Source: Candidatus Thalassarchaeaceae archaeon (GTDB lineage Archaea > Thermoplasmatota > Poseidoniia > Poseidoniales > Thalassarchaeaceae). From it: a stretch of DNA of 45,768 nucleotides. Positions 1-45,768 of the stretch are shown piece by piece (position 1 is the first letter of the stretch; each line of letters starts with the position of its first letter). The stretch covers positions 1 to 45,768 of the forward strand of contig JASLKH010000050.1 in the NCBI GenBank assembly GCA_030747675.1, given 5' to 3'. The position numbers were made by a program, and so were the translations under genes. The notes under the pieces were generated by a model. That model saw only the letters and a list, made by a program, of their open reading frames with translations. It searched no databases and was not told the origin of the DNA.

Positions 1-169
1 CTTTCAAACCGGCAATCGCACGAGGAACATTGCTCCGAGAAATCGCAACTGCATTTGCAATTCCCATTTGTGATAGGGCAAATGGAACTTCGACAGAATC
101 AGTATAACTTGAATAATCCCTCAAATGCAATAGTATGCGCTCTTGGACTCCCGGTTTTGGATGCAGCAT
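1..169 (-). CDS. Partial gene: probable helix-turn-helix (winged-helix-like) regulator, N-terminus only
   Basis: An open frame begins at an ATG at 169 and runs leftward for 56 codons to the window edge without a stop, so the gene is truncated here. The peptide starts MLHPKPGVQERILLHLRDY and continues with VPFALSQMGIANAVAISRSN and VPRAIAGLK. A short start, a helix with ERILLHL, a SQ.GIA.A..ISR.NV turn-helix and a following basic helix are what an archaeal winged-helix/HTH DNA-binding domain looks like; this is pattern recognition, not a database match. A good Shine-Dalgarno (GGAG, 7 nt before the ATG) supports the start. It follows the large surface-protein gene on the same strand with a gap of about 76 bases. 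Anything C-terminal (for example a ligand or TPR domain) lies outside the window. Confidence 0.72.
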   Translation of the reverse strand, partial: MLHPKPGVQERILLHLRDYSSYTDSVEVPFALSQMGIANAVAISRSNVPRAIAGLK

Positions 170-195
170 ACACTCACTCCACTACTATGTTTCAC

Positions 196-206
196 AAGTA
201 TACCTT
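196..206 (-). promoter_or_regulatory. Possible TATA element for the partial HTH gene
   Basis: On the minus strand the sequence AAGGTATACTT lies about 29 bases before the ATG at 169, a workable archaeal TATA distance for a short leader. It is also nearly palindromic, so it could instead be an operator half-site. Weak evidence, based on position only. Confidence 0.3.
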
Positions 207-245
207 TCAATCTAATGGGAGTTGGCCCCTTAAGCCCCACCCCAA

Positions 246-3200
246 TTATTGTTCATCGGGGACCCATTTACTTTGTTCCGAATCCCATACCCAACCAGGA
301 TAGCCCTGAACTGCAGGTTGAGCTACTTGGGTAGTTGGTTGCGGTGCGGCTGCTTCTGCTTGAGGTGCGACTACTGTCTCACCTGACGTTGCAAGGTTTT
401 GCCCTTGCTTGGCCCAAGCATATGGATCAACTTCCACATCAGGTTCAATATCTTCGTCAGGGTAATCCTCGAATTCAACAAAGAAGAAGACGAATACACC
501 AACTAATGCCCCAATGCCAAGTAAAACAAGAACAATGATCACGATTGTCATAATTAGGCTTGACTCCTCGTCCGCACTGCCCAACTGAACAGTCGAATCT
601 TCGTTTGAAGGTTGAACTTCGCCATCATATTCGAAAACAATTTTGTTGCTACCTGATTCAAACCTGTTTGCAGGGATTTCGATTGACCAAGTTGAATCTT
701 GCTCGACTTTAGTATTTCCAAGGCGGAGGCCTCCCGAGGTTTCGGCAATGACTACTTGATCAGGTCGCCCAGTGCCACTATAAATCAGTGTATCTGATTT
801 TGAAATTTGTTCTGGACAACCGGCAGTATATTCTCCATTATCATCCCTCAATCCTGTGCAAACTGACGTGAATGCGACTCCAACAACATCAATGTCTAGA
901 GGGAAAGAAAATGCCTTTTGATTATACGTGTCTTTCGCTACAAACACAACGTTTTCCAATGTCCAATTACTCATCAGACATTGCTGCATGATCAAACACA
1001 TATTCAATGGGTTGTAATTTACCATACCTGTGGAAGAAATTAACACAACTTGGAAGTGTGAATCATCAGAACTCTGTTCTAAGTCTTGGACATACCATGT
1101 CAACCCACTCAGGCCATTGTCGTCACTGAAATATTGACTCAAGTCGATAGATACACCATCTCCACATTGGTCACCCGAGCCAACTGTTGAACCACCAGTT
1201 TGTACATCGCAATATGCGGTGATACTTCCTGGCCAAGCAGTTCCATTGAATGTAGGAATTTCATCATCTTGGTTTGGCGGATTATTGATGATTATTTCTA
1301 CTTCTGCGGCATCACTGTAATCAAATCCATCGAAGGAACGGGTTTGCACAATATAGTGCCCATTGTGTGACAATGTGCGTGTATCCCAACTAGTTTCCCA
1401 AATACCAGTGACATCATCAATTTGAGAACGTACTACTAATGAGTGGGGACCTTCAGGGACAGCAAGATACCCATCTGGACCTGGAGCTTGCATATCTAAT
1501 ATGGATATTTCAACCCGTGTAACGTCGCCGTCTGTGTCAACTGCACGTCCTCGAATTAGGGTATCGGAAGCAACTGTGATTGTCTGTCCTTCATATGGCG
1601 CAAGTAATTGGATTTGAGGTAAATCATTGTCATTATCAACATAAATTGAGATTTCGACAGGAGTACACTCGTCAACCACGAATTGGCAAAAGGCAGAATC
1701 ACTAGCCCATATTTTCAGGTCATAAGTTCCACTTGGAAGGGGAGCCACTGACCATTCAGCATTCCAATTCTGTGAACCTGGTTTTGAGAATGTATTCGAG
1801 TAACCATTCGGCTGTTGTACAGTCGCAGGGCCACTAACTTGGAACCATATTTCTTGAATATCGCTACCGAAATTTCCGTTATATGAATCAGAAGCTGTTC
1901 CACTAAATGTTACTAAACCATTTGATATCACTGTGTTATTTGTTGGTGTACTGAGCGTCAAAGTTGGAGGTTCGATATTCAACTTGATTTTGCGAGTGAC
2001 AACTGGCGAATAGTCAATACCATCAAATGAGCGGAATTGGAAAGTATAATCATTTTCTGGCCGATCACTCATGTCATACTCAAAATACCAATTTCGGAAT
2101 GGATGATTATTGTAAGTGACATCACTACCTGCGCCACTACTATCGGTGGCAAGTTTCATGTCAATCCAATCACTGGTGAATGGGTCCTTTACCTGTACTT
2201 CTTCAACAACTCCTCTCTGATCCCATTGTGCCAGAGTGTTTCGTTCAGATTGACTCATTCCATCATGACCATAAATTCCAGCCCAGATGCCATCATGTGC
2301 TGAACCTGTGAAATTTACTGTTCGTTTGAAAGAGTGCCCATCGTTCTGAGAAACAGTAATGCTAGGTTCCAAATTCTCCAATGAAATAATTTCTGAAAGC
2401 ACTCCAGTCTGACTCGTCATATTGATGCTATATCTCTTGTAGCCCTTTCCAAACTTGTAAGCTGTTACGTAGTAACGTGACATTTCTCTACTGGATGCAC
2501 CATTTTGGCAATCAGGGTCATCATTATCGAACAGAACATCGCCATCATTGTCCATGCCATCACTGCAAGAGTTTTCACCAGGATCATCAGCGTGGCGGTC
2601 TGGATTTGTCCCTCCGGGTCCGCCACCAGTCATATCCAAGTGGAAATCACTTGGCATCGATACTTCAGATGTCCATCCTTGGTCATTGGTGGTTAGGGAA
2701 TAAAGATCGTTACCACGGGCATCTTCAATCAATACGTCTGCACCACCAACACGTATTCCTGACACGAGAGTTCTGAATTTGACAATCTCCGCCTTACGGA
2801 TTTGTACAGCCCACTTAATGGGTGATGTGTCGATATAGATGTTGGATGTATCCACGCCTGTCAAGTTTGCAAATGTGAACACAGTTGAATTGTTTGTGAG
2901 CGACATTGCGAGCGGGAAATCTTGTGGCGGCCATACGCTACAAGTTGGTACCAAAACTTGTCCACCCCAATTATTCCAACTATATGCTTCAGCATCTGGC
3001 CAGGCTAATTTCACTGGATTAGTTTCATTGGACGCCGCATTTGGACTTGGGATGTTCTCCGATTGAACTGTAATACTACTCTTGGTTGCATTGTAGGTCT
3101 GTCCAACATTCTGCCAAGTATTCATTGAAAAGAATCCAAGGGTACCATATTCAGGTTGACCCTCGTAATTTGTATCGTGATTTTTGACTAAAGCCCCGGT

Positions 3201-4706
3201 CCCTGTAGCATTAAAGATATTATTTCGGACGTCAAGAATGGCTCCAATTGCCCGGATTCCGTCTCCTCCTCCACCGACTGAAATATCGTTATTCATTAGA
3301 GTAAGAGATGAACGGAAGGCATGTACTGCTGGACAAGGGAAATCACCACCCCATGCTTTCACACTGTTGCAAGTGTTTCCGTCGCTTTGTAGAATGGAAT
3401 TATGGACATGCATTCGATTCTTGGTGGGGTAAGGCACACTCCATCCACTATCCCCATAGTGGTACTCACCTGCAACAATTGGTTCTTTGGCTGTACCTGT
3501 AATTGATACTGAATCCACGGTGACATCACTTTCGCCAATTGACCAGATTCCATTCCAACCACCAATAGGGCCAATGGTCCCTCCAGTGATTGAGACGGTT
3601 GAGTCAGAAATTTGCATACCTGAACTTCCAGATGCACCTTCTGCACGGTTATTGTTGAAATCAACCCAAGCTCGATTGAATGCAGTCAATGGAGATCTTT
3701 CATCCGTTACCACATCGTTGTTTTCAACTATCAATTTGTAATCGACATTGTTGACTGTTTTCCTATTGTTGACGTCAATTCCATTGCAAGATGTTTCTAT
3801 TTGCCCATGTTTGATCTCACCAGCAGAATCATCGAATCGCATACCAAAATCACCAGACGCGATCGTAGCATGAGTTACTTCGACAAACGATTTCTCAGCC
3901 CATAGGACGTGGCGACCACCATCTTGTTCCCCACAACCCTTGTCGGTTCCAGTGAATACTGGGGCTGAAACCTTCAATGGATTTAGCGCACTTCCTGCAC
4001 CATATGCTTGAATAGCCGAACCTACAAGACTTGACTCGTCATCACCAGTAACGAATTCGCCTCCCAGAATTTCTGGACTAGCCAAGTCAAGAATTAGTAG
4101 GCTAGTTGTATTAACGCCTTCAAATTTCAGTCCAGTAAGTGTAGGGCTTGCGCCATCAAGGACTAATGCACCATATCGAACCTCTTGGATATCGGTCACA
4201 TATGTTGGTATCCCGTATGCATTCGTGATTGATACGTGATTGAATTTGGTGTAACCAATATCTACTGTATTTCGGATTAAAATTCCTTCATAGCAAGATG
4301 GATCTCGATTCCAATGTGCATTGTTAAAAATACCATAACAACTTCCGATTGCCTGAGGGTCTGCTGGATCCTGCCAATTGAATGTTACACGGCTGCTATT
4401 ACTGGCCATTCCATTGGCACCACATGCAACGTCTCCTGCACACAAGGCGCCTCGAACGTCGATGTATGTACCATTTGGAATTGTAACAGTAGTACCTGGT
4501 TGAACAATCAATTTTGCACCAGGTGGGATGATTACATCACCTGTTAAAGTGTGGCTTCCGGACCACACTTCTGTACCTGAAATTGTTCCGGCACTTGTTT
4601 CATTCGCTGCTGTAGCAGTAGGCATCATTCCAACGAGGCCTACCATTACACTAGTGAACATCAAGATTGACAGCATTAAACTCTTGTTTCGACGAGAATT
4701 TTTCAT
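246..4706 (-). CDS. Giant surface protein: signal peptide, parallel beta-helix, Ig-like repeats, C-terminal membrane anchor
   Basis: This 1486-residue protein starts at the ATG at 4706 (MKNSRRNKSLMLSILMF), which has a classic signal peptide and a GGAAGTGG ribosome site; the frame is open upstream, but that part does not look like protein. Residues about 35-600 are rich in short N, G, S, V strands (for example MNNDISVGGGGDGIRAIGA) typical of right-handed parallel beta-helices, a fold used for carbohydrate binding or cleavage. Around residue 710 there is a C-SDGMDNDGD-FDNDDPDC motif, the calcium-binding MopE/thrombospondin-like type. Residues about 900-1180 hold at least two Ig-like domains (TLSTPTNNTV..., IQLLAPYEGQTI...). 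A single helix (LIMTIVIIVLVLLGIGAL) near 1385-1410 is followed by an acidic, Pro/Ala-rich cytoplasmic tail ending WVWDSEQSKWVPDEQ. Probably the last gene of the aglB-subtilase group. The substrate is unknown; adhesin or polysaccharide-active protein are both possible. Confidence 0.88.
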   Translation of the reverse strand: MKNSRRNKSLMLSILMFTSVMVGLVGMMPTATAANETSAGTISGTEVWSGSHTLTGDVIIPPGAKLIVQPGTTVTIPNGTYIDVRGALCAGDVACGANGMASNSSRVTFNWQDPADPQAIGSCYGIFNNAHWNRDPSCYEGILIRNTVDIGYTKFNHVSITNAYGIPTYVTDIQEVRYGALVLDGASPTLTGLKFEGVNTTSLLILDLASPEILGGEFVTGDDESSLVGSAIQAYGAGSALNPLKVSAPVFTGTDKGCGEQDGGRHVLWAEKSFVEVTHATIASGDFGMRFDDSAGEIKHGQIETSCNGIDVNNRKTVNNVDYKLIVENNDVVTDERSPLTAFNRAWVDFNNNRAEGASGSSGMQISDSTVSITGGTIGPIGGWNGIWSIGESDVTVDSVSITGTAKEPIVAGEYHYGDSGWSVPYPTKNRMHVHNSILQSDGNTCNSVKAWGGDFPCPAVHAFRSSLTLMNNDISVGGGGDGIRAIGAILDVRNNIFNATGTGALVKNHDTNYEGQPEYGTLGFFSMNTWQNVGQTYNATKSSITVQSENIPSPNAASNETNPVKLAWPDAEAYSWNNWGGQVLVPTCSVWPPQDFPLAMSLTNNSTVFTFANLTGVDTSNIYIDTSPIKWAVQIRKAEIVKFRTLVSGIRVGGADVLIEDARGNDLYSLTTNDQGWTSEVSMPSDFHLDMTGGGPGGTNPDRHADDPGENSCSDGMDNDGDVLFDNDDPDCQNGASSREMSRYYVTAYKFGKGYKRYSINMTSQTGVLSEIISLENLEPSITVSQNDGHSFKRTVNFTGSAHDGIWAGIYGHDGMSQSERNTLAQWDQRGVVEEVQVKDPFTSDWIDMKLATDSSGAGSDVTYNNHPFRNWYFEYDMSDRPENDYTFQFRSFDGIDYSPVVTRKIKLNIEPPTLTLSTPTNNTVISNGLVTFSGTASDSYNGNFGSDIQEIWFQVSGPATVQQPNGYSNTFSKPGSQNWNAEWSVAPLPSGTYDLKIWASDSAFCQFVVDECTPVEISIYVDNDNDLPQIQLLAPYEGQTITVASDTLIRGRAVDTDGDVTRVEISILDMQAPGPDGYLAVPEGPHSLVVRSQIDDVTGIWETSWDTRTLSHNGHYIVQTRSFDGFDYSDAAEVEIIINNPPNQDDEIPTFNGTAWPGSITAYCDVQTGGSTVGSGDQCGDGVSIDLSQYFSDDNGLSGLTWYVQDLEQSSDDSHFQVVLISSTGMVNYNPLNMCLIMQQCLMSNWTLENVVFVAKDTYNQKAFSFPLDIDVVGVAFTSVCTGLRDDNGEYTAGCPEQISKSDTLIYSGTGRPDQVVIAETSGGLRLGNTKVEQDSTWSIEIPANRFESGSNKIVFEYDGEVQPSNEDSTVQLGSADEESSLIMTIVIIVLVLLGIGALVGVFVFFFVEFEDYPDEDIEPDVEVDPYAWAKQGQNLATSGETVVAPQAEAAAPQPTTQVAQPAVQGYPGWVWDSEQSKWVPDEQ

Positions 4707-4823
4707 AGTTCCACTTCCTAAGTTCAGACTCGGGAGAGTTACAAGGGCTATAACAGCAACGGCGTCGTGGCACAACGTTTTAGAGCATAAAAATATCAAA
4801 TAATTATTATTGTATCAATAATT

Positions 4824-4840
4824 AGTATCATTTTGATACT
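4824..4840 (-). terminator. Hairpin at the stop codon of the anchored subtilase
   Basis: AGTATCA (4824-4830) and TGATACT (4834-4840) form a 7-bp stem with a 3-nt loop, touching the subtilase stop codon. On the minus strand it is followed by a very A/T-rich stretch with a further copy of TATCA. It may end or weaken transcription before the surface-protein gene; the A/T-rich stretch (about 4785-4823) could also carry that gene's promoter. Confidence 0.4.
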
Positions 4841-6165
4841 TAAATATCGCCACGTATTGCGATTTCATCAGCTACAGCCCGTTCCCAAGTCAGAGCGTTG
4901 AGCGTTCCGTACCCGTATCTCGAGTGATGTGGCTGTCCTTGCAGTGCATCAGAATCACAGGAGTCTGCTAATGCGCGTTTCACCAAATCAATGTCATCTC
5001 GATCTGCATTCATCCCATTTCGGGTCAAAGCATCCCCATGCCGTTCCAATATTAAGGCAAGTGCACCCACGACAAATACAGTGGAATCACTGGTACCCGT
5101 GCTCTCAGAATACGGAACCGTTAGACTAGAATCAGATGTCGAGATTATTGCAACTCCCGGGGCGCTAACTTCGGGCTTTTGATTTGGATATTCACGTAAT
5201 TCGCCGCCTGAAATATCTGTTTCGGAGCCTTCAGCAGTTTGTTCCCAGAATATTCCACTTTCATCAATAGACCCAACAGCAATTACGCCAGCAACATTTG
5301 CTGGGACCGAAACATCAGTTACAGTAGAATCGGGGCCACCTGAATTACCCGCTGCAGCAACTACGAATACGCCATGATCAAGGGCATCGGACACGGCAGA
5401 TGCTGTTTGTGAACCCAATGGGTTATCGGGATTAGGGTCCCCACCCAGTGACAAACTGATGATGTGTGCATCCACATCCCTCCAACACCAATTAATTGCA
5501 TTTGCAATTACTGCTTCCGAACTACTTTGCCCATTTTTATCCAAAGCCGCTGCAACAAACAAATCCACATTTGGGGCGGCTCCGGTGAATTTTCCTTGTG
5601 CAACAAGAATGCCTGCCATCATCGTCCCGTGTTTGTCATCACCTCTATCTTGAATTGTGCCGTCAGCATTCGAGATGAAGTCTTTGTAACGGACCAATCG
5701 GACTTCTTCAAAATCAGGATGGTCTATGTCTATTCCTGTATCCACTATGCATACACGGATGCCTTCACCTGTGAGTCCATATTCATCTTGTAAAGTGTAA
5801 ATTTCAGAGTTTTCATATGCCCATTTGGAATCAGGTGTTAACGCATCAGCGAAGAAGCCAACTAATGATGGATAACTCAAGAACATGCCTGAAATTATAA
5901 CCAAAACCGTCAACATTCCCCACGGCTTTGGACCATCATCACGGACATTTTGAGCGGTCATTTTCCTCCATTCCTCTGCTTGCTCTGCTGTCGCACCGTA
6001 ATCTTCAGGAGGGTATCCTGGTGCATCTGCATCAATGGCAGTCAGCATCTGAGGCTCTTCCGGCTCAGGAAGATATTCCAAATGCTCGTAGGGGCCTCGG
6101 GGCATGTTAACAGGTATGAGGGATCGAATAGGGTACATCTTCCCTTCGTGTACTCCAACTCGCAT
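4840..6165 (-). CDS. Membrane-anchored subtilisin-like serine protease (S8 family)
   Basis: This 441-residue protein has an unusual layout: about 83 Pro/Glu-rich residues that should stay in the cytoplasm, one membrane helix (about 84-105, PWGMLTVLVIISGMF), then an extracellular S8 peptidase domain (about 125-430). The catalytic triad is visible: Asp142 in VDTGID, His179 in DKHGT, Ser359 in GTSDST, and the oxyanion Asn274 in AAAGNSGG. The serine motif is odd, because subtilases almost always read GTSMA at that point; the Ser is kept but Met-Ala is replaced by Asp-Ser. There is no obvious inhibitor prodomain or cleavable signal peptide, so it is a type II (N-terminally anchored) protease. The ATG at 6165 is used; an in-frame ATG at 6138 is possible. 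It lies 30 bases after aglB on the same strand and is probably co-transcribed with it. Confidence 0.92.
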   Translation of the reverse strand: MRVGVHEGKMYPIRSLIPVNMPRGPYEHLEYLPEPEEPQMLTAIDADAPGYPPEDYGATAEQAEEWRKMTAQNVRDDGPKPWGMLTVLVIISGMFLSYPSLVGFFADALTPDSKWAYENSEIYTLQDEYGLTGEGIRVCIVDTGIDIDHPDFEEVRLVRYKDFISNADGTIQDRGDDKHGTMMAGILVAQGKFTGAAPNVDLFVAAALDKNGQSSSEAVIANAINWCWRDVDAHIISLSLGGDPNPDNPLGSQTASAVSDALDHGVFVVAAAGNSGGPDSTVTDVSVPANVAGVIAVGSIDESGIFWEQTAEGSETDISGGELREYPNQKPEVSAPGVAIISTSDSSLTVPYSESTGTSDSTVFVVGALALILERHGDALTRNGMNADRDDIDLVKRALADSCDSDALQGQPHHSRYGYGTLNALTWERAVADEIAIRGDI

Positions 6166-6195
6166 AATTGCGATTCCGAGTAGTAAGTGATTGCA

Positions 6196-9100
6196 TCAGA
6201 ACGGTTGTGCTCCACGACGACCACTGAACTTCACAAACATGTAGATAATCCCTACAAACAAAAGAAGAACAACGATGCCCAGTATAAAGCTAGCCTCCTC
6301 TGGGGCTTCCTTCTGAATATTAACAGCGAATGTGACGTCATCTGGTTCACTAACTACTTGGAACCCAGTGGTGTTAATATGCAAAACGAAATTTTCACTC
6401 CCAATACCATATGGTGCAGTGTTAACAATAATTTCGAAGGATTCAGTTACACCCTTTGCGACAGGGAGGGCCTTAGAACCGACCACATCCCCGGATGCAT
6501 TCAAAATTTCTACAACGACATTGGCGGCATCAACATCACCACTGTTCTCAACATTCACAAAGAATGTGTTGTCAGAATCGGCAGCAGCGAAACCACTCTT
6601 TGAAGTATCTACGACACCCCAGTCATCTATCGAAAGGTCAGGCAATGCCGTCTTAATCTTAATCTCAAATGGTGCATAACTGGTATTATCCTTACTAGTT
6701 ACTGTAATCCATACACTAAACGACGTGTCTGGAGCATTTGTAGGCGAGTGGATGTTCAAGGAGTACATTTGTGCTGAGGATGCACCAACTGGTACGGAAA
6801 CAGCCCCCTGTACACTCCAACCTTCCAACTCAGGTGTATCGGGTATTGCACCAATCTCAAAGAAATACTGATCATCTCCATTTCCTGTGTTCTTGATTAT
6901 AAATTCATATTGATCATCAGAACCGGGTATAATTCCAAATTCTTCTGTAATGTCACTAACAACTTCAAATCCGTAAGTTTGAGGTACGCGTAGAGTTAAT
7001 TCATATTCACTGTGTGAACCATCAGAATTGGTCATTTTTATCTTCAAAGAATGTCCAAAGCTGTAAGATTGTGCCAGAGTTTGATTTGCAGGAACAATTC
7101 TCATCATTACTGTCGTTTCATTCGCCGGTGAGCCAATCCCCATAGTGTATGTACGAGTTGTTTCCCATACTTCAGCACCAGTCTCATTGGTACCATTATA
7201 GAATACTACTGTCCAATATTCTGCATCTCCACCATTGATTAATGCAGATACCGTGAATTCATCAACTGCCTGATTCCCAGTATAGTTCACAATAACCGGA
7301 ATGTCGGCTATCAAGAATTCTTCGTTTTCACCAGCAATAATCGTGAATTCATCAGTGTCGGTAGTAGATTGAGTGACATTGACGAAATTGTCACCTATTG
7401 CAAACATGACTGAATGATCAAATCTTCGATTGAAATTGACCACATAGTCGGGAGATTCAATACCCCCTCCAACAACCTCTGCAGAAAGGCCTCCAGAATA
7501 TGACATCTCCATTGCTTGCTCCATAGTGGTGAAGCTGGCTTCAACAGAATAGTCTCCAGCAGGCAGCAATAAATTGAGTGAGCCATTTGCATCAACTGTC
7601 TCGTTCCAACGCATAGTCAAACCATTTGCCATGATTAAATCAGTTGGGTTGCTAATTAGAGTCGTGTCTGACAAGTTGCGTTCAACACCGTCGAAATCAA
7701 TCCATGAGGTTTCAAGATTCAATATGCTTGCAGTGGAAAGTGTCACATTTAGTTCTCCGCCATCTGCAATTTCGGCATTCACCAACTCCATAGCAGCAAA
7801 CTTTCCTTCATTTCCGTCATAAGTCACATGCAAAACCCAAGCCCCAGGTTCTACTACTGCGGACCATGTGCCATTCCAAGTCCCATTATCAAGAACCTTC
7901 GTTGCAGACAATGATGTTCTTGCAAGTCCTGATTCAGGTAGTAAAGTAATCTCCACATCATCCGAAATTAGATTCCACTCGCTCGGAAGTGAATGAGTAA
8001 TCATTCCGCCAATCGTGACAACTCCGGCATCCATTTCCATGTCACTTGAATTTGCAGTATATCCAACCTCTATTACTGTCGAGCTTGGGCTGTATCCTTC
8101 ACGGATCGCATTTACAGTATAATTGTCACTAGTCGGGACAAATACGCTCCAAGTACCCATATTATTACTGGTCAAATTAACTGGTCCAAATGAGGGACCT
8201 GTTACTGTAACATTTGCATCGGCTATTCCTTCACCGAGATTCCACAAATCATCATTATTCAAATCCCAGAACAAATTACCTGCAATCTCAACCCACTTGT
8301 CCAATGTGATATTGACATCTGCATTTGCAGCAGCACCGGCGCTAACTGTAATTGTGTAATTCTCAAGTATCCATCGCAAATTACTGTCTGTCCGATTAAG
8401 CGAAAGTGTCCAATCTCCAGGCATTAATCGGGCTTCAATCAATCCATTTTCGTCACTGGGCCCTACTTCAAATACATCCCCAGGACGATCATCGCTGTTT
8501 GCTATGAGAGTAAAGCCACTTAATGTGGTATTACTTCCACTTTCGGATATTGAAAGATTAAATTGAGCCGATTCAGTTGTAGTCCAAACAATTCCCGATT
8601 GTTCACTGTCAATGATGATACTACCACGGTATTCTTGTGGGACATTATCTTCAGTACCATCATCTTGGATGAACCTATCGACAATAACAAACCATTCGCC
8701 TTCTGCGATATAATCAACTATTGTTCCGTTGGAATCGGTAAGTAGTGAGAAACTACGAACGCCATCAATTTCTTCAAAGTCAACGGTCCAGTTCTCCAAT
8801 GGTACATTCAACTGGTTTTCAAGCAAAATTGATGTGTGCCATTGAGGAATAAATCCGATATTTACTTCAGTACTCTCATTACCAATTAATACCGAAAATT
8901 TGCTATCTGTATTTACTGCACCAAAAGATTCGTCGCCATCGTCTAATACAGATATTATTGTACTAAATGATGTTGAGTTTGCAGGATCACTTGGATCTAG
9001 TGTAGGTGTTTCAAATATCCAATCACCAGCCTGAAGATTCATGCTAATACTACCATTGTCCCATCCTGCGTCATCCGCACTTACATTGACGGTGTACCCC

Positions 9101-12100
9101 GTCATTGAACCAATTTGAATCAAAGTGAATTCAATTGCTTGTGTTGTGCCATTGCTTACATTGCCATCAAGTGAATGATCAATGAATGGAGTCAATGTAA
9201 CATTAACTGCGTCAGGTGAGGCGATTAATGTCAGAGTGTTATTATCTGCCCCTGCTACTGAATAGTTCAATGGTTCTACATTCAGAATATCTTCATTAAT
9301 GCCGAATACCCAATTCGAGGTTTCATTATCAATCACGTAAGATACGAAATGACCATTTTGGTCAACAGGCCAATGCCAGGTAACACCTGTTTCCTCATGG
9401 TATGTTTCCAGTACGAATGGGTGTTGCCCATAACCCGGTACTTGGGAATCGTAACGACGGCCAACTTCATACAAGAATAGGTCACCTGATGCACCCCATG
9501 TGGTTTGAGGCATTAGCGGTTCACTGAGATTTTCTTCGCCTACAATGAAATGTTTGCCAATCATACGATTACCAACAATAACATGGATTGTCAGGTTCAC
9601 TTCAGCACCAAGAGGTAACTGGAATGAGAAACTTCCATTGTCATCAGTCATGGTGTCTTCAGTGATTCCACCCCATTGCACCATCACCATTTGATTCTTG
9701 TAGGGTTCAAGTTCTGTTGTTTTGTCATCGACGGGTTCATACATCACAGTACCATTGACCCATTCAGATTCAACATAATTCAGTTCAAGGTCAATGATGT
9801 CATCCTGTTCAATGAGGATTTCCTCGTACAGGATACTGTCCTCATCGAGTAAACTTGTAGCAACCCATTCACCGGTAGCCAGTTCAATGTTGTATGAACC
9901 ATTTCCATTATCTCTTGCATCAAATGAAATTGGAGCAAATTGATTAGTGAAGGTGATATTCATTCCAGAAACCAAATTCCCATTTGGACCCTTCACAGTA
10001 AATTCAACATCGTACATTGGAGGAATCATGTTAATATTGTCAGGTGTGACATTTCCAGCATTATCTGAAGTCACAATGATTGGGGATGAACGATATTCAT
10101 CAAATCCATCTTGATCCATGTCCATTGTAACAACATATTCACCTTCAAGTACGGGTCCAATTCCGAATCCGCCATCAGCACTAGTTTCAACGTAGCAAGG
10201 TGCCCAAGCAACTTCACCGCATGGCGCTGAAGCATCTTCATCTGGGGTTTCAGAATTGACTAAGTTCACACGGCCCGTAATTGCATCTCCACCCATGCTA
10301 TTTGCTTCACCCTGAATCCATGTACCCAAGAGTGTTAGTTCGATATTTTTCGCAGCAGGACTTTCCTTAGACAACGGAACTTCAAGCGGCATATGTAGAA
10401 CTGCTTCTTCTCCATTCTCAAACAATACTGCAACGTGATACTTGCCCGGAATTGCATCAACCAAATGGAACGAACCTGGGCTAACCATATCGCCACTGAA
10501 TTGGCCAGTTCCTTGGAATACACCTGTACCATTGATTGTACCATAAGACGTCAGAGATTCATCGGATGTATCCACGACAAATACGCCTGCACCAATGATA
10601 GTTTCACGATAAAGTGCAGTTGTAAACTGAGCAGTACCATTAGCTGTAAATCGACCACTAGCACCTTCAACGTGACCATCAATCAAATATGAGTCTGTAA
10701 CATTGGAATCAAGATTACAATATGTTGCATTTTCAGGCATAGTGCCATTGATACAAGTAAACGATGTAGCGTCTTCAATAGTACCAACAAATGTGCCTCG
10801 GCCATCGATGATACCCTCTCCTGTGAATGAATGGCCATTCAATATTGCACGAGTGAAATTACCTGTAAAGTCAGTCGCAGTTACCGTTCCTTCCGAAATC
10901 ATTGTTCCTGAACCAGTGAAGGTCACCTCTCCAGTTGCACTAGGGCCAAATTGACGCTCGCCCTCCACTTCTCCAGTTGAAGTGCGAATGATATATGGGT
11001 TCTGAGTAGTTTCATCCCAGATATTAGAAATTCGCAATTCCATGTTCGCTAGAGGCTGCTCACCAAAGTCGCCCTCTCCTTCCCAGAATATTGTCCCCGA
11101 TGCTCCACTAGCTTCGACGTTTACATCTGAATTCAACACAGCAACACCGTTCGAATGGCCATCTTCGCCATTCACAACTATTGTTGATTCTCCCAACCAA
11201 ATTGAACCTGATACATTCGCCAAAATACCTGTGATTGGGTTAACCTGGCGGTCTTGATTTGATTCAATTACTAAATCATCACCCCATGAATTTGCAATTT
11301 GCTGATCTGCTTGACGCATTGTATCACGAGCAGCGGTCAAATCCGAATCGCCTATGAAAGCAGATATACGAATTTTCCCAGAAGGAACTCGTACACTATA
11401 ATGTCCATTTTCATCTGCAACAGTTGTGGTTACTGGAATCCAATATGTTCGCTCATCTGAGTCGACGTCGTCTTCTCCACTGAATGCATCTCTTTCGATT
11501 AATATCTTAGCATTAGGAACAATGCCTACATCTCCGAGATTTACATCGCCTTCAAGAGTTGCACCTGAATAATATTTCAGAATCTTAACACCTGTATTGG
11601 CTGAAAGAAGTTCGTTTTGAGTTGCACCTGGAACATACCAATTAGCAAGTGCGAAATGAGGCATCATTGCACCAGGTAGTGGTTTTGCATATGTCAACGG
11701 TGTATCTGGGGTTCCAATGTAATATCGGGCATCCAGATGCTGAGCGGGTTGAGCAATTCGTTCATTAGTTGAATCCAAGCCTAATGAAGTACTTCCATAC
11801 CCTACATAAGTACGAGAAATCATGGTATTGAAGAAAGATTCTTGATGATCTACTCGCACATCAACTAACTCAATTATATCGCCACCAGTTCCAGATTGAC
11901 TAGCTAAGATATCATTCACATATTGTTCCTCGAACTCAAGACCAGTCATTTCTTGTTCTGGACGGTCGCCACGCTGTGTGATGTAAACGGTCTGAAGGTA
12001 ATTGTCTGGATCCAATCCACTCAATGTAGTAGGTGCATAGAAAATACCAGTTGGGTTACCACTGTGCAACCCTTGCTCGGCATATTGATATCCGCCAATT

Positions 12101-15100
12101 GGATACAATCGATTATCAACTGCAAAATAGCGAATATCATTATTTCTGACAACGGTTTCACCGGGTCCACTTTCAAAACTTGCAACTTCGTATTCCAATG
12201 CTGTCAAGTCATGGTACAACGATACCATTTCTTCCATCGAAAGCGCTGTGATCAGTACTTGGCGTGCAAAGGCAAATCGTGCATTCTGGCGATGTAAAGA
12301 TGTCGATACATCACCGAAATCATCGACTAAATCATTAGTGTACCAATAGTCTCCAATGATGTAATGTGTCGCTGAATCACTAAAACCATCGGCATCCCAA
12401 TCGACCTTGCTATTCAAGTCGAAACCAGCCTTTGCCTCTTCTAGAGTATCGTAAATTCCAATTAATTCTCGATTTTCATACAAACGATAACTTGTAGCAG
12501 ATTCCATAGTCCCATCACTTTGGATTTCGTGGCCCTCTGCAAGAACAACATCGTCAGCTGAACCAATAACGGAGTATGCACGGTCTGCGACTGCCGCCCC
12601 ATTCTCTAATTGAGTGACTGCGAGCCATTCATCCCAGCTTGCTTCATTTGGAAGGTGGCTGCGTAGTATGTTACCGAATTCTGCTGTAAAGCGTTCTCCA
12701 TCATCATCATCTGGGTCATCCATGGATTCATGGCGCATATCGCCCTCAGCCAATGTCATAATGAACAGAGCGAGTGTATCATGCTCGCCATCTGCAAGCA
12801 ACATATTACCTGCTGCTGGAATTCCAGATTGGAAATTGTCAGCAACTGTAGGGTGTTGCCCCTGTGCTAGTGCTTGGAACCCATAATCCCACCATGAAAC
12901 GAATGCCGGTCGTTGTGAGAAAGACTGATCGGAATCTTGATGCTCAAGCCAATCATATGCCTGATTCCAATATCGACCATTAAATCCAGGACCGAATGTA
13001 CCCATATACCAACACTGATTTTGTGTACTTTGGCATCGTGAAGTTGAATCTTCACCTACACCATAATCGACATAAGGTGAACCATCAAAAACCGACCATC
13101 CAAATAATTCTGCACGAAGTACGTCAGGCAGAATGTTGTGAATTGTATTATCCAACTCCTTCTCACCTGATTCCCCTCGAGGTATCCCTGAATCTAGACC
13201 ATAAACAGCATGCTGGCTGAATAACATCAGCATTACCATCAGGATAGCAGGTACAGCAGGGTGCTTTCGGCTTGCTCCTATTGTGGATCGAAGACGGGCC
13301 CCTGAACCTGAAACTCCTAATCGGCGCCATGTCTTCACGAATTCCTTAGTTCCACACCAGCGCCATAGGCCTGCAATAGATGCAGAACCCATAATTGCCA
13401 TAATTGGAGTTGCGTTGAACATAAATCGTCCAGCAGACCAAGCCATGTATGCTGCAATCAAAATCCAGACTGAAAGGACAAGGTCGATTTCTTTACGGTG
13501 ACGTAATCCGCGCCAAAGAGCGATTAATCCCATCCCTAATGCGAAAATGAATACAAGGGGACCGAAGTTTGCGAATAATTGGCCTCGGCTTGGCGCCTGA
13601 GCCTCCGCAATTGTTCCGAAAACCTTGTTCTTCGAGAAATAATATCCTCCAGTGAACAAAACATCCCATCCATTGTAAATGTCCAACATTTGTAACAAGT
13701 ATAGACTGAATAGTAAGAATCCAAACAATCCTCCACCCATTACAATAACCATCAACCATGGTTTATCGCGGAATGCTGTGACCACCCAACCGTTGATGAT
13801 AGTGAATCCAAGAATGTAAAACATAGGTTGGAATCCGCTTGCATCCCATATCAAATTCAATTCCATATTGCCGTAGAATGGCAAAGGAAGGAGGAAGGTG
13901 ACAAGCATCATCACAATTGCTGCCGAAGTCAACGGCATACTATCACGACGTCTTAGCAAATTCAAAGCAGTTTGAACAAAGAACGCTGCATAAATAATAG
14001 CCAAACCGTAAACGAATCCTTTCCATCCTAGTGCAACAGTTGCGAAGGAGACACCTGCTAGAATTGCATAAGACATAGCCTGTGCATGTTTCCTAAATGA
14101 TGCCTTTATTCCACTAAAAAGATGCGTTGGGTTCCAGTGTGAATCTGGTAACAATTTGTCATTACCAACTGTGTCTACTGCACATAACCAGAAATAGAAA
14201 CCAAGTGACATAAACAAAATAACAAATGCGTCGTGATCAGCTAATGCAAATGTGCTGTGGCTTACATGACCAGGCATTAGTGCCATTAGCCATGCGCTAA
14301 TTGCTCCTGCACCTGCACCAAAGAATCGACGGCAAGTAGCAGCAATTGGCAGAATAGTTAGAGCGCCATAAATTGCTGGCATTGCGGCGATTGACCACCA
14401 TGCGGCATCATATACATCACCGGCCAGGAATGGATCGAGGATCTTTCCGCCTAATGCCAATGACCAACTGAAAAGGGGTGGTCGTGGATTAATTGAACCA
14501 ACTGGGTACGAACGATCCATGTCGATAATAAAATGGCTATTTTGTGCCAAGATGTAATCGATTGCCCGCTTCATGTACCATGGATCAGACCCACCAGTCA
14601 TATCCCACTCACCTGTACCGTTTGCATTCATTGCAGGTATTACGTTCCACAGTGTTCGTACAACTAATGCTGCCAAGAGGGCTCCACCTACTGTGATTCC
14701 ATACCAATGCTTGGACCACCATTTAGCAGCCATTCCTGCTGTACGGCGTTCTGAGCCCTTGAGTAATTTCCCAGTGAAACCTGCCCACAATACAACTGAA
14801 TTCAGCCAGAAGAATATAGCAAACCAAGTAAGTGTGCCAAGACTACCCGTTAGGAAATTGTAACCACTGAGTCCAAACAAACCCATATCTTGCCATCCAC
14901 CAATACTGTACAGTATCCAGTTAATGCCAACAAGTCCTGCAAGTGTCCGCCAATGCTCAGCCCAACAATAGGCAACGAACAATGCGACAATACCTGTCAA
15001 GAATGCCCAAAAGAACCCAATTTGCTCTCCAAGGAAAATAGCATCTGGGTTCTCAAGACTGTGTAAGTGCCACAAACTGAAACCATGTGCAGCCGCCCAA

Positions 15101-15771
15101 ACGAAAAGGGCTGAAAGCAGTGGAATGCATTCTTTTCCAACCATCTCTGGTAAGTCCCTAAACCAACTTCCTTGACCTGGATTTTGCAAACGACCTCGCA
15201 TTGCTAGAGCTATTAACGCCCCCGTGACAATCGAAAGTACCCACCATGTGAAAAATAAGTACGCAGTTACCGAACGATCTATGTCAATCAGGCTATAATA
15301 GCCCCCTAATGTTCCTTCTGAAGACCATGCATGGCCTGCAGCAGCCACCTGAATTGCATACAAGAAACCGGCCACAATACCGACGAGGATGATTTCCTCT
15401 TCGTGGCGGTTTGCTCTATCAAAAATATGTACACCAATAGCCGTTATTGTAAAAACAAGTCCCAATAAAGCCGCTCCGTCGTAAATATGGAGCAAACCAA
15501 CGGCTCCAATTACAATTGCAAACCCTAGAGACACGAGAGAGGGGCGTGTTCCAACAGGTTCGAAGATAATACGTGGTGCTTTGCCAAGTAATCCACCGGC
15601 CAATAGCACGACGGTCATCATTAGCAATGTGTTCCATTCACTAGCTTCATAATCGACGTAATTCCAAGTAGCACCTACCATCATGGCTAGCATGATTGCA
15701 ATTGTCACAGGAATTGCTAGCAATCCATGCAGCGGATTGCTAGATGTCTCTGTTTCGTTTTTCTCATCCAT
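6196..15771 (-). CDS. aglB: Giant AglB/STT3-type oligosaccharyltransferase with extra N-terminal membrane domain and about 1,800-residue extracellular extension
   Basis: This 3191-residue protein contains a full STT3/AglB core, which moves a lipid-linked glycan to Asn in N-X-S/T sequons on the outer membrane face. Seen: the first acidic motif in GGSDPWYMKR (about 393-402), the second in ALADHDAF (about 509-516), and the family signature WWDYG at about 960-964, among many membrane helices. In ordinary AglB the first motif lies within the first 50-100 residues; here about 345 residues with some 8-9 helices precede it. After the periplasmic-side domain (to about 1370) comes a long series of Ig/Cna-B and carboxypeptidase-regulatory-like modules, dense in N-X-S/T sites, a CARDB-like module, and a final helix with tail GRRGAQPF. 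The frame is uninterrupted, so this is not a sequencing fusion. The start ATG has GGGA before it. The subtilase at 6165 follows 30 bases later. The extension's role (substrate docking, S-layer-like scaffold) is inferred. Confidence 0.93.
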   Translation of the reverse strand: MDEKNETETSSNPLHGLLAIPVTIAIMLAMMVGATWNYVDYEASEWNTLLMMTVVLLAGGLLGKAPRIIFEPVGTRPSLVSLGFAIVIGAVGLLHIYDGAALLGLVFTITAIGVHIFDRANRHEEEIILVGIVAGFLYAIQVAAAGHAWSSEGTLGGYYSLIDIDRSVTAYLFFTWWVLSIVTGALIALAMRGRLQNPGQGSWFRDLPEMVGKECIPLLSALFVWAAAHGFSLWHLHSLENPDAIFLGEQIGFFWAFLTGIVALFVAYCWAEHWRTLAGLVGINWILYSIGGWQDMGLFGLSGYNFLTGSLGTLTWFAIFFWLNSVVLWAGFTGKLLKGSERRTAGMAAKWWSKHWYGITVGGALLAALVVRTLWNVIPAMNANGTGEWDMTGGSDPWYMKRAIDYILAQNSHFIIDMDRSYPVGSINPRPPLFSWSLALGGKILDPFLAGDVYDAAWWSIAAMPAIYGALTILPIAATCRRFFGAGAGAISAWLMALMPGHVSHSTFALADHDAFVILFMSLGFYFWLCAVDTVGNDKLLPDSHWNPTHLFSGIKASFRKHAQAMSYAILAGVSFATVALGWKGFVYGLAIIYAAFFVQTALNLLRRRDSMPLTSAAIVMMLVTFLLPLPFYGNMELNLIWDASGFQPMFYILGFTIINGWVVTAFRDKPWLMVIVMGGGLFGFLLFSLYLLQMLDIYNGWDVLFTGGYYFSKNKVFGTIAEAQAPSRGQLFANFGPLVFIFALGMGLIALWRGLRHRKEIDLVLSVWILIAAYMAWSAGRFMFNATPIMAIMGSASIAGLWRWCGTKEFVKTWRRLGVSGSGARLRSTIGASRKHPAVPAILMVMLMLFSQHAVYGLDSGIPRGESGEKELDNTIHNILPDVLRAELFGWSVFDGSPYVDYGVGEDSTSRCQSTQNQCWYMGTFGPGFNGRYWNQAYDWLEHQDSDQSFSQRPAFVSWWDYGFQALAQGQHPTVADNFQSGIPAAGNMLLADGEHDTLALFIMTLAEGDMRHESMDDPDDDDGERFTAEFGNILRSHLPNEASWDEWLAVTQLENGAAVADRAYSVIGSADDVVLAEGHEIQSDGTMESATSYRLYENRELIGIYDTLEEAKAGFDLNSKVDWDADGFSDSATHYIIGDYWYTNDLVDDFGDVSTSLHRQNARFAFARQVLITALSMEEMVSLYHDLTALEYEVASFESGPGETVVRNNDIRYFAVDNRLYPIGGYQYAEQGLHSGNPTGIFYAPTTLSGLDPDNYLQTVYITQRGDRPEQEMTGLEFEEQYVNDILASQSGTGGDIIELVDVRVDHQESFFNTMISRTYVGYGSTSLGLDSTNERIAQPAQHLDARYYIGTPDTPLTYAKPLPGAMMPHFALANWYVPGATQNELLSANTGVKILKYYSGATLEGDVNLGDVGIVPNAKILIERDAFSGEDDVDSDERTYWIPVTTTVADENGHYSVRVPSGKIRISAFIGDSDLTAARDTMRQADQQIANSWGDDLVIESNQDRQVNPITGILANVSGSIWLGESTIVVNGEDGHSNGVAVLNSDVNVEASGASGTIFWEGEGDFGEQPLANMELRISNIWDETTQNPYIIRTSTGEVEGERQFGPSATGEVTFTGSGTMISEGTVTATDFTGNFTRAILNGHSFTGEGIIDGRGTFVGTIEDATSFTCINGTMPENATYCNLDSNVTDSYLIDGHVEGASGRFTANGTAQFTTALYRETIIGAGVFVVDTSDESLTSYGTINGTGVFQGTGQFSGDMVSPGSFHLVDAIPGKYHVAVLFENGEEAVLHMPLEVPLSKESPAAKNIELTLLGTWIQGEANSMGGDAITGRVNLVNSETPDEDASAPCGEVAWAPCYVETSADGGFGIGPVLEGEYVVTMDMDQDGFDEYRSSPIIVTSDNAGNVTPDNINMIPPMYDVEFTVKGPNGNLVSGMNITFTNQFAPISFDARDNGNGSYNIELATGEWVATSLLDEDSILYEEILIEQDDIIDLELNYVESEWVNGTVMYEPVDDKTTELEPYKNQMVMVQWGGITEDTMTDDNGSFSFQLPLGAEVNLTIHVIVGNRMIGKHFIVGEENLSEPLMPQTTWGASGDLFLYEVGRRYDSQVPGYGQHPFVLETYHEETGVTWHWPVDQNGHFVSYVIDNETSNWVFGINEDILNVEPLNYSVAGADNNTLTLIASPDAVNVTLTPFIDHSLDGNVSNGTTQAIEFTLIQIGSMTGYTVNVSADDAGWDNGSISMNLQAGDWIFETPTLDPSDPANSTSFSTIISVLDDGDESFGAVNTDSKFSVLIGNESTEVNIGFIPQWHTSILLENQLNVPLENWTVDFEEIDGVRSFSLLTDSNGTIVDYIAEGEWFVIVDRFIQDDGTEDNVPQEYRGSIIIDSEQSGIVWTTTESAQFNLSISESGSNTTLSGFTLIANSDDRPGDVFEVGPSDENGLIEARLMPGDWTLSLNRTDSNLRWILENYTITVSAGAAANADVNITLDKWVEIAGNLFWDLNNDDLWNLGEGIADANVTVTGPSFGPVNLTSNNMGTWSVFVPTSDNYTVNAIREGYSPSSTVIEVGYTANSSDMEMDAGVVTIGGMITHSLPSEWNLISDDVEITLLPESGLARTSLSATKVLDNGTWNGTWSAVVEPGAWVLHVTYDGNEGKFAAMELVNAEIADGGELNVTLSTASILNLETSWIDFDGVERNLSDTTLISNPTDLIMANGLTMRWNETVDANGSLNLLLPAGDYSVEASFTTMEQAMEMSYSGGLSAEVVGGGIESPDYVVNFNRRFDHSVMFAIGDNFVNVTQSTTDTDEFTIIAGENEEFLIADIPVIVNYTGNQAVDEFTVSALINGGDAEYWTVVFYNGTNETGAEVWETTRTYTMGIGSPANETTVMMRIVPANQTLAQSYSFGHSLKIKMTNSDGSHSEYELTLRVPQTYGFEVVSDITEEFGIIPGSDDQYEFIIKNTGNGDDQYFFEIGAIPDTPELEGWSVQGAVSVPVGASSAQMYSLNIHSPTNAPDTSFSVWITVTSKDNTSYAPFEIKIKTALPDLSIDDWGVVDTSKSGFAAADSDNTFFVNVENSGDVDAANVVVEILNASGDVVGSKALPVAKGVTESFEIIVNTAPYGIGSENFVLHINTTGFQVVSEPDDVTFAVNIQKEAPEEASFILGIVVLLLFVGIIYMFVKFSGRRGAQPF

Positions 15772-15852
15772 TGTTATTCCCTCTCATAGGTTACTGACTG
15801 CATTCGTTCCACTGTCAGCGACGCCGCGACTTGAGACCCCGTTATAGAGTCT

Positions 15853-15872
15853 CCTCACGCGCTCGCGCGAGG
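15853..15872 (-). terminator. GC-rich hairpin in the purD-aglB gap
   Basis: CCTC and GAGG flank a CGCG/CGCG inner stem with one A-C mismatch and a 4-nt loop. It lies 34 bases after the purD stop. A second weaker stem (GAGAC 15833-15837 with GTCTC 15849-15853) abuts it. On the minus strand TCTATAAC within that second loop could serve as a TATA box for aglB. So the 135-base gap plausibly ends purD and starts aglB; no further gene is seen in it. Confidence 0.4.
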
Positions 15873-15906
15873 GAAGGGGCGCAGTGCAACGATTCCGATT
15901 AACCAC

Positions 15907-17187
15907 TCAAAGTGCCCTATAACCAATATCTTGGCGGAAATGTGACCCCTCAAGATGGACCTCTGAAAGCTTCTGATATGCTAAATTACGAGCCTTTAGC
16001 AAAGTCCCAGATATTCCAGTTGCAGCAAGAACTCGTCCGCCACTTGAAATCAATTTCCCGTCCTGAAAAGTTGTTCCTGCATGGTGAATAAAAGCCCTTC
16101 CTTCAAGTCCAGTATATTGAGTGAAATCTCCAGTGATTTCTACTCCTTTGATAGGGGGACCTGGGTAACCTTCAGCAGCCAAAACAACAGTCATGGCAAA
16201 TGCATCATGAAATGTAGGTGTATTTTCGGCCAGCCTACCTTCTGCTACAGCCAGAAATAGGTCACATAAATCACTAGAAATTAGAGGGATTGTCACTTGG
16301 GTTTCAGGATCACCAAACCGGACATTAAATTCAACGACGGATGGGGCCCCATTTGAGTCAATCATTAATCCAACATACAAGCACCCTCTATATGGGACAT
16401 CTTGTGATGAAAGGTATTTGTGCATGGGTTCTACAATTTCTCTGATAGCACGATTACGGATAGATTCAGTCACAACAGGGGCGGGAGCATATGCGCCCAT
16501 TCCTCCAGTATTAAGGCCAGTGTCACCCTCTCCGACACGCTTGTGATCTTGGCTGCAAGGAAGGGGAACAAAACCTGATTCATCCATCATCACCAGCATA
16601 CTTGCTTCTTCCCCTGGGAGAAATTGTTCAAGTAAAACAAAACCATCAGAATCAATGGATTGAGTGATGAATTTTCTAGCCTCATCCAAATCTGCTGTTA
16701 CAACAACCCCCTTACCTCCAGCAAGTACATCCCGCTTCACTACCCATGGAGAACCGAATTTTTCGAGGGTGTCGTCAATGTTACTTTCAATATCTAATCG
16801 TGCTACTTCGGCTGTAGGGACTCCCAATTTCAGCATCGTTTCTTTGGCAAATGTTTTGCTTCCCTCCAGCATTGCACCAGTAGCATGTGGGCCAAAACAT
16901 GGAATCCCATCGGCGCGAAGTTTGTCTGCAAGTCCGTCCACTAAAGGTGCTTCTGGACCCACAATAACCAAATCTGCATTGAGTGCTTTTGCCAAATTAA
17001 CTTGGCCAATTACATCTCCCGCACTTACTTTGTGATTGGTTGCAATACTGGCTGTTCCAGCATTACCTGGAGCAACATGAACTAAGTCTACAGATGGACT
17101 TCCAATTAATCCAATAGCCAAGGCATGTTCTCTACCCCCACCACCAACGATGAGAACTGTCCGCCCCATGAGAGGCTCTAGGTACAT
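15907..17187 (-). CDS. purD: Phosphoribosylamine-glycine ligase (GAR synthetase)
   Basis: PurD joins glycine to phosphoribosylamine using ATP, the second committed step of purine synthesis, in the cytoplasm. The 426-residue length is normal for the family. Motifs in order: N-domain VGGGGREHALA, PGNAGT, VGPEAPLVDGLAD and CFGPHATGAMLEGSK; ATP-grasp segment VVKRDVLAGGKGV; and the C-terminal metal/substrate signature NVRFGDPETQ followed by TIPLI. Homology begins at MGRTVLIVGGGG, so the true start may be the ATG at 17169, six codons inside the one used here; neither has a strong ribosome site. It is 20 bases downstream of carS on the same strand, so the two are likely co-transcribed although their pathways differ. 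Nothing unusual in the catalytic regions. Confidence 0.96.
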   Translation of the reverse strand: MYLEPLMGRTVLIVGGGGREHALAIGLIGSPSVDLVHVAPGNAGTASIATNHKVSAGDVIGQVNLAKALNADLVIVGPEAPLVDGLADKLRADGIPCFGPHATGAMLEGSKTFAKETMLKLGVPTAEVARLDIESNIDDTLEKFGSPWVVKRDVLAGGKGVVVTADLDEARKFITQSIDSDGFVLLEQFLPGEEASMLVMMDESGFVPLPCSQDHKRVGEGDTGLNTGGMGAYAPAPVVTESIRNRAIREIVEPMHKYLSSQDVPYRGCLYVGLMIDSNGAPSVVEFNVRFGDPETQVTIPLISSDLCDLFLAVAEGRLAENTPTFHDAFAMTVVLAAEGYPGPPIKGVEITGDFTQYTGLEGRAFIHHAGTTFQDGKLISSGGRVLAATGISGTLLKARNLAYQKLSEVHLEGSHFRQDIGYRAL

Positions 17188-17207
17188 CCAGCCTTTGAAG
17201 AATCGCT

Positions 17208-17867
17208 TCAGTAAGGGACTTCTTTCAAACCCAGTTTGTGCCCAATAATATTCGTTATCCTATGAATAATTGGAGTCAAAATAAGTACATACAACATTGG
17301 TTTGAAGAGCACGGAATCACCCAATAAAATCCCTGGGAAAAGAAGTAAACCTAATCCAAATGTAAGAACTGCAAATGGCAAAGTGTCCAGTAAAGGTGCG
17401 CTTGAAGATACATCTCCTTCTCGCTTTAAACCTCGACGCCGTTTGATGAACGAACCGCCCATGTCTCCAATCATACATCCAAAACCTAAACATGCACCTA
17501 CAATGAATGCAGCACCCCATTCACCACCAATCCAAAACCAAGATGTGGTCTCCGACCAAGTCAATGGATCAAGGAATATGCTATCCCCTTCCACTGAATT
17601 CTTTGAACCAATCCAGTGTGTGAATAATCCAAGAAAGCCTGCACAAAGAACTGCGCCTAGCAATCCATTCCATGTTTTGCCATCACCCAATATTCGATTT
17701 CCATCCGAAAGCACTCGTCCAGCATCGATAGGGATTATTGGCCAACCTGTCACCTCAGGTATCCACTTCCCCCCCAACATTGCGCCAGTATTGGCTAAGT
17801 ATCCTGGTAAATATAGCCAAAGAACTAGGATTATACCCCCAAAGCCAGTCCAAGGTTCACCCGCCAT
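17208..17867 (-). CDS. carS: CDP-archaeol synthase (CarS, DUF46 family)
   Basis: CarS activates the archaeal lipid precursor digeranylgeranylglyceryl phosphate with CTP to give CDP-archaeol, in the membrane. The family signature is clear: LPGYLANTGAMLGGKWIP, then the hydrophilic loop with IDAGRVLSDGNRILGDGKTW (a D-G-R...GDGKTW pattern holding the metal-binding residues), and several membrane helices in the rest. The protein is 219 residues from the ATG at 17867 (MAGEPWTGF); an in-frame ATG at 17939 would add 24 residues but would leave only 12 bases to the divergent gene, so I prefer the shorter form. The family usually has about 170-180 residues; the extra length is an insertion between helices (about 110-135). 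It is the best single marker of archaeal origin in the window and probably leads the carS-purD transcript. Confidence 0.94.
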   Translation of the reverse strand: MAGEPWTGFGGIILVLWLYLPGYLANTGAMLGGKWIPEVTGWPIIPIDAGRVLSDGNRILGDGKTWNGLLGAVLCAGFLGLFTHWIGSKNSVEGDSIFLDPLTWSETTSWFWIGGEWGAAFIVGACLGFGCMIGDMGGSFIKRRRGLKREGDVSSSAPLLDTLPFAVLTFGLGLLLFPGILLGDSVLFKPMLYVLILTPIIHRITNIIGHKLGLKEVPY

Positions 17868-17929
17868 ATATTGTCTAGTAGGAATTAGGCTTTGAGAACT
17901 TGTGCTCTGGAAGCCGTAGCCTTCATGTT

Positions 17930-17938
17930 GTATATGCA
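17930..17938. promoter_or_regulatory. Candidate TATA element in the carS / surface-protein divergent gap
   Basis: TATATGCA (17931-17938) is the only clear TATA-like element between carS and the divergent gene at 17952. Read on the minus strand it would give carS a leader of about 40 bases. Read on the plus strand it lies only about 20 bases before the ATG at 17952, slightly too close. So it fits carS better; the promoter of the plus-strand gene is not certain. Confidence 0.3.
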
Positions 17939-17951
17939 TCTAAGCAATGTC

Positions 17952-19796
17952 ATGGGAAGTAAATTGAATCTGCCTTTGCTAATGGCCGCACTGATGTTCA
18001 CAGGGTTAATTCCAATGAGTACTGCCAATTATGCACCTACAAATGGCGGACCTTATGCAGTTGATAGTGATGAAACATGGGACCAGGGTGGTTATCTCGA
18101 TGCACAAGTTGTAATTGAAGCGGGAGCGACCCTTACAATAACATCCAACATTATAGTCAAAGATGGAGCCTCAATAACAGTGAATGAGGGTGCTACGCTG
18201 AACGTTTCAGAGGGTGGACTTAGCGCTGAAAATGGGCCACACGCGGTTCGCCCCATCTCAATTTCAGACTCGTCGAGTTTACTCGTCGATTCCAGTGTAT
18301 CCACTGCTGGTTTTGCTTTGCGCATCATTTCTGCTGCAGATAATTCACTTGAAGGATGGACTGTGAGTTGGGACGATATTACTCCACAAGACATGAATGG
18401 AACCATGCACGAAATTAATTTCACTGCACCAAAAGAAGATTTTAGAATCTATTTTGACTTGCCACCTGGGAACTTAGGGGATCTTGTTATTGACCGATTG
18501 GAAGTTTTCGACATATCGACTTCAGCAACTCATATTACATACGCAACTGATGCTGCTCCAATAGACTGTTTCCTTGCAGGTGATGTTGGTTTCCCACTAA
18601 TCGTCAATGGGAATGCTCATTTTGAAAATAGTTTGATTGAAGGTTCAGAGATAACCATCACAGGTGACGTCACTACTGATAGTTCTGCCTTCAAATCATC
18701 AGGACCAGTAGTTGTTACAGGAGGAGATGCGAGTCTAATTATGTCAGAAGGATCAATTTCATTATCTCGAATGGATCATGACGTTCAACTCGATAGTGTT
18801 GCACAAATCATCTGGGGTGCTGCCAATGGTACAGGTGGATTAATTGATCGTTGGGAGCGTATTGTTCCTGAACAAATTATTCACATCCCTATTGACAACT
18901 TTGCTGCAGGATGCCCCTCAGGGGGATGCGTGCAGTACGATTACCATGGCCTGGGTAGCCCAAATGCAGGGAATACTGGGATTCGTGCACCTGACATTGA
19001 TGGTAATGCCATAGTCCCATCACGGACTGTCGAAATTGGATGGGCTGATAGTACAGATGTATGGAATGAAAATGGTTTTATCGAAATTAAGAAATTCCAA
19101 ATTGTCTGGAATCTTGACTCATCAATTGGATCTTGGAGTGAAGGTGAAATGGTTCCAATGCCCTATGATGTGGGGGTATTCAACATCCTTGAACATCTCG
19201 AATACCCCGTGATTTCAGTTGACTCCGTTGAACTGGAAAGTGATGTAGGTACAATAGGGGAATCAATGGATGTAGTCGTAACTGTATCAAATACTGGAAC
19301 TGCAGCTGCAGCTGTGGCAATTCTTTGCAATATTGCTGAAACTGGACAAAGTGCTGACATGACACCGCTTTATTCATCGATGACATTAGAGCGTGGAGAA
19401 ACTGATTCAATCGAGGCGCTTTGGTCCTATGGGGGTAGTGGAGATGCTAGTTTAGTTTGCTTTGTTAATGAACCCGCTCAATTACTTGATACAAGTGCAT
19501 TCATTACCAACCAAAATCAAACTGGGACTTATGGCGACTCAACGACTGTGGATTGGAGTAGCTCAGATGAAACCGAATTTGACTCTCTACTCATTGTAAT
19601 TACACTCATCATTGTAGTCATTGTATGCTTAGTTGCTGTAGTAAGAATGGCACAACAAGGTGCCTTCGATGACATCACCTCGGACGGTGATGGAGATGAG
19701 GGTGAGGACGAAATTTCCGATGGAAATGATGATGAAGGCGATGGAGAAAGTCGTGTGGACCGCTTCAAAGAATTACTACAGGGTGAAGAAGACTGA
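17952..19796 (+). CDS. Surface protein with CARDB-like domain and C-terminal membrane anchor
   Basis: This 614-residue protein starts MGSKLNLPLLMAALMF, a typical signal peptide; the open frame extends 20 codons further upstream but into the carS region. Residues about 30-130 contain regularly spaced strands with repeated G-A-T-L (VIEAGATLTI, GASITVNEGATLNV), resembling the short beta-strand ladders that cap parallel beta-helix proteins. Residues about 430-530 are CARDB-like (VTVSNTGTAAAAVAIL). A helix follows (SLLIVITLIIVVIVCLVAVV, about 545-565), then an acidic Asp/Glu/Gly-rich cytoplasmic tail of about 45 residues ending DRFKELLQGEED. It is divergent from carS and converges with the next gene with only 4 bases between stops. 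Function is unknown; adhesion or binding outside the cell is a guess. Confidence 0.86.
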   Translation: MGSKLNLPLLMAALMFTGLIPMSTANYAPTNGGPYAVDSDETWDQGGYLDAQVVIEAGATLTITSNIIVKDGASITVNEGATLNVSEGGLSAENGPHAVRPISISDSSSLLVDSSVSTAGFALRIISAADNSLEGWTVSWDDITPQDMNGTMHEINFTAPKEDFRIYFDLPPGNLGDLVIDRLEVFDISTSATHITYATDAAPIDCFLAGDVGFPLIVNGNAHFENSLIEGSEITITGDVTTDSSAFKSSGPVVVTGGDASLIMSEGSISLSRMDHDVQLDSVAQIIWGAANGTGGLIDRWERIVPEQIIHIPIDNFAAGCPSGGCVQYDYHGLGSPNAGNTGIRAPDIDGNAIVPSRTVEIGWADSTDVWNENGFIEIKKFQIVWNLDSSIGSWSEGEMVPMPYDVGVFNILEHLEYPVISVDSVELESDVGTIGESMDVVVTVSNTGTAAAAVAILCNIAETGQSADMTPLYSSMTLERGETDSIEALWSYGGSGDASLVCFVNEPAQLLDTSAFITNQNQTGTYGDSTTVDWSSSDETEFDSLLIVITLIIVVIVCLVAVVRMAQQGAFDDITSDGDGDEGEDEISDGNDDEGDGESRVDRFKELLQGEED

Positions 19797-19800
19797 AAAC

Positions 19801-21138
19801 CTAACAAGATGATACTGCTTCAAAGGTCTCCCAATTCATATCTTCATCACTGTTTGACTTGTATTCATAGAAAATTGAAGGCATTGTATATCCGCTACCT
19901 CCTGCGGCATCTGGCCCGAATTGTGTTGCGGATACATCTAATTTGTAGCACCCGTAATCATCCAATGCTGTATCGCGATCAAAATACCACAAATCAACAG
20001 AGTCCTGCACATCACCTTCAATCGAGAAGGTTGCAGTTCGTTCACCGATACTAGTCAGTCCACTACCATAGTCCGAATTGTCCCATGTGGCGCGTGTTCC
20101 GGCAACTGAAATTATAGGATAGGATAGCATTTCCATATCGTTATCTACGTAAGTAAAAGCAACGGAAACTGTGTAAGCGCCGCGGATTGACATTGGAACT
20201 GTAGATGCATCCTCGGCAATGGATGAAATTCCTACTGCACCATTAATGTAGAGGCGCTTGACACAACTACTGTAGCTATTATCGCAATTTCCTTCTTCGA
20301 ATGGGTCGATCTCTGCATCAATATCATTCACAGTTCTTGTTAAATTTTGAGATGGCAATGATACAGAACCCGAGGCAGTCCCATCTATACTAGCGAATAC
20401 CTCATACTTATGCTCAGAAAGTTGAGCGACTCCGTCGGAACTGCCTGACACATAATACGCATTACCTGAATAAAAATCATTGGCATTGATGGTAAATGTA
20501 CCCATTTCGCCACCTTCACTACTATCACTCATTTCCACTTCGATTTCATCATCCCACACTTCATCGCCATCATAGAGAACTTTGACATGTACATCCGTTG
20601 TCCCTGCTGAACTGCCCAATAAGCCTGAAGTGTAACGCATTGACATAGTGAATGTGTCGGTAGCATCATCATATTCTGCGTCAACAAGTGTTGTACGTCC
20701 ACTGAAATCCATGCCACCAACATATGGAACAGCACCAAGTAAGAGGTAAGCAACAATCAGAGTCCCCCATTGTGCACCTGTCAATGCTTTTCCTAGATTT
20801 CGATCATTCTTGATGTGCATAAATGCCACACCAAATGATGCTAAGAAAAGTGCTAGTACAGCAAAACCAGAGTACTCAGGTAATGAAGAAAGCATGAAGA
20901 TAAGAATCATGCTAACAAATAACGATCCTGCTGCTGCATACAGCATGATTGGTTTGGAATTTGAGGAGGGGGATGTAGCTGAAAATTTGGACAACAATCC
21001 ACCTGAACCTGATGGCTCTGCATCTAAGACTTTCTTGTGCTCTTTCAAATCGGGATTTTCGGGGTCTCCGGTTGCACTAAACACACCTTCTGGTTCGTCA
21101 TTCTTTTGTTTGGCTTTCTCAAGTAATCCACCTGACAT
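19801..21138 (-). CDS. Membrane protein with three N-terminal helices and large extracellular beta-rich domain, function unknown
   Basis: The 445-residue protein starts at the ATG at 21138, which has GGTG five bases upstream; a GTG two codons earlier overlaps that site. The N-terminal 60 residues are polar and carry a repeated motif, SGGLLEKAK at the very start and SGGLLSKFS near residue 47, possibly two copies of a cytoplasmic binding motif. Three membrane helices follow at about 63-85, 87-107 and 122-142. The remaining 300 residues should be outside and are Ser/Thr/Asp-rich beta structure with a few Cys (GNCDNSYSSCVKRL; DYGCYKL; final SSC) that could form disulfides. I recognise no family. 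It converges with the surface protein to its left. Confidence 0.82.
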   Translation of the reverse strand: MSGGLLEKAKQKNDEPEGVFSATGDPENPDLKEHKKVLDAEPSGSGGLLSKFSATSPSSNSKPIMLYAAAGSLFVSMILIFMLSSLPEYSGFAVLALFLASFGVAFMHIKNDRNLGKALTGAQWGTLIVAYLLLGAVPYVGGMDFSGRTTLVDAEYDDATDTFTMSMRYTSGLLGSSAGTTDVHVKVLYDGDEVWDDEIEVEMSDSSEGGEMGTFTINANDFYSGNAYYVSGSSDGVAQLSEHKYEVFASIDGTASGSVSLPSQNLTRTVNDIDAEIDPFEEGNCDNSYSSCVKRLYINGAVGISSIAEDASTVPMSIRGAYTVSVAFTYVDNDMEMLSYPIISVAGTRATWDNSDYGSGLTSIGERTATFSIEGDVQDSVDLWYFDRDTALDDYGCYKLDVSATQFGPDAAGGSGYTMPSIFYEYKSNSDEDMNWETFEAVSSC

Positions 21139-21176
21139 AATCACACCTACTGGTCAGACCTCGCACTCAGGGTTAT

Positions 21177-21229
21177 CAAACCGTTGGTTTGTATGCGTGT
21201 CAACTAGCCCTTTACAGGGATTCCAAAAA
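21177..21229 (-). terminator. Terminator-like sequence after the Ig-like protein gene
   Basis: Nine bases after the stop at 21238 the minus strand has a run of five T (complement of 21225-21229), then a small stem CCCT/AGGG (21208-21219), and further on CAAACC/GGTTTG (21177-21191, 6 bp, 3-nt loop). T-runs alone can terminate archaeal transcription. The 99-base gap holds no gene. Confidence 0.32.
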
Positions 21230-21237
21230 GTGCCGAA

Positions 21238-22200
21238 TCAAAGTAACGGGTCTTGGAAAAGTGGGTTTGTACCTTCAAGGTCTTCTCTTGAAACACTACG
21301 CCGCCCAACAATTGCTGCCGCAAGACCCAGCATTAGTAAACTCGGGATTAGCATGAATCCAGGTAAGTAAACACCACGGATGTAAATTGTAACAGACTGG
21401 CATTGCATAATCGGGAACAGTACATTACTTCTCAATGAATGATCACTGACTGCACAGAATTGAAGATTGTAGTATTGGTCCGACCACCCTTGCTTTTTTG
21501 GTGTACGCATCATTACACGCATTGTTTCAGGTGGTGCTTTGGAATCGACCCATGTGGTAGTCTCAGGTAATGAAATCTGGAAGCCATCGTCTTCTAAGTC
21601 CTCACGGTTTTCCACACCTATGATGAATTGATCCCGGTTATTTCCGTCATTGTAAACCTTGAACTCAAATGTGTAATCAATCTTCGGACGCAGTTGGCGG
21701 AATGGTTCTTCGGCCTGGACTCGGAGTAAAGCGAATTGCTTGACTACGACCATTACGTTGGTGACTTGCGAGGTGCAAGTTGCACAAGGTGCACCATTTG
21801 CTTGATCGACACGGGCTGAAATTGTAACTTGGCGACTACCTTCAGTCATCTGGTCGTCACCACGCACAACCACTTCGAAGGTGGCTGTGTCTTGGCTTGC
21901 TACCGTAATAGACCCTGGAGCGCTGTAAGTCAGTCCCGCAGACGTGATTTGAATGTTCACTTTTTCGACATAAAGAGTAGGGTTTGATGCATCGCAGTAG
22001 GTAGTTCCAATACGTGTGTCACCTGGTGCTACGTCGATTTCTACAGCAGTTGGTGAACACAAAATATTGATGTCTGGATTCACTTGAGCTTCGGCGTTAT
22101 CAACAGTACCGGCCCAAGTACTAAGTACATAGATTGTCATTAACAAGGTCATTCGGAAGACAGACTTCACAGGTTCCACCATAGGTGGCCTGCACATCAT
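21238..22200 (-). CDS. Exported Ig-like protein with C-terminal membrane anchor
   Basis: The 320-residue protein has an N-terminal signal (MTLLMTIYVLSTWAGTVDNAEAQ), two Ig-like or CARDB/NEW3-type beta domains (about 45-155 and 155-270), a helix near the C-terminus (LPGFMLIPSLLMLGLAAAIVG) and a short basic-then-polar tail ending FQDPLL. Pairs of Cys (NILCSPTAV with TTYCDAS; CATC; FCAV with MQCQS) suggest disulfides outside the cell. The second domain KVYNDGNNRDQFIIGVENRE is a NEW3/APHP-like signature. It shares this design with the neighbour upstream (22253-23314), with which it is probably co-transcribed across a 52-base gap; the pair may work together. Start uncertain: ATGs at 22200, 22197 and 22182 are all in frame. 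Confidence 0.84.
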   Translation of the reverse strand: MMCRPPMVEPVKSVFRMTLLMTIYVLSTWAGTVDNAEAQVNPDINILCSPTAVEIDVAPGDTRIGTTYCDASNPTLYVEKVNIQITSAGLTYSAPGSITVASQDTATFEVVVRGDDQMTEGSRQVTISARVDQANGAPCATCTSQVTNVMVVVKQFALLRVQAEEPFRQLRPKIDYTFEFKVYNDGNNRDQFIIGVENREDLEDDGFQISLPETTTWVDSKAPPETMRVMMRTPKKQGWSDQYYNLQFCAVSDHSLRSNVLFPIMQCQSVTIYIRGVYLPGFMLIPSLLMLGLAAAIVGRRSVSREDLEGTNPLFQDPLL

Positions 22201-22252
22201 CCATACATAAGCGTTAGTAGGAGACGAACAAATTACTTAATCCCAAAATGTT

Positions 22253-23314
22253 TCAAAAGTCTTCCAAATCCAAATCGTCAAGATCATCCAAATCGTCAAG
22301 ATCATCAAAATCGTCAAGATCATCCAAATCGTCGTCTTCAAATTCGAAATCATCATCGTCGTCATCATCAACGGCATCGTATTCGTCGAGGTAGGCAGAT
22401 GATTTCGACTTCATTCTTTTGACAAGGGAAGCAATTACTGCAAGGACGACTAAGGTCGCCAAAACACCACCTGCAATCCACGCCCAAGTAGGTATATTCA
22501 TTGCTGAAAAGTCAAGAATACTTTCTGGTTCAGCTGTGGCATTAACAGTAAAGACTTCACTTGTACTACCGAGACGTTCAGTTGAAGTTGCCGTGACTCG
22601 GACTTCAATTGATTCAGTATCAAGTTCACTAGGAGGTGTGATACTAACCTCAAATGTTACACCTCCATCCTTTTGTATGGTGAAATCAGGCGGTGGAAAA
22701 TCAACTAAGAATCCTCTCGCAATTAAATCAGCAGAACCCACTGAAATCTCAACATTATCGGGGGCATTTCCATCGTTTAGTACCGTGACTAATACAGTTT
22801 GAGCGAGCCCACCTGCATCTAATTTCATGAAATTTGGGTTAATCTCCATTGATAACTCAGAGTATGCTTCTATGTCAACAAGAATGTTTGATTCATCGGT
22901 AGGGCGTATTTGATCCATTATTGGGACTGCCCCCACGCTAGTGACTTCCGCTGAAACTGTCACATTCTTATTTGCGGGATTCATTCCTTCAGTACCAGCA
23001 ATAGCAACTTGGATATCTATCGAAGCAGATGCTGCAAGTGTAAGAGATGTCGGTCCCACTACGTTTAATCCATCGTTATCATATTCAATCGATATATCCT
23101 CACTAAATATTGAACTGTTTTCTATTGTACACATTGCTGTAACAAAATTTGATCCTGTTGACGACACATCTAATGATGCCGGATTCGACTCAAATTGGCA
23201 CGTAACAGATACAGAAGGTGGTCCGCCCGGCTCCTGTGCGCTTGCAAATGGCAGTAGAAGTGGTACAAGAAGCATCAAAACGGCAAACGCCCGAGAGTGC
23301 AGACTACTTGCCAT
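22253..23314 (-). CDS. Exported Ig-like/NEW3-domain protein with membrane anchor and poly-Asp tail
   Basis: The 353-residue protein starts at the ATG at 23314 (MASSLHSRAF), preceded by GAGGGAAGGGTG, with a signal peptide ending at ASAQE. Two beta-sandwich domains follow (about 35-150, with a Cys pair; about 155-265), the second carrying VTVLNDGNAPDNVEISVG, typical of NEW3/CARDB-like alpha-galactosidase-associated domains. A helix (about 275-300, WAWIAGGVLATLVVLAVI) is followed by a short basic stretch KRMKSKSS and then about 40 residues almost entirely Asp, Glu, Leu and Phe (DDLDD repeats). The acidic tail is on the cytoplasmic side by the positive-inside rule. Homologous layout to the next gene downstream. 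No enzyme motif seen. Confidence 0.85.
   Translation of the reverse strand: MASSLHSRAFAVLMLLVPLLLPFASAQEPGGPPSVSVTCQFESNPASLDVSSTGSNFVTAMCTIENSSIFSEDISIEYDNDGLNVVGPTSLTLAASASIDIQVAIAGTEGMNPANKNVTVSAEVTSVGAVPIMDQIRPTDESNILVDIEAYSELSMEINPNFMKLDAGGLAQTVLVTVLNDGNAPDNVEISVGSADLIARGFLVDFPPPDFTIQKDGGVTFEVSITPPSELDTESIEVRVTATSTERLGSTSEVFTVNATAEPESILDFSAMNIPTWAWIAGGVLATLVVLAVIASLVKRMKSKSSAYLDEYDAVDDDDDDDFEFEDDDLDDLDDFDDLDDLDDLDDLDLEDF
22271..22336 (-). repeat. 18-bp tandem repeat encoding the acidic tail
   Basis: Three near-identical 18-bp units (CAAATCGTCAAGATCATC type, at 22271, 22289 and 22307) and a decaying fourth unit lie at the 3' end of the Ig-like gene. They encode DLDDLD-type repeats. The unit similarity at DNA level, including third codon positions, implies recent slippage; copy number may vary between strains. 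Confidence 0.8.
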
Positions 23315-23363
23315 CACCCTTCCCTCACCATCTCTCATTGAAGAAGGGTTCGCGTATTTGAGG

Positions 23364-23438
23364 TGGACCCCACCGGATTTGAACCGGTGGCCACCCGGTT
23401 ATGAGCCGGGTGCTCTAACCAGACTAAGCTAGGGGTCC
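23364..23438 (-). tRNA. tRNA with CAU anticodon (elongator Met or Ile2)
   Basis: The 75-nt minus-strand sequence folds as a complete cloverleaf: acceptor GGACCCC/GGGGTCC with A discriminator, D stem GCTT/GAGC, anticodon stem CCCGG/CCGGG around CTCATAA, T stem ACCGG/CCGGT with TTCAAAT loop. No intron and no encoded CCA. G1:C72 argues against initiator tRNA-Met. Whether it reads AUG (Met) or, after agmatidine modification, AUA (Ile2) cannot be decided by eye. Confidence 0.95.
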
Positions 23439-23474
23439 GTGAAACCATGGTGAGAGGGCGAGGCATTTCAGCCT

Positions 23475-24734
23475 TCACTCTCCGGCCATCGCTAAGTGGA
23501 TTGCATTTTCAGCCGCTTCTCGACACTCTTCTGGAACAAATACCATGATGTCATTGATAGGGGCGGCGATACTGGCAACAAGTGGACTCACATCAACGAT
23601 ATCTCTTCCATCTTCCAATCGAATCCCTTCACTATATGGACGATATCCCTCTTTTGACACACGAGTTACAAGCATGTCCTCTTCAGGATTGTAGCCAGAT
23701 TCTGTTAAGATATCTTCAACAGCACTCCTTGCACCCCAAAAAGCAACTTCCGTAAGATCGCGTACACGTACTCTCTTGTGCATACCTGAGCGAGATTCAA
23801 GCATACCTGCCCACTTCGAAAGAATTCGGTCAGAGTGAGTGGAAAATGCAGACAACTCTGCCTGTACCAAACTATCAGTTACTGCGAGATAATCTTTCAC
23901 AGAAAGGTCATTGTCAGTTAACATTCGTTCCATCCTTCGACTCACCGATAATTCTCCTGCAATGACTAGTTCACGTGCACGCTGTAATGCATGAATTACG
24001 TATACCTGAGTTAACATGTTGACTTTGTGGAAGTAGACGTTGTGATACATATGGTATCGCATCATCAGGTAAGATTCTACTTCAGCAACCCCACCGCGAG
24101 TGACTGTGAGGTGTCCGTCTTCCCCAATCCGCATTGCCCTAAATATTCGAAACACATCGAAAGTCCCGACTTTCGCGCCTGTGTTGATTTGATCACGCAT
24201 GAGATAATCTAGACGATCAATGTCAAGTTGGCTACTGACAATGTCATGCAGAGCTGGGAAATCAACCGAACCATCCATGATGCTGAACAAACGTGCAAGG
24301 CCGTCCTCTCCAATCAAATCGATTAAGGCGAGGCGGAGATCATTATTCGGTTCGTTGAGGATACGCCCCCCCCACTTTTCGTGATGATGATATGTAGCGT
24401 ATACATCTGGACTTTCTAATGCATGGCTAAAGGGAGGGTGACCAATGTCGTGAAGGAGGGCAGCGTACCGAACTAAAGTGGCATCTTCTACTGAAATTCG
24501 GCCAGGATGGACGACTTCAAGGTGCTCGAGAAGAACGCCTGCAAGATGTTGGGCTCCAAGGCTGTGAACAAAGCGAGAGTGGGTGGCAGTTGGAAATACA
24601 TAGTGGCATGTTGCCAATTGTTTGATGTCTCGTAAACGTTGGAATGTAGCAGTATCAACTAATCGGCTAATATCTGGAGTCAAAATAATGTCCCGATGGA
24701 CGTTGTCACGAACAACACGGTGATGATCAGCCAT
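23475..24734 (-). CDS. HD-domain phosphohydrolase, dNTPase/SAMHD1-like
   Basis: The 419-residue cytoplasmic protein has the metal-binding HD signature: His57 in SRFVHSLG, His95-Asp96 in LLHDIGH, a His cluster at 117-119, and Asp171 in SQLDIDRLDYLMRD. The opening RLVDTATFQRLRDIKQL and the L-D-I-D-R-L-D-Y pattern belong to the dGTP triphosphohydrolase-related group (bacterial YwfO, SAMHD1). Such enzymes cleave dNTPs to nucleoside and triphosphate; the substrate here is not shown. It has no membrane segment although it follows the propeller lipoprotein gene by 9 bases on the same strand, so it is probably the last gene of that transcript. tRNA(CAU) lies just beyond its stop. In a nucleotide-salvage setting (see the plus-strand cluster) a dNTP-level controller would make sense, but that is inference. 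Confidence 0.9.
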   Translation of the reverse strand: MADHHRVVRDNVHRDIILTPDISRLVDTATFQRLRDIKQLATCHYVFPTATHSRFVHSLGAQHLAGVLLEHLEVVHPGRISVEDATLVRYAALLHDIGHPPFSHALESPDVYATYHHHEKWGGRILNEPNNDLRLALIDLIGEDGLARLFSIMDGSVDFPALHDIVSSQLDIDRLDYLMRDQINTGAKVGTFDVFRIFRAMRIGEDGHLTVTRGGVAEVESYLMMRYHMYHNVYFHKVNMLTQVYVIHALQRARELVIAGELSVSRRMERMLTDNDLSVKDYLAVTDSLVQAELSAFSTHSDRILSKWAGMLESRSGMHKRVRVRDLTEVAFWGARSAVEDILTESGYNPEEDMLVTRVSKEGYRPYSEGIRLEDGRDIVDVSPLVASIAAPINDIMVFVPEECREAAENAIHLAMAGE

Positions 24735-24743
24735 AATTTCACC

Positions 24744-26207
24744 TCACAAAGTTGAGTTACCACCCACAGGAATTACATTCAATGGACCAATGTCGCCTCG
24801 AAGAATTGGTCCTTCGGTCACTGTAGCGAAAATTCCTATATCTTGCATATTATGCGATAGGCCAAACCAGGGACGTCCGTACTGATCAACAGCCATGTCA
24901 AGAAAATCTCCCAAGCCTCCGCAGCGATTGTAACCACATCCCGCCTCGGTGGAAAGAGGATCATTTGCTTGATTGATTTGGACTGTAGTCAACAATGGGT
25001 TTTGACTAAACGCATCGGTCATGATAGTCATGTAACCATTCCATACGTCTCCACCAGTATCACCAACATATCCAAAGGCGACTCGGCCGGCACTTCCTGC
25101 GGTAACAACTGGGAAACCAGTCCCTATGAGTCCTGCCGGTGGTGCAATCATCATTGCATCACTCCAACTATCGCCATCGTCTCTCGAATAGGCATAGTAC
25201 GGCATATCATCAGAACCAATCCACATCGCATGGACATTGTTTTCATCATCTATCGCAACTTGGGCTTCTTCGGCATTCCAAGTATCAGCTGTTCCTGTGT
25301 CACCAGTTGGCAAAGGATGCTCTGTCCAAGTCAACCCACCATTTGTGCTGCGATATATCGAGTACCCATCGCCATCACATCCATGTTGCCCACGGTAGAA
25401 ATTACCATTTTCAGCCCCTTCAAGGTGAGCGCTGAGTCCACCACTTTGGCAAGATAAAGGTGCACCAGGTACTTCGGGACTCCAGTTCCATCCACCATCT
25501 TCACTAATAGAACACAAGGGCATAGGTGCGTTGCCATTAACGCAGTAAACCCAGGTAGTAGGGTGTAATGCCCCTCCTGGTGCTGATGTAATGGTCTGAT
25601 GATCTTGAACTGAATACGGGGATGTTGAAAGGGTAACTGGTTTCCAAGATGCGCCCTCATCGTCGGACCACTCAACGGTCATTGCTGCTAAAGCATGCAT
25701 ATCGAATTTCATTATTCTATCAGTCCATTTGTCAACATAGATGTAAGGGTCATTGCTACTAACAACTGGAAGTAAGGGATTATACACATTAGCACAAGAA
25801 TAATCTGAAAGATTTGTCATCTCAATCAAACCTGTGCATTGGACTACTGCGGTTGCACCACCAGGTCCATTACCCCAACTTGACATGTAGAGGTTGTCAG
25901 CAGAAGTTATGCCAATGGTAGGCTCAAAGGTGCTCATTCCAATTCCATAATAACTGCCATGTGTCCAAAACGGCATGTTATTTCCAGTCAAATTTGCTGT
26001 AATATTAGCCTCTAGCACAACTGAGGAATTCAGAGCATCAATTCCACCAGCATAGTGATACCAAGTCCCCATTGGTATTTCACGTCCAAAGTTGAAAGGG
26101 TTGTCATCAACGGATGAAGGCCCAGTGTCATCAGACCCAAGACAACCCATCAGGCTGGTACAAAGCATTAGTATTGACAAAATCAATGCTGACTGAATCC
26201 TACTCAT
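24744..26207 (-). CDS. Lipoprotein with Asp-box (BNR) repeats, sialidase-like beta-propeller
   Basis: The 487-residue protein begins MSRIQSALILSILMLCTSLM with lipobox LMGC (Cys22), so it should be lipid-anchored outside. At least four Asp-box motifs are spaced through the sequence: SDDEGASW, SEDGGWNW, STNGGLTW and SRDDGDSW. These turns occur in sialidases and other propellers that bind glycans or glycosidase substrates. The usual sialidase Arg triad cannot be assigned confidently, so catalytic activity is open. The start is well supported by a G-rich ribosome site directly upstream. It follows the subtilase lipoprotein gene and precedes the HD gene by 9 bases. Glycoprotein or polysaccharide binding alongside a protease would be a coherent pairing. 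Confidence 0.86.
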   Translation of the reverse strand: MSRIQSALILSILMLCTSLMGCLGSDDTGPSSVDDNPFNFGREIPMGTWYHYAGGIDALNSSVVLEANITANLTGNNMPFWTHGSYYGIGMSTFEPTIGITSADNLYMSSWGNGPGGATAVVQCTGLIEMTNLSDYSCANVYNPLLPVVSSNDPYIYVDKWTDRIMKFDMHALAAMTVEWSDDEGASWKPVTLSTSPYSVQDHQTITSAPGGALHPTTWVYCVNGNAPMPLCSISEDGGWNWSPEVPGAPLSCQSGGLSAHLEGAENGNFYRGQHGCDGDGYSIYRSTNGGLTWTEHPLPTGDTGTADTWNAEEAQVAIDDENNVHAMWIGSDDMPYYAYSRDDGDSWSDAMMIAPPAGLIGTGFPVVTAGSAGRVAFGYVGDTGGDVWNGYMTIMTDAFSQNPLLTTVQINQANDPLSTEAGCGYNRCGGLGDFLDMAVDQYGRPWFGLSHNMQDIGIFATVTEGPILRGDIGPLNVIPVGGNSTL

Positions 26208-26211
26208 GCTC

Positions 26212-26252
26212 CCCCCCCGGCCCTATGGGGCCGGGTTCTCGGCTTCAACCCG
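26212..26252 (-). promoter_or_regulatory. Two overlapping, mutually exclusive hairpins before the propeller lipoprotein
   Basis: CCCGGCCC (26216-26223) pairs with GGGCCGGG (26228-26235) over a 4-nt loop, right next to the G-rich ribosome site at 26208-26215. CGGGTT (26232-26237) can instead pair with AACCCG (26247-26252). The two stems share 26232-26235, so only one can form fully. In the transcript the upstream stem forms first and would free or block the one beside the ribosome site. Attenuator-like in form; it may also simply be a terminator for the upstream gene. Confidence 0.4.
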
Positions 26253-26295
26253 ACGGTTTGTCCAAAATCGTATTTCCCAACAATTAGGGTTGATT

Positions 26296-27516
26296 TCAGT
26301 CGCCCCAGTAGGCCTCTCGAATTGCCTGATTCGCTTCCATACATGCAACTACATCTGCTGGCCTAGAAGGCATCGATTCAAAGCCTGCAAGGTGGTTGTA
26401 AATTGGTTCGACATTGGACATATTGACTACACCCCAACCCACTTGACTACAAGGTGCCACAGGAGATATTGGCATGGTCCCCGATGTTGGATCCCAAGTT
26501 GAAAAACTTGGATACCAAGCAGACAAATTCAATGCATCACGCAACAAACTATTCGATACTGAAAGATTAGTGGAATTGACAAGCATGCCATTGCGATTCT
26601 CACTAGCGCCAGAACCCATGTCACTCCCAAGTTCTCGAAGTTGTGTCAACACGAGGCTGAGTATTCCGGCTGTGCGAGGTGTCGCGAACGATGTTCCTGA
26701 GGTCTCATGATATCCATTTGTATCATCATGATTGGGTAAAACTTGAGTCCAATCAGCAGCAATGTCGGGATAGGAACCACTCATTGTTTCCTTTTGATCA
26801 TCATCTTCCTCGGCATATCCCGAAATTCCAATCGACCAAGGAGGTCCCGCAGTGGAGTCTTGAATTGCAGGCGATGGAGTGTTGTCTGATGCCCCTGTGT
26901 GGACCTTATTTTTCTCCACTACTGCAACTCGCGTAGCATCCTCAATTCCAGGAACTGGGACGCTTCCAATGGGGCCGAATGATGTTGTGATAACGTCCAC
27001 TAATGGCTGATTAGCTGCTGCTAAAACTGCAGCATCACTGAATCCTTCTACAAAGAAAATAATTGCATTGGGATTAGCATCAAGAACGGCACCAGTTACT
27101 GCTGTACCGTGCCCATCTGCTGGATCATCTAAAATTGGAATATCTGTATCGTCATCTGGAGTAGTACCAATTATTCGAGTCCCTGGGAAGTATACGATAT
27201 CACTCGATGTAATTACATCCCAGCAAGACGAGAGGTCAGCCTCGTAGCGTTCTTGCCAAGTCCCATTCTGAGTTAAGTTACACCACATTGTCACTCCTAA
27301 ACCTTCTAGAAGCCAATCAGGTAGAGTTTCATTCAAAGTGAATCGGGCATGATACACATTGATTCCTGTATCAATAGGTGCCACTACACTGTACGCACCA
27401 AATTCTGGTTCGGCTTCGATCTCTTCTACTCCTTTTTCTTCATTGCCAAAGCACCCAGACAATGTTGAACCTAGCACCAATATGGACAAAATTAGAGGAA
27501 TTCCCACCTTGCGCAT
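26296..27516 (-). CDS. Subtilisin-like serine protease lipoprotein (S8 family)
   Basis: The 406-residue protein starts at the ATG at 27516 (MRKVGIPLILSILVLG) behind a GGAGGGTGA site; its lipobox LSGC puts the lipidated Cys at residue 22. The S8 triad is present: Asp49 in APIDTGIN, His136 in DGHGTAVTG and Ser276 in SGTSFATPRTAG. The oxyanion motif, normally AAGN, is not recognisable; the equivalent region reads HTGASDNTP, with the Asn displaced, so activity or specificity may be altered. No inhibitor prodomain is visible. Four Cys outside the lipobox could form disulfides. It follows the membrane protein at 27546 by 29 bases on the same strand and precedes the propeller lipoprotein by about 88 bases. 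Confidence 0.9.
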   Translation of the reverse strand: MRKVGIPLILSILVLGSTLSGCFGNEEKGVEEIEAEPEFGAYSVVAPIDTGINVYHARFTLNETLPDWLLEGLGVTMWCNLTQNGTWQERYEADLSSCWDVITSSDIVYFPGTRIIGTTPDDDTDIPILDDPADGHGTAVTGAVLDANPNAIIFFVEGFSDAAVLAAANQPLVDVITTSFGPIGSVPVPGIEDATRVAVVEKNKVHTGASDNTPSPAIQDSTAGPPWSIGISGYAEEDDDQKETMSGSYPDIAADWTQVLPNHDDTNGYHETSGTSFATPRTAGILSLVLTQLRELGSDMGSGASENRNGMLVNSTNLSVSNSLLRDALNLSAWYPSFSTWDPTSGTMPISPVAPCSQVGWGVVNMSNVEPIYNHLAGFESMPSRPADVVACMEANQAIREAYWGD

Positions 27517-27545
27517 GTTCACCCTCCACTTCGGCGGAAACTGCG

Positions 27546-28382
27546 TTAGGCTTCAATTCGACGGTCGGTTTTGGGAGGGACACCTAGCCAAAGTACAACT
27601 GGAATTGAAATCATTAAAAATGAAAATATCCATGAAAAAGATGAACCCCAAATCACCCCGTATTCTGGAATAAAACGAGTGGCGACTAAAGCATACAAAC
27701 TTACTGACATTGAACCTAGCATCATTGGGCCAATTGCGCCACTGGGAACTTCTTCTCCCTGGGAAAGCCAAAGTGCAACCATACTGGTCAAGAAAATTGC
27801 AGGGAATACTGAGGCTATTCCTGCCAACAATGGTGAGCCTTGTTGGGAAAGCCAAACTGCCACTCCAATTGCTGTTGCAGCCGCGATTCCCCTTAATGCA
27901 AGAGTAAAGACGCCTACCTTGTTTTTCCCTTTTGGTGCAGGAACAAAATCAAGGGTAGCCCACCAACCAAAAATTAAACCTACACCAAGAGTGCAACTGC
28001 CGACAATTATTGGATTGGAATCTGAAAATAATTTTACAGCAAATACTGCCCCAGCAAACCAAAAACAGAGATTCACTACAGTAATTCCAGTGAGTCTGAT
28101 TCCGAAAGACCAGTTTGGCACTTTTGAAGGTGTGAATCTCCATAACCACAAAAAAAATGAATTTAATAGCATTCCAACTGGAACCATTCCCATTGAGGAA
28201 TTAAATGAAGACTGACTTGAATCTGCAATCCAAATAAATGCTGCTGCAGGAACAATAGTTGTAGGCACTGTCCCTAAAGCACCACCAATTACACCACCAT
28301 ATTTCTCAATCGCGACGGTGACGGCGATGGCCACCAAACCTGCAAGAATTGCGGCCAGCAGGATTTGAGCCTGCGAGTCCAT
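27546..28382 (-). CDS. Integral membrane protein, 8-9 helices, function unknown
   Basis: This 278-residue protein is hydrophobic throughout, with about 8-9 membrane helices and short loops. Two halves look related: GGVIGGALGTVPTTIVPAA near residue 30 and LAGIASVFPAIFLTSMVAL near residue 187 share a G-x-x-(S/A)-x-x-P-x-x pattern, suggesting an internal duplication as in small transporters. I recognise no named family. The gene starts one base after the stop of the anchored subtilase (28384) and is 29 bases ahead of the subtilase lipoprotein, so it is firmly in this protease operon. A role in exporting or importing peptides is only a guess from position. Confidence 0.84.
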   Translation of the reverse strand: MDSQAQILLAAILAGLVAIAVTVAIEKYGGVIGGALGTVPTTIVPAAAFIWIADSSQSSFNSSMGMVPVGMLLNSFFLWLWRFTPSKVPNWSFGIRLTGITVVNLCFWFAGAVFAVKLFSDSNPIIVGSCTLGVGLIFGWWATLDFVPAPKGKNKVGVFTLALRGIAAATAIGVAVWLSQQGSPLLAGIASVFPAIFLTSMVALWLSQGEEVPSGAIGPMMLGSMSVSLYALVATRFIPEYGVIWGSSFSWIFSFLMISIPVVLWLGVPPKTDRRIEA

Positions 28383-28383
28383 C

Positions 28384-30354
28384 TTAATCCCCTATTTCTG
28401 ATTCAAAAGGAGATTCAACAAAATCAACTCCTCCACGGAGTTTTTGTAACTGCATGTACAGTACTGCTGCGGCTCCCAATGAGAGAAAGAGGAGGAACGA
28501 AAGTCCACCGACAATCAAGCCCGTACTCAAGAATCCGGAATCCTTCGAATCTGTAGGAGCCTTCTCACTACCCATGATATGCAAATGAGTAACTATGTTG
28601 GCGCTGGAGTTACTTCCAACGAGCGCACGAACCATGAGGGTTTGGTTACCTTCAACCGTATTGCCTGGCAAATACTTGAGACGGTCAACAAACATATCAT
28701 GCTCAATTTCAAATTCTTCCGAACCTGGAACAAAACTATCCAGATCCATCCACTCATCACGCATGTCCCATGTCCGCCACTGGATTTTTTCTGCAGTACC
28801 TTCAATCACAAACGTGATTGATTCACCTTGGCCAACGTGTACCTTGTTGTCGCCCATTGCTGATGTGGAAAGGTTGACTGTGACCATATCAGTAAACCCG
28901 TAGACTTGATTGGCGGCTTCCATAACAGCCGGATGTGCTCGAACCTCGCCATGACCATACACATTATTCTGTCTTGGTGAAAGGGTAAGATCCTCCCCAC
29001 ATGGCTCATTCGCAAACTTGTGGTGGCACTGTCTGTACTCTGCGGTTTCTTGCATTATATTGCGGACATCAAAAGGTGAAAGCTCTGGGTTCGCTTGGTA
29101 CATCAAAGCCGCGACACCTGCCGCCCCGGGTGTAGCCATGCTGGTACCGGACATCCCTGTATATCCAGTTCCCGAATTGGCCTCAACAGACATGACGTCT
29201 GATCCAACAAAAGCAATGTTTGGTTTAACCCGAATAACTGTAAGGCCATCATCCCCCAATACAGGTCCATTGCTTGAATAGGGAGCGATTCCGGGATCTT
29301 CGCCCTTGTCAAGAGCACCCACTGTGATGACATCTTCTGCACTACCTGGTGTCCCTATCGTAGATGGACCAGCACTGTTACCTGCAGCAATGAATAGTGC
29401 AATACCAGAACGGACCATCTCGTTGGCCATTCGTGCAACACTCTCTTCTTCAGCACTTGTCATCTCGATGGCACCTGGACCACCTAGACTCATACTTGCC
29501 GCCCGGATGTTGAAATCGTGACGCTTGTCTACAGTCCACTCCATGCCCATCATAACACCTGCAAACGATCCAGAGCCGCCTGAATCGAGTACCTTCACGC
29601 CGACCAGCTGGGCTTGTGGAGCCATCCCTGTATGCTCGTAAGTTGGCGCACCTGTGCCGGCTGTTGTGCCTGCACAATGTGAGCCATGTCCCTGGTCATC
29701 ATAAGGGAAGATTTCAGTGCCATTTGTGAGTGTAGGGTTGTTAACGACGTCATAGAATGCGATTATTTTCGGATCATCTGTGCTGTTGTCATCATCCAAG
29801 TCATCCAGACCTACATGCAATCCATCAATACCGGTATCGATAATTGCAACAACGCTACCTGCGCCATCATAACCTGTTGCTTCGTAAATCTCCCATACAC
29901 CATGCGTGTCCTTAACATCGGAGTTCATGATTTGCAGAACACTGTCCAATTCAACCATAACGACACCAGGAAGCCGTGACATCGGAACAATGTCCTCAAC
30001 GGCGACTGAGCCTGCGATGCTGTCAATGAGGTGGAATGTATGTAGATGGATGAAATCTAGTTCATTCTCCAAAAGTTTGACATCTTCTTCAGTTGGAAGA
30101 TGATCCAAGTTGACAATGATGTCGATATGACCGTCGTCATCGACCCAATCAAAGTCGGTATTATTGAGAGCAACCCATATGTCATCGTCGATTCCATCCT
30201 TGTCCTTGTCCATCAGCGTATCTTCCCACCAAGACATCTCATCCAGAGGGGGATAGGAAGTCGGTTGTGTTGCAGCTACAGCTACCAACGCTGGGAATAC
30301 GAATAAACCGATGGCGACGAATGTAAGAATGGCTCGATAGCGGTTTTCAGACAT
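28384..30354 (-). CDS. Subtilisin-like serine protease with inhibitor prodomain and C-terminal membrane anchor (S8 family)
   Basis: The 656-residue protein has a signal peptide (about 1-28), a calcium-type loop DKDKDGIDDD at about 49-58, an I9-like inhibitory prodomain (about 75-145, IDIIVNLDHLP...VVMVELD) and an S8 domain (about 150-480). The triad is complete: Asp173 in IIDTGIDG, His223 in QGHGSHCAGT, Ser405 in MSGTSMATPGAAG, with the oxyanion Asn326 in FIAAGNSAGP. A beta domain (about 500-600) follows, then a helix (LSTGLIVGGLSFLLFLSLGA, about 610-635) and an acidic tail ending FESEIGD. This is the most canonical of the three proteases and is probably active outside the cell while tethered. 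It leads the operon with the membrane protein (1-base gap) and the protease and propeller lipoproteins. Confidence 0.95.
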   Translation of the reverse strand: MSENRYRAILTFVAIGLFVFPALVAVAATQPTSYPPLDEMSWWEDTLMDKDKDGIDDDIWVALNNTDFDWVDDDGHIDIIVNLDHLPTEEDVKLLENELDFIHLHTFHLIDSIAGSVAVEDIVPMSRLPGVVMVELDSVLQIMNSDVKDTHGVWEIYEATGYDGAGSVVAIIDTGIDGLHVGLDDLDDDNSTDDPKIIAFYDVVNNPTLTNGTEIFPYDDQGHGSHCAGTTAGTGAPTYEHTGMAPQAQLVGVKVLDSGGSGSFAGVMMGMEWTVDKRHDFNIRAASMSLGGPGAIEMTSAEEESVARMANEMVRSGIALFIAAGNSAGPSTIGTPGSAEDVITVGALDKGEDPGIAPYSSNGPVLGDDGLTVIRVKPNIAFVGSDVMSVEANSGTGYTGMSGTSMATPGAAGVAALMYQANPELSPFDVRNIMQETAEYRQCHHKFANEPCGEDLTLSPRQNNVYGHGEVRAHPAVMEAANQVYGFTDMVTVNLSTSAMGDNKVHVGQGESITFVIEGTAEKIQWRTWDMRDEWMDLDSFVPGSEEFEIEHDMFVDRLKYLPGNTVEGNQTLMVRALVGSNSSANIVTHLHIMGSEKAPTDSKDSGFLSTGLIVGGLSFLLFLSLGAAAVLYMQLQKLRGGVDFVESPFESEIGD

Positions 30355-30358
30355 GTTA

Positions 30359-30373
30359 TCACCCTACGGGTGA
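30359..30373 (-). promoter_or_regulatory. Hairpin that hides the subtilase ribosome-binding site
   Basis: TCACCC (30359-30364) and GGGTGA (30368-30373) form a 6-bp stem with a 3-nt loop. On the minus-strand transcript the 3' arm is GGGTGA, a textbook Shine-Dalgarno sequence four bases before the ATG at 30354. Folding would block initiation, which suggests thermally or co-translationally tuned expression. Confidence 0.5.
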
Positions 30374-30419
30374 ATCCTAGTAGATTTGAAGTAGCCGGTC
30401 TAGTGTGTTCATGTAATTC

Positions 30420-30439
30420 TCATATTTTTTGAAATAATT
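30420..30439. promoter_or_regulatory. A/T-rich core of the divergent promoter region
   Basis: CATATTTTTTG followed by AAATAATTA is the most A/T-rich stretch of the 104-base gap between the minus-strand protease operon and the plus-strand OB-fold operon. It sits about 30-40 bases before the ATG at 30459 and about 70 bases before the minus-strand start. It probably holds the TATA boxes of both directions; exact elements cannot be assigned. Confidence 0.4.
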
Positions 30440-30458
30440 AGCAATCTACTCATCGGGA

Positions 30459-32060
30459 ATGTTCATGCCAGATACCTGTTGTGTGCACAATATGACCAAG
30501 ATGTGGGGTGCCTTTTTTCTATCCATTTTACTGGTATCAACACTGAATTTCTACGCAGTTGTTAGAGAACCTGATCGAGTTGAGATTAGTGACATACACG
30601 AGCATGTCCAAGAAACCGTGAAAGTTGAAGGAACTCTAATTTCATGGATTGCAGATCCATATTCGGATGGCTCTGATAGAATCGATTTGCAAATTGAAGA
30701 TGATTATGATGTGGTGAAGGTGCAATGGAGGGACACTAGTGATGATATGCCACCAATTGGGTCAACCATCATTGTTGAAGGACAAGTTCGAGAATACAAT
30801 GGTAAAATATACATCGAATCAAAAGGCATGGGGGCCGTGACTCAAAAAGAAAGTGCGGGTGTGGAAGAACTAGGGCTGACGCTGAGTGACTTCGCCAAGA
30901 ATTCCTCTGATTATGAAAATGAGATTATACGCATCACTGGATATATTTCAAGCCCAATTTCACCGTCCGATACATACCAAACATTCACGCTCACTGACAA
31001 CCCAACTTACCTAAATTCCGATCATAGATTGTATGTTTCTTTGCAAGGAAGAACTGATGCTTGGATTGAAGCAGGCTCGAAAGTTAATGTCACAGGATGG
31101 GTTCAATTCGACGAAAGAAATTATCGTTGGCTAATTGTAGTTCAAAGTTCCACTGTTGACGTCTTGAATCCTGAAGGTGCCAAGAGAATGTCATGGGATT
31201 CAACAATGGAAATATGGTCTTATGACATTGGAAAATTGGTTACTATCAGTGGAGACCTCACAGTCACTGAAGAAGGTGAATTCTGGATTTATGACCCCAG
31301 TGGTAGTAATGCCAGAGTCTGTTTGATCCCAAACATCGATTTGTTCTGGAACCCCAGCACCGGCAGAGGTGAATTTGAAGGACGTCTTGCTTGGTCAGAT
31401 GAGAAAGTTCAGATTTGTCTCGAAATGTCTGAACTACCAGATTATACATCACCTGCTCCAAGTAATGGTCCTTACGAATACACCCCCCTAATCGATATTG
31501 CTGAAAATATCGAAGAGTGGAAAAACAAAATTGTCAACATTTCTGGAGTCATAAAATATACCGTAGAACCTGGAAAGGATGGATATATTGCAGATGGAAC
31601 TTACGATGCAGGGTACAATACATCAATTCGTTTTACATGCGTATGCGCACACGATTACTGGCTTGAAGAAGGGCAAGAAGTACAGATGTTGGGAGCTGAA
31701 GTTACATGGGATACCCGTAATAGTCGAATTGAATTAGTTGCACAAACCATCGAAGTTGTTGGAGATACTCCTCCGCCCGAACCATTTGGATGGAACAAGG
31801 GTTGGGCTGATTGGAAATATCAAATTGGAGTCCACGTCACAGTTGCAGGTACGTTGAATACTACAGATGATGGAAATATGTGGATTGTTCGTTCAGGGAC
31901 TGATGAGCGCATGTGCCTCTATGATGATGGTTCTGCAAATAATTTACAATATAATTCAGAAGGGGTTAGCAATGGTGTCATCACATGGATAGGGCGGCTC
32001 ACATATGCTGATTCAATTGAAACTGCACTTTGTCTAACATTGGAACCAGGAACTGCTTGA
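30459..32060 (+). CDS. Exported protein with about five tandem OB-fold (nucleic-acid-binding type) domains
   Basis: The 533-residue protein has an N-terminal hydrophobic segment (MWGAFFLSILLVSTLNFYAVV), signal or anchor, and then only OB-like repeats. Each shows the same order: a start such as E-x-V-K-V-E-G-T-L-I, a strand reporting D/E-D, G-x-x-V-x-V-x-G and a closing strand. Approximate spans are 45-125 (VKVEGTLISW...GSTIIVEGQV), 135-240 (IIRITGYISS...KVNVTGWVQF), 250-335 (KLVTISGDLT), 350-445 (KIVNISGVIK...EVQMLGAEVT) and 455-530 (HVTVAGTLNT). This is the tRNA-anti/OB nucleic-acid-binding group, also found in secreted ExeM/NucH-type nucleases. Start uncertain: ATGs at 30459, 30465, 30492 and 30501 are in frame. 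It heads a plus-strand run with the permease and the LTD-PLD enzyme. Confidence 0.85.
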   Translation: MFMPDTCCVHNMTKMWGAFFLSILLVSTLNFYAVVREPDRVEISDIHEHVQETVKVEGTLISWIADPYSDGSDRIDLQIEDDYDVVKVQWRDTSDDMPPIGSTIIVEGQVREYNGKIYIESKGMGAVTQKESAGVEELGLTLSDFAKNSSDYENEIIRITGYISSPISPSDTYQTFTLTDNPTYLNSDHRLYVSLQGRTDAWIEAGSKVNVTGWVQFDERNYRWLIVVQSSTVDVLNPEGAKRMSWDSTMEIWSYDIGKLVTISGDLTVTEEGEFWIYDPSGSNARVCLIPNIDLFWNPSTGRGEFEGRLAWSDEKVQICLEMSELPDYTSPAPSNGPYEYTPLIDIAENIEEWKNKIVNISGVIKYTVEPGKDGYIADGTYDAGYNTSIRFTCVCAHDYWLEEGQEVQMLGAEVTWDTRNSRIELVAQTIEVVGDTPPPEPFGWNKGWADWKYQIGVHVTVAGTLNTTDDGNMWIVRSGTDERMCLYDDGSANNLQYNSEGVSNGVITWIGRLTYADSIETALCLTLEPGTA

Positions 32061-32088
32061 TACTGAGGTGATTTTTCTGGAAGGATTC

Positions 32089-33903
32089 ATGCTAGAATGG
32101 GCGTGGCTTATGGCCGCATTCTTCATCGGTGTGTTTCTGGGATGCATGACTGGTTTAATCCCTGGATTCCACGTCAACAATGTCGCACTAATTGCACTTT
32201 CAATGTCGCCTCTCGCTGTCTCCGCAGGTATCCCCCTGGAGGCTGTCGCAGCGATTATTGTAAGCATGGGGACCGTGCATACATTCCTGAATTATATTCC
32301 CAGTGCATTAGTTGGAGCGCCCGATGGTGACACTGCTCTAGCTTTACTACCTGGGCATCGGATGCTTATCTCGGGTCATGCGGCACAAGGTGTGGCCTAC
32401 TCTGCCAGAGGAAGTCAACTTGGATTATTGCTAAGTATTCCATTACTCATTTTTGCAAGACTGCTTTTTGGATCGAATCCCGGACTTGGATTGTATGATT
32501 TGAGTCGAGATATTCTACCCTGGTTACTACTCACCATCTCTGCATTCCTAATCATCACTGAAACAACAAGGCTAGCATGGCCACTTTGGATGCAGAAAGT
32601 AACAAGTTGGGCACATTATCCTCTGAAAAGACCCATTGAATTCACCATCCCAATTGCCAATTGGAAAATATATCGGAGATGGGAAGCAATTGATTTCAGA
32701 TTAGGTGATAATTCCCGTATAGCAGGAATGATTGCTGCAACTGCATTCTTCCTTCTCGCTGGATTCTATGGGTGGGCAGTATTCATTCTACCTGGTCGTT
32801 CACCCGTGGGTATGCCATCAGCAACATTGCTTATGCCAGCCCTTGCAGGTCTATTCGGTATTGCCAATTTAATTGATATTTATGTGACAACAGCAGAAAT
32901 GCCACCTCAAGAACAAAATTGGGAATTACCGCCTGTAAAGCCTCTGATTGTACCCTGCTTCCTCTCCTCTTGTTGCGCTGCTGTTATGGCGATTTTGCCC
33001 GGCATGACTGCTGCTCAAGCAACGGTGGTTGTTATGAGTGCTCGAAATTTCTGGGGTAGATTAACAGACCCCGATTACATTCCCGCAGATTTCGAATACG
33101 GACCTGGTGGTGTGAACGACCCTGCAGCCCAAGCACGAATCCAGGCTTATCGGGCAGAAACTGCCCGCCTTCATGGATTAGGAGGAGATACATTAGTCGC
33201 TAGTGCAGCACCGATGATTGTCGCCGAATCAGAAGGTTGGGATGCGGTTGTCGGTGAAGATGTTGAAGTCATTGAAGCACCTTTAGGGGATGTCCAACCA
33301 ATGGATACAGATGCAAAAGAATTGGAAGAAAAAGAGTTGGAAGATCAAGACATGCTCAAAAAAGCAAGAGAAGTGAAGACCACGTCTCCTGACTTGGACC
33401 TTGATGCTCAAACACGTGAGCAAGACCTCGAAGTGATTGCTGTTCTTTCCGCAACAAATACAGCTGTGACAGTAATGGTACTGACCTTCCTATACCTAGT
33501 ACTACGACCTCGTTCGGGAGCCGCCCTCGCTCTGAATATGATGTACCCCATTGATCAATGGACTATGATTGAACCACCGTCTGATTACATTCGCTTAATG
33601 GCGATTACAATTGGATCTGGGTTATTCGCGGTTCCAGTCATGATCAAAGTAGGAAAAGGGATGCTCAAATTGCATGAATTAATCCCACTTCGCACCCTTG
33701 TTTTGAGCGTGATTGGATTCGTGACTGTTCTAGTTTGGCTCTCAACGGGATGGATAGGGATAGGAGTTCTAATTGTGGGGACTACAATGGGATTAATGCC
33801 GCCTCGAATTGGGATACGGCGAAGCCATGGAATGGGTATTATTCTCGTCCCGATTATGATCTATACATTTGCTCAAAAGTATGACAGTTTCGGATTTATC
33901 TGA
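32089..33903 (+). CDS. TctA-like (DUF112-type) membrane permease
   Basis: The 604-residue protein begins at the ATG at 32089 behind GGAAGGATTC; a GTG seven codons earlier is the only other start. It has about ten to twelve helices with two related hairpin motifs: GCMTGLIPGFHVNN near residue 18 and AVMAILPGMTAAQA near residue 305, the paired L-P-G loops of the TctA/PF01970 membrane subunit. Between them a region SALVGAPDGDTALALLPGH resembles the TctA substrate-site segment. A 90-residue charged, possibly coiled-coil cytoplasmic insert (about 360-455, KELEEKELEDQDMLKKA) is unusual. No TctB or TctC gene accompanies it, as is common in archaea, so substrate and energy coupling are unknown. It sits 28 bases after the OB-fold gene and before the LTD-PLD gene. 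Confidence 0.85.
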   Translation: MLEWAWLMAAFFIGVFLGCMTGLIPGFHVNNVALIALSMSPLAVSAGIPLEAVAAIIVSMGTVHTFLNYIPSALVGAPDGDTALALLPGHRMLISGHAAQGVAYSARGSQLGLLLSIPLLIFARLLFGSNPGLGLYDLSRDILPWLLLTISAFLIITETTRLAWPLWMQKVTSWAHYPLKRPIEFTIPIANWKIYRRWEAIDFRLGDNSRIAGMIAATAFFLLAGFYGWAVFILPGRSPVGMPSATLLMPALAGLFGIANLIDIYVTTAEMPPQEQNWELPPVKPLIVPCFLSSCCAAVMAILPGMTAAQATVVVMSARNFWGRLTDPDYIPADFEYGPGGVNDPAAQARIQAYRAETARLHGLGGDTLVASAAPMIVAESEGWDAVVGEDVEVIEAPLGDVQPMDTDAKELEEKELEDQDMLKKAREVKTTSPDLDLDAQTREQDLEVIAVLSATNTAVTVMVLTFLYLVLRPRSGAALALNMMYPIDQWTMIEPPSDYIRLMAITIGSGLFAVPVMIKVGKGMLKLHELIPLRTLVLSVIGFVTVLVWLSTGWIGIGVLIVGTTMGLMPPRIGIRRSHGMGIILVPIMIYTFAQKYDSFGFI

Positions 33904-33929
33904 GCAACCTAATGAGGGTAGCGACTAAG

Positions 33930-33971
33930 GAGGAGTGGTCCTCACGCATGAGCGCAGGGCTATGCCCTGCG
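33930..33971 (+). promoter_or_regulatory. Two hairpins before the LTD-PLD gene
   Basis: GAGGA/TCCTC (33930-33943, 4-nt loop) contains an AAGGAGGAG ribosome site that could serve the in-frame ATG at 33948. CGCAGGGC/GCCCTGCG (33953-33971, 8 bp, 3-nt TAT loop) ends at the GGTGG site used by the ATG at 33981. Either a terminator for the permease gene or a translational control element. Confidence 0.45.
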
Positions 33972-33980
33972 GTGGATGCA

Positions 33981-36900
33981 ATGCGAAAGAATGCACTATT
34001 TTTTGCTACAATGATGATTTTGATGACACTCTCGCCACTGGTGCAAGCCAGTCAAGGGCGGTCTTCTGCCTGCACTGTTGATGTTTGCATCAACGAATTG
34101 ATGCCTAATCCAGCTGGGTCAGAGTCAGGGAGCTATCCAGCTGGTGAATGGGTTGAACTTTACAACAGTGGAACTTCTGATGTCAACCTACAAGGATGGG
34201 CCCTGACTGATCTAGCAGGGTATACTCACCCAATTGATGCAAACACTTGGGTTGATTTTGTTAATTTGGCCACGCCGTATGTTATTCCAGCAGGCGATTA
34301 TGCTATAATTGCTGAAAATAACCAAGGCACTCTCAAATTGAACAACGCAGGCGAAACATTGGATTTAATCGACAATAATGGTGCGACTGTTCAAACTGTA
34401 ACTACTGGGCAAGCAAGTAGCGACATCAGTAAGGTACCTGGGGCTTTGACTACAGATGATTTTACTGATTCTGGAGCCAATACACCGGGCGCTACGAACA
34501 GTGGTGGTGGGACTGGGCCAACTTTCGTTCAAAGCGATATCAGAATCGCCGAGGTGATGCCTGACCCATATTGGTCCAATGATAACGGAACATGGCCTGG
34601 TGGTGAATGGGTTGAAATAGCCAACACGGGGCAAATTGCTGTAGACCTCGCAGGGTGGACTGTGGAAGATGCTGCAGGGAATTCCATGCAAATGAACATC
34701 ACCCACCTTGTGGGTTCTGGAACAATCATTCAGCCTGGAGAACATCGTGTTGTTGCTGTAAATGGAACTCGGACTTATGGGATGTTGAACAATGGTGCAG
34801 GTACTGAATTGGTCAAACTGAAAATGCCTGATGGGATGGTCACACACCAAGTGGAGTATTCAGGGCCAACGAAACCTGGGCATTCCTATGTTAATTCAAC
34901 CAGCATAATTGGTGATTGGGGCAGAAATGCTATCCTCTTGGAAACAGCGAAGTGGCCTACACCTGGACAACTGAATTCACCCCTCGACACTTTGCCAGGA
35001 ATTGGTTTCCAAATCAATGAAATTTTAACGAATGCAACAGGAATATCTACCGGTACGTGGGTAGAATTCTACTACCCTGATACAGAAAATGCACCGACCA
35101 TTGACACATCGAGTTATTCGCTTATGACTGCCACTGGACGTATGAGTCAACCTTTGCCGGCAAGTATCCAACCAGGTGAATTCGTTGTATTCGGCCCAGT
35201 GGATTTGATCAACATTTACGATTCATTATCTCTTGTTGATGGTAATGGTGATGTTCGACAAACAGTGAGTTGGGATTCGCCGCAAAATGCTAATGTCAGT
35301 ATTGTCCCATCCAACCCACTAATGGTGGACTCTCCATGGGATGCATCAGATTACAACACACCTGGTGCATTGAATCCAGGTCAGGGAAATAATACTGGGG
35401 GTAATAACACTGGAGGCAACAATACAGGTGGAAATCACACAATCAGTATGGATATTCAAATTTCAGAAATTATGCCAAATCCTCTGGGGTCAGATTCACA
35501 AGCCGAACCGAATGGAGAATGGGTTGAATTGTATAATGCGGGTAATGAATCAATTGACCTGACTGGATGGAAGTTGCGTTCAGGAGCAGGATACACATTA
35601 CCAATGTTGAGTTTAGACGTTGGCGAATATCACGTGGCGTACTTAGGAACTCATTCAATCAGTTTACCAAACAATGGAGGTACACTCGAACTTTCCGATT
35701 ATGACGACAATTTAGTTCAAACAGTTACATGGGAATATTCAGCATTCGGCATGAGTATGGTTGCTGGAGGTGACCCACTTGGGCCAGACCCTTGGGTGAT
35801 GGCACCATGGAGCACACCCGGTTCTACAAACGCATTGTTTGAACACCCATATTCAGGGCCGACTGAAATTTTAATGAGTGAAGTTAGTGCTCAATGTAGT
35901 GCACCAGAAAATGGACTCACAGGTGAATGGATCGAATTATTAAACGCTGGTGCATACCCTGTGGATCTATCTCGTTGGTCTATTCGAGATAAAAGCGGAA
36001 ATGAAGCAGCTGTCGCACCTGACAGGATATGGGGTCGAACAGATAGTTCAACAACTCTTGAACCTGGAATGTATGCCGTATTGTTATTTGAAGAAAATAT
36101 CTTGACAAATATGAACGAATCAATTGAACTCCATAACCCAAATCGTGTTGTAATACAGTCACTCTCGTGGGAAGAAAGTACGGATTGCTTGACACTTGAA
36201 TCCCGAAACGGGAACGAGCAAACACGTGATACGCTTTGGCCTACCCCTGGTGAGGTAAATCCAATTATTGACATCTACGATGGCAGTCAAACACTGAAAT
36301 TCACGCGGTTCATGCCAACGGAAATTGATAACAGAGCTAATGATTGGTTTGAGATTACCAACACAGGTACAACATTGGTTGATCTGAATGGGTGGAGAGT
36401 TTCTAGGGACCGAGCACCATCCTCAGCATTCAATTCAACATTCAGTGTTACGCATGTACTATACCCTGGAGAAAGCGTTGTTATTTCAGAAAATCCTGCA
36501 AATCTAGCAAGCGATAGTGGTCCAGCATCCATTGATGGAATGGTTGCATTCAGTGGGAACCCCCCGCACTTAGTTAATTCAGGTGGTGCATTGCAATTAG
36601 CAGCACCTGACGGAACAGTTGTTGACACATTTGTGTATGGAAGTGGCAATGCAGAAGTTGTGGGTTGGACTGGTGGTTCGCTAGAATTACCTAACACAGA
36701 TTACGCTGGATTGATTCTTATGCGAGGTGACGGATGTGGGACACTACCAGATACAAACTCATCCGCAGATTGGGAATATCGTTGGCTTCGATTAGGTTCA
36801 AGTCTATTCTGTGATGAAGGTATATTCTCGACTACAGGTTCACTCACACCAGTAATTTCGCCACAAGGGTCACTTGGCCAAATGGTCAATTGGATTGGAG

Positions 36901-38747
36901 GTGCAACTGAATCTATGCACATACACGTCTACCAATTTGATTCTCCTGAACTCTTTGTAGCAATTCAAGAGGCTGTAAATCGTAATGTTGACTGCACGAT
37001 ACTTCTCGAGGGAGGAATTCTTGGAGATGCTGATGATGGTGCAAGTCAGCGTGGTTGGGCTGATGAACTGAGCAACATAGGTTGCAATGTACTGTGGATG
37101 GTTGAACCGGATGGAAACGATGCACCGATGGCTCCATACCGATACATTCATTCAAAAGTCGGTGTAATTGATAACTCAAGTGTGTGGATTGGAAGTGGTA
37201 ATTGGAAACGCTCAACATTTCCCTTAGATGGAGATGCCGCGAATCGTGACACTGGAATCATCATCGAAAGTGATGATGTGGCCGAAGTAGTACTCTCACG
37301 CATGCTTTGGGATGAAGATTTGAGTCACCGGCACATCATTTCTCAAGATGATGCACCTTTATCCATGGGGAGGCCAATGGGATGGAGTGCCCCCTCAGCA
37401 TCCAGCGAATTTACAACCCCTGTTGAACCCATGCCTACTTTCGAAGATTCATTCACAGGACGTGTGCTAACTTGTCCTGATGATTGCATCGAAGGAATTG
37501 TTTGGTTAATTGACCAAGCAGATGACACATTGGAAATATCCCAACAATATCTGTACATGGATTGGACTTGGGGGTATGGAGAGAACCCAATTATAGACGC
37601 TATTGAAAGAGCTGCTAGAGATCGAGATGTACAAGTCAGATTATTGCTCAATGGGTTTGCGTTTGATGGGGTTTCAATCAGTCCGAAGATTAGGGAAACT
37701 GTGGATTACTTCAACCACGTGCTGAACATGACAGAGAATTTAGATGTCGAAGCAAGGTTGATGTCAACATCAGAAAACATTACCAAATTACATGATAAAG
37801 GTGTAATTGTTGATGGGAGCATTGTCCTATACAGCAGTATCAATTGGGGGAGTAATAGTGCCTTGCGCAACCGAGAGATGGGAGTCGCAATTGAACACAC
37901 AGGTCTAGCACTCCATCGCTTAGCAATCTTCAATGAAGATTGGGAGCGCATGGATTCAAGCATGGATTCTGATGGAGATGGGATGCCTGATATTTGGGAA
38001 GCCGAGAACGGATTAAACAGAACACGAGCACTTATTCCAGGTACAATAACAAGTGAATTTAGTGTGGATCGTGAGAACGACGGGTTGTCCAATCTAGATG
38101 AATACCGCTACGGTGGTAATCCAAATTTGAACGATACTGATGGCGATTGTATCGGAGATGGTGATGAAGTGAGACTCGCCACCCTCACCTACGGAGTAGA
38201 TCCTGCATTGGCCGTTCAAACTGCTGATGCTGACTTGGATGGAGAAGATGATTACCTTACATGGGGCTGCACCATCGAATATACAGATGATGACGATGCA
38301 ACTACTCCTTTAGATGAAGATGACGATGAACCAGGTATTTTCCGTGAAGATGCAATGGATAGTGGGGCTGCAAAGGTGTTCCTCGGAATGATTATCATCG
38401 CTGCAATTTCCTTGCTAGGAGCTGTAGCCATGATGGTTATTCGGAAACAACGTGAAACCGCAGGGAATTTCCTACTTGACGATGCTGAAATCTCAGAGGA
38501 AGCATGGGGTGATGATTCAATCGAGTCGACACCCGCTGGTTCGGTGATTCTGGAAGGTACAAGCCTAGGGGAAAACGCAGGCAGTGAGGCTCGTGAAGTC
38601 TCTGCAGGTCGTGACGATGGGGTCTTTGGCGCCCCACAACTGGACGGGTATGATTTCCCCAACTGGTCACCACAAGAAGTCCAAGCCTCTCTTGACCAAG
38701 GCTGGACTGTCGAACAGTTGAGAGAAAAGTACGATTCCGAGCAATAA
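33981..38747 (+). CDS. Giant surface enzyme: about six lamin-tail (LTD) domains, two-HKD phospholipase-D-type domain, calcium repeats, membrane anchor
   Basis: The 1588-residue protein has a signal peptide (MRKNALFFATMMILMTLS). Six lamin-tail-type domains fill about 20-900; each has the I-N-E-(L/I)-M-P-N-P start, G-E-W-V-E-L-Y-N and L-x-G-W, as in DVCINELMPNP and DIQISEIMPNP. A phospholipase-D fold (about 950-1320) carries both HKD motifs: HSKVGVID near residue 1056 followed by GSGNW, and HDKGVIVD near 1271 followed by SSINW. The enzyme class cuts phosphodiester bonds: nuclease or phospholipase. Thrombospondin-type Ca loops (DSDGDGMPD) lie at about 1327-1420, a helix at about 1466-1490, and a cytoplasmic tail with FPNWSPQEVQASLDQGW and WTVEQLREKYDSEQ. 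A start at 33948 (with a strong ribosome site) is possible. LTD plus nuclease is the ExeM-like theme, which favours a nuclease. Confidence 0.93.
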   Translation: MRKNALFFATMMILMTLSPLVQASQGRSSACTVDVCINELMPNPAGSESGSYPAGEWVELYNSGTSDVNLQGWALTDLAGYTHPIDANTWVDFVNLATPYVIPAGDYAIIAENNQGTLKLNNAGETLDLIDNNGATVQTVTTGQASSDISKVPGALTTDDFTDSGANTPGATNSGGGTGPTFVQSDIRIAEVMPDPYWSNDNGTWPGGEWVEIANTGQIAVDLAGWTVEDAAGNSMQMNITHLVGSGTIIQPGEHRVVAVNGTRTYGMLNNGAGTELVKLKMPDGMVTHQVEYSGPTKPGHSYVNSTSIIGDWGRNAILLETAKWPTPGQLNSPLDTLPGIGFQINEILTNATGISTGTWVEFYYPDTENAPTIDTSSYSLMTATGRMSQPLPASIQPGEFVVFGPVDLINIYDSLSLVDGNGDVRQTVSWDSPQNANVSIVPSNPLMVDSPWDASDYNTPGALNPGQGNNTGGNNTGGNNTGGNHTISMDIQISEIMPNPLGSDSQAEPNGEWVELYNAGNESIDLTGWKLRSGAGYTLPMLSLDVGEYHVAYLGTHSISLPNNGGTLELSDYDDNLVQTVTWEYSAFGMSMVAGGDPLGPDPWVMAPWSTPGSTNALFEHPYSGPTEILMSEVSAQCSAPENGLTGEWIELLNAGAYPVDLSRWSIRDKSGNEAAVAPDRIWGRTDSSTTLEPGMYAVLLFEENILTNMNESIELHNPNRVVIQSLSWEESTDCLTLESRNGNEQTRDTLWPTPGEVNPIIDIYDGSQTLKFTRFMPTEIDNRANDWFEITNTGTTLVDLNGWRVSRDRAPSSAFNSTFSVTHVLYPGESVVISENPANLASDSGPASIDGMVAFSGNPPHLVNSGGALQLAAPDGTVVDTFVYGSGNAEVVGWTGGSLELPNTDYAGLILMRGDGCGTLPDTNSSADWEYRWLRLGSSLFCDEGIFSTTGSLTPVISPQGSLGQMVNWIGGATESMHIHVYQFDSPELFVAIQEAVNRNVDCTILLEGGILGDADDGASQRGWADELSNIGCNVLWMVEPDGNDAPMAPYRYIHSKVGVIDNSSVWIGSGNWKRSTFPLDGDAANRDTGIIIESDDVAEVVLSRMLWDEDLSHRHIISQDDAPLSMGRPMGWSAPSASSEFTTPVEPMPTFEDSFTGRVLTCPDDCIEGIVWLIDQADDTLEISQQYLYMDWTWGYGENPIIDAIERAARDRDVQVRLLLNGFAFDGVSISPKIRETVDYFNHVLNMTENLDVEARLMSTSENITKLHDKGVIVDGSIVLYSSINWGSNSALRNREMGVAIEHTGLALHRLAIFNEDWERMDSSMDSDGDGMPDIWEAENGLNRTRALIPGTITSEFSVDRENDGLSNLDEYRYGGNPNLNDTDGDCIGDGDEVRLATLTYGVDPALAVQTADADLDGEDDYLTWGCTIEYTDDDDATTPLDEDDDEPGIFREDAMDSGAAKVFLGMIIIAAISLLGAVAMMVIRKQRETAGNFLLDDAEISEEAWGDDSIESTPAGSVILEGTSLGENAGSEAREVSAGRDDGVFGAPQLDGYDFPNWSPQEVQASLDQGWTVEQLREKYDSEQ
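35385..35441 (+). repeat. G-G-N-N-T linker repeat: four tandem N-glycosylation sequons
   Basis: Inside the LTD-PLD gene, a 15-bp unit encoding GGNNT occurs three times with a final GGNHT, between LTD domains 3 and 4. Every unit contains an N-X-T sequon (N-N-T or N-H-T). The units differ at third positions, so the peptide, rather than only the DNA, is being kept. Confidence 0.82.
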
Positions 38748-38762
38748 GCACACGAAGGATTC

Positions 38763-39746
38763 ATGGGCACTCGGGTTTCGCTCTGCATTATGGCAAGAGA
38801 TTCCATTCCAACACTTGACCTGCGAGAATATACAAATGGCGACCAAGGAAGTCGTGCAGCATTCATCCAAAAAATGGGTGAGGCTCTAGAAGACATCGGC
38901 TTCTTTGCATTAACCGGGCACGGCATTCCACTTGACGATATTTCTCAAGCATACGCGGTTTCTGAGGAATTTTTTGATAAAGACGATTCAGTCAAAATGC
39001 GCTGGAATCAGTCAGGTAATCAAAGAGGATACGTACCTTTTGGTGTAGAACACGCGAAAGACAACCCCGCCCCTGATCTCAAAGAATTCTGGCAGACGGG
39101 AAGAACACTTTCCGATGGTCATGCAATGAAAGAAGTATATGCCACAAACATATGGCCGACAGAGGATGCCCCTGAATTTGAACCCGCAATTGATGGGCTC
39201 TACATCCAGATGGAAGAATTGAGTAGAACTCTATTGGAAGTTTGTTCCGAGTATCTAGGCAAAGGTCCGAATTGGCTACCAGACATGGCAATTGATGGCA
39301 ATACAATTCTCCGAATTTTGCATTACCCTGCACTAGGAGCAGATGTGCCAGATGGTGCTGTTCGCAGTGCCCAACACGAAGACATCAACTTCATCACACT
39401 TCTAGTTGGAGCGAGTGCTGATGGGTTAGAAGTTATGGACCATGATGGTGAATGGATTAAAGTTCAAGGAAATCATGAACACATCATTATCGATTCAGGA
39501 GATATGCTGCAAAATTTAACGAATGGGCTTTTCAAGGCAGTCACGCATCGAGTAGTCAATCCACCTGATTCAACCAGTGACCGATATTCTATGCCAATGT
39601 TCACTCATCCTCGTGATGATGTTGATTTGACGCCTCGTCCCGAATTCATTGCCCGAACTGGAGGAGAAGCACTCTATCCAAGCATTAGCGCTGGTGAATT
39701 CCTTCGCCAACGACTAATTGAAATCGGGCTGATTAAGGATGATTGA
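38763..39746 (+). CDS. 2-oxoglutarate/Fe(II)-dependent dioxygenase, isopenicillin-N-synthase-like
   Basis: The 327-residue protein has the IPNS-like order: N-terminal IPTLDLREY and LEDIGFFALTGHGIP (about 43-57), then the double-stranded beta-helix. Iron ligands are His205 and Asp207 in SAQHEDINFITLL and His262 in AVTHRVV; Arg274 in RYSMPMF is the 2OG carboxylate partner (R-x-S). No metal ligand is missing. Start at 38763 has GAAGGATTC before it, the same ribosome motif as the permease gene; MARDSIP at 38790 is an alternative. The last eight bases overlap the start of the nucleoside phosphorylase gene (ATGATTGA), so the two are translationally coupled. Substrate not determinable from sequence; the coupling makes a nucleobase or nucleoside a candidate, because thymine-7-hydroxylase belongs to this superfamily. 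Confidence 0.93.
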   Translation: MGTRVSLCIMARDSIPTLDLREYTNGDQGSRAAFIQKMGEALEDIGFFALTGHGIPLDDISQAYAVSEEFFDKDDSVKMRWNQSGNQRGYVPFGVEHAKDNPAPDLKEFWQTGRTLSDGHAMKEVYATNIWPTEDAPEFEPAIDGLYIQMEELSRTLLEVCSEYLGKGPNWLPDMAIDGNTILRILHYPALGADVPDGAVRSAQHEDINFITLLVGASADGLEVMDHDGEWIKVQGNHEHIIIDSGDMLQNLTNGLFKAVTHRVVNPPDSTSDRYSMPMFTHPRDDVDLTPRPEFIARTGGEALYPSISAGEFLRQRLIEIGLIKDD

Positions 39747-41010
39747 GATTCAACAATTCGTCGACGGAGTTGTCGATGGCTCACTTTCTGATAAGGAAGT
39801 AGAATCATGGATGAAAGAAGTTTATGAAAATGGTCTTTCCAAGGAAAAAACTGTCATTCTAACTAATGCAATGATTCATTCAGGGTCCGTGTTACAGTGG
39901 CCAAATGAATGGGCTCATCTTGTGGTTGACAAACATAGCACAGGAGGGATTGGAGACAAGGTATCGTTACCTCTTTCTCCTGCTCTTGCTGCTTGCGGGC
40001 TGAAATGTCCTATGATTGCTGGGCGGGGACTTGCCCACACAGGAGGGACTCTGGATAAACTCGAATCATTACCTGGATATGATGTTTCAATTTCCCCAGA
40101 AAAAGCACTGGAAATGGTCGCCAATATTGGATGTATGATTGGAGGGCAAACAAGTGAAATCGCTCCCGCAGATAAACGAATGTACGCCATTCGTGATGTG
40201 ACTGGATTAATTGCTTCAGTCCCACTCATTACGGGCTCAATTGTTTCCAAAAAAGCTGCTGAAGGACTAAGCGCACTTGTGATGGACATCAAAGTTGGCC
40301 GAGCGACATTCATGAAAAATGAAGATGATGCGAGAAAGTTAGCTCAGAGTATTGTATCTACTGGGGAAGGACTTGGGATTAAAACTTCTGTGACATTAAC
40401 TGAAATGGACACTCCGCTTGGTTTTGCTGCAGGAAATGCCCTTGAAGTCTTGGAAAGTGTTGAAACATTGCGTGGCTATGGGCCTGCAGATTTGGAAGAG
40501 TTGGTTTGTGTACAAGGTGGAATCTTGCTTCATGCAACTGGTTTAGTTGAATCCATCGAAGAAGGAGCGAATCGTATTCATGACTCACTTCTCGATGGGA
40601 CTGCACTTGAGAAATTCGAACAAATGTGCATTGCACAAGGAGTCACAGCATCTGTTTTCCAAACCGAGCGATCGTTGTTAGATGCCATTGGTTTGCTTGA
40701 TCCCACCCTCAATTCAACTGAATTCAAAACAACACAACATGGATATGTTGCTGATATTGATGCAATGGCACTTGGACAAGTTGTCCTCGAATTAGGTGGA
40801 GGTAGGCTCAATCTAGGTGACGATATTGATCACTGTGTTGGATTTGTGCTTGATGCCCATATAGGGTCCATGCTTGAAAATGGCGACCCATGGATTACAA
40901 TTTACCATAGAGAATCTCTTTCTAATTCACATTCTCAACTCGTTTCAAATGCGATAACCTTGGATGAAAGTCTAGTCGAATCACCTCAAAGGATTATCGA
41001 TATCCTCTGA
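39739..41010 (+). CDS. deoA: Pyrimidine-nucleoside (thymidine) phosphorylase
   Basis: The 423-residue protein carries the family signature AGRGLAHTGGTLDKLES (about 94-110), the phosphate loop DKHSTGGIGDKVSL (about 64-77), and the base- and phosphate-binding residues Arg152, Ser167 and Lys171, matching Arg171, Ser186 and Lys190 of the E. coli enzyme. It cleaves thymidine, uridine or deoxyuridine with phosphate to base and (deoxy)ribose-1-phosphate. Length and N-terminus fit the bacterial DeoA/Pdp type; the N-terminal extension of archaeal AMP phosphorylases is absent, which points to nucleosides rather than NMPs and possibly to transfer from bacteria. It starts within the last eight bases of the dioxygenase gene. 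A stem-loop follows it, and the next gene has its own promoter, so it closes this transcript. Confidence 0.95.
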   Translation: MIEIQQFVDGVVDGSLSDKEVESWMKEVYENGLSKEKTVILTNAMIHSGSVLQWPNEWAHLVVDKHSTGGIGDKVSLPLSPALAACGLKCPMIAGRGLAHTGGTLDKLESLPGYDVSISPEKALEMVANIGCMIGGQTSEIAPADKRMYAIRDVTGLIASVPLITGSIVSKKAAEGLSALVMDIKVGRATFMKNEDDARKLAQSIVSTGEGLGIKTSVTLTEMDTPLGFAAGNALEVLESVETLRGYGPADLEELVCVQGGILLHATGLVESIEEGANRIHDSLLDGTALEKFEQMCIAQGVTASVFQTERSLLDAIGLLDPTLNSTEFKTTQHGYVADIDAMALGQVVLELGGGRLNLGDDIDHCVGFVLDAHIGSMLENGDPWITIYHRESLSNSHSQLVSNAITLDESLVESPQRIIDIL

Positions 41011-41014
41011 ATTG

Positions 41015-41047
41015 GTGGGAACCACCCTGTAAGGGTGGATTACCCAC
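41015..41047 (+). terminator. Nested stem-loop after the nucleoside phosphorylase gene
   Basis: Inner stem CCACCCT/AGGGTGG (41022-41038, 3-nt loop) lies inside an outer GTGGG (41015-41019)/CCCAC (41043-41047). It starts five bases after the stop codon and precedes a TATA-like element, so it is well placed to end the upstream transcript, though no T-run follows it. Confidence 0.5.
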
Positions 41048-41055
41048 GCTTCTCT

Positions 41056-41064
41056 CATATACAA
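41056..41064 (+). promoter_or_regulatory. TATA box for the PKD surface protein
   Basis: CATATACAA is centred about 24 bases before the ATG at 41084. That spacing puts the transcription start at or next to the start codon, a leaderless mRNA, and no Shine-Dalgarno is seen at this start. It marks a new transcription unit after the terminator-like stem. Confidence 0.5.
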
Positions 41065-41083
41065 GCAGGGCACACAGAACATC

Positions 41084-43195
41084 ATGTCCAGCGGACGTCA
41101 GGTCATTTCGGCGATGGCGTTAGCCTTGGTTCTCATCGCTGTACCTTGGACGGCAAGTGCTTCTTCACAATCCCAAGAAACCACAGGAAGGAGTTCGGTC
41201 ACTGCTACAATCATACTCAATGTTGAAAGTTCTGAAATTGAGTATGAAATCGAATTCGATGAGGTGGAGATTTATGGAAATTATATCTACGAACTTAATT
41301 TCACACGAGTTGATCCCTGTTTCAATCATTTGTCCATAACATCAAACATATCTGCTGTGTCAAATTCAATCACTATTGCAGATACTTGGACACCTGAACA
41401 AGATGGGCCTTACACCTTGAAAGCGAGCCTTTATGACACAGAAAAATCATTAATTGTAACTACTAATTATTCATTTGAATGGGGGGATGCAACAAGTAAC
41501 AGCGCCCCAATCCAAGGGAGTATTTCATTCACACCAGATTTAGAATATTATGATATTTTTAACAACCAAACTCTATACGAAGAAGCGACAATTTCCTTTG
41601 GTCGTGAGAATCGTGAATATGGGGCTGCATACAAGGGTTCTTGGAAAATTTACCGCACCACAGATGATGGAGAGGAATATCTCTCTGGGGAAGGCGCAGG
41701 CAATTGGGGGACTCGAACTCTAACTATGAACAACCTTGATTCCGCCATCGATGGTTGGGAAGATAACACTGAGTACAAATTGAAGTTGTGGACTTACCGT
41801 GTCGATGAGGGTGTGAATATCGAAGTTGATTATGCTGAACGAATATTCAGAACTGGTGTAGAACCTCAAGTACCTCAACTCGTTAACTTGGATCTTATGT
41901 GTGCATCTCCTAGTTTGGGAGATTCAATGCACAATTGGGACTTTACTTACAATGAAACGATTGTTGACTGGCAAACAAATGAATACAATTGCTCTTTGTA
42001 CAATTTCAATTATGTACCAATTTCAGCGGTTTTTTCGGTCAGTTGGACTGGGGCCAAGGACTTTGACATTGGAGGATTACCCTCTTCCGATGAAAAAGTC
42101 AACATGGAATCTTACGGAGAATTCAACTTGACATTGTACCCCCTATGGGGGGCTGATGGGCCGAACGAAACCGATGGATCTTTTTCTATATTGATAGATA
42201 TATCATCAGAATCTGAAGAAATATGGGTTGGAAACTCCACTGAATTAATCGTTGATTTCGACTTCGATTATATCGACGAAATTATTGTCCCTGAAGTTAT
42301 TTATGGCTGCATGGATTCAAATGCAACGAATTACAATCAAAATGCTACTGAATCTGATGGTTCTTGCATATACCCTGGGTCAGAACCCGAACCCGAACCG
42401 GAACCTGTACCTCTGAATGTATCCATTGAGGCGAATCGAACATCGGGCGAAGGTCCGCTACAAGTTTCATTCACAGCAATTATTTCAGGAGGGATAGAGC
42501 CATATTCAATCGAGTGGGAAATAATAAGTCCAACAGGCCCATCATTTTCCACAGATAACATACTGAACCATGAATTCGCCCCCGGGGGACACACAGTGGT
42601 TCTCAGCGTCTCAGACAATGGAACATTTGTTGCTACTGACCAATTAGAAATCTCAGTCACAGAGCCACCCATAATTGAGCCGCTTACAGGATATATTGTA
42701 ACATCACTACAAATTGAACCGGCAATAGACAACATGACGGGTGGGATGGAGTTTACTGGTGTTGCCAGCGGAGGTGTCGCACCATACACATTCAAGTGGG
42801 ATTTCGATGAAGTGGTGACTCCATCACCATTTGAAATTACCCAGATAAATACAGGCGAGACTGTCCTACACGAATTCAAGAAAGCTGGGAATTACACCAT
42901 TACCCTCACTGTTAGAGATCAGGTTGGTGAAATATTCATCACTGAATCTGTAATTGAAATTGTGGATTCAAGCACGAATGAAGACAGTGGAGATTTACCC
43001 TCCCCAGATGACAACGAAATTGTATCTGAGGAATTGGGCTTGTTCATTGCTTCAACTGGCGGACTTTGTTTATTGATGGTTTTCGGATTAGCAGGGCGCA
43101 AGAGAAAGGAAGACCTCTTGGAAAAATTGCGTAATGAAAAAGCAGGTACTTGGAGTCATGAAGAAAATGCAATGTGGGATGATTCCCAATTTTGA
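41084..43195 (+). CDS. Surface protein with PKD domains and C-terminal membrane anchor
   Basis: The 703-residue protein has a signal peptide (to about residue 27, WTASASSQ). The first 400 residues form beta structure of no recognised family with many N-X-S/T sites. Near residue 408 is GCMDSNATNYNQNATESDG, the Cys-bracketed G-C-x-D-x-x-A-x-N-Y-N-x-x-A-x-x-D-G-S-C module common in secreted proteins of marine bacteria and archaea. An (EP)n linker follows, then two PKD domains (about 440-530, GPLQVSFTAIISGG; about 540-630, GVAPYTFKWDF...FKKAGNYTITLTVRD). The final helix is GLFIASTGGLCLLMVFGLAG with tail RKRKEDLL and ending WSHEENAMWDDSQF. PKD domains usually mediate binding. It converges with glyA with 4 bases between the stops. 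Role unknown. Confidence 0.88.
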   Translation: MSSGRQVISAMALALVLIAVPWTASASSQSQETTGRSSVTATIILNVESSEIEYEIEFDEVEIYGNYIYELNFTRVDPCFNHLSITSNISAVSNSITIADTWTPEQDGPYTLKASLYDTEKSLIVTTNYSFEWGDATSNSAPIQGSISFTPDLEYYDIFNNQTLYEEATISFGRENREYGAAYKGSWKIYRTTDDGEEYLSGEGAGNWGTRTLTMNNLDSAIDGWEDNTEYKLKLWTYRVDEGVNIEVDYAERIFRTGVEPQVPQLVNLDLMCASPSLGDSMHNWDFTYNETIVDWQTNEYNCSLYNFNYVPISAVFSVSWTGAKDFDIGGLPSSDEKVNMESYGEFNLTLYPLWGADGPNETDGSFSILIDISSESEEIWVGNSTELIVDFDFDYIDEIIVPEVIYGCMDSNATNYNQNATESDGSCIYPGSEPEPEPEPVPLNVSIEANRTSGEGPLQVSFTAIISGGIEPYSIEWEIISPTGPSFSTDNILNHEFAPGGHTVVLSVSDNGTFVATDQLEISVTEPPIIEPLTGYIVTSLQIEPAIDNMTGGMEFTGVASGGVAPYTFKWDFDEVVTPSPFEITQINTGETVLHEFKKAGNYTITLTVRDQVGEIFITESVIEIVDSSTNEDSGDLPSPDDNEIVSEELGLFIASTGGLCLLMVFGLAGRKRKEDLLEKLRNEKAGTWSHEENAMWDDSQF

Positions 43196-43199
43196 TTCA

Positions 43200-44513
43200 T
43201 CATAGCGGATATCCACTGACTTCCTCTTCATTGAAACAATATCGAATTGTCAAGAACTCATCCTTCAATTCACGTACTGAACTTTTCACTGTTGCAGGGT
43301 CTTCACCGTGAATCAACACCCGCGCATACAATCTTGCAACCTCTTCCATCTGAGTTGTATCCATACCTACACGTGTCAGTTCCTGTACACCCAAGCGAAG
43401 CCCACTGGGCGTCATTGCCTTGGTATCTCCGGGCAGCATGTTCATATTCGTGATAATACCTGCATCTTCAAGTAACTGAGCGGCCTTTGCACCCGCACCT
43501 GAATCAGTAGTTCCATGCCGAGTCAATATTTGGTGAGATTGAGTGTAACCACGCCCTTCTGCTAAGACATCGAACCCTTCACTGGCCATGGCTGTACCGA
43601 ATGCACGTGCATTTTCAACGGTCGCAGCAGCATAGGCCTCTCCATACTCTAAGAATTCTGCAAAGGCAATCACTTTCCCTGCAACGTGATGCAAGTGATA
43701 AGAGGAACAAACTCCTGGAAAAATCGCTGTGTTGAGTTTGCGATGAAACTTCTCATCCTCAGAATCAGAGAGAACGAATCCTCCTTGTGGGCCAGGGAAT
43801 GTTTTGTGGCTTGATCCAGTCACGATATCTGCCCCTTCACGCAACGGGTCTTGAAACTGACCTCCAGCAATTAATCCAAGAACATGGGCTCCATCGTACA
43901 TCATTGAAGCCCCTACTTCGTGAGCTGCATCTGCCATTTCACGAAGTGGAGTTGGGAATAAGAACACGGATTGTCCAACCAAGGCTAAGGCGGGTTCGAC
44001 CTCTCGAATCATGGCGCATGCCGCATCTACATCAGGTTCCATTCTGTCTTCATCCCAAGGGTATGTTGTCAAATCTAGTCCACGTAACCCTACTGCACCC
44101 ATTCGTGCATGAGATATGTGGCCACCATCAGCAGTAGATACTGCTGTGATTTTGTCACCTGGTTTGGCTAGTGCCTTGAGAGCACCAATGTTTGAAACAG
44201 TACCACTGGTCGATTGGATATTGGCAAATCGGCAATTGAAAACATCCTGTGCAAGCGATATCCCAAGTGCCTCGATGTCATCAAAGTCCTCACAACCCTG
44301 ATAGTAACGCTTGCCAGGAAGACCTTCTGCATAGCGACCATGTAGATCGGATGTGATTACTTTCTGAACCATTGGGCTCACGATATTTTCACTGGCAATC
44401 ATGCCCAAGCCACGTCGATAATGATCTCCACTCGCAGCGGTGGCGGCAAGTACTGAATTCGCATGACCTAAGTTCTCTGCACTGGGTTTCCAACTGCCCC
44501 CAACGTCGCTCAT
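43200..44513 (-). CDS. glyA: Serine hydroxymethyltransferase
   Basis: GlyA interconverts serine and glycine, passing a one-carbon unit to a folate or pterin; it feeds purine and thymidylate synthesis. The 437-residue sequence is full length. Seen: MIASENIVS (about 38-46) and GRYAEGLPGKRYYQGC near residues 59-74, the active-site segment STSGTVSNIGAL (about 101-112), the cofactor Asp207 and His210 in YDGAHVLGL, and the PLP lysine Lys237 in TGSSHKTFPGPQGG. It carries no signal peptide and acts in the cytoplasm. It is a single gene on the minus strand that converges with the PKD surface gene; a weak TATA-like GAATACTAAG lies about 30 bases before its ATG, so it is probably transcribed on its own. 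Confidence 0.96.
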   Translation of the reverse strand: MSDVGGSWKPSAENLGHANSVLAATAASGDHYRRGLGMIASENIVSPMVQKVITSDLHGRYAEGLPGKRYYQGCEDFDDIEALGISLAQDVFNCRFANIQSTSGTVSNIGALKALAKPGDKITAVSTADGGHISHARMGAVGLRGLDLTTYPWDEDRMEPDVDAACAMIREVEPALALVGQSVFLFPTPLREMADAAHEVGASMMYDGAHVLGLIAGGQFQDPLREGADIVTGSSHKTFPGPQGGFVLSDSEDEKFHRKLNTAIFPGVCSSYHLHHVAGKVIAFAEFLEYGEAYAAATVENARAFGTAMASEGFDVLAEGRGYTQSHQILTRHGTTDSGAGAKAAQLLEDAGIITNMNMLPGDTKAMTPSGLRLGVQELTRVGMDTTQMEEVARLYARVLIHGEDPATVKSSVRELKDEFLTIRYCFNEEEVSGYPL

Positions 44514-44625
44514 ATCAGGGAATGCAGCCTAATCCGCCCTTAGTATTCACGACGAGAGCACGTCTTTCAAACGGTCCAATTTACCCGATTCCTTGATGAA
44601 GGAGAGGCAAGTCGCGCAGACGCTA

Positions 44626-44698
44626 GCCGTGTTAGCTTAGCTGGTGGAGCGGCGGACTGTTAATCCGCAGGTCGCAGGTTCGAACCCTGCACACGGCG
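44626..44698 (+). tRNA. tRNA-Asn (GUU anticodon)
   Basis: A complete 73-nt cloverleaf: acceptor GCCGTGT/ACACGGC, D arm GCTT...GAGC, anticodon stem GCGGA/TCCGC around CTGTTAA (anticodon GTT), T arm GCAGG/CCTGC with TTCGAAC, and G discriminator. No intron, no encoded CCA. It lies 112 bases upstream of glyA on the opposite strand. Confidence 0.97.
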
Positions 44699-44724
44699 CC
44701 TCTAACGACACCCACGACGGTAGT

Positions 44725-44800
44725 TACCATTTCTCGGCGGCAGCGCCTCGAAGAGGCGCCGCACGCGTACACACGTGCGCAGGGCGAGTTTCAAATGGTA
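44725..44800 (+). ncRNA. Strongly folded intergenic element (three-way-junction-like), possible small RNA or 5' leader
   Basis: Outer stem TACCATTT (44725-44732) with AAATGGTA (44793-44800), continued by CTCG (44733-44736) with CGAG (44785-44788) across a 4-base TTTC bulge. Inside are two hairpins: GCGCCTC/GAGGCGC (44743-44759, GAA loop) and CGCACG/CGTGCG (44760-44779). It starts 27 bases after tRNA-Asn and ends about 20 bases before the next ATG, and it is far more GC-rich in its core than its surroundings. It could be a small RNA, a tRNA-linked transcript or a riboregulator of the PPC/CARDB gene. I know of no named family that it matches. Confidence 0.45.
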
Positions 44801-44821
44801 GCATGAACACGCACGGTCATG

Positions 44822-45768
44822 ATGTCCCTTCGTGGAAATGCTAGTTCAGCACGTGCGCTAATCGCTTTGATGGTACTTGCTACCCTAACGCCAATGATGG
44901 CTGGAATGACTGATTCCCCTGCTCAAGAAAAAACCGATTTCAAGCCTGAGTCACTTGAATTAGGCGAGAGAATTGTGTCCTCAACTGGAGCTCGGGCACC
45001 TTGCCCCTCCACCCAAAATGATGGAGGTACAACTGGTGATGCAGCCAACAGTACCAGCACCACAAAGACACTAGGGGCCAATCCAAGTACACAAAATGTT
45101 CCAGGTTGTGTTGATTCAAGTGACTTGATGGATTTCTACAGTGTGACTCTTTCAGCAAACAGAGATTTCTCAGTTGAATTGACTGTTCCATCAACTGCTG
45201 ATTTTGATTTGTACATCGTCGATTCAAATTCAAACGTTCTACAAGCATCAGAGTATAATGATCCTCTCGAAAACGTCATGCACATCACCAATGCATCTTC
45301 CACTCTCTATGTGGTTGTTTCACGATACACGGGTGATGGTTCCTATTCATTGGACATGTGGACAAACACCAGTGTGGCGCGCCCAGACCTTACCTCAAAC
45401 AGTGTCAGTGGACCTACTTCTGCAACCACTGGCAGTACTGTGACCATTTCTTACACTGTTAACAACGTGGGTGCTGCAGCCTTGACCAGCAGTACACCCT
45501 ATGACATTCCAGTCATATTGTCAACTGACACTACATATGATTCAACTGACACAATTCTTAGCACACAAATTACTGGACCGAATCTAGCAATCAATGCCAA
45601 TCAGCAAATGAATTCGAATGTCCAAATACCATCGTCATTGAGTGCAGGCAGTTACTATTGGTTAGTTTGGCCAGATGGCTGGGACAATGTCACTGAATCA
45701 AATGAATTGAATAATAATGCATGGAGCACGACTACCACATCAATTACTGTTCCTGGATTGACTGGTGA
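44822..45768 (+). CDS. Surface protein with PPC and CARDB domains, C-terminus beyond the window
   Basis: An open frame runs without a stop from the ATG at 44822 (or the ATG one codon earlier, 44819) to the window end, 315 codons so far. It begins MSLRGNASSARALIALMVLA, a signal peptide. Residues about 95-180 are a pre-peptidase C-terminal (PPC) type domain: DFYSVTLSANRDFSVELTV, DFDLYIVDSN and GDGSYSLDMW. Residues about 188-305 are CARDB (RPDLTSNSVS...VTISYTVNNVG...DGWDNVTESNELNNNAW). Both are binding or accessory domains of secreted enzymes and adhesins. A catalytic domain may follow past the edge. No clear Shine-Dalgarno precedes it; the folded element at 44725-44800 forms its upstream sequence. 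Confidence 0.85.
   Translation, partial: MSLRGNASSARALIALMVLATLTPMMAGMTDSPAQEKTDFKPESLELGERIVSSTGARAPCPSTQNDGGTTGDAANSTSTTKTLGANPSTQNVPGCVDSSDLMDFYSVTLSANRDFSVELTVPSTADFDLYIVDSNSNVLQASEYNDPLENVMHITNASSTLYVVVSRYTGDGSYSLDMWTNTSVARPDLTSNSVSGPTSATTGSTVTISYTVNNVGAAALTSSTPYDIPVILSTDTTYDSTDTILSTQITGPNLAINANQQMNSNVQIPSSLSAGSYYWLVWPDGWDNVTESNELNNNAWSTTTTSITVPGLTG

Follow-up and report, generated by a model that had tools for sequence, protein, structure and literature searches.

A tethered lamin-tail phospholipase-D-superfamily protein of Poseidoniales archaea and its probable role in a nucleic-acid scavenging module

Extracellular nucleases that carry lamin-tail domains (LTDs) and are associated with salvage loci are already known, and the archaeal gene block described here is probably a variant of them. 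In DNA-degrading bacteria, such loci hold an LTD nuclease together with a transporter and a nucleosidase (PMC8289736), and in ExeM the LTD is needed for full activity in vitro, yet is not essential (PMC6085458). Tandem LTD repeats have also been reported (PMC6085458), and the statement in a preliminary description of this DNA that LTDs usually occur singly is too narrow. The present block resembles those of ExeM and of the Izemoplasmatales LTD-nucleases (PMC6085458, PMC8289736) in having a putative secreted LTD nuclease with OB-type nucleic-acid-binding parts, a transporter, and nucleoside-splitting enzymes nearby. The known enzymes have other nuclease folds, and ExeM has one LTD, whereas the protein studied here (LTD-PLD) combines a phospholipase D (PLD) fold with six LTDs, and is accompanied by a separate anchored OB protein and a TctA-type permease in an archaeal host. 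The layout of the LTD-nuclease loci, in which the nuclease gene lies beside a transporter and a nucleoside-splitting gene, is found here for a predicted nuclease.

Among solved structures, Foldseek placed PLD3 and PLD4, the animal lysosomal 5′-3′ exonucleases, first for the catalytic region, narrowly ahead of lipid-acting PLDs in TM-score. PLD3 and PLD4 likewise have two HKD-type motifs per chain in the same fold, and their catalytic domain is anchored to the membrane and faces away from the cytoplasm. PLD3 has been proposed to act on nucleic acid through a phospho-histidine mechanism that employs the same residues (PMC10783504). PLD3 differs in its type II anchor and in the HKE form of its second motif (PMC10783504); both traits are absent from LTD-PLD, which has a full second HKD (D1278), an N-terminal signal peptide, and a C-terminal helix as type I anchor. 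PLD3 and PLD4 are also without an LTD array, and their identity to the archaeal protein is about 15%. The bacterial PLD-family nucleases Nuc and NucT, which are among the best profile relatives, share the motif spacing and the downstream N-x-E, but have one HKD per chain and form dimers, whereas in LTD-PLD both halves are fused and joined to accessory domains.

LTD-PLD is encoded by a Poseidoniales (Marine Group II) archaeon. In the window (the whole 45,768-nucleotide stretch that was analysed), a single open reading frame runs from 33912 to 38747 on the forward strand, and translation from the ATG at 33981 gives one protein of 1588 aa with a signal peptide, the length given in the preliminary description. 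This ATG is most likely the translation start, judging from the sequence, because the preceding 60-odd bases are conserved as a leader among same-genus genomes and contain a hairpin (Table 1). The leader is present in one copy per genome, with 87% mean column identity among seven same-genus sequences. A perfect hairpin, CGCAGGGC-TAT-GCCCTGCG, lies beside the start codon at 33953-33971, and takes the form CGCAGGGC-TAY-GCCCTGCG in the same-genus sequences, in which its pairs are invariant and show no compensatory changes. A search of the leader against Rfam gave no match, and its assignment to a known RNA family was therefore rejected; it may be regarded as a candidate regulatory RNA.

Table 1. 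Features of the LTD-PLD gene and its neighbours (window coordinates)
Feature	Residues (aa)	Position	Strand	Basis
N-terminally anchored OB-fold-like protein		30459..32060	+	weak PF01336/CcmE; synteny, co-occurrence
TctA-family permease		32068..33903	+	PF01970 140 bits; synteny, co-occurrence
Conserved leader between TctA gene and LTD-PLD gene		33912..33980	+	column identity, same-genus sequences
Signal peptide	1-24	33981..34052	+	basic start and hydrophobic segment; KD peak 1.75, aa 5
Lamin-tail domain 1	29-174	34065..34502	+	PF00932 75 bits
Lamin-tail domain 2	180-336	34518..34988	+	PF00932 62 bits
Lamin-tail domain 3, diverged	344-468	35010..35384	+	sister-domain profile 33-41 bits; beta pattern in AF2 model
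Lamin-tail domain 4	487-619	35439..35837	+	PF00932 56 bits
Lamin-tail domain 5	628-763	35862..36269	+	PF00932 43 bits
Lamin-tail domain 6	770-950	36288..36830	+	PF00932 50 bits
Two-HKD phospholipase-D-superfamily catalytic region	958-1345	36852..38015	+	PLDc_2 twice; AF2; Foldseek
HKD motif 1, H1057-x-K1059-x4-D1064-x6-GSGN1074	1057-1074	37149..37202	+	H, K, D, N invariant in both alignments
HKD motif 2, H1271-x-K1273-x4-D1278-x6-SSIN1288, plus E1299	1271-1299	37791..37877	+	invariant in both alignments
Thrombospondin-type-3-like calcium loops	1326-1430	37956..38270	+	TSP3_bac, sub-cut-off; invariant Asp residues
C-terminal transmembrane helix	~1463-1486	38367..38438	+	KD 2.63; same position in orthologues
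Cytoplasmic tail end, W-x12-GW-x3-QL motif		38619..38744	+	W16, G28, W29, Q33, L34 invariant in 16 orthologues
2OG-Fe(II) oxygenase, in block for part of order		38763..39746	+	PF03171, PF14226; synteny
Thymidine / pyrimidine-nucleoside phosphorylase, bacterial type		39739..41010	+	NF004490, TIGR02644

Pfam recognized five LTDs (PF00932) above the gathering score and two PLDc_2 halves. The two complete HKD motifs noted earlier (HSK...D and HDK...D) are borne out by residues whose H, K, D, and N are invariant across 20-23 aligned sequences, down to 29% identity; the second motif is followed by a glutamate (E1299), and most relatives have D or E at the matching place of the first. An AlphaFold2 model of the PLD region, built from 20 sequences, reached a pLDDT of 90.1 and a pTM of 0.92, and Foldseek returned 146 matches at E <= 0.001 with a best E of 6e-23, which shows the bilobal fold of the superfamily and bears out the PLD fold originally proposed. 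Ranks 1-19 among PDB entries were all held by PLD3 and PLD4, the lysosomal 5′ exonucleases, with TM-scores of 0.64-0.68 at ~15% identity. The lipid-acting PLDs (Streptomyces, human PLD1/2, Moritella, and 7e0m) came next, at 0.58-0.66, with E-values of 1e-18 to 1e-20. In the profile search, endonuclease Nuc ranked first (8e-19) and the bacterial phospholipase D 7e0m second (3e-16), and Zucchini/MitoPLD, NucT, and the virion nicking-joining enzyme also scored high. Among NCBIfam models, DrmC and NucT outscored cardiolipin synthase. These fold and profile rankings, drawn from a model and from sequence, favour a nuclease, and we infer that the PLD domain acts as one, its substrate included.

The same rankings bear on the possibility that LTD-PLD acts on lipids at the cell surface, as a phospholipase D or another lipid phosphodiesterase. 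It would then free head groups from the phospholipids of neighbouring cells, vesicles, or algal debris, and the phosphorylase gene beside it would be incidental. The TM-scores of the lipid-acting enzymes are nearly equal to those of PLD3/4, and 7e0m is second in the profile search; nucleases rank first in both searches. CD36 is a lipid and scavenger receptor family in animals, and a CD36-like gene sits between the TctA gene and LTD-PLD in several genera of one of the two families of the order (here f1). CD36-like genes occur with and without LTD-PLD, however, and it is TctA, not LTD-PLD, that they accompany; moreover, a lipid enzyme offers no ready explanation for the tight co-occurrence with thymidine phosphorylase described below. 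On balance, a lipid-acting enzyme is unlikely. The preliminary description had made its proposal depend on the presence of the PLD fold and on close homologues that do not all act on lipids. The fold is present and nucleases head the rankings, which leaves the proposal unrefuted; the lipid-acting PLDs follow close behind, and the nuclease assignment is to that extent a deduction about substrate. A search of 32 Poseidoniales genomes detected CD36-like proteins in 28, and the 14 control genomes gave none; most of the genes, which include L040:11847-14633, L043:4898-7648, and G000:C74:23082-23441, passed the Pfam cut-off. The CD36-like neighbour was set aside as evidence of lipid use, being genus-limited and independent of LTD-PLD.

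The preliminary count of six LTDs also stands, with the third as a diverged member. This domain (aa 344-468) was undetected by Pfam, but scored 33-41 bits with a profile built from the other five, against at most 2.9 bits for shuffled copies, and its counterpart in many orthologues reached 81-98 bits with the local five-LTD profile. The AlphaFold2 model of the array was of low overall confidence (pLDDT 71, pTM 0.36), and was used for the domain fold, with the domain arrangement left aside; this low-confidence model matched lamin Ig-fold structures with a Foldseek probability of 1.00. The calcium loops of the preliminary description are present as weak TSP3 matches (20.2 bits, against a Pfam cut-off of 25), in which the Asp residues are largely invariant.

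The proposed membrane helix, outward-facing tether, and conserved tail recur widely: a C-terminal membrane helix and a tail of ~80-140 aa were found in every orthologue whose C-terminus lies on the contig, the tail being ~100 aa in the window protein. With the signal peptide, this arrangement would place LTD-PLD outside the cell. The W-x12-GW-x3-QL end is shared with a surface protein of 1970 aa that the genome encodes elsewhere (L153:1552-7464), and a similar one is found on a 2200-aa protein in L165; by sequence, this end is a candidate for a shared cytoplasmic tail module. Three subtilisin-like proteins are encoded in the window, at 4840-6165, 26296-27522, and 28384-30354, among several large surface proteins; the latter two were assigned by Pfam S8, and that at 4840-6165 was judged by eye.

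Protein length ranged from 849 to 1713 aa among those frames of the retrieved loci that are complete. More than half of the window protein is LTD array, and the array differs in size between genera; both would suit an adhesin-like role at the cell surface, with the array as the working part and the PLD domain as a minor or structural one. In several genera, however, the N-terminal array is reduced, yet the protein retains the PLD domain with its two HKD motifs, the helix, and the tail, which argues that the enzyme, and not the array, is the constant part; an adhesin is accordingly very improbable.

Function is best indicated by the conserved gene neighbourhood, which includes a thymidine phosphorylase and a permease and is absent from the preliminary description. 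The block has the order OB-fold protein, TctA-family permease, LTD-PLD, (2OG oxygenase), bacterial-type thymidine phosphorylase, and recurs, with variations, across both families of the order. The phosphorylase scored 434 bits with NF004490 (cut-off 269) and 425 with TIGR02644 (cut-off 409); an archaeal AMP phosphorylase was ruled out (203 bits, against a cut-off of 535). In several f1 genera the oxygenase is missing, and LTD-PLD is joined directly to the phosphorylase. In the second family (f2), a Bax-inhibitor-1-like gene was seen between LTD-PLD and the oxygenase (L048:10948-11793).

Adjacency alone is little proof, because part of the gene order around the block is conserved in general. 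Within f1, the phosphorylase was found in 20/20 genomes with LTD-PLD and in 1/19 without (Fisher 3e-10), and TctA in 20/20 and 2/19 (Fisher 3e-9), tests that ignore relatedness among genomes that are related and mostly incomplete; the OB protein was likewise present in 20/20 and 2/19. These counts omit a 20th f1 genome apparently lacking LTD-PLD, in which the site reads N, and the genomes of genus g15 and G073 in which LTD-PLD is apparently absent. In the five g15/G073 genomes read, the N stretch lies between the flanking genes and is of matching length in most. The expected LTD-PLD site beside other block genes reads N in L144, L145, L146, L147, and L149. Presence and absence were both found within each of the genera g2, g7, and g9, the block genes being gained or lost as a unit; the pattern is therefore unlikely to reflect one ancestral event. 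Shared presence also extends beyond physical linkage. In G034 and G046, OB-TctA is on another contig, with LTD-PLD and the phosphorylase adjacent, and in G028, LTD-PLD, the phosphorylase, and TctA are on separate contigs, yet all are present. One f2 genome (G016) has LTD-PLD without the phosphorylase.

Taken with the fold, this neighbourhood suggests that LTD-PLD is a nuclease tethered to the cell and part of a nucleic-acid scavenging module in Poseidoniales, a reading to which we assign a probability of roughly 0.6. The signal peptide would export the protein, and the C-terminal membrane helix would hold it at the cell. The LTD array would extend outward and may bind either nucleic acid or a surface structure bearing it. 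The two-HKD domain, whose motifs and fold are those of the PLD superfamily, would use the phospho-histidine mechanism of that superfamily to hydrolyse the phosphodiester bonds in DNA or RNA. Products would then be imported, possibly via the TctA-family permease, for which the anchored OB-fold protein may act as binder, and the adjacent enzyme, a thymidine phosphorylase by family, would split pyrimidine deoxynucleosides inside the cell. The distribution of two further salvage enzymes counts against a full catabolic route: DeoC is missing in 7/7 f2 genomes with the block and in f1 is found with or without it, showing no tracking, and cytidine deaminase is absent in nearly all genomes. Both were discarded as co-varying partners, a role unsupported by their distribution.

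A surface nuclease could instead serve defence or DNA handling: it might destroy the DNA of incoming viruses or plasmids, trim DNA that is being taken up, or rid the cell envelope of extracellular DNA. DNA-uptake systems are known to include OB-fold and nuclease proteins, and LTD-PLD weakly resembles DISARM DrmC and a candidate defence protein of SNase+LTD composition. Such a role is nevertheless improbable, less likely than the lipid enzyme considered above: the four neighbours tested included no defence family, LTD-PLD keeps a conserved position in most Poseidoniales genomes, unlike defence islands, and the thymidine phosphorylase partner points to salvage. DISARM membership was rejected (DrmC 50.9 bits, against a cut-off of 133; no defence family in the four neighbours). 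Among the viral contigs searched, matches were to the calcium loops only.

The architecture is not unique to the window genome: it is found across the order, and its PLD domain across the phylum. Full-protein matches of some kind were obtained in 187/194 genomes of the order, many of the weak ones probably reflecting LTDs alone, and clear LTD-PLD orthologues are present in both f1 and f2. A related two-HKD domain was detected at E <= 1e-10 in 206/293 genomes of the phylum, and also in Methanocorpusculum. In its own genome (78% complete), LTD-PLD is the sole PLDc_2 protein detected. No paper on the LTD-PLD family was found in the literature collection searched.

The relatives in Methanocorpusculum (L069, L070) and other Thermoplasmatota (L068, L154, L155, L157) share the two-HKD domain and a C-terminal hydrophobic helix and, in most, a signal peptide and an LTD or LTD-like N-terminal part. 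Unlike the Poseidoniales proteins, they are mostly shorter, with fewer LTDs and a short basic tail; no adjoining thymidine phosphorylase was seen, and a rhomboid gene lies beside some. Beyond Poseidoniales, L167 has a TctA gene close to its PLD protein, and genes for small membrane proteins of the OB-fold type (weak Pfam matches) are found close to the PLD protein of Methanocorpusculum. The rhomboid protease gene directly adjoins the PLD protein in other Thermoplasmatota (L155:5233-6165, L157:7858-8700), where it could serve ectodomain shedding. A PD-(D/E)XK / Cas4-like nuclease gene lies directly 3′ of LTD-PLD (L068:10610-11608) in bin24, a euryarchaeal genome that does not belong to the order.

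A broader and distinctly more tentative proposal is that the module is an archaeal counterpart of lysosomal PLD3/PLD4, set on a surface LTD array and joined to a novel kind of uptake for nucleosides or oligonucleotides (a TctA-family permease with an anchored OB-fold binder), with the cytoplasmic tail as a link to the cell interior. Poseidoniales are very abundant, uncultured archaea of the surface ocean, and their acquisition of phosphorus and nitrogen is poorly known. If LTD-PLD is a nuclease, it would give these archaea a concrete route for the use of dissolved DNA or RNA in seawater. Nucleic-acid products would become a candidate substrate class for an archaeal TctA-family permease, and an archaeal two-HKD family would be linked to animal PLD3/PLD4.
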